Below are positions 1-64,000 of a stretch of 64,000 bases of DNA, piece by piece. Numbering within the stretch: position 1 is the stretch's first letter; each line of letters opens with the position of its first letter. Below the pieces are notes generated by a model. That model was not told where the DNA came from. It worked only from the letters and a program-made list of their open reading frames with translations, and did no database searches. Origin of the DNA: Timaviella obliquedivisa GSE-PSE-MK23-08B (GTDB taxonomy: Bacteria; Cyanobacteriota; Cyanobacteriia; Elainellales; Elainellaceae). Made by a program: the position numbers and the translations under genes. The stretch is taken from positions 310,001 through 374,000 of the forward strand of contig JAHHII010000004.1 of NCBI GenBank assembly GCA_019358855.1. Reading direction: 5' to 3'.

Positions 1-1
1 C

Positions 2-931
2 AATGAAGTCCGGGAAGTTGTCCTTAAAAATGTTATTCGAGAACTTGAAGAGTCGAAAATAGTCTTGGAAGATAGGGGAGACGACCTTGAGGCGACTCTG
101 ATAAACCTCAAGGCTTTACAGGTTAAATTGGTTGAATCTGAGAAAATGTCGGCGTTAGGGGTTTTAGTTGCGGGCATTGCTCATGAAATTAATAACCCGG
201 TAAGTTTTATTTATGGGAATATGCCTTATGCCAAAGCCCATATTCAAGATTTGCTGAAGCTAATCCGTCTTTATCAACAACAATATCCTGAACCTACTGC
301 AATCTTGCGGCACGAATTAGAAGCGATCGATTTAGAGTTTATAGGATATGATGCGGCGCGAATGTTTCAGTCGATGACCGTAGGAGCCGAGCGGATTCGG
401 GAGATTGTTAAATCGCTCCGCACGTTTTCGCGGTTGGATGAATCAGGATTTAAAGTTGCTGATATCCATGCGGGGCTGGAAAGTACGTTAGTGATTTTGA
501 ATAGTCGGCTGAAAGCGTTTTATCCGAATGGAATTCAGTTAATTCGAGAGTACAGTCCATTGCCCTCGATCGCTTGTTATCCAGGGGCGCTCAATCAAGT
601 CTTTCTAAATATTATTGTGAATGCGATCGATTCTTTAGAAGAGCGGGTTGCTTTTGATCCTTACCCAGATCCCACAATTTGCATTCGGACTGAACTTGAA
701 CAAGAAAAGTGGGTCAAAATTGCAATGGCAGATAATGCTTTAGGCATGAATGAAACGGTGAAATCGAAGCTTTTTGATCCCTTTTTTACCACAAAGCAAG
801 TAGGCAAGGGAACTGGGCTGGGATTGGCGATCGCTCGTCAAATTATTGTTGAACAGCACCATGGCTCTCTCGAAGTTTCTTCTGTGGTGGGGCAAGGTTC
901 GGAATTTACGATTAAGCTGCCCGTTCATTAA
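2..931 (+). CDS. Sensor histidine kinase, N-terminus outside window
   Basis: The frame is open from base 2, so the sensor part lies upstream of the window and about 309 residues are visible. A helical linker leads into a HisKA-type domain with the phospho-accepting His in AHEINNPVSF (about residue 61 of the fragment). A HATPase domain follows, with N box (NIIVNAIDSLEE), F box (FDPFFTTKQVGKGTG) and G2 loop GTGLGLAIARQI. The G1 box reads DNALGM where DNGPGI is usual, a mild deviation. The protein should autophosphorylate and pass the phosphate to a response regulator, but none is visible here. No membrane segment is seen in this part. Confidence 0.9.
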   Translation, partial: NEVREVVLKNVIRELEESKIVLEDRGDDLEATLINLKALQVKLVESEKMSALGVLVAGIAHEINNPVSFIYGNMPYAKAHIQDLLKLIRLYQQQYPEPTAILRHELEAIDLEFIGYDAARMFQSMTVGAERIREIVKSLRTFSRLDESGFKVADIHAGLESTLVILNSRLKAFYPNGIQLIREYSPLPSIACYPGALNQVFLNIIVNAIDSLEERVAFDPYPDPTICIRTELEQEKWVKIAMADNALGMNETVKSKLFDPFFTTKQVGKGTGLGLAIARQIIVEQHHGSLEVSSVVGQGSEFTIKLPVH

Positions 932-945
932 CTCCGCTATCTCTT

Positions 946-979
946 TGTTAATTCCAAAGCCGTGTTAATTCCAAAGCCG
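946..979. repeat. 17-bp perfect tandem duplication at a gene end
   Basis: TGTTAATTCCAAAGCCG occurs twice in direct succession (946-962, 963-979). The second copy covers the stop codon of the minus-strand aldo/keto reductase, so the duplication appears to have arisen across that gene's 3' end. Confidence 0.9.
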
Positions 980-2086
980 TCGCCTCGGTGATCCTTTGAG
1001 GCGATCGCTAGTATCTCGTAATAACTTAGGAATATCTAAATTCTCGGGGCACCGAGGCAAACAATCGCCGCAGTCGGTACAGCGATCGCCTTTGCGTCCT
1101 GCAAACCAATGCCCTGCATTTTCAAACATGCCATAGCGGTATTGCCCAAAGGCAGTCATTTCATAAGCTACTGCCAGATTTCGTAGACGCAACACTTCAG
1201 GAATATGGATGGCTTCAGGGCAAGGCAAGCAGGCATAACACTGGCTGCATTGATCAGTTTCCAGAGCTATTTTTTGATGGGTTTGCAGTCGTTCCAAGAT
1301 CTCTTTTTCTGACGTGTTGAGGGGCTGATCTGCGTCGGCAATGGGGAGAAGCAAGTCTAGTTCGGTCGGGTCGGCTGCCCCCAAGCTCAAGGTTGTGATG
1401 CGGCGATCGCTCAAGAGAAACCGATAGTTGAGGGTTAAGGGCGAGTAAGGATGGCACAGATCGACCAGAACTGAGGAAGGGCTGTGCAGCATTCCGCCTT
1501 TGTCGGCAGGAGAAATGATGAAAATGCCCATCTGATTCTGGGATGCCAGGGCGATCGCAGCTTCATTTCTCTGAAAAAAGTAATTGTAGTGAAGGTTAAC
1601 AAACTCAAATTGGTTAGTGGCGATCGCCCGTAAAATCACCTCTAGTGAGGCATGAGTCGAAAAGCCAACATGCCTGATTCGTTGATCTGCCACAGCTTGC
1701 CGTACAGCCTGCATACAGCCATCAGGAGCTTCTATCCAAGCCAGATGTTCCTCGGTGTTTAGTCCATGAATCGCAAGGCAATCGAGGTAATCAACCCCCA
1801 GCGTTTCTAAAGATTGGTCAATGCTCTGTGCCATCGTGGCAGCATCGGCACAAGGGGGCGCTTTGCTGGTGATGTAGAGCGAGGCGCGATCGATCCCATG
1901 GAGGGCAGTTCCTACATATTGTTCAGCCTGACCATAACCTCGTGCTGTTTCAATATGGTTAACGCCTAGGGCGATCGCGCGGTGAATGGTTTCTACAGCA
2001 TTCTCCTGAGATGCTAGGCAGCGCATGGTTCCTAGAGAAAAGATGGAAAGGGGAAGATTGGTTTTTCCAAAAAAACGATATTTCAT
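965..2086 (-). CDS. Aldo/keto reductase with C-terminal [4Fe-4S] ferredoxin-like domain
   Basis: A 373-residue protein with an N-terminal aldo/keto reductase TIM barrel (MKYRFFGKTNLPL start, HIETARGYGQAE segment, LDCLAIHGL strand). The C-terminal region has two cysteine clusters, CSQCYACLPCP and CTDCGDCLPRCP, that fit two [4Fe-4S] clusters as in bacterial Fe-S aldo/keto reductases. It probably couples reduction of a carbonyl substrate to electron transfer, but the substrate cannot be read from sequence. The ATG at 2086 is chosen because it aligns with the start of the paralogue at 48383; an in-frame GTG at 2104 would add six residues. It lies 30 bp downstream of the nuclease gene on the same strand and may be co-transcribed. 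Confidence 0.88.
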   Translation of the reverse strand: MKYRFFGKTNLPLSIFSLGTMRCLASQENAVETIHRAIALGVNHIETARGYGQAEQYVGTALHGIDRASLYITSKAPPCADAATMAQSIDQSLETLGVDYLDCLAIHGLNTEEHLAWIEAPDGCMQAVRQAVADQRIRHVGFSTHASLEVILRAIATNQFEFVNLHYNYFFQRNEAAIALASQNQMGIFIISPADKGGMLHSPSSVLVDLCHPYSPLTLNYRFLLSDRRITTLSLGAADPTELDLLLPIADADQPLNTSEKEILERLQTHQKIALETDQCSQCYACLPCPEAIHIPEVLRLRNLAVAYEMTAFGQYRYGMFENAGHWFAGRKGDRCTDCGDCLPRCPENLDIPKLLRDTSDRLKGSPRRRLWN

Positions 2087-2116
2087 GGTGCCCAGGACAT
2101 CCACGGGAGAACGCCG

Positions 2117-2626
2117 CTACTGGAACTCTCCGGGGCTGCTAGATTTACCACCCTGTTTAAAGTCTTGGGGTCGCAAATTAGAAATGAAATCTCGGAAAGC
2201 CCGACGTTCAGCTTCATCTGCATCGCGATCGACGGGCATTGAGGCATCAGCCACCACTTCTTCCATTACCCAAATGGGGCTTTTAGTGCGGATGGCAATG
2301 GCGATCGCATCACTAGGACGAGCATCAATCTCTTTATGGGTTTCCCCGTGGCGCATTTGAAGAATAGCGTAAAACGTATTATCTTGCAACGAGTGAATAA
2401 TAATGCGCTCTAGCTCCATGTCCCACTCATCCATCATGTTAACCATCAGGTCATGGGTGAGAGGACGAGGGGGTGCCTGATTTTCCAGGGCACTAATAAT
2501 GGCTCTCGCCTGGTCTTGCCCAATAAAAATAGGGAGTTGGCGGCGTTCTGTGGCATCTCTGAGCAGGATGATGGGACTGCGTGAGACTGCATCCAGGGCA
2601 ATTCCAGCGACTTTCATCTCTATCAT
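2117..2626 (-). CDS. Bifunctional nuclease (BFN/DUF151) family protein
   Basis: A 169-residue protein that matches the bifunctional nuclease family throughout: N-terminal VAGIALDAVSRSPIILL, the central FIGQDQARAIISAL and ARPSDAIAIAIR segments, and an acidic C-terminus. Family members from plants and bacteria have RNase and DNase activity, and a role in the stress response has been proposed. The ARPSDAIA motif is the best conserved part. It has no signal peptide and should be cytosolic. The length is normal for cyanobacterial members. It is probably co-transcribed with the aldo/keto reductase downstream. Confidence 0.85.
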   Translation of the reverse strand: MIEMKVAGIALDAVSRSPIILLRDATERRQLPIFIGQDQARAIISALENQAPPRPLTHDLMVNMMDEWDMELERIIIHSLQDNTFYAILQMRHGETHKEIDARPSDAIAIAIRTKSPIWVMEEVVADASMPVDRDADEAERRAFRDFISNLRPQDFKQGGKSSSPGEFQ

Positions 2627-3002
2627 GGGCTTAGCCTCTAGAATCCTTTAAGGAAGGGAAGGGACAACGGAACCGACGCACCAAAGCAATTATTTAGAAC
2701 CTATCGACTTCTATTATGGATGTGACGAAGCACTTACAGACTTTGTGTCAATGAATTTATCTATTTTTAACTATCTGTAAAGTATTCGTCAGTGCAATTA
2801 GGGAACTTTTCCAGGTTTGCTAAACAAGCTTAGGTCAGTCCTCTAAAAAAATGTTAGTCGCTTGGTGAATTTTTCTGACTTCCAGTATGCCCTGAACTTC
2901 TGCTCAGTCCACAGCCCCATATTGAAATTTCCTGACTTTCAGTGATTGATTTATTCCATACTTGCGATGGAAACAGGGTAGATGTAAGGATATAACCTCA
3001 AC
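2627..3002. other. Intergenic region without recognisable gene
   Basis: This 376-bp AT-rich stretch lies between the bifunctional nuclease start and the leuD stop. I see no convincing reading frame, RNA gene or strong terminator. It presumably holds the nuclease promoter, near 2640-2760, and the 3' end of the leu transcript. Confidence 0.5.
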
Positions 3003-3605
3003 CTAAGCGATCGCCTTCCCCCAGCTTACATAAGGCAAGCGAGTAGCCGTAGCTCGAATTTTCTCAGCCTGGGCAACCAACTGTCCACAAGCATCCCAAG
3101 TACCGCTGATAAACATATTACGAGAGCCTTCGCCCATTGCTACAAGAATAGAAAAGTCAGGGGTGCTGACCTGCATGGCTTCTAGGTCGAGGGTAACCGC
3201 AGTTTGGGGATTTGCCGCGATCGCCGCCTGCAATTTCTGCACATCAGCAGGATCAGCCGTAACGCAAGGAATCCCCATTGCTACGCAGTTACCAAAGAAA
3301 ATTTCAGCGAAGCTTTCACCGACCAAAGCTTGAATCCCCCATTTGGCGATCGCTTGAGGTGCGTGTTCGCGTGAAGACCCGCAGCCAAAGTTTCGGTTTA
3401 CCACTAGCAGATTTGCCCCCTGATATTGAGCTTGATCGAAGGCATGCTGTCCGGTTGCCTGAGCGCGATCGTCGGCAAAGACTTGAGCGCCCAAGCCATC
3501 GAAGGTAACGCAGCGGAGGAAACGGGCGGGAATAATGCGATCGGTATCAATGTCGTTACCAACGAGGGGAACGGCGCGACCGGAAATAGATTTAACTTGA
3601 CTCAT
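3003..3605 (-). CDS. leuD: 3-isopropylmalate dehydratase small subunit
   Basis: A 200-residue LeuD. Family signatures are [16 protein letters not shown] near the N-terminus and [15 protein letters not shown], the swivelling aconitase small domain. With LeuC it isomerises 2-isopropylmalate to 3-isopropylmalate in leucine synthesis. The start at 3605 is preceded by AAGGAAAA at good spacing and gives the family N-terminus ([16 protein letters not shown]); an upstream in-frame extension to 3644 is unlikely to be translated. LeuC is encoded upstream on the same strand, but a truncated Uma2 gene sits between the two. Confidence 0.95.
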
Positions 3606-3646
3606 AAAATTTTCCTTTTTTGATGACAAGATTTTCGATGACAAAC

Positions 3647-4063
3647 TTAAACTTCAGTAGATCCAAAAGATTCAAAGGATTCAAAATTAACGCGATCGTA
3701 AAGATCTTTGAGAGAAATTTGAAGGGCGATTGCGGGTAACACGAGTTGATCGTCTAAAGATTCATATTCAGTTAATAACCATTTCCCTTCCTCAGTTTTG
3801 CTAAAGTGCTCCACGTGACAGGTGTACTGATTAATCAGCACATATTCCCGCATCTCAGGAATGAAACGGTAGTAAGCGAACTTGTCACCGCGCGCTGCTT
3901 CGCAGATACCGCAAGGGTCGTGAGCGCTAGTGGATTTAGATAATACTTCCGCAATCAGTAAAGGATTAATGACAGTATCAGAACGTTTCTCCTGAAAGAT
4001 AGGTTCTCCTGCCATGACCATGACATCTGGATAAGGTTTGGAGTTGCATTGTACTGTCCTCAA
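3647..4063 (-). pseudogene. Uma2 family endonuclease, N-terminally truncated, with in-frame insertion
   Basis: About 138 residues that match only the C-terminal two thirds of a Uma2 (DUF820) protein. The match begins just before the PDV motif and continues through AEVLSKSTSA, RGDKFAYYR and EYVLINQ; roughly 75 N-terminal residues of a normal ~190-residue member are missing. The only available start is a weak TTG at 4063. Between the YD-equivalent (HD) and RGDKF positions there are eight extra residues, PCGICEAA, encoded by a short dispersed repeat (see 3889-3924). PD, E and K residues of the nuclease fold remain, but I consider it a broken gene. It lies between leuC and leuD. Confidence 0.7.
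3889..3924. repeat. Short dispersed repeat, copy 1, inside the Uma2 fragment
   Basis: The core GCAGATACCGCAAGGGTCG, preceded by CGCGCTGCTTC, closely matches sequences at 54562-54592 and, with small indels, at 40106-40133. This copy lies in a coding frame and adds 24 bases (eight residues) relative to the Uma2 family consensus. Confidence 0.75.
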
Positions 4064-4142
4064 GGTTAATGACTTTTAGCAGATGTTCGGCAGATGGCGT
4101 TTAATCTGGGCGCATCAGCTTAAACGCCTTGAAATTGACGAT

Positions 4143-5546
4143 TTATAACATCTCTCGGACATCGGTTACAGTCCCTGCGATCGCCGCGGCTGCGACCATT
4201 GCCGGACTCATTAACAGCGTTCGCCCCGAAGATGAACCCTGCCGCCCCTTAAAATTGCGATTAGAAGAAGAAGCGCTAATTTGCCGCCCCTGCAATTTGT
4301 CAGGGTTCATTGCCAAACACATCGAGCACCCCGCTTCTCGCCACTCAAAACCCGCTGCCTCAAAAATTTTGTCCAATCCTTCGGCTTCGGCTTCCTGCTT
4401 AACCCGCTCAGAACCAGGAACGACAAAGGCTTTGACTCCATCGGCGACATGGCGACCTTTGGCAATTTTTGCGGCTTCTCGCAGATCGCTCATGCGTCCG
4501 TTGGTGCAGCTTCCGATAAAGCACACGTCAATTTTGGTGCCGCTGATGGGCTGTCCTGGTGCTAAATCCATATAGCGGTAAGCTTCGGCGGCAAGTTCCC
4601 GATCGCCCTCTGCCATTTCTTCAGGCTGAGGCACCGTTTGATTAACCGCAATGCCTTGACCTGGTGTAATGCCCCAGGTCACCGTTGGCGGAATGGTTGC
4701 TGCATCAAAGGTGACCACATCGTCGTACTGAGCATCGGCATCACTGTGAATGTTCTGCCACCAAGCGATCGCTGTATCCCAATCGGCTCCTTTAGGAGCA
4801 AAATCTCTGCCCTTAAGATATTCAAACGTAACAGCATCAGGATTAACGTAGCCACACCGAGCGCCGCCCTCGATCGCCATGTTGCAAACGGTCATTCGTT
4901 CTTCCATCGTCATTTGCTCGAAGGTGGTTCCGGCAAACTCGTAAGCAAAGCCCACACCGCCCGTCACGCCCAGCGTCCGGATAATGTGCAGAATCACGTC
5001 TTTGGCATAAACGCCTATGGGCAAAGTGCCGTTAACCTCAATTTTGCGAACTTTGAGCTTGGAGAGAGAAAGGGTTTGGGAGGCTAAAACATCACGAACT
5101 TGGCTGGTGCCAATCCCGAAAGCGATCGCCCCAAATGCGCCGTGGGTTGAAGTATGGCTGTCTCCACAGGCGATCGTCATGCCGGGTTGAGTTAGCCCTT
5201 GTTCAGGAGCAATCACATGAACCACGCCTTGATTGCCAGAGCCAATTTTATGAAAAACAATGCCGTTGTCTTGAGTATTGCGCTCAATTTCTTGCATCAT
5301 GGTTTCCGCCATGTCGTCGGCGAAAGGACGAGATTGATTTTCAGTCGGCACAATATGGTCAACAGTGGCGACAGTGCGATCGGGAAACAACACCTTCAAG
5401 CCCCGTTCGCGCAGCATGGCAAAGGCTTGAGGACTGGTGACTTCGTGGATTAAATGGAGACCAATGAAAAGTTGGGTTTGCCCGGAAGGTAGTGTCCCTA
5501 CTGTATGCGAGTCCCAAACCTTGTCAAATAAAGTGCCTTTACTCAT
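4143..5546 (-). CDS. leuC: 3-isopropylmalate dehydratase large subunit
   Basis: A full-length 467-residue LeuC. Aconitase-type features include [19 protein letters not shown] and the three [4Fe-4S] ligands in GSCTNGR and [12 protein letters not shown]. Together with LeuD it forms the isopropylmalate isomerase. The start [14 protein letters not shown] is typical. Upstream (5547-5792) is a non-coding stretch that should hold the promoter, divergent from a Uma2 gene. The partner leuD lies about 540 bp downstream of its stop, beyond a Uma2 fragment, which is unusual because the two genes are often adjacent. Confidence 0.97.
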
Positions 5547-5792
5547 GATGCGATCGCCTTCTCAAAAACAGTGTTCTGCTTCGGCAGCAGTTGGCAAAAT
5601 TGTAGCGTTACGGGTGCTGTAATTGCCTGCTGTCGATAGCTCTACAGTAAGGAATGGCGTTGTGATTGTCCAATATATCTTTGGAGTGCTATTAAGATCT
5701 CACAGGTATTAGTTCTTTAAATGTACGGTCTTAGGAAGGCTCTATTCAAGTTCGGTATAATCCAGTTGCAAGGATAGCTTTACTGAGTCGCC

Positions 5793-6377
5793 ATGACGAT
5801 CGCCCTTTCCAAGCGCTTCACTTTAGAGGAGTACCATCAGCTAACTGAACTGGGCTTTTTTAACGAAAATAACCGAGTAGAATTAATTCGCGGAGAAATT
5901 ATTCAAATGATTGCCAAAGGCACGCCCCACTCGGTTTGTGGAACGCGCCTCAACCGCGAAATTACAAAGCTCATTGGCGATCGGGCTACCGCTAGAACGC
6001 AGGAACCTCTTCAACTTCTGCCCAATAGTCTGCCGGAACCGGATTATGCGATCGTGCAAAATCGAGAGGACGACTACCTAGCCTCTCATCCTGCACCCGA
6101 AGATGTGGTACTAGTCATTGAGATTTCGGATTCTTCATTAAGCTATGACCAGGAGATTAAGCTCAAACTTTATGCTGAAAGCGGCATCCAGAACTACTGG
6201 ATCTTTAATCTCAGAGAAACTATTTTAGAAACCTATAGTGACCCCTATCAAAACACTCAAGGTGGTTTTGGATATCGTGTCAAACGGATTTTACTGCCGC
6301 TCGACAAAATCGCCCTGCCAGGGTTCCAAGATGCAGTGCTTAATCTGGCTCAGGTTTTCCCGACAGAGCTAAGTTGA
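5793..6377 (+). CDS. Uma2 family endonuclease
   Basis: An intact 194-residue Uma2 (DUF820) protein with a predicted PD-(D/E)XK nuclease fold. The N-terminal helix FTLEEYHQLTELGFF and the strand RVELIRGEII are followed by the core EPDYAIVQ ... DVVLVIEISDSSLSYDQEIKLKLYAE and NYWIFNLRE. The candidate metal-binding residues (E, D, E-I and K) are all present. The family is greatly expanded in cyanobacteria and its biological role is unknown. It is divergent from leuC and convergent with trpS, with only four bases between the stops. Confidence 0.88.
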   Translation: MTIALSKRFTLEEYHQLTELGFFNENNRVELIRGEIIQMIAKGTPHSVCGTRLNREITKLIGDRATARTQEPLQLLPNSLPEPDYAIVQNREDDYLASHPAPEDVVLVIEISDSSLSYDQEIKLKLYAESGIQNYWIFNLRETILETYSDPYQNTQGGFGYRVKRILLPLDKIALPGFQDAVLNLAQVFPTELS

Positions 6378-6381
6378 GCTT

Positions 6382-7392
6382 TTACAGCGGCACTGAATAT
6401 CCCAAAGCCGCCTTCACTTTAGCCAGGGTTTGATTGGCGATCGCCCCTGCTTTTTCTCGTCCGTCCTTTAGCACCGACTGAATATAGCCCTCGTCCGCCA
6501 TGATGGCATGGTACTTTTCCTGGATCGGTTGAAGGGTGGCGATCGTTGCCTCGGTCAGCAGCGGCTTAAAGTTTCCCCAGCCCATATCCTGACATTCGGC
6601 AGCAACTATGTCTTTGGTTTGGTTCGACAAAATCATGTACAAATTCAACAAGTTATTGCATTCTGGGCGATCGGCATCGTCAAACACCAAGCCTCGAATC
6701 GGGTCAGTTTTACAGCGCTTAATTTTGTGCTGAATCAGGTCGGGTGGATCGAGAAGATTAATGCGGCTCAGGTCTGAAGGGTCAGACTTCGACATTTTGC
6801 GGGTGCCATCAGTCAGACTCATCACCCTTGCTCCGGCTGCCCGAATCATCGGTTCTGGAAGTTTCAACACTGGCTGATCTTCTTTGCCAAACAGGTAATT
6901 TAAGCGGGCGGCAATATCGCGGGTGAGTTCTAAATGCTGCTTCTGGTCTTCTCCAACAGGGACTTTATCCGGTTCGTACAGCAAAATATCTGAAGCTTGT
7001 AGCACTGGATAGGTGAGCAATCCTGCACTAACATTCTCAGATTGCTTAATGGCTTTTTCTTTAAACTGCACCATATCTTCTAGCCAGTTCAGCGGCGTAA
7101 TGCAGTTAAATAACCAGGCTAGTTCGGCGTGTGCCGGAACGTGAGATTGCACAAAAATTGTGGCATGTTCTAGCTCAATACCGCACGCCAGATACATTGC
7201 TGCTACTTCGTAGGTGTTGGCGGCTAGTTGGGTGCGATCGTGGGGCACGGTGATGGCATGGAGATCTGCCATAAAGAAAAAGCTGTCGTAATCGCGGTGG
7301 ATTTCGACCCAGTTACGAATTGCGCCTAAATAATTGCCCAGGTGCAGATCGCCCGTGGTCTGAATTCCAGAAAGAATGCGCGGCTTACCCAT
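6382..7392 (-). CDS. trpS: Tryptophanyl-tRNA synthetase
   Basis: A class I aminoacyl-tRNA synthetase that charges tRNA-Trp. The ATP-binding motifs are visible: the HIGH equivalent in DLHLGNYLGAI and the KMSKS loop in GTRKMSKSDPSD. The ATG at 7392 gives 336 residues, the usual bacterial length, and the sequence MGKPRILSGIQTTGD; an in-frame TTG at 7428 would add 12 residues that match nothing. Residues for tryptophan recognition (SDILLYEPDKVPVGEDQKQH) are intact. It looks monocistronic. Confidence 0.96.
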   Translation of the reverse strand: MGKPRILSGIQTTGDLHLGNYLGAIRNWVEIHRDYDSFFFMADLHAITVPHDRTQLAANTYEVAAMYLACGIELEHATIFVQSHVPAHAELAWLFNCITPLNWLEDMVQFKEKAIKQSENVSAGLLTYPVLQASDILLYEPDKVPVGEDQKQHLELTRDIAARLNYLFGKEDQPVLKLPEPMIRAAGARVMSLTDGTRKMSKSDPSDLSRINLLDPPDLIQHKIKRCKTDPIRGLVFDDADRPECNNLLNLYMILSNQTKDIVAAECQDMGWGNFKPLLTEATIATLQPIQEKYHAIMADEGYIQSVLKDGREKAGAIANQTLAKVKAALGYSVPL

Positions 7393-7493
7393 AGATCTTA
7401 TGTCGCTTCCCGATGATGTCACTGTCAATATGTATCTCTAAGATATTGTGCCTGAAATTATTGGGCTTGAAACCTGCGAATGAGGAATACTCT

Positions 7494-7943
7494 CTAGTTC
7501 TGTGCGATCGCCCCAGGCAGAAACTTAGAATCTAACGCTTGTTCCAGTTCATAGGGAGACGTTTTTGGAAAAACTTCTTCATTCAACAAGGTTTCTCGAA
7601 TCGCTAAGGCTACGCCGAGTTCATAGGCATCCGCAAAAGTCTGTTCTAGATAAGATTTCAGGCTAGGACTATCTTTTAGCAACAATTTAATTTGAATACG
7701 CTGCTCTCGAATTGTACCGATCCAGCTATTAATCCGCTGTTGAGGCTGAAACTGCCATTTGAGTAGATGTCCTAGCAAAATACCTAGACGATTTCGCAAT
7801 GCTTGTCGCTCTTTTCGTCCCAACGACTCAATTTCCTCCACTAGATTAACTAAATCCAATTGGGCAAACTGCTGAGATTGGAGCAAGTCCACTTGTTCTA
7901 ACGTCCAAGCATAGAAGTCTGTGTCATACGAATGAGTTGTCAT
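7494..7943 (-). CDS. DUF29 family protein
   Basis: A 149-residue protein with the DUF29 pattern: YDTDFYAWTLEQVDLLQ at the start, LVEEIESLGRKERQALRNRL, then HLLKWQFQP and SW. DUF29 proteins are small, helical, soluble and common in cyanobacteria, often in several copies; their function is unknown. The ATG at 7943 is preferred over an upstream extension because it puts the conserved YDxDFYAW motif near the N-terminus. The gene faces away from the acyltransferase gene at 8082. Confidence 0.85.
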   Translation of the reverse strand: MTTHSYDTDFYAWTLEQVDLLQSQQFAQLDLVNLVEEIESLGRKERQALRNRLGILLGHLLKWQFQPQQRINSWIGTIREQRIQIKLLLKDSPSLKSYLEQTFADAYELGVALAIRETLLNEEVFPKTSPYELEQALDSKFLPGAIAQN

Positions 7944-8081
7944 GGCTTTCCGCTGGGCTTCTAACGGGCTTCGACCCACAAATACTAACCTAGTGTAAAG
8001 ACAATCTAAATCCTTGGTCAGCTACTAGATAGGCTAGGGTAACCTGATGTCATCTGCGCCCCTGTCCTGGAGGAATTATCC

Positions 8082-9533
8082 TTGCCCAATCCCATTACCC
8101 AAGCCCAGCCGCCTCTAGAGTTTATTGAGCCAGAGTTTAACCCCTTGGTCTATAAAACAACGCAGCTATTGCAGCCTGCTTGGGTGCGTTGGCGGGCAAA
8201 AATTGCTGATGTTCAGGTGAGCAATCCTGAAGTGTTGGTAGATCTATATCGCCAGTTCCAGGAGGGCAAGATTCGCTTCATGATGGCGTTTCGGCATCCC
8301 AGCACCAACGATCCGCTGTGTATGAATTACCTGCTGTCGAACTATTTGGGCAAAGTAGCAAAGCAAAAGGGCATAAAGCTACAGCATCCCATTCATGCTC
8401 ACTTTATTTACGATCGCGGCATTCCGCTTTGGGCGGGCAAAGGGGTGGGTTGGTACTATGCCCAAATGGGCTGCACACCGATTCGGCGGGGCAGGGTAGA
8501 TTTGGTGGGGCTGCGATCGATCCGGCAATTGTTTACATCAGGGCAGTTCCCGATGGCAGCGGCTCCTGAAGGCGCAACCAATGGTCACAACGAAATCATG
8601 AGTCCGATCGAACCGGGCATTGCCCAGTTTGGGTTTTGGTGCATTGAAGATTTGTTGAAGGCGGGGCGACCCTCGCGGTATCTGCAAAGCAGCGCGCAAC
8701 AGGTGATGATTCTGCCGATTGGATTGCAGTATCACTATTTATCTACGCCGTGGGAAGCGATCGCCAATCTACTTACTCAACTTGAAGCCGACAGCGGTTT
8801 ACAGCCTTGCGGCGAGGCTGATTTGAAGGTAGAGGCTAATGGGGAAGGGTCTAATTTGAGTGAGCCACAGCAAATGGTTCTTTACAAACGGCTGATCCGT
8901 TTGGGCGAACATTTGCTGCCCATGGTAGAAAAGTTTTACGCCAAGTTTTACCATCAAAATCTCACATTGTCTGCGCACAGTGAGCCACCGCAACCTATCC
9001 TATTTTCTACAAATCGAAACTTAGCTGAACGCCTCCAGGTTTTGATGAATGCAGCGCTGAACGTGGCAGAACAACACTTTGCGATCGCCCCCAAAGGCAC
9101 CATTACCGATCGCTGTCGGCGGCTAGAGCAAGCGGGCTGGGATTGGATTTACCGAGATGACTTGAAGAACGTTGAGAACCTGTCGCCCGTCGAGAAGGGT
9201 CTGGCAGACCGAATTGCCGAAGAAGCTAGCTTGCGGCTGTGGCACATGCGGTTGGTCGAAAGCTTTGTCAGTGTGACAGGGCAGTACGTGATTGAGAAAC
9301 CGACGGGCGATCGCTTTGCCGAGATCCTGCTGATTTTTTGGGATATGGTGACGCGCATTAAAGGCGAAGTGCCGTTTCCGCGTCCGCAGCTTGGGGTGCA
9401 AGGGGTGAAAATTACCATCGGTCAACCCCTTTCAGTCAGCGATCGCTGGGAGACTTACCAAGTCAGCCGTCGCCAAGCCGTAGCAGGATTAACCCAAGAC
9501 TTGCAAACGGCTCTAGAAGCAATGATCTTCTAA
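8082..9533 (+). CDS. PlsC-like 1-acylglycerol-3-phosphate acyltransferase family protein
   Basis: A 483-residue protein with a glycerolipid acyltransferase core. The catalytic HX4D motif is in FRHPSTND (about residues 71-78), followed by IYDRGIPLW and the substrate loop PEGATNGHNE. The C-terminal half is an extra, mostly helical region (about residues 250-480) not found in minimal PlsC proteins. It probably transfers an acyl chain to a lysolipid or related acceptor; the exact acceptor is unknown. The start codon is TTG at 8082, supported by GGAGGA eight to ten bases upstream. No clear transmembrane span is seen, so membrane association would be peripheral. Confidence 0.8.
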   Translation: MPNPITQAQPPLEFIEPEFNPLVYKTTQLLQPAWVRWRAKIADVQVSNPEVLVDLYRQFQEGKIRFMMAFRHPSTNDPLCMNYLLSNYLGKVAKQKGIKLQHPIHAHFIYDRGIPLWAGKGVGWYYAQMGCTPIRRGRVDLVGLRSIRQLFTSGQFPMAAAPEGATNGHNEIMSPIEPGIAQFGFWCIEDLLKAGRPSRYLQSSAQQVMILPIGLQYHYLSTPWEAIANLLTQLEADSGLQPCGEADLKVEANGEGSNLSEPQQMVLYKRLIRLGEHLLPMVEKFYAKFYHQNLTLSAHSEPPQPILFSTNRNLAERLQVLMNAALNVAEQHFAIAPKGTITDRCRRLEQAGWDWIYRDDLKNVENLSPVEKGLADRIAEEASLRLWHMRLVESFVSVTGQYVIEKPTGDRFAEILLIFWDMVTRIKGEVPFPRPQLGVQGVKITIGQPLSVSDRWETYQVSRRQAVAGLTQDLQTALEAMIF

Positions 9534-9578
9534 AATGACAGCATTTCTATCTTTCTTTACCCAGCCATCGAGGTCAAC

Positions 9579-10226
9579 ATGGTTACTCTGCAACTCCGTC
9601 AAATTGACGTGCCACCCGGACATCGCGTTCTCTTTAAAGATGTCAGTTGGCAGGAGTTTGAAGAAATTCTAGAAGAACTGGGCGATCGCCGTGCCTCTCG
9701 ACTGGCTTATAGCAAAGGGATGCTGGAGATTAGAATGCCATTACCTAAGCATGAAAAAGCCAAAGCCATCATTGGTGATTTGGTCAAAATTCTTTTAGAA
9801 GAAACAGAGACAGATTGCGAAAATTTTGCATCCAGTACGTTTAAGCGTAAAGACATAGCGCAAGGGATAGAGCCTGATGATTGTTTCTACATCCAAAATT
9901 ATGCTCAAATGATTGGCAAAGATCGGGTTGATCTCAGCCTTGACCCGCCGCCAGATTTGGCAATCGAAGTAGATGTTACCTCTCGAACTCAATTAGATGC
10001 TTATCAAACCTTGGGCGTACCTGAACTATGGCGCTATGAAGAGGGGAATTTGCGGATCGATGTATTAGCCGATGGTAAATATGTGGAGTCTCAAGTTAGC
10101 CCCACGTTTCCAAATTTTCCTGTACCTGTAATTGTCCAATTTGTTGAGCAAAGTTTGAGTGCTGGCAGAAGCGCGACTCTAAGAGCTTTCCGCCAATGGG
10201 TTCGGGAGCACCTCAACGGTTTATAG
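9579..10226 (+). CDS. Uma2 family endonuclease
   Basis: A 215-residue Uma2 (DUF820) protein of a divergent subgroup. It shows DVSWQEFEEILEELG, SKGMLEIRMPLPKHE, GIEPDDCFYIQN and the core PPDLAIEVDVTSRTQLDAYQTLGVPELWRY. The candidate metal-binding residues are E, PD and E-V-D; the lysine usually found after the core is less obvious. It starts 45 bp after the acyltransferase on the same strand and ends 31 bp before ispD, so it may be a passenger in a small operon. Its function is unknown. Confidence 0.85.
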   Translation: MVTLQLRQIDVPPGHRVLFKDVSWQEFEEILEELGDRRASRLAYSKGMLEIRMPLPKHEKAKAIIGDLVKILLEETETDCENFASSTFKRKDIAQGIEPDDCFYIQNYAQMIGKDRVDLSLDPPPDLAIEVDVTSRTQLDAYQTLGVPELWRYEEGNLRIDVLADGKYVESQVSPTFPNFPVPVIVQFVEQSLSAGRSATLRAFRQWVREHLNGL

Positions 10227-10257
10227 TGAGTAACGGCAATTCCTGAGATTTGGCACT

Positions 10258-10938
10258 ATGCATTTACTCATTCCAGCCGCTGGGTCGGGGCGACGCATGG
10301 GCAGCGATCGCAATAAATTACTGCTGCCATTATTAGGGCAATCTTTGCTAGCTTGGACGCTTCTTGCGTCTGAGCGATCGCCTGCTATTACCTGGATTGG
10401 CATTATTGGACAACCCGAAGATTGGACAGACTTTAAAGAAGCGATCGCCTTTCTCAATCTCAGCAAGCCAGTCCAATTAATCCAGGGAGGAGCAACGCGC
10501 CAAGAGTCAGTGTATCGCGGCTTACTAGGATTGCCGAGCGACTCAGAACGGGTGCTAATTCACGATGGAGCCAGATGTTTAGCCACACCCGAACTATTCG
10601 ATCGCTGTGCTGCTGCTCTGTTGCACTGCACTGGACTCATTGCCGCTGTTCCTGTTAAAGACACCATTAAAGTAGTGGGCGCAAATGGTTTGATTACCAG
10701 TACGCCCGATCGCCGTCAGCTTTGGGCAGCCCAAACCCCGCAAGGCTTTGTTGTGAAAGATCTTTTAAAGTGCCATGAAGAGGGCATTCAGAAGCAATGG
10801 GAAGTGACCGATGATGCTATGTTATTTGAGCAATGCGGTTTGCCTGTCACCATCGTGCAAGGTGAAGATACAAACTTGAAAGTGACGACTCCTGTGGACT
10901 TGGCGATCGCTGAATTTATACTGCGGCAACGGCAGTAA
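10258..10938 (+). CDS. ispD: 2-C-methyl-D-erythritol 4-phosphate cytidylyltransferase
   Basis: A 226-residue IspD that makes CDP-methylerythritol in the MEP pathway for isoprenoids (carotenoids, chlorophyll side chain, quinones). Nucleotide-binding signature [22 protein letters not shown] at the N-terminus (the G-rich loop with Arg and Lys), then [22 protein letters not shown] and the C-terminal [11 protein letters not shown] and [17 protein letters not shown]. It is full length with no anomalies. It follows the Uma2 gene closely. Confidence 0.96.
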
Positions 10939-10995
10939 ACTTATTCTTTTAATTAAACGATCGTGCGTGCTAAATTTCAGTATAAAACTCTAGTT

Positions 10996-11213
10996 CTTGC
11001 CCTCTCAGGAAAGGAGGTTAAAGGTTAATTCGGCAACGTAGCTAGAGAGACTGCTCCCTCAGTGCCTCTCCTCAGGAAAGAGACTTTGAACAGGTTCGTA
11101 CTTTTCTCAGCAACGCCAAATTAACCTCTCTTCTTTTTAACGAAAGGAGCTTTGAACGGCTCATCCTCACTTCGAGCAGGTTTATATTTCTATTTAGCAA
11201 TGCCTATTTTCTT
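10996..11213. repeat. Dispersed repeat, long copy (related to 54402-54530)
   Basis: This region contains CTCAGGAAAGGAGG, GGCAACGTAGCTAGAGAGAC, CCTCTCCTCAGGAAAGAGAC and ends with ATTTAGCAATGCCT. Corresponding segments occur in the same order at 54402-54530. This copy has an internal partial duplication (about 11089-11157). Blocks rich in CCTCTC and GGAAAGG can pair, so the transcript would be strongly folded. It lies upstream of the FecR-domain gene. Confidence 0.7.
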
Positions 11214-11283
11214 AGCAAACTATTTTAATAAGCCAAGACTTTTCATCTATAAAACTGATGGATTTCTGTTCTCAATCAAAGCT

Positions 11284-12120
11284 GTGCGACTTAAATCCAT
11301 ACTCCTAATTATTAGTCTTTTATTGCTTCTGGTCGGACTTCATTCAATAGCTTTTGCCCAATCGACTTTACCCGTCAGAGTCGATCGCTGGTTAGAAGTT
11401 CAATCTGTTTCAGGAACAGTTACTTTTTACCGCAACCAAACTTCACAAGTTGCCAAAGTTGGAGTTCGTTTAGGAGTCGTTGGAGATACCCTAACAACCG
11501 GGAAAGACTCTAGCGCTGTTCTGACGGTTGATACGGGAATTGGTACAGTTCGCATGTCTGAAAGCACGACTCTTCAAGTGAAAAGATTAGAAATGCTTCC
11601 TAGCGGCGGCATAGTGACCCTGTTAAACATTACAGAGGGGCAAGCTCGGTTGCAGTTGCGCCCGTTTACCAACTCTGATTCAGAGCTTGAAATTGAGACC
11701 CCGGCAGGAATTAGCGGCGTTAGAGGCACAATTTTTGGAGTAAGCGTTCAGCCCAATGGAACCACAGGCGTTGCGACATTAGAAGGGCGAGTTGTTGCTG
11801 AAGCTCAGGGGCAAGCGGTTGCGATCGAGGCAGGACTGCAAAGCTTGATTGTTCCAGGCGACCCCCCAACCCAGCCGACTCCATTGCAAGAGAATACTCA
11901 GCTTACTGTGCGATCGCTTATCCAGACCAGCGATCGCACAGTAGAGATCGTAGGACAAGTGGATCAGGTTAATCTTTTAGTAATTGAAAACGAGGTGCAA
12001 AATGTTGAACCTGACGGGACTTTTATCCTTCAACGATCGCTCCCGCGCGATCGTCGGATTAGGGCAACCGTCACTACGCCTTTAGGAAAAAAACAGGCTT
12101 ATGAAATTGTTGTCCCATAG
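11284..12120 (+). CDS. FecR domain protein, exported
   Basis: A secreted or periplasmic protein of about 278 residues. The GTG at 11284 starts a textbook signal peptide (VRLKSILLIISLLLLLVGL, cleavage after AFA-Q). A FecR-like domain follows: VTFYRNQT, VGDTLTTGKDSSAVLTVD, VRMSESTTLQVKRL and EIETPAGISGVRGTIFGVSV. The ~60 C-terminal residues look like an extra beta domain. An in-frame ATG at 11200 lies inside a dispersed repeat and would give an oddly long leader, so I reject it. It overlaps the next gene by 20 bases and lies upstream of a CHASE2 kinase, suggesting envelope sensing rather than the classical iron-citrate role. Confidence 0.75.
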   Translation: MRLKSILLIISLLLLLVGLHSIAFAQSTLPVRVDRWLEVQSVSGTVTFYRNQTSQVAKVGVRLGVVGDTLTTGKDSSAVLTVDTGIGTVRMSESTTLQVKRLEMLPSGGIVTLLNITEGQARLQLRPFTNSDSELEIETPAGISGVRGTIFGVSVQPNGTTGVATLEGRVVAEAQGQAVAIEAGLQSLIVPGDPPTQPTPLQENTQLTVRSLIQTSDRTVEIVGQVDQVNLLVIENEVQNVEPDGTFILQRSLPRDRRIRATVTTPLGKKQAYEIVVP

Positions 12121-12505
12121 AAAGTTGAAGAGATTGGGGCTTTGCTTCTTAGCAGGCTTATTTTTGTCACTTGCCAGCTTTACCCATCCCTCGCTTGCCC
12201 AAATTGCTGACCTGCCCCCACCTGTGTGCGCCCGCTATAATTTTGAGCAGCAAGAGGACGTGATTATTTTGGGGAAATTACCCAATGCGCCCTATGTGGT
12301 GATCGTTCCTTTAAACGGTGATGCAGACAGTAACGCGGATGTACTTTCAGAAGTTCAGCAATGTGTCGCAGACTCATTTCAAGCTGAGTCTGGGTTAGGA
12401 AAGTACATTCAGGCAGGTGCCTTTGCTCGACGCTCAGCGGCTCAACAATTGACGCAACACTTGTATTCTTTAGGTCTAGATGCCCGTACTATTTATTCTC
12501 CGTAA
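12101..12505 (+). CDS. Small exported protein with SPOR-like C-terminus
   Basis: A 134-residue protein with a signal peptide (KRLGLCFLAGLFLSLASFTHPSLAQ). The C-terminal ~45 residues (KYIQAGAFARRSAAQQLTQ ... LYSLGLDARTIY) have the look of a SPOR domain, which binds denuded peptidoglycan, though the repeat is shorter than usual. Residues 45-95 contain YVVIVPLNGDADSNADVLSEV. The gene overlaps the end of the FecR-domain gene by 20 bases, so the two are translationally linked. A wall-associated role is an inference. Confidence 0.7.
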   Translation: MKLLSHRKLKRLGLCFLAGLFLSLASFTHPSLAQIADLPPPVCARYNFEQQEDVIILGKLPNAPYVVIVPLNGDADSNADVLSEVQQCVADSFQAESGLGKYIQAGAFARRSAAQQLTQHLYSLGLDARTIYSP

Positions 12506-12656
12506 CCCGTTTCTCACCAAGCAATCAGGGTTTATGCATAATGTTCACCTCAACATCTGCACGACTCTCTAAATCCCTTATAGTGGGTAAAAGTCTACGG
12601 GAATCTAGAGAAACTGCAATGTCAAAATAGTTAGGCTATAAGCTGGGTGAAGGAAT

Positions 12657-15095
12657 ATGCACAATTGGCGATTCTTCAACAGAGGCGATGCTAGAAGACA
12701 AAATTCTTTAAGCCGATGGCAGGACGGCATTGGCAGTATGCTGCCTGGAATTGTTGCAGCGTTGGCGATCGTAGGTTTGCTAAAGCTTGGCGTATTGCAG
12801 CCTTTAGAAAATATTGCCTACGGTCAACTGTTTCAACTGCGCGGAGCAATTTCCTGGGATGAGCGCGTAGTAGTCGTTGCCATTGATAATGCCAGCCTTA
12901 AAGCCTTAGGACGATTTCCTTGGTCTAGGCAAAAATATACTGAGTTGCTCAAACTATTAACCCACGGTGCAGCCAGTACGGTAGTTCTAGATATTCTATT
13001 GACCGAGCCTAGCTCCGAAGATAAAGCCCTTGCCGAAGCAATGATAGAGCAAGGGCGAGTCGTTTTGCCCCGAGCCTGGGATTTTAATGGTGCACCTTTA
13101 CAAGCCACGCCTACCTTGCGACAAGCTGCCTTAATAGAAGGGCATATTCATCAGCGTCAAGATGGGGACGGGCTCGTGAGAACCCTTGAGCCACAGTTGG
13201 AGAATGTCCCGATGTTGGGGGTTGCTGCTGCCCAGGTATATAGCCTAGTACGCGAACCTGTACAACTCCCCGACCTGAGCCAGCTTGTATGGCTGAATTG
13301 GGCAGGTTCCGTTGCTAATATTCCCACTTACTCCTACGCCGATATTCTGCAAGCTCGTATTGCGCCCCATGTGTTTGAGAACAAGATTGTTGTTATTGGT
13401 GTCACGGCATCTGGCTTTGATGCTTTGCAAACCCCCTTTAACCGCAATCCGTCTACCACCAATGTTTATCTGCACGCTACCGCTATTAACAATCTTCTTC
13501 AGCAAAATTTTCTGCGCGTCCCTTCAGAAAACTGGGTAATTGTCAGTTTATTGCTGAGTGGAACGGTGTTAAGTACGATGATGTGGGGTTGGAACGTTCG
13601 GCAGCAAATGTTTGGGTTGCTGGTTCTGTGCTTGGGCTGGGGCAGCGTTTGTTTACTGCTGCTAGAGCGCAATTACTGGATGCCGTTAGCTTCTCCGCTA
13701 CTCTTAGGAGTGACGACAACTCTAGCCCTGCGGGTGAAGCAACATCTCCGAGAAGAAGAACTGTTTCAGCAGGAGGTGGAGCGGCTTTGGAAAACCTATC
13801 GCCAAGATTTGGTAGTGCAAAAGAGCTTGTATACGACGGTGCCGACTCAACCTGAGGGGCTATTGCAATCAACAGTGGCACTGCGAATTACACAACTTTC
13901 GTCGTTGGCTGAGCAGTTTGGGCGATCGCAATCGACCCAAGCTGCCATTTCTAGAAGCCTATCCATTGGGTTGCTGGCGGCTGACCTAGACGGTTGGATC
14001 TGGTTCTGCAACCCGATCGCCGCTGAATGTTTAGGGGTGCAAGTGGGCGATCGCCTGCAATATCGCCTGATTCCTGAATGGTTTACCCTCGAACAATGGC
14101 AAATTGGGCTAGAGAGACTCTTTCAGCAAATTCCCTTTGTGTCTCACGAACTGCAACGAGACGATTGCTGGTTTGAAATTCGCTTAGAGCCGTTGCTTGC
14201 TCCACCTGTTCCTACCCCTGAGCCTCTCAGTGGTTTTGACTGGGGCAATGATGATTTAAGCTCTAGTCTCGATCGCTGGGGAGACGGTACTCCCCAGGGG
14301 TTACTGCTGCTGCTAGAAAACATCACCACCAGAAAGCAGGTCGAAGATAGTCTCATCAAACAGATGCAAGAACTCCAGATTATTAACCAGCTTAAGGATG
14401 ACTTTCTAGACACCATTTCGCACGATATGCGCGCGCCTTTAACCAACATGAAAATGGCGATTCGGATGCTAAAAGTTGCCACCACAGAGGAGCAGCGACA
14501 ACGATATCTCCAGGTATTAGAAGGAGAATGTCTCCGGGAAACCAACTTAATTGAAGATTTACTCACGCTTCAACAGCTAGAAGCAGGTGCAAAACAGCTT
14601 GTTTTAGAAGAAATTGATCTAGCTCATTGGCTCCCGCAGCTTTTAGAACCGTTTCGGCAACGAGCGCAAAGCCGTCAACTGACCCTCGACCTTAAGCTCC
14701 CGGTGCCGATGCCGCCCTTTCTTTGCGATCGCTCTAGCCTTGAGCGCGTACTGGTCGAGCTGATCAACAATGCTTGCAAATACACCCCACCCGAAGGCAA
14801 AATTAGGGTCGAAATTGAGGGGGGAAAGGAGGGGATACAATTTGTGGTGCGCAACTCAGGGGTCGAAATTCCTGCCGCAGAGTTAGGTAAGGTGTTTGAT
14901 AAATTTTATCGGGTCAGCAGCAGCGATCGCTGGCAACAGGGCGGCACTGGATTAGGTTTAGCTCTTGCCAAAAAAATGGTTGAGCAGTTGGGCGGTGATA
15001 TTTGCGTCATGAGTCAGTTTGAACAGACCACTTTTACTGTGCAAGTGCCAGTTCAGAAACCTAGGACAGTTAACAGAATTTTTCAGAATGACTGA
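12657..15095 (+). CDS. CHASE2-PAS sensor histidine kinase
   Basis: An 812-residue kinase. An N-terminal membrane segment (residues ~22-42) precedes an extracytoplasmic CHASE2 domain (VVVVAIDNASLKALGRFPWSR, VVLDILLTEPSSEDKALAEA, KIVVIGVTASGFDALQTPF). About three transmembrane helices follow near residues 295-360, then a PAS-like region (~430-560). The HisKA domain has the phospho-accepting His at residue 589 in ISHDMRAPLTNMK. The HATPase domain has N box ELINNACKYTPPEG and G2 box GTGLGLALAKKM. It probably senses an envelope signal, with the FecR and SPOR-like proteins as candidate partners. No response regulator gene is adjacent. Confidence 0.92.
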   Translation: MHNWRFFNRGDARRQNSLSRWQDGIGSMLPGIVAALAIVGLLKLGVLQPLENIAYGQLFQLRGAISWDERVVVVAIDNASLKALGRFPWSRQKYTELLKLLTHGAASTVVLDILLTEPSSEDKALAEAMIEQGRVVLPRAWDFNGAPLQATPTLRQAALIEGHIHQRQDGDGLVRTLEPQLENVPMLGVAAAQVYSLVREPVQLPDLSQLVWLNWAGSVANIPTYSYADILQARIAPHVFENKIVVIGVTASGFDALQTPFNRNPSTTNVYLHATAINNLLQQNFLRVPSENWVIVSLLLSGTVLSTMMWGWNVRQQMFGLLVLCLGWGSVCLLLLERNYWMPLASPLLLGVTTTLALRVKQHLREEELFQQEVERLWKTYRQDLVVQKSLYTTVPTQPEGLLQSTVALRITQLSSLAEQFGRSQSTQAAISRSLSIGLLAADLDGWIWFCNPIAAECLGVQVGDRLQYRLIPEWFTLEQWQIGLERLFQQIPFVSHELQRDDCWFEIRLEPLLAPPVPTPEPLSGFDWGNDDLSSSLDRWGDGTPQGLLLLLENITTRKQVEDSLIKQMQELQIINQLKDDFLDTISHDMRAPLTNMKMAIRMLKVATTEEQRQRYLQVLEGECLRETNLIEDLLTLQQLEAGAKQLVLEEIDLAHWLPQLLEPFRQRAQSRQLTLDLKLPVPMPPFLCDRSSLERVLVELINNACKYTPPEGKIRVEIEGGKEGIQFVVRNSGVEIPAAELGKVFDKFYRVSSSDRWQQGGTGLGLALAKKMVEQLGGDICVMSQFEQTTFTVQVPVQKPRTVNRIFQND

Positions 15096-15103
15096 GCTAT
15101 TGG

Positions 15104-15769
15104 CTATAGCATGGGCTTTATTTGCAACTGAGCCTGCCAATTCAATGCTGCCAGACGTTCATAGGCTCGATCGATGCTGCGTTGTCCGCGCAAGAACCCA
15201 GTATTGGCACCAGGACAAATGTGGCTGAGCGTGGCTGAGGAGAAGCGATCGCTCAATGCCTTAACGCTCTCAATCTGCCGTTTCCAATGAAATGTTTTAG
15301 AAATTCGTAGGGGCACAGGTTCACCTCGCTGATTGGGCAACAAATGCCGCCCTGTAAACAAGATGCCGCCTTCATGGTCGCAATACAAACACGCTGAGCC
15401 GGGTGAATGTCCCGAAGTCCAAATGGCTTGACAATGAGGGCTAAAGCGGAACTCTTGCTCAAACGCGGTGACCTTTAGCCCAGGGAGCAAATAAGCCTCT
15501 TGTTCTTGAATTACTATTTCACAGCCAAGAGCCTGCTGGATTTCTTTTACTTTGCCCATGCCGCCCCGATGGGTCATAAACAACCAGCGAACGCCCTGTT
15601 CCTGCAAAAATTCAGCATTGACCTCGTCCCAAACCGGACAGTCGATTAAGAGGTTCCCAGTCTCTTCTAAAAGTAAGTAGGCGGTTCCGCCTAATGTGTC
15701 TCGATTGGGGGGAAACGCGTACACCGTTCTGAATACTGGGCGCGGTAGTTTAGGGAGAGAAGAAACCAT
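15104..15769 (-). CDS. Metallo-beta-lactamase fold protein with degenerate metal site
   Basis: A 221-residue MBL-fold protein. The first metal motif, normally HXHXDH after a Thr, reads THRGGMGK, so the second His and the Asp-His pair are missing. GHSPGS and the strand GGILFTGRHLLP remain recognisable. Metal binding and hydrolase activity are therefore doubtful. The start MVSSLPKLPRPVFRTVYAF at 15769 is preferred, since the frame extends upstream only through a tandem repeat that would encode MSSWN units. The stop is nine bases from that of the CHASE2 kinase, with the genes convergent. Confidence 0.75.
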   Translation of the reverse strand: MVSSLPKLPRPVFRTVYAFPPNRDTLGGTAYLLLEETGNLLIDCPVWDEVNAEFLQEQGVRWLFMTHRGGMGKVKEIQQALGCEIVIQEQEAYLLPGLKVTAFEQEFRFSPHCQAIWTSGHSPGSACLYCDHEGGILFTGRHLLPNQRGEPVPLRISKTFHWKRQIESVKALSDRFSSATLSHICPGANTGFLRGQRSIDRAYERLAALNWQAQLQIKPML

Positions 15770-15880
15770 AATTAAGTACGGGAATAGATAAATTCGCCAG
15801 TTACTTAGCGTAACAAGTCTAGTGCAGGACGGATGAGGATTGTTTGAACACGTTATGCTGGAGCTCTGGCGATCGGCTAA

Positions 15881-15925
15881 CCAGCTAGACATATTCCAGC
15901 TAGACATATTCCAGCTAGACATATT
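15881..15925. repeat. 15-bp tandem repeat, three perfect copies
   Basis: CCAGCTAGACATATT is repeated at 15881-15895, 15896-15910 and 15911-15925 without mismatch. It lies in the divergent promoter region between the MBL-fold gene and the site-2 protease gene, 21 bp before the protease ATG, so copy number could affect protease expression. Confidence 0.95.
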
Positions 15926-15946
15926 GATGTATTGACGAGCTACAGC

Positions 15947-17416
15947 ATGTTTTTTTGGCTAATCCTTCTTGGAATTTTGACTTATGTTGTGGTGCGCCGG
16001 AGTGTCGCAGACGTGACCCGCACGCCCATTTGGATATTGTGGTTGGTAATGATGACTCCAGCATTTATCTGGACAGCATGGGTGTTGCTGAAGGGAGACG
16101 AGCAGGTTCCTTCTTTGCTGCTGCTGATTCCGTTTGTGGCTTGCCCAGTCCTATATTGGACGTTGGTACAGGCTGGCCGTCGTCCGGCACGGGCAGGGGC
16201 AAAGCCTCAGAAGGATCTGGCGATCGCTGCCCCCGCTGCAGCTACCGCTCAGTCCACTGTTCGACCGATTACACCAGAAGAAGAAGCCGATCTGAAAAAC
16301 TGCTTTCCCTGGTCGGTTTACTATTTGCAGGATATTGAGTATCGCCCTCAGTCCTTAATTTGCCGAGGGCAACTCCGCACTCAGGCAGATGCAGCTTACA
16401 AAACAGTGAGTGAGAACATATCGCGGTATTTTGGCGATCGCTTCCTCCTCGTTTTCCAAGAAGATCGGCATGACAAACCTTTTTTTGCCCTAGTTCCCAA
16501 CCCCCATGCCAAAACCGCGAAAGAAACAAAGTTTCGATTAAGACCCGTCTTAGCGTTGGGGTTAGCAATAGCTACTTTGCTGACTACAACCCTCGCAGGC
16601 TTCATGATTCTGAACCGACCCAGTATCGCGATGCCCAAGGATCTGACACAGCTTTTGACCGGACTGCCCTATGCCGTGTCATTGCTGGCTATTTTAGGCA
16701 CTCACGAGATGGGACATTTTCTAGCAACCCAGGTCTATCGGATGCGGGCAACCTTGCCTTATCTCATTCCTGTACCGCCTGCGGGTATTTTTCCTTTTGG
16801 TACGTTTGGCGCATTCATTCAAATTCGATCGCCCATTCCTAATCGCAAAGCACTGTTTGATGTGGGAATTGCAGGCCCCTTAGCTGGATTTGTGGTCGCA
16901 GTACCGATTTTAATTTGGGGCTTGATGCACTCTACACCGATCGCCCTAGAAGAAACATCCAGCTTGCTCAATCCCAATTCTTTTCAGCCTAGTGGCTCTC
17001 TGTTTTTAACCGTAGTGAGCAAACTAGCTTTGGGCAACCAACTAGCCTTGGAGCAAGCCATTAAGCTGCATCCAGTGGCGATCGCGGGTTGCCTAGGCAT
17101 CATTATCACTGCCCTTAACCTTATGCCAGTGGGACAGCTTGATGGCGGACATATTGTTCATGCCATGTTTGGGCAAAAAAACGGAGCCAGAATTGGTCAA
17201 GTTGCGCGGTTTTTAGTATTGGCATTGGCGCTGGTGCAAACTGAACTGTTGCTCTGGGCAATTCTGCTATTTCTCATGCCCGTCGTTGATGAACCTGCCT
17301 TAAATGATGTCAGTGAGTTGGACAATAAGCGAGATCTGCTAGGATTTTTGGCTTTGGGCTTGTTAATTTTAATTATTCTGCCTGCCCCACAGTTCTTAAC
17401 TAGACTGTTGTTCTGA
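15947..17416 (+). CDS. Site-2 protease family zinc metalloprotease (M50)
   Basis: A 489-residue polytopic membrane protease. Two N-terminal helices precede a soluble region (~residues 85-190). The catalytic zinc motif is HEMGH at about residue 253, and the third zinc ligand is the Asp of NLMPVGQLDGGHI at about 399. Surrounding hydrophobic helices put the site within the membrane. Site-2 proteases cut membrane-embedded substrates such as anti-sigma factors; the substrate here is unknown. Related proteins in plant chloroplasts are the EGY family. An in-frame TTG at 15932 is possible, but the ATG at 15947 directly begins the first hydrophobic helix. Confidence 0.9.
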   Translation: MFFWLILLGILTYVVVRRSVADVTRTPIWILWLVMMTPAFIWTAWVLLKGDEQVPSLLLLIPFVACPVLYWTLVQAGRRPARAGAKPQKDLAIAAPAAATAQSTVRPITPEEEADLKNCFPWSVYYLQDIEYRPQSLICRGQLRTQADAAYKTVSENISRYFGDRFLLVFQEDRHDKPFFALVPNPHAKTAKETKFRLRPVLALGLAIATLLTTTLAGFMILNRPSIAMPKDLTQLLTGLPYAVSLLAILGTHEMGHFLATQVYRMRATLPYLIPVPPAGIFPFGTFGAFIQIRSPIPNRKALFDVGIAGPLAGFVVAVPILIWGLMHSTPIALEETSSLLNPNSFQPSGSLFLTVVSKLALGNQLALEQAIKLHPVAIAGCLGIIITALNLMPVGQLDGGHIVHAMFGQKNGARIGQVARFLVLALALVQTELLLWAILLFLMPVVDEPALNDVSELDNKRDLLGFLALGLLILIILPAPQFLTRLLF

Positions 17417-17488
17417 ACCCTAAATTTTGTTCTACACTCAGCTTCAAGCGCCTTTTAAGAAGAACCCTACCCATCTAAGAGCAAAGCC

Positions 17489-18094
17489 ATGATTCAGGAA
17501 GTCAAGCAGTGGATTGATGAAATTCAGATTCTGCAAAAGAAGTTGACCGAGGCTGCGCAAGAACGAGAGGAGGCGTTTGCCAGTGCGGCGAAATGGCACA
17601 ATCTTTATGAAACCGAAGCGAAACAACGACGCGCCGAAGCAAATTTGGCTCGGCAAAACGTCAATGTCTTAAAAGCCGAAATTCAACAGCTTCAAGAGTC
17701 ACCGATGATAGGCTTTGAGGGTAATTTTGAAACGTCTGGGGTGATAAAAAATCGCCTACCCGAAATTCAGGAAGCGGTTCAGCAAACGGCAAAGTCCCTA
17801 CAAAGCAGTGACGACCTCCAGGCACAACTCATGCAGGCTTGGGTAGAGCGCGATCGCCTAGCTCAAGCTCTCAAAGCCGAGCAAGCGAACCATGCGCAAA
17901 CGCGACAGGCACTGACCACCGCCCTCGGTGATACCATCGAATACCTCAACCGAGAACGCACCAATCGTTACCAAACTGAACAAGCAGAAATACAGCGTCA
18001 AACCGTTGTAATCACTCACGAAACCGTTCAGCCCCAGTCTAAAACCCCATCACTTGCGCTACCGCCGACAAGTTTGGCTCAATCCCGGTCTTAA
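17489..18094 (+). CDS. Coiled-coil protein of unknown function
   Basis: A 201-residue hydrophilic protein, mostly predicted coiled coil. Heptad-rich stretches occupy residues ~1-70 ([20 protein letters not shown] and onward) and ~95-165 ([20 protein letters not shown]), separated by a Gly/Pro-containing hinge near residues 72-85. There is no signal peptide or membrane segment. I do not recognise a named family. The last 56 bases overlap the 3' end of thrC, which is transcribed in the opposite direction, so the disordered C-terminal tail is read from DNA that also encodes the end of threonine synthase. Confidence 0.75.
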
Positions 18095-19151
18095 ATTGGT
18101 TTTGGCAATGTTTAATGGCTGTGTCAGGATCTTTCAAGCCGTTCCCAGTCAGCACACAAACAATCTTTGCGCCTTCTGGAACTTGATCTTTTACTTTCAG
18201 TAAACCTGCCACCGAAGCAGCACTGGCTGGCTCACAAAAAATTCCTTCTTCTGATGCCAGCAGCCGATAAGCCATTAAGATTTCTTCGTCAGTGACCGCA
18301 TTAAACTGTCCCCGGCTGGCTTCTTTAGCCGCTACAGCTTTATCCCAACTGGCTGGATTGCCAATGCGAATCGCAGTTGCTAGGGTTTCAGGATGCTCGA
18401 TCGCATGACCCAGAATGAGCGGAGCCGCTCCTGCTGCCTGGAAACCCATCATTTGAGGCAGGCGATCGCACTGACCTGCCTGATGATACTGGCAAAAGCC
18501 CATCCAGTACGCCGAAATATTGCCTGCGTTGCCCACTGGAATACAGAGCCAGTCCGGTGCATCTCCTAAAGCATCCACAATCTCAAATGCCGCTGTTTTC
18601 TGCCCCTCTAACCGATAGGGATTGACCGAATTTACCAGCGTCACGGGATAGCGTGCCGACATTTCTCGAACAATGTTTAACGCGCGATCGAAATTGCCCT
18701 GAATTGCCAAAACTTCTGCTCCATACAACAGCGCCTGTGCGAGTTTGCCCAGCGCCACATAGCCATCGGGAATCAGCACATAAGCCCGCATTCCGGCACG
18801 TCGGGCATAGGCGGCGGCGGCGGCTGAAGTATTGCCTGTGCTGGCACAAATCACGACTTTTGCGCCCTCTTCCTTGGCTTTAGAAATCGCCATAGTCATC
18901 CCCCGGTCTTTGAAGCTACCTGTGGGGTTAAGACCGTCATATTTGACCCAGACCTGAACATTTTTGCCAACATGAGCGGCGATCGCTGGAGCTGGGATCA
19001 GGGGCGTATTACCTTCTAGCAAGGTTACGACTGGTGTGGCGGCAGTCACTGGCAAGTAGGCGCGATATTCTTCAATCAGCCCTCGCCAGCCTTTTAAGCG
19101 GGACGGGGCGGCAGGCTCAACGGAATTAACAAACGAAAGACTAGCAATCAC
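18039..19151 (-). CDS. thrC: Threonine synthase
   Basis: A PLP-dependent enzyme of ~370 residues that converts O-phosphohomoserine to threonine. PLP-lysine motif [12 protein letters not shown], phosphate-binding region [15 protein letters not shown], and the [18 protein letters not shown] segment typical of short bacterial ThrC. The GTG at 19151 has an AAGG nine bases upstream and is preferred to the TTG at 19160, which lies directly behind that AAGG. The 3' end overlaps the convergent coiled-coil gene by 56 bases. Confidence 0.95.
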
Positions 19152-19214
19152 GGCTGGCAACCTTAAATCAACAGGATGATTGCGTCAGTATACCCAATCA
19201 CCGTGTTTACCAGT

Positions 19215-19466
19215 TTAGCTTGATGGGTTAATTTCATCTTCCAGATTGCCGGATTTGTCTTGCATTTGCAGAAACAACCGTGGGTAAACGCCTACGAAAA
19301 AGATCATCCAGGTCAAAATAGGAACAGCCATAAGGAGCGTCACCCAAAGAGTATGCAACAGTACCCAACTGCCACTAATGAGCGTAGTTCCGGTGAGTAA
19401 GATCGACCAAGGCTGGCACCACCAGGGTTTGTAATGCCAGACAGATTGATTGGGAGAGGAATTCAT
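19215..19466 (-). CDS. Small conserved cyanobacterial membrane protein
   Basis: An 83-residue protein with two closely spaced hydrophobic helices (WSILLTGTTLISGSWVLLHT and TLLMAVPILTWMIFFVGVYP) after the motif HYKPWWCQPW. From memory it resembles a cyanobacterial family currently listed as DUF6737; the function is unknown. The ATG at 19466 is chosen, and a TTG at 19481 would add five residues and overlap argJ by four bases. It is the gene directly downstream of argJ on the same strand, so co-transcription is likely. Confidence 0.75.
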   Translation of the reverse strand: MNSSPNQSVWHYKPWWCQPWSILLTGTTLISGSWVLLHTLWVTLLMAVPILTWMIFFVGVYPRLFLQMQDKSGNLEDEINPSS

Positions 19467-19477
19467 AAGTTTGTCTA

Positions 19478-20719
19478 TCAAGTCGTGTATTCGGCGTTGA
19501 TCTTGACATAGTCATAGCTGAGGTCGCAGCCCCAGGCGATGCCGCTGCCACCACCACTGCCCACGCCGACTTTGACTAAAACAGTATCACTCTTTAGATA
19601 TTCCCCGGCGGCGGCTGTTTTCATGTAAGCACTGGCAGCGGGGCGATCGAACGCTAAGGGTTGCCCATGTTCCATCAGCAGGAAATCTCCAAGCTGCACG
19701 CGCAAATTGTCTTGCTCAAAAGGTACCCCCGCCCGTCCAGCCGCCGCCGCAATTCTGCCCCAGTTAGGGTCACGTCCAAACACAGCCGACTTAAAAAGGG
19801 CTGACCCCGCGATCGCTCTTGCAATTTGGCGAGCTGAGGCATCATCGACTGCGCCCGAAACTTGGATTTCAAGCAGACAAGTTGCCCCTTCACCATCCCG
19901 GGCGATCGCTTTTGCTAAGTAGATACAAACCTCGGTCAGCATCGCTTCCAACTTGTCAGCATCGGCTCCCGGTTCTGTGATAGCAGGGGTGCGCGACTGT
20001 CCATTGGCTAAAGCAATCAGCGAATCATTAGTGCTGGTATCGCCATCTACAGTGATTTGGTTAAAGCTTTTATCTGCCGCTCGGCTCAACATTTGTTGCC
20101 AAAGGTTCGACGAAACTGCGGCGTCGCAGGTGACGAAGGCTAGTAAAGTCGCCATGTTGGGATGGATCATGCCAGAGCCTTTACAGATGCCGCCAATGCG
20201 GACAGGGCGACCGTCAAACGTGGTTTCGAGGGCGATCGATTTGGGCACTAGATCAGTTGTGACGATCGCCCCTGCCGCTTGGTCTGAGCCAGTCGCGGAA
20301 GCCGCTGCGACCAGTTGAGGCATGTGAGCGCGCAGCCCCTCCATTTTGATCCGTTGACCAATGACCCCCGTCGAAGCCACTAGAACAAGGTCGGGGGAGA
20401 CATTAAGAGCATCTGCCAGAAGTTGAGCACTTTCCATAGCATCTGCCCAGCCCTGTGCCCCTGTCGCCGCATTAGCTTGTCCAGCATTGCAGAGGATGGC
20501 ACGGGCAGAAGGCTTAACCTGAAGGCATTGGCGACAGTAATCAACGCAAGCGGCTCTGACTTGACTAATCGTAAAAACGCCAGCGGCGATCGCATCCACA
20601 TCAGACAAAATCAGAGCCAAGTCTGGGGCCCCAGAGGGTTTAAGCCCTGCTGCAATGCCTGCGGCTTGGTAGCCTTTAGGGGCAGTTACGCCGCCAGAGA
20701 TGAGTTGCCAGTCTGCCAT
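19478..20719 (-). CDS. argJ: Glutamate N-acetyltransferase / amino-acid acetyltransferase
   Basis: A 413-residue bifunctional ArgJ that moves acetyl groups from N-acetylornithine to glutamate in the cyclic arginine pathway. The self-cleavage site is present: in MIHPNMATLLAFVTCDA the Thr after NMA becomes the nucleophile of the beta chain. GGVTAPKGYQAAG at the start and PNWGRIAAAAGRAGV near the end are also typical. The ATG at 20719 has GAGGAAC a few bases upstream; an extension to 20755 is less likely. Two near-identical 14-base direct repeats lie just upstream (20754-20781). Confidence 0.96.
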   Translation of the reverse strand: MADWQLISGGVTAPKGYQAAGIAAGLKPSGAPDLALILSDVDAIAAGVFTISQVRAACVDYCRQCLQVKPSARAILCNAGQANAATGAQGWADAMESAQLLADALNVSPDLVLVASTGVIGQRIKMEGLRAHMPQLVAAASATGSDQAAGAIVTTDLVPKSIALETTFDGRPVRIGGICKGSGMIHPNMATLLAFVTCDAAVSSNLWQQMLSRAADKSFNQITVDGDTSTNDSLIALANGQSRTPAITEPGADADKLEAMLTEVCIYLAKAIARDGEGATCLLEIQVSGAVDDASARQIARAIAGSALFKSAVFGRDPNWGRIAAAAGRAGVPFEQDNLRVQLGDFLLMEHGQPLAFDRPAASAYMKTAAAGEYLKSDTVLVKVGVGSGGGSGIAWGCDLSYDYVKINAEYTT

Positions 20720-20753
20720 TTTTAGTTCCTCTGCTGTAGGGGTAAGACTGTCC

Positions 20754-20781
20754 AAGGAAGCAAGTCTAAGGGAGCAAGTCT
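20754..20781. repeat. 14-bp tandem duplication upstream of argJ
   Basis: AAGGAAGCAAGTCT is followed directly by AAGGGAGCAAGTCT, one mismatch. It lies 35 bp upstream of the argJ start. Confidence 0.8.
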
Positions 20782-20913
20782 ACTGGACTAAGACTATCTC
20801 GATCGTGCTTTCGTCCCTGCTCTCCCGCGATCGAGATGGGATGAGGGTTGCAAGAATTTGGGGTAGGCACGGGGGCTACCCCTGGTATCTAGTTGGATTC
20901 CTCGATTAAAAAT

Positions 20914-21333
20914 TTATCCCTGAATGGTGACAGACACAATTTTGTCACCCTGACGGATAGCATTCACAACATCCATATCATTGGTTTGTCCAAAGGTGGT
21001 ATGAACACCGTCTAGGTGGGGCTGGGGAGAGTGGCAAATGAAGAACTGGCTCCCTCCAGTGTCGCGTCCGGCATGAGCCATGGATAAGGTGCCAGCTTTG
21101 TGCTTAAGAGAGTTGATTTCACACTTAATGTTGTAGCCTGGACCACCCGTACCCGTACCTTCAGGACAGCCACCTTGAACCATAAAGTTGGGGATCACGC
21201 GGTGAAATTTGAGTCCGTTGTAGAAGCCTTTGTTGGCTAGATCTGAGAAGTTTTTGACGGTGTTGGGAGCTTCAGCATCAAAAAAATCAATGTTGATGGT
21301 GCCTTTGTCGGTTTCCATAATGGCGCGAGTCAT
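20914..21333 (-). CDS. Cyclophilin-type peptidyl-prolyl cis-trans isomerase
   Basis: A compact 139-residue cyclophilin. Family motifs are [19 protein letters not shown], the active-site arginine in [23 protein letters not shown] and a TFGQ strand. It catalyses proline isomerisation in the cytosol, since no signal peptide is present. The length matches short bacterial cyclophilins. It appears monocistronic. Confidence 0.95.
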
Positions 21334-21516
21334 GGTTTGATCCTCTTTTTTACGTGAAGCCTAGTTTACGTTAATCTCTGAATGATTTGACTCCATTTCT
21401 AAATTTGTAGAAGCGTCTAAATCCCAGGAAGGCGATTCGCTTAGTCGTTACCCCTAGCCCTCGTACCCTGGGTCAGGGTAAGCTCAAACACAATATAAAA
21501 ATTTGGGAAAATATCT

Positions 21517-22359
21517 GTGACAACGCAAGAGCATCGCCTTGAGGTGGGGGCACTAACCTGGTTTTACCGGGAGGCAGTGCCGATCAATGTGTCGGACAAG
21601 CCGCCTGTAGTTTTGCTGCATGGGTTGCTGTCACAGAGCTACGGATGGCGACATGTGTTACCCGCCCTCACGGAGTATGGGTTCCGAGCGATCGCCCCTG
21701 ACTGGATTGGGTTTGGCTACTCATCAAAGCCCGATCGCCGCACCTTTACCTACACCCCAGAGGCATATATCACGGCACTGGAAGCTTTCTTCGATGCTCT
21801 CAAGCTAGAGCGGTTCTCATTAGTTGTTCAAGGGTTTATGGGATCGATGGGGCTGCAATACGCCCTACGCCATCCTGAGCAAATCGAACGCCTGGCAATT
21901 TTAAATGCCCCAATTGCCCTAGAGGCAAAGCTTCCCTGGAAAATTAAGCTATTTGGACTGCCGCTATTGGGCGAGGTGCTGACCCAAGATCCCTTATTGG
22001 TCGATCGCACCCTTGAAGGCGGCGGCGGCTACCGCATAGAAGACACTGATTTAGATATCTACCGCCGTCCATTTCTCAAAAGCTCAGAAGCCGGACGTTC
22101 TTTGCAGGCAGTTATCCAAAACATGCAGCTTTCACAGGTAACTGCTGAGCTTGCAGGGTTTTCTCAGTGGCAGCATCCCACGCTAGTCGCTTGGGGTCTT
22201 AAAGATCCTTGGCTGCCGTTAAGTTTGGCGCAAAGTTTTACTGCCTCCCTGAAAGAGGGAGAATTAGTTCAACTCGAAGAAGTCGGACATTATCCCCAAG
22301 AAGATTGGCATGAAAAAGTGAGCGATCGCCTACTTCCCTTCCTCCGTCGCCAAGCTTAA
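21517..22359 (+). CDS. Alpha/beta-fold hydrolase with missing nucleophile
   Basis: A 280-residue alpha/beta hydrolase-fold protein. The oxyanion region VVLLHGLLSQSYGWRHVLP and DWIGFGYSSKP are normal. The nucleophile elbow reads VVQGFMGSMG: at the position where relatives have VVQDWGG (Asp) or GXSXG (Ser) there is Gly, so the usual nucleophile is absent. A late His (EEVGHYPQED) and an Asp (GLKDPWLP) remain. I recall related plant chloroplast and cyanobacterial proteins with QGY/QGF at this place, so the loss may be family-wide. The likely start is GTG at 21517; it has only a weak ribosome-binding site. Confidence 0.8.
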   Translation: MTTQEHRLEVGALTWFYREAVPINVSDKPPVVLLHGLLSQSYGWRHVLPALTEYGFRAIAPDWIGFGYSSKPDRRTFTYTPEAYITALEAFFDALKLERFSLVVQGFMGSMGLQYALRHPEQIERLAILNAPIALEAKLPWKIKLFGLPLLGEVLTQDPLLVDRTLEGGGGYRIEDTDLDIYRRPFLKSSEAGRSLQAVIQNMQLSQVTAELAGFSQWQHPTLVAWGLKDPWLPLSLAQSFTASLKEGELVQLEEVGHYPQEDWHEKVSDRLLPFLRRQA

Positions 22360-22504
22360 AAGTTGGATTGGTGGGTTTCCTGTCAAAGGGTTCCCCCCAA
22401 CGTGTGATGATAGAAACGTTTGATACAGCCGCCTGATACAGTCGCCTCAACGCTATAGCAAGCTACATTCGACGAACGCTAAAAAGAGAAAGCAGCCCCT
22501 TACT

Positions 22505-23071
22505 GTGATTGCAATTTACCCAGGCAGTTTTGATCCCATTACCCTAGGTCACCTAGACATCATTGAGCGCGGCTGTCAGCTTTTTGAGCGGGTGATCGTG
22601 GTAGTGTTTCGCAATCCCAATAAAACTTCCCTTTTTTCAGTGGAGCAAAGAACCCGCCAAATTCGCCAGTCTACAGGGCACTTACCTAATCTTGAAGTCG
22701 ATAGCTTTGAGGGCTTGGCAGTGACCTATGCAAAAATTCGGCAAGCTAAGGTATTGCTTCGAGGGCTGCGCGCCGTTTCAGACTTTGAGCTAGAGCTACA
22801 AATGGCACACACCAACAAAACCCTAGCAGCCGATATTGAAACCATCTTTCTCGCCACTTCTACCGAACAAAGCTTCCTGAGCAGCAGCGTCGTCAAAGAA
22901 ATTGCCAAGTTTGGCGGCCCGATCGAACACCTTGTCCCTCCCCCTGTCGTCTTAGATATTTACCAATGCTTCGCCAAGAACAAGATCTTAGAGGAACGAG
23001 CTCCCATAGCCCCACCCACGGTTCAAGCAACGGAGGGGCAGCCCATCGATCCATCCCTGGAGACACTATGA
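22505..23071 (+). CDS. coaD: Phosphopantetheine adenylyltransferase
   Basis: CoaD, which adenylates 4'-phosphopantetheine in coenzyme A synthesis. The nucleotidyl transferase motif [19 protein letters not shown], the [20 protein letters not shown] segment and [15 protein letters not shown] are all present. It starts with GTG at 22505. At 188 residues it is about 25 longer than the usual ~160; the extra C-terminal tail is Pro/Glu-rich and looks disordered. Its TGA overlaps the ATG of the next gene (ATGA), implying translational coupling. Confidence 0.95.
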
Positions 23072-23691
23072 GACTAGGAGGCGTAGACCTACAGCGAGAA
23101 CTGAATCGGCTAGAAGAAATCCTTCTAGACAGCCCGCGCGTGCCCTTGAGCCGACGAACCCTGATCAATGAGGAGCAGTTTTTAGAACAGTTAGACCTGG
23201 TGCGGTTAAACTTGCCCTCGGCGTTTCAAGAAGCTGCCGAAATTGTGGTTCATAAAGAAGACATTCTGCAAGAAGCCGAGCAGTACGCCCAAGAAATTAT
23301 TGCTGCCGCCGAGCAGCGTGCCGCCCAAATTTTAAACGACATGGGTTTAGTGCGCCAAGCGGAGACGGAGGCAATGCAAATTCGGCAGCAGGTGCAGCAG
23401 GAATGCGACACGATTCAGCAACAAACCCTGGCGGATATTGACCAAATGCGACGGCGGGCGCAGCAAGAACTGGATGAAATGCAGCGGCGAGCATTGGCAG
23501 AATGTGAGGAAATTCAAGCGGGAGCAGATGATTATGCCGATCGCGTTTTGCAAGACATGGAGCAACAGTTAACCGAAATGATGCGAGTCGTGCGCAATGG
23601 TCGTCAGCAATTGCATTCAGAGCCGCCAGCTACCAAGAATCCGCCGCGCCGCGTACCTGAGTCACCCTCTCGTTATCCTGATTATCGCTAG
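23068..23691 (+). CDS. cdv3: DivIVA-like cell division protein (Cdv3-type)
   Basis: A 207-residue protein with a short N-terminal region ([20 protein letters not shown] ... [17 protein letters not shown]) and then a long coiled coil (residues ~60-190) rich in Glu, Gln and Ala. This layout, and the position directly after coaD, match the cyanobacterial DivIVA-like division factor Cdv3, which I recall as the neighbour of coaD in Synechocystis. It should act in septum placement on the cytoplasmic side. The start overlaps the coaD stop by four bases. Confidence 0.7.
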
Positions 23692-23734
23692 GGTAGGGAA
23701 TTCATTAGAATTAGGAGTTTCTGCAAACAATCAA

Positions 23735-23767
23735 TAAAAAGAGCACCAGGTTTTTCACCCAGCGCTC
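23735..23767 (-). terminator. Rho-independent terminator after tRNA-Ser
   Basis: Read on the minus strand, an 11-bp stem with G-U pairs (GAGCGCTGGGT ... ACCTGGTGCTC, loop GAAAA) is followed by five T. It lies about 65 bases past the tRNA 3' end, after a tandem repeat. Confidence 0.7.
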
Positions 23768-23778
23768 CAAGCTCTAAC

Positions 23779-23832
23779 GAACCGATGACCCACGAACCAA
23801 CGACCCACGAACCAACGACCCACAAACCAACG
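23779..23832. repeat. 15-bp tandem repeat, about 3.6 copies, beside tRNA-Ser
   Basis: Units GAACCGATGACCCAC, GAACCAACGACCCAC and GAACCAACGACCCAC are followed by a partial copy AAACCAACG. The array abuts the 3' end of the tRNA gene and so lies in the tRNA trailer transcript, before the terminator. Confidence 0.92.
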
Positions 23833-23915
23833 GAGAGGGAGGGATTCGAACCCTCGGTACCTTTCGGTACATTCGATTTCAAGTCGAACGCATTCGACCA
23901 CTCTGCCACCTCTCC
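23831..23915 (-). tRNA. tRNA-Ser (anticodon UGA)
   Basis: The minus strand folds as a class II tRNA: acceptor stem GGAGAGG/CCTCTCC, anticodon loop CTTGAAA with anticodon TGA, a long variable arm (GTACC-GAAA-GGTAC) and T-loop GGTTCGAATCC. The discriminator base is G, as expected for serine. CCA is not encoded. Confidence 0.97.
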
Positions 23916-23984
23916 AAGGCGGCACTGCTTATCTTACCCCATTTTGGGTTTCGGATTTTAGATTAGAGCCTGCATTTAACTGAA

Positions 23985-24935
23985 TCAGCGTTCTGATAGC
24001 TTCTGCACTAAGAAGTGTTGAGCAGGCTGCTGGTAAAGGACTTCTTGGGAAGCGATCGCCCAATCTTGATCGATCCAAACTAAATCCGCGGTCTTCACCC
24101 TGCCATCCACTAGCGTCACCACCGAAAAATTTCGCTGCCAACCCGCCTCCGTCTGAATAATGCGGGGCACGCTAGCGGCGTTGAGGTAAATTGTCCCATC
24201 GCGCTGATCGAGGCGCTTGCGGATTTGTTTTTTGGTATGGCGAAGGGTGTGGTGCATATGCCCAAATGCAACTAAGGGAACTGTTTTGCCGATCGCCTGG
24301 GTTTGGGCGATCGCTGCTGCAAAATCTGGATCACCATGATCCCCCCCCAGGGGCTGCCAATCTCTGCCACAGAGATCTTCGGGTGCTGCGCCTAGCCCTA
24401 AAGGACCACAGTGTCCCATAAAAATGATGGTATCGTGGGCAGCACCTACGACGTTTTCCATCATGCGCTGGGTCGATTCTTCAAAACTTTTCACGCCAAA
24501 CTTAGAATCATAAAACTCTTCATTTTTCCAGACAGAACCGCCCCAGCTAAACGGGCGAGCGCCCACAATTGTAAAGCCCCATGTTGGGAAATCTAGTTTG
24601 TTGTAACCCACATGAACCGCTGCCATTAAGTCGATCTGTTGCTGAAGGCGGTCTTCTACTTGGCGATCGTAGGGACATTTTTTTCTACCCCAATCAGTTG
24701 CCGAGTACCAGGCATCGTGGTTGCCAAAAATAACGGCTTTAGGCAAATTAACCTGAGCGATCGCCCGCACCACGCTCACGGCTTCATTACCGAAATCACC
24801 CACAAACAGCACTAAATCAATCCCTAAATGCTTCAGGGCAATTTCGTCATTTTCATCCCAGCGATCGTGAACATCGCCGACCACCGCGATTTTGCAGGAT
24901 GAGCGTTCCTGTTCTTGATGAAGCCTGTTATTCAT
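23985..24935 (-). CDS. Calcineurin-like metallophosphoesterase (cyanobacterial/plant type)
   Basis: A ~316-residue metallophosphoesterase. The di-metal motifs are visible: GDVHDRW, FVGDFGNEAV, FGNHDAWY, MGHCGPLG and FGHMHH. The arrangement matches a family shared by cyanobacteria and plant chloroplasts (TIGR04168, from memory) whose substrate is unknown. The start at 24935 (MNNRLHQEQERSS) follows GGGAGAGG; an upstream extension to 24974 seems unnecessary. It lies 47 bp downstream of the LabA-like gene on the same strand and is probably co-transcribed. Confidence 0.87.
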   Translation of the reverse strand: MNNRLHQEQERSSCKIAVVGDVHDRWDENDEIALKHLGIDLVLFVGDFGNEAVSVVRAIAQVNLPKAVIFGNHDAWYSATDWGRKKCPYDRQVEDRLQQQIDLMAAVHVGYNKLDFPTWGFTIVGARPFSWGGSVWKNEEFYDSKFGVKSFEESTQRMMENVVGAAHDTIIFMGHCGPLGLGAAPEDLCGRDWQPLGGDHGDPDFAAAIAQTQAIGKTVPLVAFGHMHHTLRHTKKQIRKRLDQRDGTIYLNAASVPRIIQTEAGWQRNFSVVTLVDGRVKTADLVWIDQDWAIASQEVLYQQPAQHFLVQKLSER

Positions 24936-24982
24936 GCCCTCTCCCAAACTCGTCCTACTCGTTCTAAAAGCCACTCAATTCA

Positions 24983-25504
24983 TTAACTCTCTACTTTCTC
25001 AATCCGATCTCGAATATCGTTCAAATCAACATAGCGATCGGTGGCATTGCGCAACTCTCGAGCAATCATGCCTTCAGTTGAAACAACAGTAATATGAGTA
25101 CTTTTCGATCGCAAAAATTCGATCGCCCGTTCAAAATCACCATCACCACTAAACAAAATGACGCGATCGTATTGATCAACGGTATTAAACATATCTACGA
25201 CAATATCAATATCTAAATTTGCCTTCTGTGAATATTTCCCAGAGTTATCGTCATAATATTCTTTAAGAACTTTAGTGCGAACGGTGTACCCTAAACTAAT
25301 CAGCGCATCTCTGAAGCCTCTTTGATCTTGTGAATCTTTGAGTCCGGTGTACCAAAAAGCATTGATCAACATTAAATCTGGATCGTTGGTGAAGTGTTCT
25401 AACACTCGCCTTGGATCAAAAAACCAACCATTTTTTTGCTGAGCGTAGAACATATTGTTCCCGTCTACAAAGATTGAAAGGCGGCTCATTGGCGATAAAG
25501 GCAT
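24983..25504 (-). CDS. NYN domain protein, LabA/DUF88 family
   Basis: A 173-residue NYN-domain (PIN-like) protein. The acidic active-site residues of this nuclease fold are visible in IFVDGNNMFYAQ, ANLDIDIVVDMF and FSGDGDFERAIEFLRS. The length and pattern match the LabA-like group named after the circadian low-amplitude gene labA of Synechococcus. RNase activity is predicted by fold but untested here. A start at 25489 (MSRLSIFVDGNN) is also possible. Upstream lies a 0.5-kb divergent intergenic region. Confidence 0.85.
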   Translation of the reverse strand: MPLSPMSRLSIFVDGNNMFYAQQKNGWFFDPRRVLEHFTNDPDLMLINAFWYTGLKDSQDQRGFRDALISLGYTVRTKVLKEYYDDNSGKYSQKANLDIDIVVDMFNTVDQYDRVILFSGDGDFERAIEFLRSKSTHITVVSTEGMIARELRNATDRYVDLNDIRDRIEKVES

Positions 25505-26017
25505 AGAGGTTTAAGACCTAAAAATTTGAGTAGAAATTTCAATTAGATAACTTTAGATCGAATATTTGCTAAGGCAAAATATCCAAGTGATTGAACGTTG
25601 AACCGATAAGTTTAAGTAAAATAATAATTGGGCTATTCTAGCTTAGTGGGGCTTTGCGAATCTAACAATCAACTCTTATCTAGGCTTGATTAGTAACAAA
25701 GCAATGGTTTGACGGCTCAGGGAAAACAAATTCAAGAGATAAACATTATTCTTTGCATTAATTTTTAGATTCAAAGGTAGCAACGCCAATCGCTTCAACT
25801 TCCTGAATAGAGCTTGGCATCAGCTATTCCCGCTACCTTTAAAGATAGCAAGCAAGCACAGTAGTTACTTCCAGTCCATAGATTCAAATCATGCCTCTCA
25901 TCCATAGGAGATCTATCTTTAGGATGATAAGTAACTCTCTCTAAGTACTGACTTGAATGAATTGTTGCCAAGGCTACATTGTGGACAAGGCACTCATCCA
26001 AGGATATTGAGAAAGTT
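25505..26017. other. Divergent intergenic region
   Basis: This 513-bp stretch separates the LabA-like gene (minus) from the next gene (plus). Frames present are short and have no family resemblance. GCTACCTTTAAAGATAGC at about 25829-25846 is a near-perfect palindrome and could be an operator. No RNA gene was recognised. Confidence 0.5.
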
Positions 26018-26626
26018 ATGACTAACAAGCGTCCCGCTAATTCATTTGACAGCAATGATTCTCAAGATAATGTTCATGGTCGTAAAGTGACACCGGATGA
26101 AGTTTCATACCGAGATGGCTACGTTGACGGACAGTCTACTGATCGTTCTCAGGTTGTCAGCGATCAATATGCCAGAGAGGAAATCCGTGAGAGTAATGGA
26201 GTCGCTAGTGGTCTGGTCATTGGTTTAGCTTTTGCAGCCATAGCGGGGTTGGTTGCTGGCGGGTTGTATCTCACCACTCGCAGCGAGACAAATACTGCTC
26301 CTGTGGCTGCGCCTGTAACTGCGCCTGCCTCTCCTCAACCCCAGCGCAACACCACAATTATCGAACGCACGATCGAACGCACTAAAGAAGCTGCACCAGT
26401 CATACAAGCTCCAGATGTGCAAATAAATGTGCCGCCTGCCCCTGCCCCTGCTGCCCCTGCCCCTGCTGCACCTGCTGCACCTGCCCCCGCTGCACCTACC
26501 ACTCCTGATTCTAGTAACAGCGAACCAAGCGCTACTGAATCAAATAGTGTAAATGATTCAAGTCAAGAGCCTTCAGGAACTTCTGAGAATACACCTGGGA
26601 ACGCTGCTGGAGATCCAGATCAGTAA
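26018..26626 (+). CDS. Single-pass membrane protein with Ala/Pro-rich exterior
   Basis: A ~202-residue protein of unrecognised family. A hydrophilic N-terminus (residues 1-60, with SYRDGYVDGQSTDR) precedes one transmembrane helix (GLVIGLAFAAIAGLVAGGLY, ~residues 66-86). A long low-complexity region rich in Ala and Pro follows (APAAPAPAAPAAPAPAAP), ending in a Ser/Asn/Glu-rich tail. Such Ala-Pro linkers commonly span the periplasm or cell wall. The ATG at 26018 is preferred over upstream starts. An inverted repeat (26657-26688) lies just downstream. Confidence 0.7.
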   Translation: MTNKRPANSFDSNDSQDNVHGRKVTPDEVSYRDGYVDGQSTDRSQVVSDQYAREEIRESNGVASGLVIGLAFAAIAGLVAGGLYLTTRSETNTAPVAAPVTAPASPQPQRNTTIIERTIERTKEAAPVIQAPDVQINVPPAPAPAAPAPAAPAAPAPAAPTTPDSSNSEPSATESNSVNDSSQEPSGTSENTPGNAAGDPDQ

Positions 26627-26656
26627 ATCTGAAGCTGAGGCTTAATAGATGGCGAT

Positions 26657-26688
26657 TCGGGTTTTGTGGTGCGCATCATAAAACCCGA
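26657..26688. terminator. Inverted repeat, possible terminator
   Basis: TCGGGTTTT and AAAACCCGA form a 9-bp stem with a 14-base loop, 30 bp after the stop of the Ala/Pro-rich membrane protein. There is no long T run after it, so termination is uncertain. Confidence 0.45.
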
Positions 26689-26909
26689 TATTTCTGACGA
26701 TACTATTCTTCAGCGATCGCAGGACTTCCCCAGAGCCAGAACCCTAGCTGCCAGAAATCTGCTCGAATTAGCATTGCCGCGCCCTGCCTAAGCATTTACG
26801 AAGATCACTAAGCGAGCATAACTAGTTAAGGTGCTGTGTAATGAGCTTGAAGCCAAAATATAGACAAAATCGAGGTAGGCGCCAGTAGGAACATTCTATA
26901 AAACTTACT

Positions 26910-27007
26910 AGGGCACAGATTTTACCAGGGCACAGATTGCAGCAGCTTGATATACTTTGCTGGGTAAAGAATGGGCTGGGTAAAGAATGGGCTGGGTAAA
27001 GAATGGC
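26910..27007. repeat. Two adjacent tandem repeats upstream of glmU
   Basis: A 17-bp unit with core AGGGCACAGATT occurs twice (26910-26943). A 16-bp unit CTGGGTAAAGAATGGG follows three times (26960-26975, 26976-26991, 26992-27007; the last base differs). The second array ends nine bases before the glmU ATG at 27017, covering its ribosome-binding region. The rest of 26627-26909 holds nothing I recognise. Confidence 0.9.
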
Positions 27008-27016
27008 AGGTACAGC

Positions 27017-28456
27017 ATGGTAGCAGTAGCAATTTTGGCGGCGGGAAGGGGCACTCGCATGAAGTCTCGGCTGCCCAAGGTTTTGCATGAGTTGGGGGGG
27101 CGATCGCTCTTGGGGCACGTTTTGAAGTGTGCCGCGACGCTTCAGCCTGAAAGGCTGCTTGTGATCGTGGGTTACGGCAGCGATCAAGTACGAGCCGCAT
27201 TAGCTCAGCAGGACTTAACGTTTGTAGAACAGACCGAGCAATTGGGGACGGGGCACGCAGTTCAGCAAATTATTCCGCACCTGCAAGACTTTGAAGGCGA
27301 TGTGCTGGTGCTGAATGGCGATGTGCCGCTGCTCCGTCCTCAAACCCTGGAGTCACTGCTAAAAACCCACCAAGAACACGGCAATGCCGCCACTATTTTG
27401 ACAGCGCAAATGGCAGAACCCAAAGGCTATGGGCGGGTGTTTTGCGAAGAGGGCGATCGGGCGACCCCGCTTGTAACCCGAATTATCGAAGATCGAGATT
27501 GCACACCAGAGCAGCGGCAAAATCGGCGGATTAATACCGGGATTTATTGCTTCCGCTGGCTGGATTTGGCTCGGGCACTGCCCCAGCTTCAGACTGACAA
27601 CGATCAGCAGGAATATTATTTAACCGATGTAGTCAAGTTTATGTCGCCTGTTATGGCGGTTGATGTTGCTGATGAGCAGGAAATTTTGGGTATCAACGAT
27701 CGCCTGCAACTTGCCACTGCCGCCGAAATTTTGCAAACTCGTATCAAGTCTGGCTGGATGGCGGCTGGAGTAACATTGATTGATCCCCAAAGTATCACCA
27801 TTGACGATACGGTTCAGATTGAGCCAGATGTAATTATTGAACCCCAAACTCACCTGCGAGGACAGACGGTGATTGCAACAGGCAGCCGAATTGGGCCTGG
27901 TAGCCTGGTGGAGAATAGCGAGATTGGGGAGAATGTGACTGTTCGATACTCTGTGATTACAGATAGTGCGGTTCAAGCCAAAACCAAAATTGGCCCCTAC
28001 GCTCATTTGAGAGGACACGTCGCAGTGGGGCAAGGCTGCCGGGTGGGGAACTTTGTAGAACTAAAGAATTCTACCCTGGGCGATCGCACCAATGTGGCGC
28101 ACCTGTCGTATTTGGGTGACACGACTGCTGGCACCCAGGTCAATGTGGGTGCAGGAACCATTACCGCGAATTATGATGGCGTGAAGAAGCACAAGACTGT
28201 CATTGGCGATCGCACTAAAACTGGCTCAAACAGCGTCTTGGTCGCACCCATCACTATCGGCTCAGATGTCAATATTGCTGCTGGGTCAACCTTGACCGAG
28301 GATGTACCTGATCAGTGCTTAGTCATTGCTCGTGCCCGTCAAGTTCTGAAACCCGGATGGCGGTTGTCCACGGCTACGGATTCTGAGCAACCGCCAACTC
28401 ATGAGTCTAGGGAGAAGGAGGCTGAACCTCAACTTGAGCCTCGATCGGATCTTTGA
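27017..28456 (+). CDS. glmU: Bifunctional UDP-GlcNAc pyrophosphorylase / GlcN-1-P acetyltransferase
   Basis: A ~479-residue GlmU. The N-terminal uridyltransferase starts [20 protein letters not shown] and has [10 protein letters not shown]; the C-terminal part is a left-handed beta helix of hexapeptide repeats (for example [20 protein letters not shown]) with the acetyltransferase residues in [10 protein letters not shown] and [11 protein letters not shown]. It makes UDP-GlcNAc for peptidoglycan and polysaccharides. The ATG at 27017 gives the family N-terminus; longer frames start inside the tandem repeat upstream. The last 50 bases overlap the convergent ftsI gene. Confidence 0.95.
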
Positions 28457-30245
28457 CTGGCACAGTAGGTGGAATTTGTTGCAACAAAATCAGCCGCTCG
28501 ATTACCGCTTTCACAACCGGAGCGGCTACTGTTCCCCCAAAAGCATTCTCTCCTCGCGGCTCATCAAACACTGCCAGAACCGCGTACCGGGGCTTTTCGG
28601 CTGGAAAGATACCGACAAAGCTGGTAATCCTAGCCCCATCAATATATCCACCGTTGGCAGCCGCCTTCTGCGATGTTCCTGTTTTACCCGCAACCCGATA
28701 GCCCGGAATTTGCGCTGCTTCCCCTGTGCCATCGGTTACAACTTCTTCCATCATCTTCAGCACCGCTCTGGTGGTTTGGGGTGAAAAGATTTGGCGAGGC
28801 TGAGGACGAGTTGGCTCCCATTGCATCTCGCCGTCTGGACTATAAAGCCCTTGCACCACATGAGGAACAATCAGCTTGCCGCCATTGGCGATCGTGCTGT
28901 GCAGTTGGAGTAACTTCAACGGGGTTAGCGAAAGCCCTTGCCCAAAGGCAGTTGTTGCAGGTTCAATAGGTGACTCGGTAAATTGCTCATAGCCTTTGCT
29001 TTGCCCCGCCGATTCCGCAGGGAGGTCAATGCCAGTTTCTTGGTCTAGCCCCAGTCGTTCTAGCCAGCCGTAGTAAAGCCCTGCTTGCAGCTTATTCATC
29101 AAATGCACCATGCCGACGTTGCTGGAGTATTTAAGGATATCAGCGATGGTCAGATTGCCCCGTCCGCCCTGAGATTCAAAGTCATTGTTTTGAATCGTCC
29201 AGCCGCCCACTTTAATCGCGCCCTCGTCGTAGAAGGTATCCGTAGGCTGAGCCGCACCTGCCTCCAGAGCGATCGCCACATTGATGGGCTTAAAGGTCGA
29301 ACCTGGCTCATACAAATCGCTCAAGATCCAATCTTTACGGCTCTCTGGTGAAGCCTCGTAATACTTGTTGGCATCATAGGACGGCTCTGAAGCCATCGTA
29401 ATCAACGATCCGTCCTGCACATCCATCACCAGCACTGCACCCCGTTTGGCGCTATATGCCTCAAGCTGCTGCTTCAAAATAGACTGAGAAGCTCTTTGTA
29501 ACTGGCTGTCTACAGTCAATTTGAGCCGCTGTTCATCTTTTTTGAGAAAATCTTCTGGTAAGTTAATCGGAATAATCGAGCCGTCGCCCGAACGATTCAA
29601 CTGCATTGCGCCCGTTGGACGCTGCAATAGTTTTTCCGACGATAATTCTATCCCAGCCTGTCCTTGGCGGTCTTGGTTAACATAACCGACCACATTCGCG
29701 AATAAATTTTGTTGAGGGTAAAGCCGCTGCTGTTCTTCAATTAAATCCATGCCATCTAGCTGCAAACGGTTGATGCTGCTAGCGGCATTTTCGGTGAGCA
29801 AATCGGCAATCCGAATGCCTGTTTCAGCAGTGCCAAACTGTTGCAGCAAATCCACAGCAGGCTTGTTAACCAGAGGAGAAAGAGCCGCCGCGATCGCTTC
29901 TTTCTCTTTTTTAAACATGACGGGATGAACAAACAGCGTATAAACGGGGCGATCGATCGCCAGCACATTATTAGTGCGATCGATAATAGGACGACGCGGT
30001 AGCGCAGCGCTCATCGAGATCATTTGCTGCCCCTTTGCCCGCTCCTGAAGCATGGATGCCTCGAAAATCTGAATGCGCAGCAGGTTCACAGTCAGCAGCG
30101 CCATGCCAAACATCAGCACGCTCCAAACGATCACTAGGCGCGATTTAGAGATAGCGTCAAGAGTATGGGCAGGTCGTCGAATAGGCGATCGACGTTGATC
30201 GGGTCGCCGCCGCCGCGCACCTGAAGGAGGAAAAGAAAGAGCCAT
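28407..30245 (-). CDS. ftsI: Penicillin-binding protein FtsI/PBP3-type transpeptidase
   Basis: A 612-residue class B penicillin-binding protein. One N-terminal transmembrane helix (~residues 34-54) anchors it. The transpeptidase has SXXK in [15 protein letters not shown] in [10 protein letters not shown] and KTG in [11 protein letters not shown]. It cross-links septal peptidoglycan. It follows, on the same strand and 47 bp downstream, a small FtsL-like membrane protein, which fits the usual division-gene arrangement. Its 3' end overlaps glmU by 50 bases tail to tail. Confidence 0.93.
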
Positions 30246-30292
30246 GTTGTCACTACGTTGTCACTAAATGTTATCGCCAAGCGGACAAGCCC

Positions 30293-30835
30293 TTAATAGC
30301 CCAGGGGTTTATTAGGCAGAAGATCGGGGGTAGAGGCTTCGATATCGGGCTGGACAGCAGGACGAGGGGCAGCAGGTGCCAAAAAGATCATGCTGCTGGG
30401 GCTAGGAGCCACTAAGCCCGTCTTTGGGGTTTCTGCCTGTTGCGCCATCTGATTTTTCAAAACTTCGTTAGTTGCCATCAACTGCTGCTCCTGTTTTTGC
30501 AGCGCTCCCCACCGACGATATTCCTGCCCCCAGCGCTGCTGCGTAAAAACCGTCCAGCCATAAATTGCCAGGACAGCACCCATCAGTACCAAGGTCATCA
30601 CCGTAGAGCCTTGCTGCACCTTCATCAAAAGCTTTAGCCACGCTGGCACAGGTCGCGGCTGAGGCAGCGGGGTGACCCTGGGCGTAGGGCGAACCTGCGG
30701 CTTCAGGTCAAACGCATTAGCAGACTCTGGGCGGCGAGGCTCAGGGGGGCGAAGGTTGGGCAGTGTAGAGGTTCGGTAAGCTGTTCTTCGAGCCGATCGC
30801 CGATCTGGAATATCTTGTCTGAGAGCCGCCGTCAT
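30293..30835 (-). CDS. FtsL-like bitopic membrane protein
   Basis: A ~180-residue protein with a Pro/Arg-rich cytoplasmic N-terminus, one transmembrane helix (STVMTLVLMGAVLAIYGWTV) and a short periplasmic coiled coil (QEYRRWGALQKQEQQLMATN). It ends in a Pro-rich tail. Topology, size and position directly before ftsI match cyanobacterial FtsL, a recruiter of FtsI to the septum; sequence alone is too weak to prove it. The ATG at 30835 is chosen; an ATG at 30865 would add ten residues. Confidence 0.7.
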   Translation of the reverse strand: MTAALRQDIPDRRSARRTAYRTSTLPNLRPPEPRRPESANAFDLKPQVRPTPRVTPLPQPRPVPAWLKLLMKVQQGSTVMTLVLMGAVLAIYGWTVFTQQRWGQEYRRWGALQKQEQQLMATNEVLKNQMAQQAETPKTGLVAPSPSSMIFLAPAAPRPAVQPDIEASTPDLLPNKPLGY

Positions 30836-31302
30836 AGGGGTTATGTCCTGCTGATAAAGATGCACTGATTGAGTGCTGATATTTGGGGTAAATAGATGGA
30901 TTAAAGAACATGCCGATCGCCTTTGTACTCACTTCTGTACTCAAGAAATAGTACGAAAATTGAACGGCTTGAACAGTTCCACAAAGTATAAGGGGGCAAA
31001 GGGAAAATATCACACAATTCTGAACAATTTTATGGATTGTTTCTCAATTAAAGAACATAATCAGCCTAATAAAAAGGTAGAGACGATGAGCCGGACAAAA
31101 TACTAAAATCTTTTACACTTCAAAAATTGTTTTTTAGGGTTTTTCCTATCAGAATTAAATAAGCTGAGCTAGTGTAGGTCAACTGATCCTAATTGGGGAG
31201 ATGGGGTAAAACCCCTTACTTAGAGCTTTGGATTTTCCGTGCCTGTATTATTTGAATTATTTGAACGATTTTTAACTCAAGAAACTTTTAGCTAGGTAAG
31301 CT
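30836..31302. other. Divergent intergenic region
   Basis: About 470 bp of AT-rich DNA between the FtsL-like gene (minus) and cofH (plus). No coding frame with family resemblance, RNA gene or mobile element is recognised. It must contain promoters for both directions. Confidence 0.5.
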
Positions 31303-32436
31303 GTGCAGACTCAAACGGTTGAGGCTATTTTGAACCGGGCTTTGGCAAATCATGATCTCTCAGAAGCAGAGGGCGTACTGCTGTTGCGGCAAAAAGAGGC
31401 AGGGGCGATCGCGGCAATTCGCCAAACCGCTGACCAACTGCGCCAGCAACAATCGGGTGAAACGGTCACTTACGTGATCAACCGCAACATCAACTTCACC
31501 AACATTTGCGAACAGCACTGTAGCTTTTGCGCCTTCCGCCGCGACGAGGGGGCAGAAGGCGCCTACTGGCTAGATGAAGCCAAAATTTTAGAAAAAACTA
31601 TCGATGCAGTTGCCCGCAACGCCACCGAAATCTGTATGCAGGGTGGTTTGCACCCAGGGGCAAAGCTAAATGGTGGTTCTCTCCCTTACTACTTGCGAAT
31701 CGTCCGCACTATTAAAGAAAGTTTCCCTCATCTGCATCTTCACGCCTTCTCGCCCCAGGAAGTAGAATTTATTGCGCGGCAAGATGGACTGAGTTTTTCT
31801 GAGGTGATTGATGCGTTTCAAGAAGCTGGGGTTGGCTCAATGCCGGGAACTGCCGCCGAGGTTTTGGATGATGCGGTGCGGCGAGTCATTTGCCCTGAAA
31901 AAATCAACACAGAGGTTTGGTTAGAGGTCGTGAGAACTGCGCATTGCTTGGGTATGCCGACAACAAGCACTATCTTATCGGGTCATATTGAAACGCCTGA
32001 GCAGCAGATGCGGCATTTGGGGCTACTCCGATCGCTGCAACAACAGTCTTTAGAGCGTAGCGATCGCGGCTTTAGCGAATTTATTGTGTTGCCCTTCGTT
32101 GGGCAAGAAGCCCCCAAGCCTCTGCGTAGTCGGGTCGGACGCGATCAACCTATTCTAGAAGATGCCTTGCTGCTGATGGCAGTCGCTCGGATCTTCTTAG
32201 GGAATTGGATTAGCAATCATCAGCCGAGTTGGGTGAAGTTGGGCTTGGCAGGGGCAACAGAGGCGCTGAACTGGGGTTGTAACGATATTGGCGGGACGTT
32301 GATGGAGGAACATATCACTACCATGGCAGGCGCAACTGGCGGCACTTGCATGGAAGTGGAAACCTTGCGATCGGCGATCGAAAGCATTGGGCGATCGCCC
32401 CGCCAACGAGACACGCTCTATGGAGTGATTGCTTAG
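31303..32436 (+). CDS. cofH: FO synthase subunit 2 (radical SAM)
   Basis: A 377-residue radical SAM enzyme. The cluster motif CX3CX2C is in NFTNICEQHCSFCAF, followed by EICMQGGLHPG and the C-terminal GGTLMEEHITTMAGATGGT typical of CofH. With CofG it builds the deazaflavin FO; in some cyanobacteria FO (8-HDF) is the antenna of DNA photolyase. cofG is not in this window. The start is GTG at 31303. Confidence 0.9.
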   Translation: MQTQTVEAILNRALANHDLSEAEGVLLLRQKEAGAIAAIRQTADQLRQQQSGETVTYVINRNINFTNICEQHCSFCAFRRDEGAEGAYWLDEAKILEKTIDAVARNATEICMQGGLHPGAKLNGGSLPYYLRIVRTIKESFPHLHLHAFSPQEVEFIARQDGLSFSEVIDAFQEAGVGSMPGTAAEVLDDAVRRVICPEKINTEVWLEVVRTAHCLGMPTTSTILSGHIETPEQQMRHLGLLRSLQQQSLERSDRGFSEFIVLPFVGQEAPKPLRSRVGRDQPILEDALLLMAVARIFLGNWISNHQPSWVKLGLAGATEALNWGCNDIGGTLMEEHITTMAGATGGTCMEVETLRSAIESIGRSPRQRDTLYGVIA

Positions 32437-32522
32437 TTTCCCTTCAAGTTCCTTTTTGGGGGCTGATTGCTCTTGCTCTCCGGCTTTAGCAAAGAATTTA
32501 CTGCCTTCAGCGATCGCCTCTG

Positions 32523-32720
32523 CTAATCTGCTTGTTGCTCACGAGCTTTTTGTTTCGTCTCAATTAGTTCAGCCAAATGCTCCATCGATCGCACTGGAGT
32601 TCCAGGCACTGAACCCACCCGATCCATCAATTTGTAGAATGCTTCGTTATCGCTGCGATGCTGTAAGACGTAAGACCAAAGTTCTGACTGAGACATCGTT
32701 TCGAAGTTTGGCTGGTTCAT
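32523..32720 (-). CDS. Small protein, partner 2 of a two-gene cyanobacterial module (DUF6887-like)
   Basis: A 65-residue hydrophilic protein beginning MNQPNFETMSQSELWSYVLQHRSDNEAFYKLMDR. From memory this pattern (PNF..M...EL..YVL.HR.D.EAF) matches a cyanobacterial family listed as DUF6887. Its ATG overlaps the stop of the upstream gene by four bases (ATGA), so the two are translationally coupled. The function is unknown. Size, coupling and patchy occurrence are reminiscent of toxin-antitoxin pairs, but nothing in the sequence shows such activity. Confidence 0.7.
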   Translation of the reverse strand: MNQPNFETMSQSELWSYVLQHRSDNEAFYKLMDRVGSVPGTPVRSMEHLAELIETKQKAREQQAD

Positions 32721-32905
32721 AGAAAAGTTGTCTCCCCATTTTTGTTGAGAGTCACAACGAACTCTTCAGTTGCTAGAATAACAGTATTTCTCGTACGCTC
32801 GTCTATCCGGACGAGGTAGATCAATCGGTACATTGTAGTCAGTTGATAGCAAACTCGGAAGCATTCTAGAGCTTGAGCCGAGGATGGCAATGAGGGAGTT
32901 TGCAT
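32717..32905 (-). CDS. Small protein, partner 1 of a two-gene cyanobacterial module (DUF6888-like)
   Basis: A 62-residue protein. The motif QALECFRVCYQLTTMYRLIY followed by LVRIDERTRNTVILATEE resembles a family I recall as DUF6888, often paired with DUF6887. It is the first gene of the pair and overlaps the second by four bases. A 149-bp MITE begins only 17 bp upstream of its start, so its promoter probably lies in or beyond the element. The function is unknown. Confidence 0.7.
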   Translation of the reverse strand: MQTPSLPSSAQALECFRVCYQLTTMYRLIYLVRIDERTRNTVILATEEFVVTLNKNGETTFL

Positions 32906-32921
32906 AAACCGAGTTGTCTAA

Positions 32922-33070
32922 GAGGATGTCTGAGAAGTATCAAAGATTCTTACACTCGCCCCCCATCCCCCCATTCTGGGGGACTTCCGAACCAATGCTC
33001 CTTCAAAGTCCCCCAAAATGGGGGATTCAGGGGGCGGATCGGATAGCAATCTAGACTTCTCAGACATCCT
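32922..33070. mobile_element. MITE, 149 bp, with 16-bp perfect terminal inverted repeats
   Basis: The ends are AGGATGTCTGAGAAGT (32923-32938) and its exact complement ACTTCTCAGACATCCT (33055-33070). CTAA flanks both sides (32918-32921 and 33071-33074), as expected for a 4-bp target duplication. Inside, CCCCCATTCTGGGGGACT and AGTCCCCCAAAATGGGGG form a second inverted repeat. There is no transposase gene. The end sequence and YTAR-type target suggest mobilisation by an IS5-family element elsewhere; that is inference. Confidence 0.85.
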
Positions 33071-33185
33071 CTAAGGCTGAGTGAGCAAATATCATCATCC
33101 TACAATTTTCCAGACCCTCTATTTCATAATACCGAACCCGAGAGAGCAGGAACAGAAATGACGAAGGGCGACAGAAGACTTTAGT

Positions 33186-33677
33186 TTACTGCTGCGTCCT
33201 CACCTCTTCTGCCCGAAACTGCTGCTGATCATCTAGCGTCCAGCAGCGATAGTCTGAGACAACGCCCGATCGCACAGACAGAATTAGATAAGAATAATCT
33301 GACCAGGCTAAGCGGCGATCGCTCTCGGAAGGCACTGCCGGATGATCGGGGTGAGAGTGATAGACCCCCACAATATTAAGTTGATGATCGCGGGCGTAGC
33401 GCTGGGCAGTGAGAAGATCTTGAGGATCAATCCAAAAGCGATCGCGTTTGCCGATGCCAATGTGATGAATGATCGCCGTTAGCTCTGCGCCTACTTCTGG
33501 GTTCCAAGCATTAACCGTTTCCCAAACTTTGGTGACTTTTTTAGTTTTGGTGGCTTGTTTAAAGAGGCGATCGGGCGTGAGATGCCCGAGCAGCAGTCCG
33601 CAGCATTCTTCGGGGTAGGTGCGAGTAGCGTGGGCAATCAGCTGTTGAACCTGTAGAGCGGATAGTTGAAGAACCAT
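33186..33677 (-). CDS. JAMM/Mov34 family metallopeptidase (M67)
   Basis: A ~163-residue JAB1/MPN protein. The JAMM zinc motif is complete: VYHSHPDHPAVPSESD (HXHX10D) with the upstream Glu in PEECCGLLLGH. Bacterial members cleave small protein conjugates or C-terminal extensions, for example on sulfur-carrier proteins for cysteine or cofactor synthesis. No ThiS- or E1-like gene is next to it, so its substrate is open. The ATG at 33677 is preferred to the GTG at 33683. A 10-bp inverted repeat spans its start region. Confidence 0.88.
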   Translation of the reverse strand: MVLQLSALQVQQLIAHATRTYPEECCGLLLGHLTPDRLFKQATKTKKVTKVWETVNAWNPEVGAELTAIIHHIGIGKRDRFWIDPQDLLTAQRYARDHQLNIVGVYHSHPDHPAVPSESDRRLAWSDYSYLILSVRSGVVSDYRCWTLDDQQQFRAEEVRTQQ

Positions 33678-33725
33678 TTTCACTTAAAGAACTGTAGAAA
33701 CAAGCATTTTAATTCTTAAGTGAAA
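33678..33725. promoter_or_regulatory. Inverted repeat at the JAMM gene start
   Basis: TTTCACTTAA (33678-33687) and TTAAGTGAAA (33716-33725) are exact complements 28 bases apart, directly upstream of the JAMM protease start. It could be an operator or an mRNA leader hairpin. Confidence 0.4.
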
Positions 33726-33736
33726 GACAAGCTGGA

Positions 33737-33766
33737 CTTAATACGGCATTAACCCACGAAATTACG
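33737..33766 (+). promoter_or_regulatory. Candidate Pho box before the phosphonate operon
   Basis: Three degenerate 8-bp units at 11-bp spacing, CTTAATAC, ATTAACCC and AAATTACG, resemble the cyanobacterial SphR/PhoB box (CTTAACCT repeats with 3-bp gaps). They lie about 130-155 bp upstream of the operon's first gene. Two units fit fairly well and the third fits poorly. Confidence 0.35.
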
Positions 33767-33831
33767 TTTAATCATATGATTCGCGTGAAGATCTAGACAA
33801 AATGAGTAGGTTTGATTCTTCAGCCACCAGA

Positions 33832-33841
33832 TGTCTAGACA
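33832..33841. promoter_or_regulatory. Palindrome TGTCTAGACA, candidate operator
   Basis: A perfect 10-bp palindrome 50 bp before the phosphonate operon start. Its half TCTAGACA also occurs at 33792-33799, 42 bp (about four helical turns) upstream, which suggests paired binding sites. Confidence 0.35.
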
Positions 33842-33891
33842 TTTCTAACGATATTCACACTATGCAATTCACAATATTTAAGTGACAGAAA

Positions 33892-34986
33892 ATGTTTAGA
33901 AGAAATAAGTGGTTCAATTTTAGCTCAAAAGTCTTGATGGCTTGGGTGCTTACCTTTGTCGTAGCTGCATGTGTGACTCAGCAACCCGATGCTTCAACTT
34001 CTGCTGATCCTGCGGCAGTAACAACAGGAAATTCCTCTTCTCTAGTTGTCTACACGGCTCTTGAGGATGATCAAATTAAGGAGTATCTTTCCTCGTTCAA
34101 AACCCAGCACCCAGATATTACGGTTAACACGGTTCGAGATTCTACGGGCATTGTGACCGCTAAACTCATGGCGGAAAAAGACAATCCTCAAGCGGACGTG
34201 GTTTGGGGATTAGCAGCCACAAGTTTACTGGTTGCCGATCAGGAAGGTATGTTGGAACCTTACGCGCCCAAAGGGCTGGAGCAAGTGCAGGCGCAATTGC
34301 GAGATCCTCGTAACCCGCCGACCTGGGTTGGCATTGATGCCTGGATGTCTGCTTTCTGCGTCAATACCGTAGAGGCGAAAAAGAAAAATTTAGCCATCCC
34401 CACATCCTGGGCAGATTTGACGAAGCCAGAGTACAAAGGGCAAATTGTCATGTCTGATCCGGCGGCATCGGGCACAGGTTTCCTGTCTGTTTCGGCGCTT
34501 CTGCAAATGAAAGGAGAGGAAAAGGGATGGCAGTATCTTGATGCGCTCGATCAGAACGTTGCAGAGTACGTCCCGTCTGGCTCCAAGCCTTGTAAGTTGG
34601 CAGGAACAGGTGAGCATCCCATTGGTGTTTCTTTTGATTATCGGGCGGCAAAGGCAAAAGCTGACGGCGAGCCAATTCAAGCGGTTTTTCCTAAGGAAGG
34701 ATCGGGTTGGGATATTGAGTCCAATGCTTTAGTCAAAAAAGCGCAAATTAAGCCAGCGGCTAAGACATTTTTAGACTGGGCAATTTCGATTGACGCTAGC
34801 AAAAAGTATGCCGAAAATTTTGCTGTAACTGCTGTGAAAACGGATGTGCCAATTCCAGCCGGATATCCTGCTGACCCTCTTGCGCAGATGACTAAAAAGA
34901 ACGACTTTAATTGGGCAGCAAAAAACCGCGATCGCATTCTTGCCGAGTGGACGAAGCGGTATGGTTCCAAAACAAACAAGGGCTAG
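33892..34986 (+). CDS. ABC transporter substrate-binding lipoprotein, phosphonate (2-aminoethylphosphonate) type
   Basis: A 364-residue periplasmic binding protein of the iron/AEP group. The signal peptide ends in a lipobox (VLTFVVAAC, Cys ~27). The mature part starts [19 protein letters not shown] and contains [39 protein letters not shown] and [20 protein letters not shown]. The match, and the enzyme genes downstream, point to an AEP-binding protein rather than an iron-binding one. It is the first gene of a five-gene plus-strand operon. Confidence 0.82.
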
Positions 34987-35129
34987 AGAGACTAAGCGCT
35001 CTTGCTCGTTAGGGTTACGTCGCGATCGGTAGGTTGTAATAGGCAGTGAAGTTAGAACTCAGCTTCATTGCTACCTGCCGATTAAATACTCACGTTCCAT
35101 TGTCCTCCCCGAAAGGAGCAACAGACACT

Positions 35130-36341
35130 ATGACCTTCTCAGAGCAATCATCCGTAAAGTCAATTCAGGAAAGCCCATCTTCTAGCACCACTTCACTTTC
35201 CAACACCGCTTCAGAACAGTCACAAACAATCCGCCAACTTGGAGAAGCTCCAGCCCGGAATTTAGGAGAGCCTTATCTCCAAGTAGAAAATGTTCATAAA
35301 ACCTTTGGACAGTTCGTTGCCTTGCGTGATATTCATCTGAATGTTTATCCGGGTGAATTTGTCTGCTTGTTGGGCCCAAGCGGTTGTGGCAAAACCACCT
35401 TGCTGCGAATTATTGCTGGGCTAGAAGACCAAACGAGCGGACGGATTATTCAAGCAGGCAAAGATGTCTCCAAGCTCCCGGCAGCAAAACGAGATTTTGG
35501 CATTGTGTTTCAGTCTTATGCCTTGTTTCCAAACCTGACGGCGACTCAAAATATTGCTTACGGATTGCAAAATGCCAAAGAGTCCAAGCAGAAAATTCAA
35601 ACCCGAGTGGAAGAATTATTGGACTTAGTGGGGTTGGAAAGCTTTGGGCAAAAGTATCCTTCTCAAATGTCCGGTGGACAGCAACAGCGGGTAGCGTTAG
35701 CCAGAGCGTTGGCACTGTCGCCAGGACTTCTGCTGCTAGATGAACCGCTTTCTGCGTTGGATGCTCAAGTTCGAGTGAAGCTGCGCACTGAAATTTCCCA
35801 ATTGCAAAAGCGACTGGGAATTACCACTGTGATGGTGACTCATGATCAGTCTGAAGCTTTGGCGATGGCAGATCGAGCGGTTGTCATGGACAAAGGGTAC
35901 ATTGCCCAAGTGGGAACGCCTCGAACTATTTATCAGCATCCGAATACGCCTTTTGTTGCTAACTTCATTGGGGTGATGAATTTTCTCCATGGGGGTGTGG
36001 TCGCACCTAGTCAGATCCGTTGCGGCAATATTATCTTTGACGTGTCTCAAAATGAAGCTTCGCCCAATCAAGCGGTTACCTTAGCGATTCGTCCCGAAGA
36101 TATTCAGATTTTGAAACCCGATTCGCCTGAATTATCTCTTTCTAATGTTGTAATTGCCGAAGTACAAGCGATCGAATTTTTGGGTTCAGCGTACCGTGTC
36201 ACTTTGTGTCCTGAAGGCAATGCAAAAGAGTTAATTGCGATCGAGCTTTCCATTCAAGAAGCGAGTAAGGTCGATCTCACTACCCATTCATTGCTCAAAC
36301 TGCGGTTTCCACCCGATCGCATTCAAGTTTTTGCGACTTAG
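35130..36341 (+). CDS. ABC transporter ATPase, phosphonate type
   Basis: A ~403-residue ATPase. Walker A GPSGCGKTTLL, signature MSGGQQQRVALARAL, Walker B LLLLDEPLSALD and the H-loop VTHDQSEALAMADR are all intact. The C-terminal ~100 residues form a TOBE domain (VTLAIRPEDIQIL). A Ser-rich, probably disordered N-terminal extension of ~45 residues precedes the core. The ATG at 35130 has GGAG upstream; longer frames are less likely. It powers import by the fused permease encoded next. Confidence 0.9.
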   Translation: MTFSEQSSVKSIQESPSSSTTSLSNTASEQSQTIRQLGEAPARNLGEPYLQVENVHKTFGQFVALRDIHLNVYPGEFVCLLGPSGCGKTTLLRIIAGLEDQTSGRIIQAGKDVSKLPAAKRDFGIVFQSYALFPNLTATQNIAYGLQNAKESKQKIQTRVEELLDLVGLESFGQKYPSQMSGGQQQRVALARALALSPGLLLLDEPLSALDAQVRVKLRTEISQLQKRLGITTVMVTHDQSEALAMADRAVVMDKGYIAQVGTPRTIYQHPNTPFVANFIGVMNFLHGGVVAPSQIRCGNIIFDVSQNEASPNQAVTLAIRPEDIQILKPDSPELSLSNVVIAEVQAIEFLGSAYRVTLCPEGNAKELIAIELSIQEASKVDLTTHSLLKLRFPPDRIQVFAT

Positions 36342-36414
36342 GTACTTTGAACGTTGTAGAAAAAATTTGGTCGTCAAGAATCCAAGATCGTAAATCTAAA
36401 ATTGGTTAATTGCC

Positions 36415-38196
36415 ATGACTGCATCTACAGACCAAAAAGGGGCGATTCAATTAGCCCTGGGGAAGGTTTTTCCAAAGCGGCAGCACATTGTCACGACTGA
36501 AGACTGGATCATGCGCGTTTTGCTGGTCTTGGCGACATTTTGGCTGCTGTTAGGCGTGGTCTTGCCACTTTACCCCACCATTACTCGCAGCTTTCAGGAT
36601 ACTGACGGCAACTGGATTGGGCTGGCAAACTATGTTCAATATTTCACGACACCTGCTCTAGGTGTGTCGTTATTCCATAGTTTTTATGTGGCGATCGCCA
36701 CTACTTTGGTTTCCGTCGGTCTAGCTTTTGCCTACGCCTATGCCATTGCTCGGACAAAAATGCCAGGTAAGAATTTCTTTCGGATTTTGGGTCTTTTGCC
36801 GCTCTATATTCCACCGTTGGCTCATGCGATCGGTTTAGTCTATTTGTTTGGAAATCAAGGATTATTCACCACAGGACTGTTTGGACTCGTTCCAGGATGG
36901 AACATTCAGCTTTATGGTGCCAACGGCATCATCATTGGTTTATCTCTTTACTGTTTTCCCCAAGCCTTCGTTATCATGATGACCGCATTACGGTTAACCG
37001 ATGCTCGGTTGTACGAAGCCGCCGAAGTTTTGGGGAGTTCTCCCATTCGCACCTTCTTTACCGTAACGTTACCTGGCGTTAAGTATGGGCTAATTAATGC
37101 CATTTTTGTTTGTTTCATTTTGGCATTCACTGATTTTGGTGTACCCCAGGTTGTCGGTGGTAGCTATAACGTTCTTGCTACAGATATTTATAAGCAGGTG
37201 GTGGGTCAGCAGAATTTTTCCATGGGAGCAACCATTAGCGTATTTTTGTTGATTCCAGCACTGCTAGCATTTGTTGTCGATCGCTTGATTAATCGTCGTC
37301 AAACGTCTCAAGTAAGCGCCAAATCTGTCCCGTTTCAGGCTAAGCCGAGTCCTATACTAGATCGAGCAATGCTGATTTTTTGTAGCTTGGTAGTGCTGTT
37401 TGCTCTGCTGGTTTTTGTCACTATCATCTTTGCGTCATTGGTTCAGTCCTGGCCTTATAACCTGACCCTGGGCTTAAAAAATTACGACTTTAGCACGGTC
37501 GGCGGCGGTGGCTATAATGCGTTTTGGAACAGTATCCGGATGTCGCTTTACACGGCAATATTTGGGACAATTATTGTGTTTATCGGTGCTTATTTAATAG
37601 AAAAAAGTAAAGAGTTTCAATGGCTGCGATCGCTCAACTATTTTCTATCGACGCTGCCTCTGGCTTTGCCAGGTCTGGTGCTGGGCTTCTCCTATGTGTT
37701 CTTCTTCAACAAGCCACTTTGGTCAATTCCGTTTACCAACTATGCTTTGGTTAATCCGTTTAATTGGCTGTATGGAACTATGACGCTTCTGGTGATTGCG
37801 ACCACCATTCACTTCTATGCGGTCAGTTTTTTAACTGCAAGTACCGCTTTAAAGCAAATTGACCCAGAGTTTGAATCTGTCTCTGCGTCAATGCGAGTGC
37901 CATTTTACAAAACCTTTTGGCGGGTGACTATACCCCTTTCTCTAGCCGCCATTCTAGAAATTGGCATTTACTTCTTCGTCAATGCCATGATCACGGTTTC
38001 AGAAGTAATTTTCATCTACCCACCCACTTTGCCCTTGGCATCTGTGGCAATCATCAACATGGATGATGCTGGAGATACGGCGGCGGCGGCGGCGATGTCT
38101 ACTCTGTTAGTTTGCACCAGTCTAGGCGTTCGGTTGCTCTATTGGTTACTCACACGCGGACTGCAAAAGCGCACTCAAGCCTGGTTAGTTCGGTAG
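36415..38196 (+). CDS. ABC transporter permease, two domains fused
   Basis: A 593-residue membrane protein that contains two complete permease domains. Each has its own EAA loop for contacting the ATPase: [20 protein letters not shown] (~residues 200-220) and [20 protein letters not shown] (~residues 484-504). About 12 transmembrane helices are predicted. In some systems of this class the two permeases are separate; here a single polypeptide forms the channel. It belongs to the putative AEP transporter between the ATPase and the phosphonatase-like gene. Confidence 0.9.
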
Positions 38197-38221
38197 TTTT
38201 TTAATCATTTGGAGGTGCAGA

Positions 38222-38944
38222 ATGGCTCAGGTACAACTCGTTGTTTTTGATATGGCGGGAACAACCGTTAAAGATGAAAATGAAGTTCAAGCTTGTTTTT
38301 TTACAGCCGCTGAATCGACAGGATTGCAGGCAGAGCGCGATCGCATCACTGCTATGATGGGTTGGGCAAAAAAGCGAGTATTCCAAACCCTTTGGCAAGA
38401 ACAAATTGGCGTAGAGCATCCAGATTACGCCGCCAGCGTTGAGGGTTCTTATGCCAAGTTCAAAGAGGTTTTAGAACACCATTATCAAACGCAACCCGTT
38501 CAACCCACAGAAGGTTGCTTGGACTTATTCACTTGGCTCAATTCTCAGAACATCAAAATTGCCCTAAACACAGGCTTTTATCGAGAAGTCACTGACATTA
38601 TTCTGAATCGTCTGGGCTGGGATCTCGGACTCAACGAGAACTATGTGGGTTCGGACTCAATCATTCAAGCTTCCATCACTCCTTCAGAAATTTATAATAG
38701 CGAAGGTCGTCCTGCACCTTACATGATTCAAAAAGCCATGTACTTGCTGGGAATAAAAGATCCAAAAACGGTGATCGCGATCGGGGATACACCGTCAGAT
38801 TTAGAAGCTGGCATCCATGCAAACTGCTTGCTTGCGTTGGGCGTTACTAACGGCACTCACACCAAAGCGCAGTTAGAGTCATACCCCAATCATGGATTAC
38901 TCGGCTCTTTATCAGAACTGAAAGAAAAAATTATTTCTTTGTAA
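38222..38944 (+). CDS. Phosphonatase-like HAD hydrolase (PhnX-like)
   Basis: A 240-residue HAD hydrolase. The nucleophile Asp and acid/base region is VFDMAGTTVKDENEV; ALNTGFYREV and GRPAPYMIQKAMYLLGI resemble phosphonoacetaldehyde hydrolase PhnX, as does the IGDTPSDLEAG loop. True PhnX also uses a cap-domain lysine as Schiff base; here MMGWAKKRVFQTL offers candidate lysines. The likely reaction is phosphonoacetaldehyde to acetaldehyde plus phosphate. A strong GGAGG lies just before the ATG. The stop lies within a 15-bp tandem duplication. Confidence 0.85.
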   Translation: MAQVQLVVFDMAGTTVKDENEVQACFFTAAESTGLQAERDRITAMMGWAKKRVFQTLWQEQIGVEHPDYAASVEGSYAKFKEVLEHHYQTQPVQPTEGCLDLFTWLNSQNIKIALNTGFYREVTDIILNRLGWDLGLNENYVGSDSIIQASITPSEIYNSEGRPAPYMIQKAMYLLGIKDPKTVIAIGDTPSDLEAGIHANCLLALGVTNGTHTKAQLESYPNHGLLGSLSELKEKIISL

Positions 38945-38964
38945 CCTCTTTCTTTGTAACCTCT
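38935..38964. repeat. 15-bp perfect tandem duplication across a stop codon
   Basis: TTCTTTGTAACCTCT occurs twice (38935-38949, 38950-38964). The first copy contains the TAA stop of the HAD gene. The second lies in the gap before the FAD oxidoreductase and leaves that gene without a visible Shine-Dalgarno sequence. Confidence 0.95.
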
Positions 38965-38978
38965 ATTCTTTGACTCAG

Positions 38979-40100
38979 ATGAATCAGGCAGACGTTTTAA
39001 TTGTGGGTGCGGGCATCGTGGGTTTAGCACACGCTTTAGCCGCTGCCAAACGAGGACTTAAAGTCGTGGTGTTTGAGCGAAGTCCTTATGCTGTAGGTGC
39101 TTCAATTCGTAATTTTGGCATGATCTGGCCGATCGGACAGCCTCAAGGAGAATTAAGCGATCGCGCCCTCAAAGCCAGAGAAATCTGGATCGAAGTTGCT
39201 TCTAAAGCAGACATTCATTTAGAGCAATGCGGCTCTTTACACCTCGCTTATCGGCAAGACGAGATGGCGGTCTTGGAGGAGTTCATCCAGACAAACAGCA
39301 GCGATTTAACCCGGCTTATTACTTCTACTGAAGTGGCTGAAAAAAGTCCGGCAGCCATTACCGAGGGACTGCTAGGCGCACTCTGGAGCGCGACCGAAAT
39401 GACGGTTGATCCGCGAGAGGCGATTCGGAAGCTACCCGGATATCTGTCAGAAGTTTACGGGGTCGAGTTTAACTTTGGCACCGTCGTCACTGAAATTGCT
39501 AATTCCCAGGTGCTTGCAGGCAATCAACAATGGACAGGCACCCACATTTTTGTCTGTAGTGGTGCAGATTTTGAAACACTCTACCCCGCTCTGTATACTG
39601 CCAGCGGTTTGACCAAAGTGAAGCTGCAAATGATGCGGACTGTTGCCCAGCCCGATCGCTGGCGGTTGAAACCTTCCCTGTGTGGCGGCTTAACTCTCAC
39701 CCACTATCTAGCTTTCGCAGATTGTCCCTCCCTAGCGGCTCTGAAAGAACGAATTGCCACTGAAACGCCTCACTTTCCCCAGTGGGGCATTCATGTGATG
39801 ATGTCTCAAAACGGCTCTGGAGAACTCATTCTAGGGGACTCTCATGAATATGGCTTGAACCCCGACCCGTTCGATCGCGCAGAAATTAACCAGTACGTGT
39901 TGGATTATCTGAAAGGCTTTGCGAAAGTTCCCTCATTTGAAATTGCTGAAACCTGGCACGGAGTTTATGCCAAACTTCCGGGACAAGTGGATCTGATTGC
40001 TCATCCAGAAGAAAATGTGACAATTGTTAATGCGCTGGGGGGTGCCGGGATGACCTTATCCTTCGGCTTAGCAGAGCAGGTTATGGGAGCTTTAGTATAA
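38979..40100 (+). CDS. FAD-dependent amine oxidoreductase of the phosphonate operon
   Basis: A ~373-residue DAO-type flavoprotein. FAD-binding fingerprint VLIVGAGIVGLAHALAAAKRG at the N-terminus and NFGMIWPIGQPQG, with the C-terminal VNALGGAGMTLSFGLAEQV typical of the glycine-oxidase-like fold. I recall this subfamily (TIGR03364) as recurrent in phosphonate loci. It probably oxidises an aminophosphonate to the aldehyde used by the HAD enzyme encoded just before it. The ATG at 38979 is preferred to the TTG at 38970. Confidence 0.85.
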   Translation: MNQADVLIVGAGIVGLAHALAAAKRGLKVVVFERSPYAVGASIRNFGMIWPIGQPQGELSDRALKAREIWIEVASKADIHLEQCGSLHLAYRQDEMAVLEEFIQTNSSDLTRLITSTEVAEKSPAAITEGLLGALWSATEMTVDPREAIRKLPGYLSEVYGVEFNFGTVVTEIANSQVLAGNQQWTGTHIFVCSGADFETLYPALYTASGLTKVKLQMMRTVAQPDRWRLKPSLCGGLTLTHYLAFADCPSLAALKERIATETPHFPQWGIHVMMSQNGSGELILGDSHEYGLNPDPFDRAEINQYVLDYLKGFAKVPSFEIAETWHGVYAKLPGQVDLIAHPEENVTIVNALGGAGMTLSFGLAEQVMGALV

Positions 40101-40105
40101 GGAAG

Positions 40106-40133
40106 CGTGCTCTTCGAGATACCCGCAAGGGGT
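40106..40133. repeat. Short dispersed repeat, copy 2
   Basis: GCGTGCTCTTCGAGATACCC followed by GCAAGGGG, in the gap after the phosphonate operon. It matches the repeats at 3889-3924 and 54562-54592 with small indels. Confidence 0.65.
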
Positions 40134-40170
40134 CGCCCAGTCGCCGCTTGCTGAACGCAGAAACTGAAAG

Positions 40171-41655
40171 TTACTTCTCATCGGGCTTTGCTCCTGTCCC
40201 GCGGACTTGAGTAAACCGATTCAACAGGTCATACCAAAACGCAGCCCCCATCGACAACGCCAGACCTGTTACAAACCAGCCGAGGACTCGCTGCGGAATT
40301 GGCAATAGCCAGCCTTTCTTTTCATCTTGTACCTGCTCATCCACGACAATTTTGTTCCAGCCTACAGGCAAAGGTAGTTCGTCCAACACATCATCTACAG
40401 CCGTTTTGACTGATTTCAAATCTGTTTGAATCGGGCTGTTGGTTGGCGTAGTGCTGTTGGGCGATCGCGTGGTTGAGGTGCTCACGACAGCCTGGTCAGC
40501 GGCTTGGCTAATGGTGGAGCGCAGCAGAGTGTCTTTAGAGAGGCGGCTGACCATATAAAAAGTGTCAGAGTTGGTGGCGATCGCAAAGAAAAAACCAATC
40601 AAAATCGCAATGCCCTTGGCGTTCCGCCGATAAACTCCAGACGCTCGATCCATCGAAGTGTCGAACCAATCTGACACTTCCTGCTCTAACTGATTTACCC
40701 CTTCTTGCAAGTTTTTGCTCTTAATCTGCGACTGCTGGGCTAAGCTTAATAGGCTCATTTGAAGTTGTTTGGGTAACTCAGATTGACTGAGTAACTCAGG
40801 ATTTTTGGCTTTTAGATCAGTCAAAATATCGGAGAAGCCAGGATTCTGGGCTGCGTTACCTTGATTAAAAATTAGCTGTAAAACTTCAGTAACAGTTGGT
40901 TCTAAGAGACGTTCGGCGATCGCTTGTTTAAGATATGCCAACTGACTGCGAATCATTGGAGTGGCGCGATCGCTTTGAGATTCCAAATCAATGCCATCAA
41001 GAAACAGCGCCATTTGCGCCGAAAGTTGCTCAAGGCAACTCGACAAAATAGAACGACCATTGACCAGATCAGCGATCGTTTGATCTAAGCTCTGTTGCAG
41101 ATTTTGGTACTGCTGTTTTAGGACTAAACCTTCGCCGTCTAAGCTGCGATCGGACTGAGGATAGAAGGTATTTAGAAATGCGCAAATTTGAGCTAACTTT
41201 TGAGTACTAAATTTACGGGCAGTGAGTTCACTTACTTTTTGGCTCAATTCTTTGATCCGAACTTGTTGTAAAAGCGCGGCTGAGAATGTTTTTGCAGGAA
41301 TATAAGAAGGACCGCTTTTTTGATTGCGAAATACGCTTCTAGTTTTTGTGACGAAATAGTAGAGAGCCGCGATGGATTGAACTCCCTTGCGAAAGGAAAC
41401 GGCTAACCGCCCCTTTGCTTCTTGGTTCAGTGCCTTAATGAGGGGACTGTTATAAAATTTATCGGTAAATTTCTGATAGAGCGGATCATCTACGCTGTCA
41501 CCTGTGAATAAATTTTCAATCGATCGCTTCAAATGCTCAGCGCGCCACTGCAACAGAATTGTAATCAATTCCTGAATTTCAGAAGTTAATAGGCTGAGAA
41601 TTAAGTAGATAAAAATTAAGCCAATGGCAATATCAATCACGACAGGTAGATTCAT
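40171..41655 (-). CDS. Uncharacterised membrane protein with long cytoplasmic helical region
   Basis: A 494-residue protein I cannot assign. An N-terminal transmembrane helix (VIDIAIGLIFIYLILSLLTS) and conserved-looking SEIQELI precede a ~300-residue helical, Gln-rich soluble region. A second hydrophobic segment (IAILIGFFFAIATNSDTFYM, ~residue 355) is followed by a Thr/Ser-rich loop and a third helix ending in GAAFWYDLLNRF. The terminal FWYDLL motif resembles proteins from many bacteria that are also uncharacterised. It stands alone on the minus strand. Confidence 0.75.
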   Translation of the reverse strand: MNLPVVIDIAIGLIFIYLILSLLTSEIQELITILLQWRAEHLKRSIENLFTGDSVDDPLYQKFTDKFYNSPLIKALNQEAKGRLAVSFRKGVQSIAALYYFVTKTRSVFRNQKSGPSYIPAKTFSAALLQQVRIKELSQKVSELTARKFSTQKLAQICAFLNTFYPQSDRSLDGEGLVLKQQYQNLQQSLDQTIADLVNGRSILSSCLEQLSAQMALFLDGIDLESQSDRATPMIRSQLAYLKQAIAERLLEPTVTEVLQLIFNQGNAAQNPGFSDILTDLKAKNPELLSQSELPKQLQMSLLSLAQQSQIKSKNLQEGVNQLEQEVSDWFDTSMDRASGVYRRNAKGIAILIGFFFAIATNSDTFYMVSRLSKDTLLRSTISQAADQAVVSTSTTRSPNSTTPTNSPIQTDLKSVKTAVDDVLDELPLPVGWNKIVVDEQVQDEKKGWLLPIPQRVLGWFVTGLALSMGAAFWYDLLNRFTQVRGTGAKPDEK

Positions 41656-41764
41656 CTCTAACGTGCCTCCAGTGGCATAAGAGAAAGGCTTGAGCAGCGC
41701 TCCGCCACAATTCTACCCGCAGCAGACCTGCCCGCAAGTTACATTCCAAGCTTGAGGGCAGCAC

Positions 41765-42520
41765 TCAGACTTCATCTGGGTTGACTCCCATTGCTCGTAG
41801 CTGTGCAGCAAGTCGCTCTGCCCGTTGACTTTCGGCATCTGCCCGTTGACCTTCAGCATCTGCCCGTTGACTTTCGGCATCTGCCCGCTCAGATCCAGTG
41901 GCGATAACTTGTCCCTGTTGATCACACCAGCGGAGCCAGATTCCAGATTGCGCTTCAAATGTTCCTTCCCAAAGTTTTAGTCCCAATCCAACGGACTCCA
42001 ACCAGAAGGGTTCAGGAAGCTCGACGTATTTCTTTCCCGTTAACTCCCATACCTTCAAAAGCGACCCGTTCAGTTCGTCTTTGCCCTGTAGCTGCTGCAA
42101 AGGATCAAACACCGCATAGTAAGCCATGCCAATGCGAGCATAGTCTGACTTTTTCGAGGTCAACTCATTGCCTTTACGGTTCGAGACAATCTCAATGGCA
42201 ACCTCTGGCAGCTTACCAAACTCCCATGCTAAGTAAGAGCGATTTTGCCTTTGACTCCAGTCGCTAGGCATCTTGACATTTAAGCTTAGAAAAGCATCTG
42301 GAACGATCGGCTCAAGCTTTAGTCCGTAGAACAAGCCGACATTTGCCGCCGCGACGAAAGAGGCTCCCGGTAACCAAGAACTATAGAGTGGTTCTACTAA
42401 AAGCCGCTGCTGCTTTTCCGACTGAAAATTGTCCACAGGAATATCGTCTTCAATGACCAGATGGCTGATGTCAAGCTCATTAACAATTTCTTCAGGATAT
42501 AAAAAAAGTTGTTGAGTCAT
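41765..42520 (-). CDS. Uma2 family endonuclease with repetitive C-terminal tail
   Basis: A 251-residue Uma2 protein. The core has PEVAIEIVSNRKGNELTSK and MAYYAVFDP, but the canonical PD and acidic residues are shifted compared with the shorter members in this window. The C-terminus carries three or so RADAESQ heptads (ERADAESQRADAEGQRADAE), then ERLAAQLRAMGVNPDE, a tail frequent in this subgroup and probably a coiled coil. The heptads are encoded by nearly identical 21-bp units. The function is unknown. Confidence 0.82.
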   Translation of the reverse strand: MTQQLFLYPEEIVNELDISHLVIEDDIPVDNFQSEKQQRLLVEPLYSSWLPGASFVAAANVGLFYGLKLEPIVPDAFLSLNVKMPSDWSQRQNRSYLAWEFGKLPEVAIEIVSNRKGNELTSKKSDYARIGMAYYAVFDPLQQLQGKDELNGSLLKVWELTGKKYVELPEPFWLESVGLGLKLWEGTFEAQSGIWLRWCDQQGQVIATGSERADAESQRADAEGQRADAESQRAERLAAQLRAMGVNPDEV

Positions 42521-42626
42521 GGGCAGTAACCAGAATCCTATAGCTCATTATCCTCTGATTTGCACGAACTTGATTGCCAACTTTTTTTATTCTTAGATAG
42601 CAAGCTTATTCTCAGTAGCAAAGGTG

Positions 42627-42965
42627 TTATTCTTCAGACCTTAAATTGGGCAGAGAATCTGAAGCTAAATCAGGCGTTGAGTCTTTGGGTTCGGCATCAC
42701 CAAAAAACAGCAGACGAATTGCCATAACAGCAAAGCCTACTGCCGCGATCGCCTTGACCCAGCGCGTTGGAAACACCTGAGAGAGGCTGTCACCCAAAAA
42801 AACACCCAAAAAACTTGCCAGCACCAGCGCTGCGGTCGAACCCAAAAAAACAGCCCGCAGCGAATTAGAACGACCACTAATGGCGATCGCGGCTAACTGG
42901 CTTTTGTCTCCTAGCTCCGAAATAAAAACCGTAACAAAGCTCAAACCCAGCAAATTCCAATCCAT
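42627..42965 (-). CDS. Half-size GDT1/TMEM165 (UPF0016) cation transporter, subunit 2
   Basis: A 112-residue membrane protein with three helices and the family motif ELGDKSQLAAIAIS near the N-terminus. Full GDT1 proteins have two such halves in one chain and move Mn2+ or Ca2+; here the halves are separate adjacent genes that presumably form a heterodimer. I recall cyanobacterial half-size pairs being named Hmx1/Hmx2 and linked to manganese import. It is the downstream gene, 57 bp after its partner. The C-terminus is short and acidic. Confidence 0.87.
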   Translation of the reverse strand: MDWNLLGLSFVTVFISELGDKSQLAAIAISGRSNSLRAVFLGSTAALVLASFLGVFLGDSLSQVFPTRWVKAIAAVGFAVMAIRLLFFGDAEPKDSTPDLASDSLPNLRSEE

Positions 42966-43022
42966 CTTTTTGCTCCTGCAATAGCCCTACTCCCGCGATA
43001 GCTCTAGGCTTGTAACAGTCTT

Positions 43023-43400
43023 CTAGCCTCGTATCACATCCCAAACCAACAAGACTGCCAGCACTAGCAGCAAGACCCCTGCCGCTACCTCCAGTGTCCG
43101 AGGCGGCACTCGCTGAGCTAACCAACGACCCAGCAACACCCCAACCAGACTGGTTGCCACCAGCGCCGATCCAGCCCCAGCAAATACAATCCAGGGGGCG
43201 TGGGATTGGGCACTCAGCAGCAGTGTTGTAACCTGAGTTTTATCGCCTAATTCGGCTAAAAAGATGGTGAAAAAAGTGGAGGCAAATATCCTGAGCTCTT
43301 CGCCCCAGGGAGATTGCGTCGATTGAGAAATATTCGTTGCTGGGTCTGGGGCAGGGTGTGGTGAGTTCTCTGCACCAGTGGAGATTGAAGAAATGTTCAC
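43023..43400 (-). CDS. Half-size GDT1/TMEM165 (UPF0016) cation transporter, subunit 1
   Basis: A 125-residue partner of the preceding entry. It has a ~35-residue hydrophilic N-terminus, then three helices with the motif AELGDKTQVTTLLLS. The pair of E-X-G-D-K-(T/S) motifs contributed by both proteins should form the cation site. It is transcribed before its partner on the minus strand. The photosystem II gene psb30 is only 0.6 kb away, which fits a manganese theme, although the genes are divergent. Confidence 0.87.
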   Translation of the reverse strand: MNISSISTGAENSPHPAPDPATNISQSTQSPWGEELRIFASTFFTIFLAELGDKTQVTTLLLSAQSHAPWIVFAGAGSALVATSLVGVLLGRWLAQRVPPRTLEVAAGVLLLVLAVLLVWDVIRG

Positions 43401-43466
43401 AGGTTAGAGAAGAATAGTTTTCATATTCCTTTCATTTTATGTTGTATTTGACAAAGTGAAGCAAGT

Positions 43467-43817
43467 TCATAGACCAATTTCACGATCGAAGCGGATCATT
43501 TCTAGGCTGCGATCGCCATACACATCTTCAATTTGCTCATGGCAGCAATCAATCGCAAAGTCACTCAGTTCTTCAGGTTGAATGCCAAACATCTCATGAA
43601 ACGTTTCGGGTTCGACTCGGCAAAACTGAGGGCGATCGGCATAAATTTTACAGGCGCGATCGGTATGGTCAAAATTTATGCACCAGCCATCGTCTCCAAC
43701 CAAGTCTAAATATTGCTCAAGTTGAGCCGTCGTCAGATACACATCTAAGTCAGGGCGCTCGGATGGCTCTAGATAGCAGCAAGCCCCACATTGTTTAACA
43801 CAGCACCAAGTTGACAT
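43467..43817 (-). CDS. YkgJ-type cysteine-cluster protein
   Basis: A 116-residue soluble protein with the CXXXCGACC-type cluster (CCVKQCGACCYLEPSERPD) and further cysteines in GWCINFD, ACKIYADRPQFCRVE and DCCHEQ. This is the YkgJ/UPF0153 zinc- or iron-sulfur-binding fold. The function is unknown. It lies immediately upstream of the two half-size GDT1 genes on the same strand (66 bp), so co-expression is possible. Confidence 0.85.
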   Translation of the reverse strand: MSTWCCVKQCGACCYLEPSERPDLDVYLTTAQLEQYLDLVGDDGWCINFDHTDRACKIYADRPQFCRVEPETFHEMFGIQPEELSDFAIDCCHEQIEDVYGDRSLEMIRFDREIGL

Positions 43818-43844
43818 AGGAAAAGCGAGGAAGGAGTTTCTTTA

Positions 43845-43872
43845 AAAGTGTAAGAGATCAAAGTGTAAGAGA
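43845..43872. repeat. 15-bp period tandem duplication upstream of psb30
   Basis: AAAGTGTAAGAGA occurs at 43845-43857 and 43860-43872, a 15-bp period, in the divergent region between the YkgJ-type gene and psb30. Confidence 0.8.
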
Positions 43873-43957
43873 GTGGGGCACTTAACGGTTAAAATGTGGG
43901 GTTAGAGGCTCGCGTCTATATCTATCAAAATTAATCAAATGATTTCTGGGAGGAACA

Positions 43958-44089
43958 ATGGATTTTCTAACAAACTTTTTGGGTGGAATCAATTTTGAGG
44001 CGATTGTACAGTTGACTTGCTTGGCGCTGATTGTCCTTGCTGGTCCAGCCGTCATTTTTGTGCTGGCACTTCGGGGGGGCGACCTGTAG
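43958..44089 (+). CDS. psb30: Photosystem II protein Psb30 (Ycf12)
   Basis: A 43-residue, single-helix thylakoid protein. The helix and C-terminus read [20 protein letters not shown], the hallmark of Psb30/Ycf12, a peripheral photosystem II subunit near cytochrome b559. GGGAGG lies eight bases before the ATG. The first ~15 residues ([15 protein letters not shown]) are a little longer than in some homologues. It appears to be transcribed alone, with a hairpin terminator about 105 bp downstream. Confidence 0.95.
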
Positions 44090-44194
44090 AGTTAGCGATC
44101 GCATTTTAACTCAAGTTTTAGGGAGAGGGACGCTCGGTCTTCACTGCCTCCGGTCTCACATTTCATCGGCTTGAAACTGTTGTGAGCATTTGTT

Positions 44195-44255
44195 AAAAGG
44201 GAGCAACTTTGAAAAAACGGACTGAATTTCGTTCAGCCTAGTTTCTCCCTTTTTT
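44195..44255 (+). terminator. Long hairpin with T run between psb30 and prs
   Basis: The outer stem AAAAGGGAG/CTCCCTTTT encloses an inner stem GGACTGAA-TTTCG-TTCAGCC and is followed by TTTTTT. It fits a Rho-independent terminator for psb30 or the 3' end of a small RNA from the 44090-44250 gap. The remaining 44256-44444 should hold the prs promoter. Confidence 0.65.
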
Positions 44256-44444
44256 CAGCATGTAAAAATTCAAGATTGCTAAATAATAAGGTTTTGTCTG
44301 CGCAAGCTACCCAAGTCAAAAACTTTACAAAGTTGTATCGATCGCAACATGAATTTTTTGATAGTTGCTAGAAGAAATTACTGAGCGCCTTTTGTATGCC
44401 GATAATGTTAGTATTTCGGTGTTTGTAGCGTCAGAGGACATTCT

Positions 44445-45437
44445 GTGACCCGCTCTGCAACTCTTCCTGTTTTGTCTTCTTTTCCACCAGTTACGGACAA
44501 TAGCCGCCTTCGGCTATTCTCGGGTTCTGCTAATATTCCGCTGTCTCAAGAAGTTGCCCGCTACTTGGGAATGGACTTGGGCCCTATGGTGCGCAAGCGG
44601 TTTGCCGATGGCGAAATTTATGTTCAAATTCAGGAATCTATTCGGGGGTGTGATGTTTATCTCATCCAGCCAACCTGCTGCCCAGTTAACGATCACCTGA
44701 TGGAACTGCTGATTATGATAGATGCCTGTCGACGAGCCTCGGCGCGGCAAATTACAGCAGTTCTGCCTTACTACGGCTATGCCAGAGCCGATCGCAAAAC
44801 TGCGGGACGAGAGTCGATTACAGCCAAGCTGGTGGCGAACTTAATTACCCAAGCAGGAGCAAATCGTCTGCTAGCAATGGATTTACACTCTGCCCAGATC
44901 CAGGGCTATTTCGACATCCCTTTTGATCATGTCTACGGGTCGCCCGTCATGCTGGACTACCTGATCAGCAAGCAGCTGGAAGACATTGTGGTGGTTTCGC
45001 CAGATGTGGGTGGAGTTGCCCGCGCTCGTGCCTTTGCTAAAAAGCTGAACGATGCCCCCTTAGCCATCATTGATAAGCGCCGTCAGGTGCATAATGTGGC
45101 TGAGGTGATGAATGTGATTGGCGATGTTGCTGGAAAAACCGCAATTTTGGTCGATGACATGATCGATACAGCAGGCACAATATCTGAGGGAGCTAGGATT
45201 CTGCGGCAGCAAGGGGCGCGTCAGGTTTATGCCTGTGCTACCCATGCGGTTTTCTCGGGGCAGGCTGTGGAGCGGCTGTCGAGTGGCTTGTTTGAAGAAG
45301 TGATTGTCACCAATACGATTCCGCTGGCAGAAGAGCTACATTTTGAACAACTCAAAATGCTGTCGGTAGCTAACCTACTGGGTGAAACGATTTGGCGAAT
45401 TCATGAGGATACTTCTGTCAGCATCATGTTCCGCTAA
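44445..45437 (+). CDS. prs: Ribose-phosphate pyrophosphokinase
   Basis: A 330-residue PRPP synthetase that makes the PRPP needed for nucleotides, His and Trp. Signatures are FADGEIYVQIQESIRGCDVY, the ATP loop RADRKTAGRESITAKLVANL, DLHSAQIQGYFDIP and the PRPP-binding loop ILVDDMIDTAGTISEGA. It starts with GTG at 44445 and has a ~20-residue N-terminal extension as in other cyanobacteria. Confidence 0.97.
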   Translation: MTRSATLPVLSSFPPVTDNSRLRLFSGSANIPLSQEVARYLGMDLGPMVRKRFADGEIYVQIQESIRGCDVYLIQPTCCPVNDHLMELLIMIDACRRASARQITAVLPYYGYARADRKTAGRESITAKLVANLITQAGANRLLAMDLHSAQIQGYFDIPFDHVYGSPVMLDYLISKQLEDIVVVSPDVGGVARARAFAKKLNDAPLAIIDKRRQVHNVAEVMNVIGDVAGKTAILVDDMIDTAGTISEGARILRQQGARQVYACATHAVFSGQAVERLSSGLFEEVIVTNTIPLAEELHFEQLKMLSVANLLGETIWRIHEDTSVSIMFR

Positions 45438-45443
45438 ATTGGG

Positions 45444-46220
45444 TCAGAGAGACACTAAATCGTTGAGGCGTAGGGTCTTGCCTGCTTGGTCAGGCAGGAC
45501 TTGGGTGTTGAGGCTGAGGCGGTAAAAGTGGTCGAAGCGCGAGGGCTTTGCCCAGGCGGGTAGGGTTGCTTTTCGTTGAGCGATGAATTCTTTTTGAAAG
45601 TGACGATCGCGCGCTCCAACCCAGGGGTTTCGAGTGGGCACAATACACCGAGCACAAGGATTGCTACCCCAGAATGCGACTTCCCCAATTTGAAATGGCA
45701 AAAGCTGCCCCGGTTCACTCATCAACTGGTCTTCCCAAAATGCCGGAGCGTCTTCTATTTCCAAATTGGCACGAAATCGTTGCCGTACTTCTTCCAGGGT
45801 CATGCCAGGAAACCAAGAGGCGATCGCTCTCAAACTTTCCACTGCTACCACCGTTGCACCCGAAGCGAGGGTGTCGTCGGGAAAGCCCATATGAAGGTTT
45901 TGCTGGAGGGTGATAGGAGTGCCAAAGTAGTCGCTTAGCCAGGATCCTAGGGCGGGGCGATCGCTATCTAAATGAAAGGCGTGGGATTGCCCTTGCCCTT
46001 CAACCCGTAAGGTGACCGTGCGGGCGGAAAGGTCAAAGCGCGATCGCACGGAATGAATTTTCTCAGTGCGCTTGCCGTGAACAAACTGCCCTTGCTCATC
46101 CACCATGGCAAACTCTCGATCATGGGCGATCGCTCCGCCAGGCAGAATTTGGGCTGCGGGCACTTCCACGGCATCAAAGGATTTGATCGGGTAAATCAAA
46201 ATTTTGCTGAGGTAGGGCAT
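45444..46220 (-). CDS. MOSC domain protein
   Basis: A 258-residue protein with a MOSC N-terminal beta-barrel (LSKILIYPIKSFDAVEVPAA) and a MOSC domain (FRANLEIEDAPAFWEDQL ... NPCARCIVPTRNP, with the conserved Cys). MOSC proteins handle molybdenum-cofactor-bound sulfur or reduce N-hydroxylated compounds. It is cytosolic, with no signal peptide. The stop is six bases from the convergent prs stop. A molybdoenzyme is encoded 3.4 kb away (49567), but no direct link is shown. Confidence 0.88.
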   Translation of the reverse strand: MPYLSKILIYPIKSFDAVEVPAAQILPGGAIAHDREFAMVDEQGQFVHGKRTEKIHSVRSRFDLSARTVTLRVEGQGQSHAFHLDSDRPALGSWLSDYFGTPITLQQNLHMGFPDDTLASGATVVAVESLRAIASWFPGMTLEEVRQRFRANLEIEDAPAFWEDQLMSEPGQLLPFQIGEVAFWGSNPCARCIVPTRNPWVGARDRHFQKEFIAQRKATLPAWAKPSRFDHFYRLSLNTQVLPDQAGKTLRLNDLVSL

Positions 46221-46345
46221 CGGGAATTTGCTCCTAAATTAAGAAGTTGGGCAACCAGACAAGGGATAATAAACCTTGGAGGAAGCGCCTCAGAAGTGCG
46301 CCTCTAGTTTACTAAAGAAGTTTGTTAGATCAAGGAGATTTTAGA

Positions 46346-47056
46346 ATGACGGCAGAAATTGATCCCGTGAAACTGATGAAGCAAGAGGTTGGCAGGGCTG
46401 CTGCTAGCTGGGTCAAGTCAGGGTCGATTGTGGGACTAGGCACAGGGTCAACGACGGCATTTGCTATTCAGTTTCTGGGCGATCGCCTTAAATCGGGCGA
46501 ACTCACCGACATTAAGGGCATCCCCACTTCTTTTCAAGCCTCAATGCTGGCAAAACAATACGGCATTCCCCTCATCACCCTCGATGATGCCGATCGCATT
46601 GACGTTGCCATTGATGGAGCCGATGAAGTCGATCCACAAAAAAATCTAATCAAAGGCGGCGGCGCGGCGCATACCCGCGAGAAGGTGATAGATGCCTTAG
46701 CAGATCTATTTATTGTAGTGGTGGATAGCTCTAAGCTAGTGACCCAACTGGGGACAACTTTTGCGCTGCCTGTTGAAGTCTTACCCATGGCAGTAGCTCC
46801 AGTGACAAGAGCGATCGCCAAGCTAGGCGGCAAGTCGGAGTTGCGCATGGGCATCAAAAAAGATGGCCCTGTGATTACCGACCAGGGCAACATGGTCTTG
46901 GATGTAGATTTTGGGGCGATCGAGAACCCGGTTGAACTAGAGAAAACTCTCAATAACATTCCTGGCGTACTGGAAAACGGTTTGTTTGTGGGTGTGACAG
47001 ATGTCGTTTTGGTGGGTGAAGTGAAGGATGGACAAGCAACGGTGAGAGAGCTTTAG
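46346..47056 (+). CDS. rpiA: Ribose-5-phosphate isomerase A
   Basis: A ~236-residue RpiA for the Calvin and pentose phosphate pathways. Motifs [36 protein letters not shown] and [10 protein letters not shown] cover the active site, with the catalytic Asp and Glu of GADEVD present. The ATG at 46346 follows AAGGAG closely; an upstream extension to 46322 is not needed. It looks monocistronic. Confidence 0.96.
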
Positions 47057-47116
47057 AGGTTGGGACAAAATGGGATAGCTAAGAGGTCTATCCCACAGTT
47101 CCGAATACTTCTAAAT

Positions 47117-48166
47117 TCACGCCTGTTTCGAGAAATGCCCATTGCCGTTCAGTTGCTTTGCCAACTGCAAACTTTTTAGTCCATATTCGATCGCTTCTAA
47201 AACCCGCACGACTCCTGTAGTATTGACCATTTCCACTGCTTTTCCGGCTCGTTGAGCCGATTGCATTGCCTTATCCGTTAACTTATGGCTGGTATATCCT
47301 GTCACTACTAAAACTAAATCAGCTTTGCAAATATGGCTCTCGGCTTGTTCTGCCAGTTGCGGCCCTGCTTGCGCAGTACACCAAACCAGGTTGACGTTAG
47401 ATTCACGCAAGCGGTTACGGATCGAGGTTTCTAGGCGATCGTGTCCGCCAAAAATGACAACTTTGCCTTCCAGTACGCCGTAAGGATTGGGGCGTTTTTC
47501 GGTAGTGCGATGACGCACCCGAGGTTGCACATCCGGGGCGCGATCGACGCGGGCGCGGTTCTCCAAAGCCTTGTTGTAAATAAAAGAGAGGGTTTGTTCG
47601 TGGCTGCCCCTCAGTCGAGCAACAGGGCCTTCTTCGCTATGTCCATTGATTTGGTTAATCAGGGCATCGACAACTTCTTCAAGGGCACCGATCGCTTTCA
47701 GGTCGTGAATATGGACGCGGATGGCAATAGAAGTGTCTGTGGCACTATAGAAATCAACTTGCTCGGCAATCATTTCTAGCAAATCTGCCTTTAAGCCTTG
47801 CCGCCATCGGTTAGTTTGCTCTGTAATTCTTTCATCCAGTAATCGCTCTTCGTTCAGAATCATTTGGCGATCGACAATTTGCGAGGCTAGTAAAGGAGCA
47901 TCCGCTAACTTTTGTCGTAAATCTGTTGCCTTCGCCTCTAGCTTTTGCTTAGTAGTACTTTCGACAAAATCTTCGTTGGTTAGCTTTGCCAACATTTCTT
48001 CAATTTGTAGCAAAAGTGGTTCTAACCGAGCTTGAATGCGAGTAATTTCCTGACTAACTTGTTCCTCTCTCTGTTGCTGAAGGCGGTTCTCTTCTAGCTC
48101 TATTTTGGCGAGGGAGAGTAAATCTTGAACAGAGTTTTCTAAGTCATCTAATTCAGATATATCCAT
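47117..48166 (-). CDS. Coiled-coil protein with C-terminal DUF2325 domain
   Basis: A ~349-residue protein. Residues 1-150 are a Glu/Gln-rich coiled coil; the C-terminal ~100 residues (KVVIFGGHDRLETSIRNRLR ... ADLVLVVTGYTSHKLTDKAM) are a Rossmann-like DUF2325 domain. DUF2325 proteins are widespread and uncharacterised; a nucleotide- or DNA-related function has been guessed from the fold. The ATG at 48166 is preferred over 48205. No membrane segment is seen. Confidence 0.82.
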   Translation of the reverse strand: MDISELDDLENSVQDLLSLAKIELEENRLQQQREEQVSQEITRIQARLEPLLLQIEEMLAKLTNEDFVESTTKQKLEAKATDLRQKLADAPLLASQIVDRQMILNEERLLDERITEQTNRWRQGLKADLLEMIAEQVDFYSATDTSIAIRVHIHDLKAIGALEEVVDALINQINGHSEEGPVARLRGSHEQTLSFIYNKALENRARVDRAPDVQPRVRHRTTEKRPNPYGVLEGKVVIFGGHDRLETSIRNRLRESNVNLVWCTAQAGPQLAEQAESHICKADLVLVVTGYTSHKLTDKAMQSAQRAGKAVEMVNTTGVVRVLEAIEYGLKSLQLAKQLNGNGHFSKQA

Positions 48167-48382
48167 AAACTTTAAGTAAAGTAATGTGTAGTTAATAACA
48201 TTCAATGATTGTATGCAGCATAGCTAACAGCAGTTCCTAACGGGCTGAAGTTTAGATAGTTTCTCTATTATTGCTACTTTTAAAGGGGATAAATATCGAG
48301 GTTCTTTAGAATATCACTTTGACCCCTGACTTTTTTGACTGGTCAATTTCCTCCTTTGTAACTCCTTTCTTAACTCCTTAAT

Positions 48383-49564
48383 ATGCAATACCGAAGATTT
48401 GGGCGTACTGAGTTGCTAATGCCTGTTTTCTCTTGTGGCGGAATGCGTTACCAGTACAAATGGCAAGATTTGCCTCAGCAGGATGTCCCACTCGACAATC
48501 AGGCAAATTTAGAAGCAACGATCCGGCGATCGCTTGAGGTGGGCATCAACCATATCGAAACCGCCAGAGGATACGGATCTTCAGAAATGCAGCTTGGTGA
48601 GATTCTACCCAAGCTACCGCGCGAAAAACTCATTGTTCAAACCAAAATCTCTCCTAGCGCAGATGCAGCCGCATTTCGCAGCACGTTCGACCAGTCTTTG
48701 GCTTATCTGAAGCTCGACTCTATAGATCTGTTGGGGTTGCATGGTATTAACACCCCCGAATTGCTGGAATATAGTCTTCGTCCTGGTGGCTGTTTAGAGG
48801 TAGCGCGTCAGCTTCGGGCGCAGGGTAAGGTGAGATTCATCGGGTTTTCGACCCACGCTTCTCCAGCAGTCATTCAGCAGGCGATCGCCACGGATGCTTT
48901 CGACTACATCAATTTGCATTGGTACTACATTAATCAAACCAATTGGGGGGCGATCGCCGCTGCTAATCGGCATGATATGGGGGTGTTTATTATCAGCCCC
49001 TCAAACAAAGGCGGAATGCTTGAAAATCCACCCCAAAGGCTAGTCGATTTATGCGCGCCTCTTAGCCCCATGGTGTTCAACGATCTGTTTTGTCTGAGTC
49101 GTCCGCAAATTCATACGCTTAGCATCGGCGCTGCCCGCCCTCAAGATTTTGACGAACATCTCAAAACCCTAGATTTATTGGATCACGTTGAGGAAGTATT
49201 GCCACCCATTTTGCAACGGTTGGAGCAGGCAATGATTGATCAGTTTGGCGAGGCTTGGGCTAAAACTTGGCAGGTCGGCTTGCCCAGCTACGAGCAAACA
49301 CCAGGAAATATCAACATTCCAGTGGTCTTGATGCTGCGGAATTTGGCGATCGCCTACGACATGATGGACTACGGCAAAATGCGCTACAACCTGCTGACTA
49401 ATGCTGGGCATTGGTTCCCTGGCGCAAATGCGAGTCGGGCAACAGAGCTTGATTTGCGCCCCAGTTTGGTACATAGCCCCCATGCTGAGGCAATTCCAGA
49501 GGCGTTAATGGATGCCCATCGGCTGCTAGCCGGTGAGACCGTGAAAAGGTTATCACAGCAGTAG
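48383..49564 (+). CDS. Aldo/keto reductase with degenerate Fe-S domain
   Basis: A 393-residue paralogue of the reductase at 965-2086. The barrel is well conserved (MQYRRFGRTELLMPVFSCGG, HIETARGYGSSEMQLGE, IISPSNKGGMLENP). The C-terminal domain still aligns (INIPVVLMLRNLAIAYDMMD, then NAGHWFPG), but all eight cluster cysteines of the relative are missing; in the second cluster region there is ATELDLRPSLVHSPH. It therefore should not bind [4Fe-4S] clusters. The stop is three bases from the convergent molybdoenzyme gene. Confidence 0.88.
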   Translation: MQYRRFGRTELLMPVFSCGGMRYQYKWQDLPQQDVPLDNQANLEATIRRSLEVGINHIETARGYGSSEMQLGEILPKLPREKLIVQTKISPSADAAAFRSTFDQSLAYLKLDSIDLLGLHGINTPELLEYSLRPGGCLEVARQLRAQGKVRFIGFSTHASPAVIQQAIATDAFDYINLHWYYINQTNWGAIAAANRHDMGVFIISPSNKGGMLENPPQRLVDLCAPLSPMVFNDLFCLSRPQIHTLSIGAARPQDFDEHLKTLDLLDHVEEVLPPILQRLEQAMIDQFGEAWAKTWQVGLPSYEQTPGNINIPVVLMLRNLAIAYDMMDYGKMRYNLLTNAGHWFPGANASRATELDLRPSLVHSPHAEAIPEALMDAHRLLAGETVKRLSQQ

Positions 49565-49566
49565 CA

Positions 49567-50283
49567 CTAGACTCCGCCAAACCACTCGTAGCCGAAATCT
49601 TCCCAATATCCTTTTTTAGAGGGTAATTGAGAAATGAAGGTAATTTCCGTGACCCATTTACTCTGTTTGTAGCCCAGCTTAACGGGAGAGGCTAATCGCA
49701 ATGGGGCACCATTATCTACTGATAAAGGTTGCCCATTTTTTTGATATACCATCAGGGTTTGGGGATGGAGCGCCGAGGCAAGATCCCAGCTTTCGTAGTA
49801 ACCATCGGCAGATTTAAAGTAGACGTAGCGAGCGCTGGATTTGGGCTGAACCAGAGCCGCAAGATCCTGTAACCGAACGCCACCCCATTGCACGATCGCC
49901 GCCCAACCCTCGACACATACATGTTGAATTACCATGGAGGTGAACGCTAGTTTTTGCAAATCTGCCAAGCTCAACTGCAAAGGATTGGCGACTTCTCCAG
50001 CGATCGCCAATTGAAACTTGGCGGGATCGATCTGGGGTGCTTTATCAAAGGTATTAATGAGAAGTTTATCCGGTTCGATCGCGCTGAGCGGATATTCTGG
50101 GGTAGGTTTTTGGGTAAGCAGTAAAGATTCGATCGCTTGGTTGAGCGGCTCAGTGGCTTGACCCACTTCATTGGAAAATAAACTGGTGCCGCATCCATTC
50201 AGCAGCAGACCCAGCCCAGATAGCCCAGAAAGTTGCAGCAAGTGACGGCGAGAAAGAGTGCGTTTCGGTAGAATCAGGCTCAT
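49567..50283 (-). CDS. Molybdopterin-dependent oxidoreductase, sulfite-oxidase fold, MsrP-like
   Basis: A ~238-residue exported molybdoenzyme. The N-terminus has a Tat-like SRRHLLQLSG followed by a lipobox ending LLLNGC, so it is probably a Tat lipoprotein. The Mo-ligating Cys is in VIQHVCVEGWAAIVQWGG, like the CVE(A/G)W of MsrP (YedY). ARYVYFKSADGYYESWDL and GAPLRLASPVKLGYKQSKWV are further family motifs. The ATG at 50283 is chosen since it starts just before the signal; a TTG at 50349 overlaps the cytochrome gene. It may reduce protein methionine sulfoxide, with electrons from the b-type cytochrome encoded upstream. Last gene of the six-gene operon. Confidence 0.85.
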   Translation of the reverse strand: MSLILPKRTLSRRHLLQLSGLSGLGLLLNGCGTSLFSNEVGQATEPLNQAIESLLLTQKPTPEYPLSAIEPDKLLINTFDKAPQIDPAKFQLAIAGEVANPLQLSLADLQKLAFTSMVIQHVCVEGWAAIVQWGGVRLQDLAALVQPKSSARYVYFKSADGYYESWDLASALHPQTLMVYQKNGQPLSVDNGAPLRLASPVKLGYKQSKWVTEITFISQLPSKKGYWEDFGYEWFGGV

Positions 50284-50341
50284 GATTTTGTGGGGGCGAT
50301 CGGTGAGTGGAGACAATTGCAAGCAGGTGATTATGAGAAAA

Positions 50342-50947
50342 CTAGACAAACATTGATTTGATTAAACGAGTGCCGCCAACCCTTAGGGCAAATAAGGAAT
50401 GAACCAGAGTAAACAAAAGAACCGTAGGCACTGTAATAAAGTGAACGGTTCGTAAGGTTTGCCAGTTTCCAAATAGTGCGGCAAGCCAATACAGTTGAAC
50501 AGGTTTATACATTGCCAGACCACTGGCGATCGCCAATATGAGAATTGGAATAATCAGGGTATAAATTAGCCGATGCCAGGCATAGTTTTTACGCTTTACA
50601 TTTTCGCTCACTCGGATCGCTTTGACATCACTAGAGCTCGCAAATCGTCGTTGCCAACGGCGGCTAATAAAAACATATAAACCGTAGCCCAAGAGATTGA
50701 GGGAATAGATCCACATCACCGCAAAATGCCAGTCCCGTCCCCCTCCCAGCCAGCCACCGAGTAGAAATAAATTGGGAAAACGCCAACCACCCCGACTACC
50801 AAACACAGGATTGGCATTATAAATTTGCAGTCCGCTGCTAATCATTAAGAGCAAACTAATAATGTTCACCCAATGAAATGTTTTTGCCAAAATAGTTTGG
50901 CTAGGAGTTGGTAGTGCTTTCTTGCGGGCAGGAGTTGCTGAAGTCAT
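50342..50947 (-). CDS. Membrane b-type cytochrome (cytochrome b561/thiosulfate-reductase-like)
   Basis: A 201-residue protein with four predicted transmembrane helices (around residues 25-45, 75-95, 125-145 and 165-185). Histidines suitable as heme ligands occur in AKTFHWVNIISLLL, RDWHFAVMW, WHRLIYTLI and TVHFITV plus LVHSLF. The family donates quinol electrons to exported molybdoenzymes. Position next to the MsrP-like gene suggests that it replaces the MsrQ subunit. It starts 30 bp after msrA on the same strand. Confidence 0.83.
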   Translation of the reverse strand: MTSATPARKKALPTPSQTILAKTFHWVNIISLLLMISSGLQIYNANPVFGSRGGWRFPNLFLLGGWLGGGRDWHFAVMWIYSLNLLGYGLYVFISRRWQRRFASSSDVKAIRVSENVKRKNYAWHRLIYTLIIPILILAIASGLAMYKPVQLYWLAALFGNWQTLRTVHFITVPTVLLFTLVHSLFALRVGGTRLIKSMFV

Positions 50948-50977
50948 AATAATGAGTCAGAGAGATGGATAAAAAAT

Positions 50978-51688
50978 TTATCTTACTTTGTTCTTATATA
51001 GTGTGGGAAACTGGACTTGAAGATTTTTGAGTTTAGGTAAATCGTGAATTACAACATAAGGATAAGCTGGATTGCGATCGATGAAATCTTGGTGATATTC
51101 TTCGGCTTCATAAAACCCATTTAAAGGCGTAACTTGGGTGGCAATCGCACCCTTAAAAATCTTTGCCTCATTAAGTTGCTCGATATAGGCTTTCGTGATC
51201 TGCTGCTGCTCGGAGTTAGCAAAAAAGACAGCCGAACGATATTGGGTGCCAGAGTCAGGGCCTTGACGATTCAGTTGAGTTGGATCGTGGGCAACAGCAA
51301 AGTAAACTTTGAGTAACTGTCCGTAGGAAATCTGCGTAGGATCGTAGGTGATTTTTACTGCCTCAGCGTGCTCCGTGCTGCCAGAACTGACCGCGTCGTA
51401 GTTTGCGCTTTTAGCGTCACCTCCCGCAAAACCTGAGACAACATTAGAAACTCCCTTGAGATGTTCAAACACGGCTTCTACACCCCAAAAACATCCACCT
51501 GCGAATACTACAGTTTGTTCTCCTTGCACATTTGAGGGAACGGTTTTCGGATCAGGAAAGTTTACTGTTGCGATCGCGCTTGGAGAACTCAATGTTGTTC
51601 GAGATCCGCTATAAAGCGCGATCGCAGTAACAGAAAGCAGGGACAGAGTCACAATGAAATAGCGCGATCGCAGAATAGAAACTGACAC
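50978..51688 (-). CDS. msrA: Exported peptide-methionine (S)-S-oxide reductase
   Basis: A 236-residue MsrA with an N-terminal signal anchor (FIVTLSLLSVTAIALYSGS). The catalytic Cys is in VVFAGGCFWGVEAVFEHLKG; GSTEHAEAV, GTQYRSAVFF and EEYHQDF are also present. It reduces the S-epimer of methionine sulfoxide in the envelope. Most MsrA proteins are cytosolic, so the leader is notable. It lies between ccdA (16 bp upstream) and the cytochrome gene. Reductant should come from the TlpA-like thioredoxin and CcdA. Confidence 0.93.
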   Translation of the reverse strand: MSVSILRSRYFIVTLSLLSVTAIALYSGSRTTLSSPSAIATVNFPDPKTVPSNVQGEQTVVFAGGCFWGVEAVFEHLKGVSNVVSGFAGGDAKSANYDAVSSGSTEHAEAVKITYDPTQISYGQLLKVYFAVAHDPTQLNRQGPDSGTQYRSAVFFANSEQQQITKAYIEQLNEAKIFKGAIATQVTPLNGFYEAEEYHQDFIDRNPAYPYVVIHDLPKLKNLQVQFPTLYKNKVR

Positions 51689-51704
51689 AGGCGTAGGCTC
51701 CTCT

Positions 51705-52388
51705 TTAAAGCAACGGGTTTGGAAAAAATGGCGCTAGCCAAAGTTGAATTTGCACATCCCAGCCCAAAAGAATAGCGATCGCCGTTATCACCACGATTAC
51801 ACCTCCAACTCGCTGTAATGTTGCACTGTAGGCACGAATCTTAAGAAGTTGGCGGCTGAGGGTGCGTCCTCCATAGGCGATCGCTAACAAGGGCAAGGCT
51901 GCCCCAATGCCGTAAACCAACAATAAGCGAAATGCACCTAATATTTGATGATCGACAGCGGCTAATATCAAAATGCTGCCTAGAATGGGTCCAGCGCAAG
52001 GTGTCCAGAGGAAGCCCAGTTGGGTGCCTAGCCAAAACTCGCCCAACAGTCCGGGGGACGCAGACGATTGAAATCGCTGAATGCGAAGCACACTGAATAC
52101 GCGATCGCTCCAATGGGGAAAGATTGCCAACACTCCTAAAACTAACAAGAGGACGATCGCGCCTAGCCGAATGCCATTAGCTAACCCGGTCAACCAGCTT
52201 GCAGTGATGCCTAACAAACTTCCTGCTACCGCAAACCCGCTCACTAAACCCGACACTAGCACAACCGGAGCGTAGGGATGAGCTTGCAGCGATCGCCCCA
52301 CAATAATCGGCAAAATTGGCAAGACGCAAGGTGAAAGAACAGTCAGAACTCCTGCCAACAATGCTAAACCCAGGGGCAACGTCGTCAT
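51705..52388 (-). CDS. ccdA: Cytochrome c biogenesis/thiol transporter CcdA-type
   Basis: A 227-residue polytopic protein with six predicted helices. The paired thiols that carry electrons across the membrane are in LSPCVLPILP and WTPCAGPILGS. CcdA passes reducing power from cytosolic thioredoxin to an exported thioredoxin-like partner, here most likely the product of the gene three bases upstream. The operon context points to supply of MsrA rather than, or besides, cytochrome maturation. Confidence 0.9.
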   Translation of the reverse strand: MTTLPLGLALLAGVLTVLSPCVLPILPIIVGRSLQAHPYAPVVLVSGLVSGFAVAGSLLGITASWLTGLANGIRLGAIVLLLVLGVLAIFPHWSDRVFSVLRIQRFQSSASPGLLGEFWLGTQLGFLWTPCAGPILGSILILAAVDHQILGAFRLLLVYGIGAALPLLAIAYGGRTLSRQLLKIRAYSATLQRVGGVIVVITAIAILLGWDVQIQLWLAPFFPNPLL

Positions 52389-52391
52389 GAA

Positions 52392-52988
52392 TTAGCCTTC
52401 CTGAAGAAGCTGACGAATGGTTTTCTCAGTTTCGTCATAGGCTCCTTCGCCAATGTGGTCATAGCGTACTGTACCTTGGCGATCGGCTAAATAAAGCTGG
52501 GGCCAGTAGCCATTGTCGTAAGCTTTCCAGGTTTTGAAGTCGTTATCTAAGGGCACAGGATAAGTAATCTGGTATTGTTGCAATGCCTTTTGAACATTGC
52601 GGGGTTCTCGCTCAAAGGCAAACTCTGGCGTGTGAATACCCACTACTTTCAACCCCTGAGCAGCATATTGCTGATGCCATTGAACGATGTAAGGCAACGT
52701 TCGTTGACAGTTGATGCAAGCAAACGTCCAAAACTGAATGAGCACAACGCTACCATCCAGATCAGCAACCGTTAAGGGCGAACCATTCAGCCACTCACTA
52801 ATGCCCTGAAATTCAGGTAAGGTTCTTCCTTCCTTAGGCACTGGGCTAGAAGCTAGGGCAGGAGTGGTGGATGCAGGAGTGGTAGATGTAGATATTTTTT
52901 GGCAACTAGGAGCCAATGTTGCAGTACTGGCTCCTAGCAATCCCAACCCCAAATACCTGAGTAATTGTCGTCGTTGAAGACTTGCCAT
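52392..52988 (-). CDS. TlpA-like exported thioredoxin
   Basis: A ~198-residue redoxin. The N-terminus LQRRQLLRYLGLGLLGASTA resembles a Tat leader and ends in a lipobox (LAPSC), suggesting a Tat lipoprotein. The thioredoxin-fold active site is WTFACINCQRTLPYIV (CXXC), after VVLIQFW, with LKVVGIHTPEFAFE and WPQLYLADRQG. CcdA is encoded three bases downstream, so the pair should deliver electrons to envelope substrates such as MsrA. The ATG at 52988 has AGGAAA upstream; longer frames reach into the preceding gene. Confidence 0.88.
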   Translation of the reverse strand: MASLQRRQLLRYLGLGLLGASTATLAPSCQKISTSTTPASTTPALASSPVPKEGRTLPEFQGISEWLNGSPLTVADLDGSVVLIQFWTFACINCQRTLPYIVQWHQQYAAQGLKVVGIHTPEFAFEREPRNVQKALQQYQITYPVPLDNDFKTWKAYDNGYWPQLYLADRQGTVRYDHIGEGAYDETEKTIRQLLQEG

Positions 52989-53001
52989 CTTTTTTGATTT
53001 C

Positions 53002-53409
53002 CTAAGGGTTAGTTGCTGGGCTGGGAGACATAGCATCACCCTTCATTGCGTCGCCTTGCATCGCATCATTCTTCATGGCATCATTCTTCATTGCGTCACC
53101 CTTCATTGCATCACCCTTCATTGCGTCACCCTTCATCGCATCATTCTTCATCGCATCATTCTTCATCGCGTCGCCTTGCATCGCGTCACCCTTCATCGCA
53201 TCATTCTTCATCGCGTCGCCTTGCATCGCGTCACCCTTCATCGCATCATTCTTCATTGCGTCGCCTTGCATCGCGTCACTTGGAGCCGCACCAGATGCAG
53301 GGCTGCTGGGGGCGGATTGGGTGCTAGTCGGTACGTTGCTGGAGCAGCTTGCGAGGGTAGCGGCTGCTAACACTAAACCTGTGACTAAGCCAATGATTTT
53401 GAAGTTCAT
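53002..53409 (-). CDS. Methionine-rich pentapeptide-repeat lipoprotein
   Basis: A 135-residue exported protein. The signal peptide ends in a lipobox (LAAATLASC, Cys22). After a Ser/Pro linker, residues 45-129 are 17 tandem pentapeptides DAM(K/Q)(G/N), the last being DAMSP. This gives one Met every five residues and about 15% Met in the mature chain. It resembles the pentapeptide MXKDX repeat proteins known to annotators, which have no established function. It is the first gene of the operon with thioredoxin, CcdA, MsrA, cytochrome and MsrP-like genes, so its methionines may be an oxidant sink. Such repetition is prone to copy-number change. Confidence 0.85.
   Translation of the reverse strand: MNFKIIGLVTGLVLAAATLASCSSNVPTSTQSAPSSPASGAAPSDAMQGDAMKNDAMKGDAMQGDAMKNDAMKGDAMQGDAMKNDAMKNDAMKGDAMKGDAMKGDAMKNDAMKNDAMQGDAMKGDAMSPSPATNP
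53023..53277. repeat. 17 x 15-bp coding tandem repeat
   Basis: These are the codons of the DAM(K/Q)(G/N) array. The order QG-KN-KG recurs, so there is also a 45-bp higher-order unit at the N-terminal side. The opposite strand is open in several frames merely because of the repeat. Confidence 0.9.
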
Positions 53410-53614
53410 GTCTTTTGTGCCTTATGGGTGAGTAGAGATGGTGAGTAAGCCGCAATGTCTTTTGACATTCCGATAGTAGGCTTTTGTCCTAGAGATTCTC
53501 TGAGGAACACTTAATGATTAGCTGAGAAAATCCAGACAAATAAATGAGAAAACTGAGAAAGATGACTCTAATAGGGCTGATAAAATGGCAGCAATGCTCT
53601 CAGGAAGTTTACTG

Positions 53615-53740
53615 ATGTTCTCACTAACAATTCAAAACTTGGAAAAATTGCAGATGCAAAACCCGTCTTACCGAATGGAATTAGTCGATGGGAGCATTGT
53701 AGATATTTCGATACTGCCTGATTTGCTGCCAAAGTGCTGA
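53615..53740 (+). pseudogene. Uma2 family N-terminal fragment
   Basis: A 41-residue frame starting MFSLTIQNLEKLQMQNPSYR and continuing MELVDGSIV matches the N-terminus of Uma2 proteins (helix, then RxELVDGxIV). It then reads DISILPDLLPKC and stops. The nuclease core is absent, so this is a remnant after a deletion. It lies in the otherwise empty 53410-53786 gap, upstream of the acetyltransferase. Confidence 0.65.
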
Positions 53741-53786
53741 GGTCGGATTACTGAACCGGAGTTGCTTGTATTTAAGGAAGACGAAA

Positions 53787-54353
53787 ATGTTTCTTTATAA
53801 AGTTGATGATGAGGTGGAATTAGGCTTACTTCAACATCACTATTCCCAGCAATTGTTTACTCTAGTTGATCAAAATCGGGTTTACCTCAGAGAGTGGTTG
53901 AACTGGGTAGATGGAACGAAAACGATCGCTGATACGGAATTGTTTGTTGGGCGATCGCTGCAACGGTTTGCAAACAATAATGGAGTGACTTGCGGAATTT
54001 GGTATCGCCGGGAGTTATGCGGCTGTATTGATTTGCATGAAGTGAATTGGAGCGATCGCAAGAGTTCAATTGGCTATTGGTTAGTGGCACCGCTGCAAGG
54101 AAAGGGCATTATGACACGGGCTTGCAATGGCTTAATGCGCTATGGCTTTGATGAATTAAACCTGCACCGCATCGTGATTTATGTAGCCGCTGAAAACTTT
54201 AAGAGCCGTGCCATTCCTGAACGATTGGGATTTCAGCAAGACGGAGTGTTGCGGCAGTCAATTTGGATGTACGATCGCTTTCTCGATTTAGTCGTATACA
54301 GCCTGTTGGCAAGTGAATGGAACGCTCAGAAGCCTGCCACCGTTCGCCAGTAG
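53787..54353 (+). CDS. GNAT acetyltransferase, RimJ/RimL-like
   Basis: A ~188-residue N-acetyltransferase. The acetyl-CoA region is SIGYWLVAPLQGKGIMTRAC, followed by LNLHRIVIYVAAENFKSRAI and RLGFQQDGVLRQS, as in ribosomal-protein-Ser and related RimL-type enzymes. It probably acetylates an N-terminus or amino group; the target is unknown. The ATG at 53787 follows AAGGA at eight bases. Confidence 0.88.
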   Translation: MFLYKVDDEVELGLLQHHYSQQLFTLVDQNRVYLREWLNWVDGTKTIADTELFVGRSLQRFANNNGVTCGIWYRRELCGCIDLHEVNWSDRKSSIGYWLVAPLQGKGIMTRACNGLMRYGFDELNLHRIVIYVAAENFKSRAIPERLGFQQDGVLRQSIWMYDRFLDLVVYSLLASEWNAQKPATVRQ

Positions 54354-54401
54354 CAAGTACATAAGTGTTGGCGCTGCTGAATTGCGATATGAAAATCATG
54401 T

Positions 54402-54530
54402 TCCCCTGCCCTCGCAGGGAAGGGGCTAGGGGTTAGGTTTCGACAACGTAGCGAGACAGACCTCTCCCTAAATCCCTCTCCTAAAGGAAAGGGACTTTGA
54501 AGGATTTATATTTTGATTTAGCAATGCCTT
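54402..54530. repeat. Dispersed repeat, short copy (related to 10996-11213)
   Basis: The order of CCCTCGCAGGGAAGGGG, GACAACGTAGCGAGACAGAC, CCCTCTCCTAAAGGAAAGGG and ATTTAGCAATGCCT parallels the long copy. The CCCTCGCAGGG block is itself a hairpin. Families of this type, with paired CCCTCTCC/GGAGAGGG blocks, are common between cyanobacterial genes. Confidence 0.7.
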
Positions 54531-54561
54531 AGTGCGGTAGGACAGAGTGACAGGGGCGGGG

Positions 54562-54592
54562 GCGCGCTGCATTGCAGATACCGCAAGGGTCG
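54562..54592. repeat. Short dispersed repeat, copy 3
   Basis: GCGCGCTGCATTGCAGATAC followed by CGCAAGGGTCG. It differs from copy 1 at only a few bases and lies in non-coding DNA. Confidence 0.7.
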
Positions 54593-54714
54593 CTCTCTCG
54601 TGTGTCATGTGTGAGCGCTCAACTTTCCAATTGCGCGTCCTAACAATGCCATTGCAACCCCATACAATCGGATTGCAATTCGATCCATTGCCATTGTCCT
54701 GCTAACGATTACGA

Positions 54715-54840
54715 TTGTCAGCCGATGCAATGCGACTGTGACTCGATACAATGCGAATATGACTCGATACAGTGCGACTGTGACTCGATACGATGCGAAT
54801 GTGACTCGATACAATACGAATATGACTCGATACAGTGCGA
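54715..54840. repeat. 21-bp minisatellite, about six copies
   Basis: Five close copies of a unit such as CTGTGACTCGATACAATGCG plus A (54736-54840) follow a more diverged one (54715-54735), and older copies may extend to ~54610. The unit length keeps frames open on both strands, giving spurious heptapeptide repeats; I see no real gene. The last unit runs into GCGATCGC. Confidence 0.85.
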
Positions 54841-54920
54841 TCGCGGGGCGGTTCCTTGAAGAATTAGATACTGCCAAACCAAGAGATGAGGGTAAACTGA
54901 GATCTTGCCCTACTCGCAGA

Positions 54921-54950
54921 TATCCGTCCCGTGGCTAAAGCACGGGTGGG
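54921..54950. mobile_element. Possible IS200/IS605-type end remnant (hairpin)
   Basis: TATCCGTCCCGTGGCTAAAG followed by CACGGGTGGG folds into a CCCGTG/CACGGG hairpin with a 7-base loop. Such subterminal palindromes mark the ends of IS200/IS605 elements. No transposase or tnpB gene is nearby, so it would be a relic. Confidence 0.4.
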
Positions 54951-54988
54951 TCGCTGGAATGATAGTTGAGATGGATGCCAGATCTCAG

Positions 54989-55945
54989 TTAGCGCAAATA
55001 CTTTCCTAAATCGACATTTCCACCGCTAATAATTACCCCCACTCGTTGCCCTGGGGCAATCACGATGCCTTCTAGTAAAGCTGTTGCTGCCAATACGCCG
55101 GTGGGTTCTACCACTATTTTCATTCGTTCCCACAAGAAAAACATCGTCCGTAGCAACGCTTCATCCGAAACTGTCACCATGTCATGAACATAGTGCAGAA
55201 CGAGAGGAAACGTCAGTGTACCGAGGCTGGCAGTCCGGGCACCGTCGGCGATCGTGTCAGGATTTCCAATCGTCTGAAGGGTTTTGGTATGGAACGATCG
55301 CGTGGCATCATCACCTTTTTCAGGTTCTACGCCAATGATTCGGCATTGAGGCGAAAGCGTATGAGCAGCGATCGCACAGCCCGACAACAAGCCGCCGCCG
55401 CCACAGCACACCAGCAGCACATCCAGTTCGCCCACCGCTTCAATTAGTTCCTTTGCCGCTGTACCTTGCCCCGCAATAATGTGGGGATGATTAAACGGCG
55501 GCACAATCATTGCGCCCCGTTCCGCAGCAATTTTTTGACACAGATCTTCTCGTGCCGACTCGGCGCGATCGTACAGCACGACCTCAGCCCCATAGCCCTG
55601 CGTTGCCGCTAGTTTGACCGCTGGTGCATCTTTCGGCATGACAATCGTGGTAGGAATGCCCAAGAGCTTCCCTGCCAACGCCATTCCCTGAGCATGATTG
55701 CCCGATGAATAAGCCACGACTCCCCGCTGTCTTTGTTCAGCAGAGAGTTGAGCCAGAGCGTTATAGGCTCCTCGGAACTTGAAGGAGCCTGTGCGTTGAA
55801 AATTTTCGCATTTGAAAAAGACTTGGCTTTGAGTGCGATCGTCCACCGTCCGAGAGGTGAGCACAGGAGTTAAGATTGCTTGCTCCTTCAGACGGGTCGC
55901 AGCCGATTGAATATCTTCGTAAGTAACGGCAGAAAGTAGAGACAT
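54989..55945 (-). CDS. Threonine/serine dehydratase family PLP enzyme (3-hydroxyaspartate ammonia-lyase-like)
   Basis: A 318-residue fold-type II PLP enzyme. PLP-lysine motif RTGSFKFRGAYNAL, SSGNHAQGMALAGKLLGIP and the phosphate loop CCGGGGLLSGCAI are intact. There is no ACT regulatory domain, so it is of the catabolic or serine-racemase-like type. Overall pattern is close to threo-3-hydroxyaspartate ammonia-lyase and serine racemase; the true substrate is uncertain. Likely monocistronic. Confidence 0.88.
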   Translation of the reverse strand: MSLLSAVTYEDIQSAATRLKEQAILTPVLTSRTVDDRTQSQVFFKCENFQRTGSFKFRGAYNALAQLSAEQRQRGVVAYSSGNHAQGMALAGKLLGIPTTIVMPKDAPAVKLAATQGYGAEVVLYDRAESAREDLCQKIAAERGAMIVPPFNHPHIIAGQGTAAKELIEAVGELDVLLVCCGGGGLLSGCAIAAHTLSPQCRIIGVEPEKGDDATRSFHTKTLQTIGNPDTIADGARTASLGTLTFPLVLHYVHDMVTVSDEALLRTMFFLWERMKIVVEPTGVLAATALLEGIVIAPGQRVGVIISGGNVDLGKYLR

Positions 55946-55981
55946 GACGCGCCTGAACTGAGAAAATAAATTAGTTTTTAC

Positions 55982-56251
55982 CTAGCTCAATTCAGACTCA
56001 ATTTGGTTAAGGGGCACAAAGCATTCACGAGGCAACAGAACAGGTTTGCCTGTAAAAATCAGCTTGCCGCGATGGGTACTGCGATCGATCGCTACACCCA
56101 GTGGGCGCTGAATTTCTTCAGGATGCACTTCGTAGTAGGTGCGGTAGATTTGCCGTGCAGTTTGCAGGATAGCCGGATCGAGCAGATCAGAAAAATCCAT
56201 GGGTTCTACAGGGCTAGTAGGCTGCGGTTCTTTGAGCGGAGCATATACCAT
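55982..56251 (-). CDS. Small conserved-looking hypothetical protein
   Basis: An 89-residue soluble protein that I do not recognise. A Pro-rich N-terminus precedes MDFSDLLDPAILQTARQIYR, then YYEVHPEEIQRPLGVAIDRS and GKPVLLPRECFVPLN. No membrane segment or signal peptide. It may start at the internal Met18. It is just upstream of the dehydratase gene on the same strand (36 bp), so the two may be co-transcribed. Confidence 0.6.
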   Translation of the reverse strand: MVYAPLKEPQPTSPVEPMDFSDLLDPAILQTARQIYRTYYEVHPEEIQRPLGVAIDRSTHRGKLIFTGKPVLLPRECFVPLNQIESELS

Positions 56252-56392
56252 TGATGGAATCCAATTTTCGTACTGCTAGACTCTAGTAGATTTCTGCGAT
56301 CGCAGCAAGATCGTTATGGGAATATAACAATTCTTTACGAAAGGTTGGTGAGCGGTTGCTACATACAGCCCTAACGCCTGCATAACGCCTGC

Positions 56393-57472
56393 CTACAGTG
56401 CCGCCAGCAACGCCTCGCCCATTGCCTGACAGCCCACTGGCTTCATCCCCACCGACATAATATCTCCTGTCCGATAGCCCGCATCCAGCACAGTCTGGAC
56501 TGCCTGTTCCATGACATCAGCAGCGGCAGGTTCGTTCAGCCCATAGCGCAACATCATGGCTGCACTCAGGACTTGGGCGATCGGGTTGGCTTTATCTTGT
56601 CCGGCAATATCTGGGGCAGAACCATGGACGGGTTCAAACACGCCTGGAGTGCCTGCTGCTCCTAAGCTTGCTGAAGGTAACATGCCAATGCTGCCCGTCA
56701 GCATGGCGGCGGCATCGGAAAGAATATCTCCAAACAAATTGCCCGTCACGATGGTGTCAAACTGCTTGGGGGCGCGGAGAAGCTGCATCGCAGCGTTATC
56801 GACGTACAAATGGGAAAGCTCTACGTCGGGGTATTCTGCCGAAAGTTGGGTAATGCGATCGCGCCACAATTGCGAAACCTCCAGCACATTCGATTTATCG
56901 ACTGAACAGAGCCGCCCGCTCCGTTTCCGCGCTGCCTCAAATGCCACTCGCCCAATTCGCTCAATTTCGCTTTCGGAATACACCATCGTATTCACTCCGC
57001 GCTTTTCTCCAGTTTCTGTCTCAAAAATGCCTCTAGGCTGACCGAAGTAAATTCCCCCTGTCAACTCCCGCACCACCATAATATCTACGCCTTCCACCAC
57101 CTCACGCTTTAGCGAAGAGGCATCAATTAACTGGGGCAAAATACTTGCCGGACGCAAGTTGGCAAACAGTCCTAGCCCGGCGCGTAAGCCCAAAAGCCCT
57201 CGCTCTGGACGCAAACTATTGGGCAACGTATCCCACTTATAGCCCCCGATCGCCGCCAACAAAACTGCATCACTGCTACGGCAAATCTCTAGCGTCTCAT
57301 CGGGTAACGGAACGCCTGTTGCATCGATCGCGGCTCCGCCCATCAGCGCCGTCTTAAACTCAAACTGCAACCCCAGCTTTTCCCCGACCCGGTTCAGCAC
57401 TGCCACCGCCACGTCCAAAATTTCGGGACCAATGCCATCGCCAGGAAGAAGCGTAATCCGGTAGTTCGTCAT
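56393..57472 (-). CDS. leuB: 3-isopropylmalate dehydrogenase
   Basis: A 359-residue LeuB that oxidises and decarboxylates 3-isopropylmalate. [14 protein letters not shown] at the start, [14 protein letters not shown] and [15 protein letters not shown] (substrate and NAD site), and the metal-binding [20 protein letters not shown] are present. It is encoded separately, about 51 kb from leuC/leuD in this window. Two copies of AACGCCTGC lie just past the stop. Confidence 0.96.
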
Positions 57473-57532
57473 AGGTTTAAGTGAAGATAGATAAAATAGG
57501 TCTTGCGACTGTGTATTTTATCGTGCATTCGT

Positions 57533-57871
57533 TCACTCGTGCTGTAAAAATTCAATACGCGGCAACAGCGGATCTTGCACCATCCCCATCCCCATAAATC
57601 CCCATCGCTTTAACAAATTTCCTAGCTGCGTCCCCGCGATCGACTCCACTGCAAACCGATCTGCTACATCCGCTCCATGGGTATTGATATAGCTCAGCGC
57701 ATCATAATGCTCTTTAAATACCAACAGGTACTTTGCATCAACAGCCCGTGCGTCAGCAGGCTTTGTATCACCTGTCCGGTCATTATCCTGCTTCGGTTCA
57801 GCTTTAGTCCGAGCGACCAAATACTGACCATCTGCCTTAGAGCGAATTAAATAAAAAACTTGAGAAAGCAT
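57533..57871 (-). CDS. Hypothetical cyanobacterial protein
   Basis: A 112-residue soluble protein with an N-terminal strand (FYLIRSKADGQYLVAR), a charged linker of about 20 residues and then YLLVFKEHYDALSYINTHGA and GTQLGNLLKRWGFMGMG. I recognise no named family, but the pattern looks like a small conserved cyanobacterial protein. It lies 60 bp upstream of leuB on the same strand. Confidence 0.6.
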   Translation of the reverse strand: MLSQVFYLIRSKADGQYLVARTKAEPKQDNDRTGDTKPADARAVDAKYLLVFKEHYDALSYINTHGADVADRFAVESIAGTQLGNLLKRWGFMGMGMVQDPLLPRIEFLQHE

Positions 57872-57966
57872 GAACGATAAAAAGTGAAGATCAAAAAAGA
57901 TTTTCCCTCACTCCCCCCTACATGAATGCATCATATACATAGCCCAGTCAATTGTCAGCCTAAACC

Positions 57967-58860
57967 ATGACCTTACGATACGCCTATTTTCCCGGCTGCG
58001 TCGCTCAGGGAGCCTGCCGCGAACTCTACCTTTCTACCCAAGCCCTGACCCAAGCCCTGGGTATTGAACTCGTCGAACTTAAAAAAGCCTCCTGCTGTGG
58101 TTCTGGCACCTTCAAAGAAGACTCCCAGCTTTTAGAGGATACCGTGAATGCCCGCAACATTGCCCTAGCCGAATCGCTCAATCTGCCTCTCCTCACCCAT
58201 TGCAGCACTTGTCAAGGCGTGATTGGGCACGTAGACGATCGCCTTAAATCAGCCCAGCAAAACAACCCAGCTTATCTAGAACAGGTTAACGGACTGCTCA
58301 AGCAAGAAGGTTGCTCTCCCTATAAAGGCAGCACTGATGTTAAACATTTGCTTTGGGCATTGGTTGGAGACTACGGCTTAGAAGCGCTTCAACAAAAGGT
58401 CACCCGCAAGCTCTCCGGCTTAAAGTGCGCCTCTTTCTACGGCTGCTACCTTTTGCGATCGCAGCCTCTGCCCTACGACGATCCCCATGCCCCCGAATCA
58501 ATGGAAAACGTCTTCCGAGCGATCGGGGCAACTCCTATCTATTATCGAGGGCGCACTCAGTGTTGCGGCTGGCCTCTGTCTAGCTATGCCACCGAGCAAT
58601 CGTTCAAAATGGCAGGTGGGCACATTCAGGAAGCGATCGCCGCTGGAGCCGATTGTATTGTTACGCCCTGTCCCCTCTGTCACCTCAACCTCGACTCTCG
58701 ACAACCCGAAGTCGCGCAAGTAGTCGGCAAAAAGCTGGGGTTGCCTGTGCTGCATTTGCCCCAGTTAGTGGCGCTGGCGTTAGGAATTGAGCCGAAAGCT
58801 CTAGGATTAGATCGTCATGTGGTGTCAACGCGATCGGTATTGGAAAAGTTAGGGATTTAG
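57967..58860 (+). CDS. HdrB/SdhE-like CCG-domain iron-sulfur protein
   Basis: A 297-residue protein with two cysteine-rich CCG domains. The first has [19 protein letters not shown] and THCSTCQG; the second [20 protein letters not shown] and [10 protein letters not shown]. This is the fold of heterodisulfide reductase subunit B and of the SdhE subunit of type-E succinate dehydrogenases, with noncubane [4Fe-4S] clusters. Cyanobacteria use such a protein with SdhA/SdhB encoded elsewhere; that role is likely but unproven here. No membrane helix. It overlaps the convergent SOD gene by four bases. Confidence 0.85.
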
Positions 58861-59567
58861 TAACTCGCACTACTCACAAACCGCTTCTCAATCTCAGCCC
58901 AGTTGACCACATTCCACCAGCTTTTAAGATAATCTGCCCGCCGATTGCGATAGGTAAGATAGTAGGCGTGTTCCCACACATCATTGCCCATGACGGGGTA
59001 CAAACCTTGCATTAATGGATTATCTTGATTGGCAGTGCTGATGATCTGCAACTGTTTTTGAGGATTCATGACCAGCCACACCCAACCGCTACCAAACTGG
59101 TTTGCACCTGCCTGATTAAACTTTTCCTGGAAAGCTTCATAACTACCAAAGGTGCTTTGAATGGCAGTTGCTAAAGTCCCAGTGGGCTTACCACCGCCGT
59201 CAGGCTTCATAATTGTCCAAAACATTGAGTGGTTAACATGTCCGCCACCATTATTTTGAATGGTTTTGCGAACGTCTTCGGGAATCTGATCTAAGTTTTG
59301 CAGCAACGACTCTACGCTTTGTTTTTGCAGTGCTGGGTATTTCTCTAAGGCTGCGTTGAGATTGGTGACGTAGGTCGCGTGATGCTTGTCGTGATGAAGC
59401 TGCATCGTTTCTGCATCAATAGACGGTGCTAGCGCTGCGTAATCATAAGGGAGAGGTGGCAGTTGCACCAGTGCGGCGTTAGAGGTGGCAGGGAATGCGG
59501 TAAACACCATGGAGGCGATGAGCGCGATCGCCACACCGTTAATCAAAGATTGAACGAACTTCTTCAT
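58857..59567 (-). CDS. Exported Fe/Mn superoxide dismutase
   Basis: A 236-residue SOD with an N-terminal signal sequence ([20 protein letters not shown]). Metal ligands are in [24 protein letters not shown] and [13 protein letters not shown] (the Asp and His). Gly and Gln in the active-site region look like those of Mn-type enzymes. It probably works in the periplasm or at the thylakoid membrane. No Shine-Dalgarno stands out. It follows hsp20 on the same strand but is separated by a terminator. Confidence 0.92.
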
Positions 59568-59698
59568 ATATTTTTGAGACTCCCATTCTTAACGGTTAAA
59601 GCGAAATCAGCATCGCAATGGATACTATCATGGCTTGCAAGTGGATCGAGTCCACCCTTCGCAGTATTTCAGTAAAAGCCGTTCAAGAGAAATCCTAC

Positions 59699-59737
59699 AA
59701 AAAAGCCCTCACTCGATTCTTAAGGATCAAGTGAGGG
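59699..59737 (-). terminator. Rho-independent terminator after hsp20
   Basis: On the minus strand CCCTCACTTGAT and ATCGAGTGAGGG pair with one mismatch (loop CCTTAAGA), followed by CTTTTTT. It ends the hsp20 transcript before the SOD gene. Confidence 0.85.
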
Positions 59738-59813
59738 TAGATGAGGCATCTGATGTCAATGCCCCCTCTAGGAATTAGCCAAGGCTCATGGATTAGCTAA
59801 GGCTTAGGGACTA

Positions 59814-60257
59814 CTAACCAAGATTGACTTTAACAACCTTGTTTTTCTCTTCTTCAGCTTTTGGAAGCATGAGCTTTAGAATGCCATCTTTGTAATTAGC
59901 TTGAACGTTAGTGTTTTGAACGCGTGCAGGAAGAGGGATCACACGTTGGAAGCGACCATAGCGAAACTCAGTACGAGTCATGCCTTTTTCTTCGGTTTTA
60001 GTTTCTTCCTTGCGCTCACCACTAATAGAAACTGCATCAGCGCTCACATTAATGTCTAAGTCTTCGGCAGTCATTCCCGGCACTTCTAAGCTCAAATGAA
60101 TCGCATCAGGCTCTTCTTGAAGCTCTGCGGGAGGAACGAATGCTGCCCGATCCATATCACCATTGGTTGCAGTACTAGCCAAGCGATCGAACAAACGGTT
60201 CATATCGCGTTGTAAATAGTCCATTTCTTGAAACGGTTGCCAACGAATAAGAGCCAT
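59814..60257 (-). CDS. Small heat shock protein, Hsp20/alpha-crystallin family
   Basis: A ~147-residue holdase chaperone. The N-terminal MALIRWQPFQEMDYLQRDMN and an alpha-crystallin domain (LSLEVPGMTAEDLDINVSAD, then RTEFRYGRFQRVIPLP and YKDGILKLMLPK) are typical. It should bind unfolding proteins and stabilise membranes under heat or light stress, like cyanobacterial HspA. The ATG at 60257 follows AAGGTGAT; no CIRCE element is visible upstream. Confidence 0.95.
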   Translation of the reverse strand: MALIRWQPFQEMDYLQRDMNRLFDRLASTATNGDMDRAAFVPPAELQEEPDAIHLSLEVPGMTAEDLDINVSADAVSISGERKEETKTEEKGMTRTEFRYGRFQRVIPLPARVQNTNVQANYKDGILKLMLPKAEEEKNKVVKVNLG

Positions 60258-60461
60258 AACAATCACCTTTGAATTAAGTTAAGTTCATCGTCTAACGACA
60301 TGCATTCAATTTAACGTGCCCTTGAGTAAACCCTAGTTCGGTTATTTGGAATAGTCGCTGTCGTTTTTCCCGAACAAGTTGGAGATAGCTAGCTTTATTG
60401 CTCAAGCGGTAAAATAGGTAACTTCTTACAAAGTAGATTTACTAGACAAAATGAACGACTG

Positions 60462-61292
60462 CTAAACTGAATCCCTACTTCGGTGATCAGTGACTGTATG
60501 ACTCATTTTTTTGATCATGCACAGATAATACAACCATAGATCAGAATGACAGCCTACTTGATCTGCTGGGACTTCCAAGCCATTTTTCCAGGAATACACT
60601 TTTACTGCACTAAAATTCGACTGGAGTTGGCTGATCTGTTCTTGAGGTCTAATGTAGTAGGTTTTCAGGCGAAAATTGTGCGATTCATCTTTAAGGATTA
60701 AGTAAGCTGAGCTTTTAAGCTGTTTAAGACTAATGGGAAAATTGAAAGCGTGTAGCAAAGCTGTCATTATTAAATTGACGTAAGTTTTAAGCAAGTGAAC
60801 GCTGAACTGTTGCTTAAAGTCAAATTCTTGTTCAAAGCCTGTTAGATTATGGCTTGAAAAACAAAAGTATCCACCTGGTTTTCCAACTCTCTGGATTTCT
60901 TTAAAAACCTGCAAGCGATCGGCATGGGAAATGTAGTCGATGCCATTAAAACTAAACAGAATAAAGTCAAAAGAATTATCCTCAAACTGGCTCATATCTC
61001 TAGCATCGCAGACTCGGAACTGAGTCGTATTAGAAGGGGCTGAAAACCTTTTTTGGCAAGCTGCAATCATAGTTGCCGAATAATCGATGCCTATGTATTC
61101 TGCAACGACTTCAGAAAAATGTTGAGTGGTTCGACCGCCCCCAACCCCAATATCTAGCATTTTCATGCTTCCTAATTGAGTTTGAAGAAGATTAAGAACG
61201 GTTGCCTCGGCAGGCTGTAGAGCGCTTAGCTGGGCATAGTATTGCACCACTCCTAGAGAAGTGTAGGTATTTTGATTATTGTCGTGACTCAT
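60462..61292 (-). CDS. Class I SAM-dependent methyltransferase
   Basis: A 276-residue methyltransferase. The SAM-binding motif I is MLDIGVGGGRTTQHF, followed by IGIDYSATMI, VCDARDM and FDFILFSFNGIDYI, and the post-motif GKPGGYFCFSSHNL. The last ~80 residues form a family-specific extension. The substrate is unknown. It has no obvious operon partner. Confidence 0.85.
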   Translation of the reverse strand: MSHDNNQNTYTSLGVVQYYAQLSALQPAEATVLNLLQTQLGSMKMLDIGVGGGRTTQHFSEVVAEYIGIDYSATMIAACQKRFSAPSNTTQFRVCDARDMSQFEDNSFDFILFSFNGIDYISHADRLQVFKEIQRVGKPGGYFCFSSHNLTGFEQEFDFKQQFSVHLLKTYVNLIMTALLHAFNFPISLKQLKSSAYLILKDESHNFRLKTYYIRPQEQISQLQSNFSAVKVYSWKNGLEVPADQVGCHSDLWLYYLCMIKKMSHTVTDHRSRDSV

Positions 61293-61665
61293 TGCCAGTA
61301 CCGTTTACAAAAGTGAATTGGCGCTAGAATGTTGTGGATTTCAGGTTTAATCATGCGAGAGGGACAACCCCTTGCAGACCTGTGGGAGCGATCGCTCTTT
61401 GAAACAGTTCAGTCATAGTTTTAGAATCGGTCACGTCTCACAAAGCTTCATCATTTTATCCGCAGCTTAGTACTTTTTGATTCTTTCCAGCGAACAAAGA
61501 CTCATGCTAGAAACGAGTAAAGAGGGAAAAAAGTTGTAAAGTTTTAACTGCTCCATCCTGCTATTAAAACTATATCGTCGTATGCTTTTTCTAAAGAATG
61601 AATACAAGGGTGCAATGCTCATTACCTAAAATCCATATTAAATGCCCTAGTGAGGATCATTCACC
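61293..61665. other. Divergent intergenic region
   Basis: About 373 bp between the methyltransferase (minus) and the secreted repeat protein (plus). No reading frame with family resemblance or RNA gene is recognised. It should carry both promoters. Confidence 0.5.
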
Positions 61666-63411
61666 ATGAAAGACTTCGGAAATAATCGCCGGAAAGCCAC
61701 ATTAGTTAGCATTACAGCGCAACCCCAAGTATTGAAAAACGCCATTGGTGGACGCGATCGCGCTGACTGGTTACGCCTTGATCTCTCTAGTCGCAGCAGC
61801 GTTCAAGCCACATTGAGCAAACTAAAAGCGAATGCAGATTTAAGCTTGCTGAACGGTTCAGGACAAGTAGTTTTACAATCAAAACGGAAAGGGAAAAAGA
61901 ACGAAGCGATCGCCGCCACCCTAGATGCAGGCAGATACTTCTTAAAGATTACTCTAGGTAGCCCTCAAGACCAAACTAAATACCGTCTGCAATTGTCTGG
62001 CGTGCCTGTCAATGCTGGAACGGGCACAGGCGCAACTCCAGCAGCTAATACTGCACCTGTGTTAGCGATCAATGCTCCGCTGTCACTGACCAAAGGAACG
62101 CCCACGATTTTCAACGGTAACTTGCTAAAAGCCACCGATGCCGAACAAAATTCCAGCCAACTGGTCTACACCCTGACTCAATTACCAGAAGCAGGTCTGC
62201 TGAAACTTAATGGCGATCGCCTTAAAGCCGGAGGCACCTTTACCCAAGCCGATATTGATGCGGGTCGCCTCGTATACAACAGCCTAGGGCGCACCCAACG
62301 ACTGACTAACAACAGTACCAATAACTTCTCTCCTCAAATTTCTGGCTCCAATGTCGTCTGGCAAGGCAGCGGCGGCACCGATGGTGGCACAGACGCTGAA
62401 ATTTTCTTTTTCAACGGCAGCACCACCACCCAACTGACCACCAACAGTACCGGTGACTTCTCTCCTCAAATTTCTGGCTCTAATGTCGTCTGGAGGGGCA
62501 GTGGCGGCACCGATGGTGGCACAGACGCTGAAATTTTCTTTTTTAACGGCAGCACCACCACTCAACTCACTACCAACAATACCTTTGACTTCGATCCTCA
62601 AATTTCTGGCTCCAATGTCGTCTGGAGGGGCAGCGGCGGCACCGATGGCGGCACAGACGCTGAAATTTTCTTTTTCAACGGCACCACCACCACTCAACTT
62701 AGTACTAACAGTACCAATGACTTCGACCCTCAAATTTCTGGCTCTAATGTCGTCTGGAGGGGCAGCGGCGGCACCGATGGCGGCACAGACGCTGAAATTT
62801 TCTTTTTCAACGGCACCACCACCACTCAACTGACCACCAATAGTACCAATGACTTCTCTCCTCAAATTTCTGGCTCCAATGTCGTCTGGTATGGCAGCGG
62901 CGGCACCGATGGCGGCACAGACGCTGAAATTTTCTTTTTCAACGGCAGCACCATCACTCAACTGACCACCAACAGTGCCGATGACTTCGACCCTCAAATT
63001 TCTGGCTCCAATGTCGTCTGGTATGGCAGTGGCGGCACCGATGGCGGCATAGACCGTGAGATTTTCTTTTTCAATGGCAGCACCACCACTCAACTCACTA
63101 CCAACAGCGCCAATGACTTCGACCCTCAAATTTCTGGCTCCAATGTCGTCTGGCAAGGCAGTGGCGGTACCGATGGCGGCACAGACACTGAAATTTTCTT
63201 TTTCAACGGCAGCACCACTCAACTCACTACCAACAGTACCGAGGACTTCTCTCCTCAAATTTCTGGCTCCAATGTCGCTTGGACTAGCATCGTGGGCGTC
63301 ACCTTTGAGACTTTCTTTGGTAATTTGGCAACGAATGATAGCTTTGGCTTTACGGTTGCCGATGGGGTGGGCGGAGCAACCAATGGCACTTTTAACCTGA
63401 CGTTGAGATAG
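61666..63411 (+). CDS. Repeat protein: PPC-like domain, split CSPG/cadherin-like domain and internal propeller-like array
   Basis: A 581-residue protein. Residues ~1-115 look like a PPC (pre-peptidase) domain (LSSRSSVQATLSKLKANADL, AGRYFLKITLGS). Residues ~125-205 match the first part of a CSPG/cadherin-like domain (APVLAINAPLSLTKG ... QADIDAGRLVYNSLG). Residues ~211-540 are seven full and one partial 44-residue repeats with QISGSNVVW, DGGTDAEIFFFNG and TQLTTNS, resembling beta-propeller blades. The end (NLATNDSFGFTVADGVGG) matches the rest of the CSPG domain. No classical signal peptide is seen; export by a type I system is possible. Confidence 0.82.
   Translation: MKDFGNNRRKATLVSITAQPQVLKNAIGGRDRADWLRLDLSSRSSVQATLSKLKANADLSLLNGSGQVVLQSKRKGKKNEAIAATLDAGRYFLKITLGSPQDQTKYRLQLSGVPVNAGTGTGATPAANTAPVLAINAPLSLTKGTPTIFNGNLLKATDAEQNSSQLVYTLTQLPEAGLLKLNGDRLKAGGTFTQADIDAGRLVYNSLGRTQRLTNNSTNNFSPQISGSNVVWQGSGGTDGGTDAEIFFFNGSTTTQLTTNSTGDFSPQISGSNVVWRGSGGTDGGTDAEIFFFNGSTTTQLTTNNTFDFDPQISGSNVVWRGSGGTDGGTDAEIFFFNGTTTTQLSTNSTNDFDPQISGSNVVWRGSGGTDGGTDAEIFFFNGTTTTQLTTNSTNDFSPQISGSNVVWYGSGGTDGGTDAEIFFFNGSTITQLTTNSADDFDPQISGSNVVWYGSGGTDGGIDREIFFFNGSTTTQLTTNSANDFDPQISGSNVVWQGSGGTDGGTDTEIFFFNGSTTQLTTNSTEDFSPQISGSNVAWTSIVGVTFETFFGNLATNDSFGFTVADGVGGATNGTFNLTLR
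62296..63285. repeat. 132-bp coding tandem repeat, seven to eight copies
   Basis: Copies at a strict 132-bp period, for example CAAATTTCTGGCTC at 62335, 62467 and 62599, with very few differences between them. High identity implies recent expansion or gene conversion. Confidence 0.92.
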
Positions 63412-63445
63412 AAGGATATTGAGCTATCTGACTAGCTTGGGGCGA

Positions 63446-63706
63446 TTATTTCAGGGCAAAGGGCTGGTCATAGATGCGATGGATGTGAAATTCCAGGACC
63501 GTTTGTTGACCAGCCCAACGCAACTGGGTAATCACCACATCAGCATGGGCACACCAAGCCTCATCGACAAGCTGAAGCGGCACGTCGATCGGGAAAATGC
63601 GATAGCCCGATTTTGTAGCTTTGTGAACTGCATTGATTTCTATTATCGTTGGAAATTCTGTTCCATTTAGCTTTACGATGCTGTTCACTTGACAAGGCAT
63701 TCCCAT
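63446..63706 (-). CDS. DUF2584-like small protein
   Basis: An 86-residue protein starting MGMPCQVNSIVKLNGTEFPT and containing SGYRIFPIDVPLQLVDEAW, ADVVITQLRW and FHIHRIY. From memory this agrees with the cyanobacterial members of DUF2584, of unknown function. It has no membrane segment and faces the secreted repeat gene tail to tail (35 bp). The region upstream to the window end (63707-64000) holds no frame I can support. Confidence 0.65.
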   Translation of the reverse strand: MGMPCQVNSIVKLNGTEFPTIIEINAVHKATKSGYRIFPIDVPLQLVDEAWCAHADVVITQLRWAGQQTVLEFHIHRIYDQPFALK

Positions 63707-64000
63707 ATATTTTCACTTGTAGATTTTGTGTCAGTTTCAAGGTACAACACAAGATGTTTTGTTAAGTTTATGAAAGTGGGCGATCGCGCTCTTGTCCAGA
63801 ATGTTTTTTCAAGACGTGTTTGATAATTTCGCCCTATCATTTCCGAGGTATTTAGACAACTTACAAATGGTTTCCCAGTCTTCAAATCAACCCGCAGAAT
63901 AAAGAGTGATTGTCGCATTAATTGATTTTTACTCAGTATAGATGTACCATTTCGGTTAAGCGATCGCCATCTAACTCCCTAAGTTAAACTTAAGATAACC

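Follow-up and report, generated by a model that had tools for sequence, protein, structure and literature searches.

According to the accounts in two citing papers (PMC8315932, PMC5748585), MrpX of Azospira suillum scavenges hypochlorite by sacrificial oxidation together with a YedY-type reductase, and MrpX-YedY1 is under the control of the ECF-type sigma/anti-sigma pair sigF/nrsF; both papers name Melnyk 2015 as the source. As outlined in PMC8315932, the BcrXQP system of Brucella melitensis, with BcrS/AbcS, combines an MXKDX-repeat protein with an MsrQP-like pair, lies adjacent to ECF sigma and anti-sigma genes, and is induced by HOCl, and a sink role has been proposed for BcrX. For Limnospira, PMC8400943 describes a gene resembling MsrP whose MsrQ counterpart could not readily be found, consistent with MsrP having another partner in cyanobacteria. 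Among titles and abstract beginnings in the open-access literature, a scope outside which most subscription journals lie, we found no description of the cyanobacterial operon reported here and nothing relevant on Met repeat number.

The window analyzed here is a stretch of 64,000 nucleotides of the cyanobacterium Timaviella obliquedivisa GSE-PSE-MK23-08B (contig JAHHII010000004.1, positions 310,001 to 374,000). On its minus strand, an operon begins with a gene encoding a Met array and continues with genes for TlpA, CcdA, MsrA, a cytochrome b561, and an MsrP-like molybdoenzyme (Table 1); the array protein is the sole product without an evident enzyme fold. Export signals were recognized by eye as a lipobox in the array protein, RR and lipobox-like Cys in TlpA and the molybdoenzyme, and a hydrophobic N-terminus in MsrA. 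Because the operon mates are related to enzymes reducing oxidized methionine, the array protein is likely to be an oxidant sponge, and because the reductases of the operon would restore Met from methionine sulfoxide, this sponge would be rechargeable. We therefore consider the array protein to be, most probably, a sink that is sacrificed to oxidants and that methionine sulfoxide reductases recharge, resembling MrpX but supplied by other electron donors. The operon content, the association across 85 loci, the D-A-M core, the unfolded prediction, the YedY-like features of the molybdoenzyme, the ECF genes and shared motif at some loci, a Met-rich linker in a Caulobacteraceae DipZ-type protein, and the precedent of MrpX and BcrX point to such a sink; the subthreshold MsrP score, the closeness of a sulfite dehydrogenase in the fold search, the scarcity of MsrA at array loci, the array-free loci that keep reductase genes, the limited reach of TIGR02953 among relatives, and the absence of the ECF motif from the window count against it.

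Table 1. Position of the array operon and associated features in the window
Feature	Position	Strand	Basis or description
Met-array lipoprotein gene	53002..53409	-	135 aa; open reading frame and TIGR02953
Met array	53023..53277	-	16 full 15-bp units DAM(QG/KN/KG) and a last DAM(SP); 17 Met
Full array units (16)	53038-53277	-	
Terminal DAM(SP)	53023-53037	-	
66-bp exact repeat, two overlapping copies	53256-53191 and 53211-53146 (span 53146..53256)	-	Unit table; 45-bp offset
TTCTCA repeats (three) upstream of array gene	53523..53559	-	Sole cluster of 3 in 60 bp in window
TlpA-like thioredoxin	52392..52991	-	CINC motif, RR signal, lipobox-like Cys30
CcdA/DsbD-type transmembrane thiol electron carrier	51705..52388	-	PF02683; two Cys
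MsrA, hydrophobic N-terminus	50978..51688	-	TIGR00401; single Cys in GGCFWG
Membrane cytochrome b561-type subunit	50342..50947	-	PF01292
Molybdopterin oxidoreductase, MsrP/sulfite-oxidase superfamily	49567..50286	-	RR signal, lipobox Cys; ORF open to 50349

As in MrpX-YedY1, so far as the cited accounts describe it, an exported Met-rich protein is encoded beside an MsrP/YedY-type gene. Unlike in that system, the window protein is a cyanobacterial lipoprotein built of D-A-M units, the expected MsrQ/YedZ is replaced by a b561-type cytochrome, and TlpA, CcdA, and sometimes MsrA are added; the sigma/anti-sigma pair has a counterpart at some cyanobacterial loci, but the window has no ECF motif. With BcrXQP, as portrayed in the same source, the cyanobacterial operon shares a Met-repeat protein, genes for a reductase and a membrane partner, and, at part of the loci, nearby ECF and anti-sigma genes. 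It differs in its lipoprotein D-A-M units, b561 partner, TlpA/CcdA, and occasional MsrA, and its anti-sigma factor is of the RskA type and linked at some loci only. By analogy, the cyanobacterial system reads as one that may work like MrpX and BcrX. If so, the Met-sink idea would reach beyond a few proteobacteria and take in phototrophs that produce oxygen, with other reductase partners.

The array protein consists of a signal peptide with the lipobox LASC, a Ser/Pro/Ala linker, the array, and a short tail. In the coding direction the units run QG KN KG QG KN KG QG KN KN KG KG KG KN KN QG KG and end in DAM-SP. A sequence-only reading had described 15-bp units with a higher-order 45-bp period, and both periods were recovered by TRF (15.2 and 5.6 copies, respectively); its order of units is right for units 1 to 14 and omits the final QG-KG. 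Identity between units is highest at lag 3 (0.862 versus 0.783 in shuffles), with P of 0.009 at lag 3 itself and 0.145 after correction for the choice among nine lags, so that lag-3 identity alone is weak support for a 45-bp order. The longest exact repeat in the array, 66 bp at an offset of 45 bp, was matched in 4 of 5,000 unit shuffles, and it supports, as the trace of a block duplication, the growth by 45-bp blocks suggested earlier, applied to units 1 to 8. The units beyond these look like single-unit mixing. Open reading frames on the opposite strand across the array read as by-products of the repeat.

With 99.2 bits against a curated cutoff of 41, the protein belongs with TIGR02953 (penta_MxKDx), with which it shares a signal peptide and Met pentapeptides, although none of the 16 units contains a literal MxKDx pentapeptide (G or N occupies the expected place of K) and the units of relatives often have 6 to 9 residues. 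In the source genome this model gave two overlapping matches, both inside the window array and none elsewhere; 6 of 36 genomes of the family have matches, 1 of them above the cutoff, and 28 of 54 arrays of relatives were matched at E 0.01. A Pfam search of the array protein at E 0.01 returned no family. AF2, run on 54 arrays, modeled the signal helix and left the array without a fold (pLDDT 52.8, pTM 0.15). The array protein is predicted to be, probably, an unfolded, membrane-anchored lipoprotein. A second type of Met-rich ORF, with MSGDAMSGSAMSG units, occurs at L007 1447-1833 in the same family, away from the operon locus of that genome.

The TlpA-like gene lies ∼10 bp downstream of the array gene on the same strand, and its product aligns with the N-terminal region of NF010625, a model of MsrA/MsrB fusions (E 2.5e-5); in those fusions the thioredoxin domain is part of the same protein, whereas here TlpA has its own gene and an array is added. 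TlpA and CcdA together resemble what we take to be a split DipZ: DipZ is one protein, while its cyanobacterial counterparts are separate genes accompanied by the Met array. MsrA exceeds the TIGR00401 cutoff (180.1 versus 108.1 bits) and has the GCFWG motif in its translation. An MsrQ/YedZ-type partner was sought with NCBIfam, which presumably includes an MsrQ model; at 0.01 the b561-type subunit matched hydrogenase and formate dehydrogenase cytochrome b models and no MsrQ.

Matches to TlpA at E 1e-10 occur in 121 of 291 genomes of the class, the weaker ones mostly in longer frames. One set of loci comprised the 59 best TlpA places, taken by rank, and a second, named set the best 80 of at least 583 confirmed places (47 of cyanobacterial type, L106 among them, and 33 from elsewhere); 85 distinct cyanobacterial-type loci remained once those with duplicate TlpA DNA had been removed. 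An array was scored in ORFs with ≥4 [AS]M within 60 residues and any other gene when matched anywhere in the retrieved locus on either strand. By hand, L085 was dropped (its match lies in a long array-free protein) and L135 was kept despite a score of 3; L048, L121, and L102, which are weak, distant, or differently built, are counted as array loci. Scored in this way, a Met-array gene is near TlpA at 63 of the 85 sampled loci, a cytochrome gene is present at 72, and a molybdoenzyme gene at 68 (58 of the 63 array loci). MsrA was found at 13 of the 85 (12/63 array loci). Adequate flanks (≥700 bp upstream and ≥2,800 bp downstream) were available for 73 loci, among which cytochrome and molybdoenzyme genes occur together at 54 of 54 loci with an array versus 9 of 19 without (Fisher 1.5e-7, which overstates independence because the loci are related by descent); for MsrA the figures are 10/54 and 1/19 (Fisher 0.27). 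Since the pair is retained at 9 of 19 array-free loci, it can function without the array.

Among the 33 noncyanobacterial loci within the best 80 of at least 583, four passed the array threshold and one is real, namely, a Met-rich linker at L153 (5176-7119, Caulobacteraceae) that joins CcdA-like and TlpA domains in a DipZ-type protein. The CcdA-like part is 32% identical to the window CcdA, an ORF upstream resembles MsrB by eye, and the protein is apparently a separate solution from the same parts. The other three (L165, L167, and L178) were judged by eye to be chance or coiled-coil ORFs. A plasmid search returned 46 records, all with query coverage below 80%: the top match, a 1.2-Mb replicon of Kovacikia minuta, covers 71% at 69.5% identity, and the remaining 19 among the matches listed cover ≤14%, in the MsrA region.

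Several loci have features of their own. In Pseudanabaena, a DM13 (electron transfer) protein is encoded between the array and TlpA (L120 1501-2007), and at L147 7463-8083 a DM13 domain is fused behind the Met array. MsrB is close to the locus in L116. At L102 3013-3315, DAMKG units form the C terminus of an exported protein that appears coiled-coil-like by eye, its gene lying upstream of the cytochrome and molybdoenzyme genes. A Pseudanabaena frigida MAG has two loci with an identical array ∼23 kb apart on one contig (L129 and L130), through duplication or an assembly artifact, and a contig filed under a Tatlockia MAG (L106), likely misbinned, carries a cyanobacterial-type operon.

Across species the units include DAMKG, DAMKKDG, DAMKQG, DAMSSP, DAMESP, DAMNKG, and others, with Met mostly 5 to 9 residues apart and many units of relatives 6 to 9 residues long. 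His, Cys, and aromatic residues are nearly absent from the 63 arrays. With the rest of the unit as anchor, Met is retained in 427 of 432 cases, Ala in 427/435, Asp in 427/458, and Lys in 427/514, and the residue following Lys is Gly in 130 of 427, counts in which the units of one array are not independent. The expectation that Met is kept while its neighbors drift therefore holds for Lys and the residue after it; Ala is as well retained as Met, and Asp nearly so.

Array length changes quickly between species. Among the 50 complete arrays of the 63, 20 pairs come from loci whose TlpA proteins are ≥85% identical; mature length was equal in none of these pairs and Met count in two, figures to which short-read collapse may contribute (in a same-genus MAG the array is divided between two contig ends). 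The arrays of L072 and L078, from genomes of 9 and 1 contigs, have 116 and 123 residues. A fixed copy number is thus refuted between species, in collections with one genome per species; variation between strains and its use as an adjustable capacity, both raised by the sequence-only reading, are conjectural. Because the array is fast-changing at a fixed locus, a possible evolution of antioxidant capacity by repeat slippage is directly testable.

We propose that the unfolded array lipoprotein lies outside the cytoplasm, where its closely spaced Met would take up strong oxidants (hypochlorous acid, peroxide, or singlet oxygen are candidates) ahead of other envelope proteins, and that the reductases of the operon would convert methionine sulfoxide back to methionine. 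Two electron routes may be inferred: from quinol through cytochrome b561 to the MsrP-like molybdoenzyme and, where MsrA occurs, from cytoplasmic thioredoxin through CcdA and TlpA to MsrA. The thiol route often has no obvious enzyme, because MsrA is found at only 12 of the 63 array loci. Unit number would shift quickly as 15-bp units and 45-bp blocks are duplicated or lost. The role of an oxidizable Met pool, put forward from the sequence at the outset, fits the gene content of the operon. In a more specific form, which is tentative and which we rate as rather doubtful, cyanobacteria would have a methionine redox cycle of their own outside the cytoplasm. The D-A-M protein would be both its sink and its preferred substrate, charged by CcdA-TlpA from the thiol pool and by the molybdoenzyme from the quinone pool, with the b561 cytochrome replacing MsrQ, and its capacity would depend on fast repeat turnover as well as on expression.

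The identity of the molybdoenzyme bears on the first of three competing explanations. By sequence its best PDB match is 1xdq (3.3e-17; next, 1.6e-7), which we take, with 1xdy, to be E. coli YedY/MsrP. Its CVEGW aligns with CVEAW of 1xdq, the Cys of which is presumably the Mo ligand, and R13, R14, and C124 (RR and the CVEGW Cys) and the lipobox Cys are invariant among 32 aligned relatives. The score with the MsrP model NF003767 is 95.8 bits, below the cutoff of 207. The molybdoenzyme and cytochrome could instead form a sulfite dehydrogenase, the array being a passenger or spacer lipoprotein: the fold superfamily is common to both enzymes, SorA and SoxC models match weakly, and in a fold search with an AF2 model of modest quality (pLDDT 66), 1xdy/1xdq came out on top and a Starkeya sulfite dehydrogenase sixth, its E value within tenfold of that of YedY (4.4e-13 versus 4.9e-14). 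However, 1xdq is clearly ahead by sequence, the score with the SorA sulfite dehydrogenase model NF052245 is far below the cutoff (53.1 versus 600 bits), and the molybdoenzyme is strongly associated with arrays, all of which make a sulfite dehydrogenase highly improbable.

The TlpA and CcdA families also act in cytochrome and copper-site assembly, and this role would suit an array that buffers Cu(I)/Ag(I), its thioethers binding soft metals in the periplasm, with TlpA/CcdA serving copper-protein assembly. Met-rich domains are found in copper proteins, according to PMC11840665. We nevertheless think a copper buffer very unlikely, given arrays almost without His and Cys and neighbors that are instead MsrA, MsrB, or MsrP-like genes; no copper gene was recognized by eye among the neighbors listed, most of which lack annotation. 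Similarly slight is the chance that the array is a docking tether whose D-A-M units hold or guide reductases that repair other envelope proteins. The conservation of Ala and Asp next to Met would agree with docking, as would the array-free loci that keep the cytochrome and molybdoenzyme genes, but 17 copies with a quick turnover in number would hardly be needed for it, and MrpX is reported as sacrificial in work cited in PMC8315932. The rechargeable sink remains our preferred explanation.

At 10 of the 47 named loci, two of which are copies in one genome, the operon has genes for an ECF sigma factor and an RskA-type anti-sigma factor nearby (Pfam was run on two pairs). The motif [CA]ATCC[AG]N15CGTA precedes the ECF gene at all 10 of these loci and the array gene in 23 of 57 cases, at 79 to 109 bp from the start in 21 of the 23. 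Six array loci whose upstream regions are truncated or unusual (L044, L048, L059, L084, L102, and L121) were excluded, and the counts are descriptive because the motif was first seen by eye in partly the same sequences. Markov sequences contained 0.02 motifs per set on average and never more than 2. As a better control, of 467 other ORF upstream regions at the named loci, 8 have the motif, and all 8 belong to TlpA or cytochrome genes of the system, in divergent units at four loci. The motif appears to be promoter-like and common to array genes and linked ECF sigma genes, and it would predict a regulon in some lineages. A complete Pseudanabaena genome has 10 sites of the stricter form CATCC[AG]N15CGTA versus 7 when the motif is reversed as a control. 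Four of the 10 sites are ≤260 bp from an ORF start, and the four ORFs are the array gene, its linked ECF gene, and two more. No site occurs in the window. In the source genome the stricter motif is not enriched (15 sites versus 13 in the reversed control), and one of three unlinked ECF-RskA pairs has a site 98 bp before its sigma gene.

The TTCTCA repeats upstream of the window array gene are conserved in the same-genus MAG and may be a candidate regulator site. Among the 34 upstream regions without the ECF motif, TTCTCAG occurs in 13 (expected, 1.8), equal to the largest 7-mer count in 60 shuffled sets, and TTTCTCAG occurs in 9 (expected, 0.6), just exceeding the shuffle maximum of 8. TTCTCAG is found in none of the 23 with the ECF motif (Fisher 7e-4, for related rows), so that the two elements may replace each other; an alternation of two control types is suggestive only. 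A histidine kinase gene is present at 16 of the 47 named loci (Pfam was run on one), and the TTCTCAG repeat shows a tendency only to accompany it (6 of 15 array upstream regions with a kinase versus 2 of 19 without; Fisher 0.10).

Elsewhere in the window, a 132-bp unit is repeated in tandem (7.4 copies, 90% matches) at 62301-63277, and a 21-bp unit (5.6 copies) at 54723-54840, ∼370 bp from a GNAT gene, is open in more than one frame.
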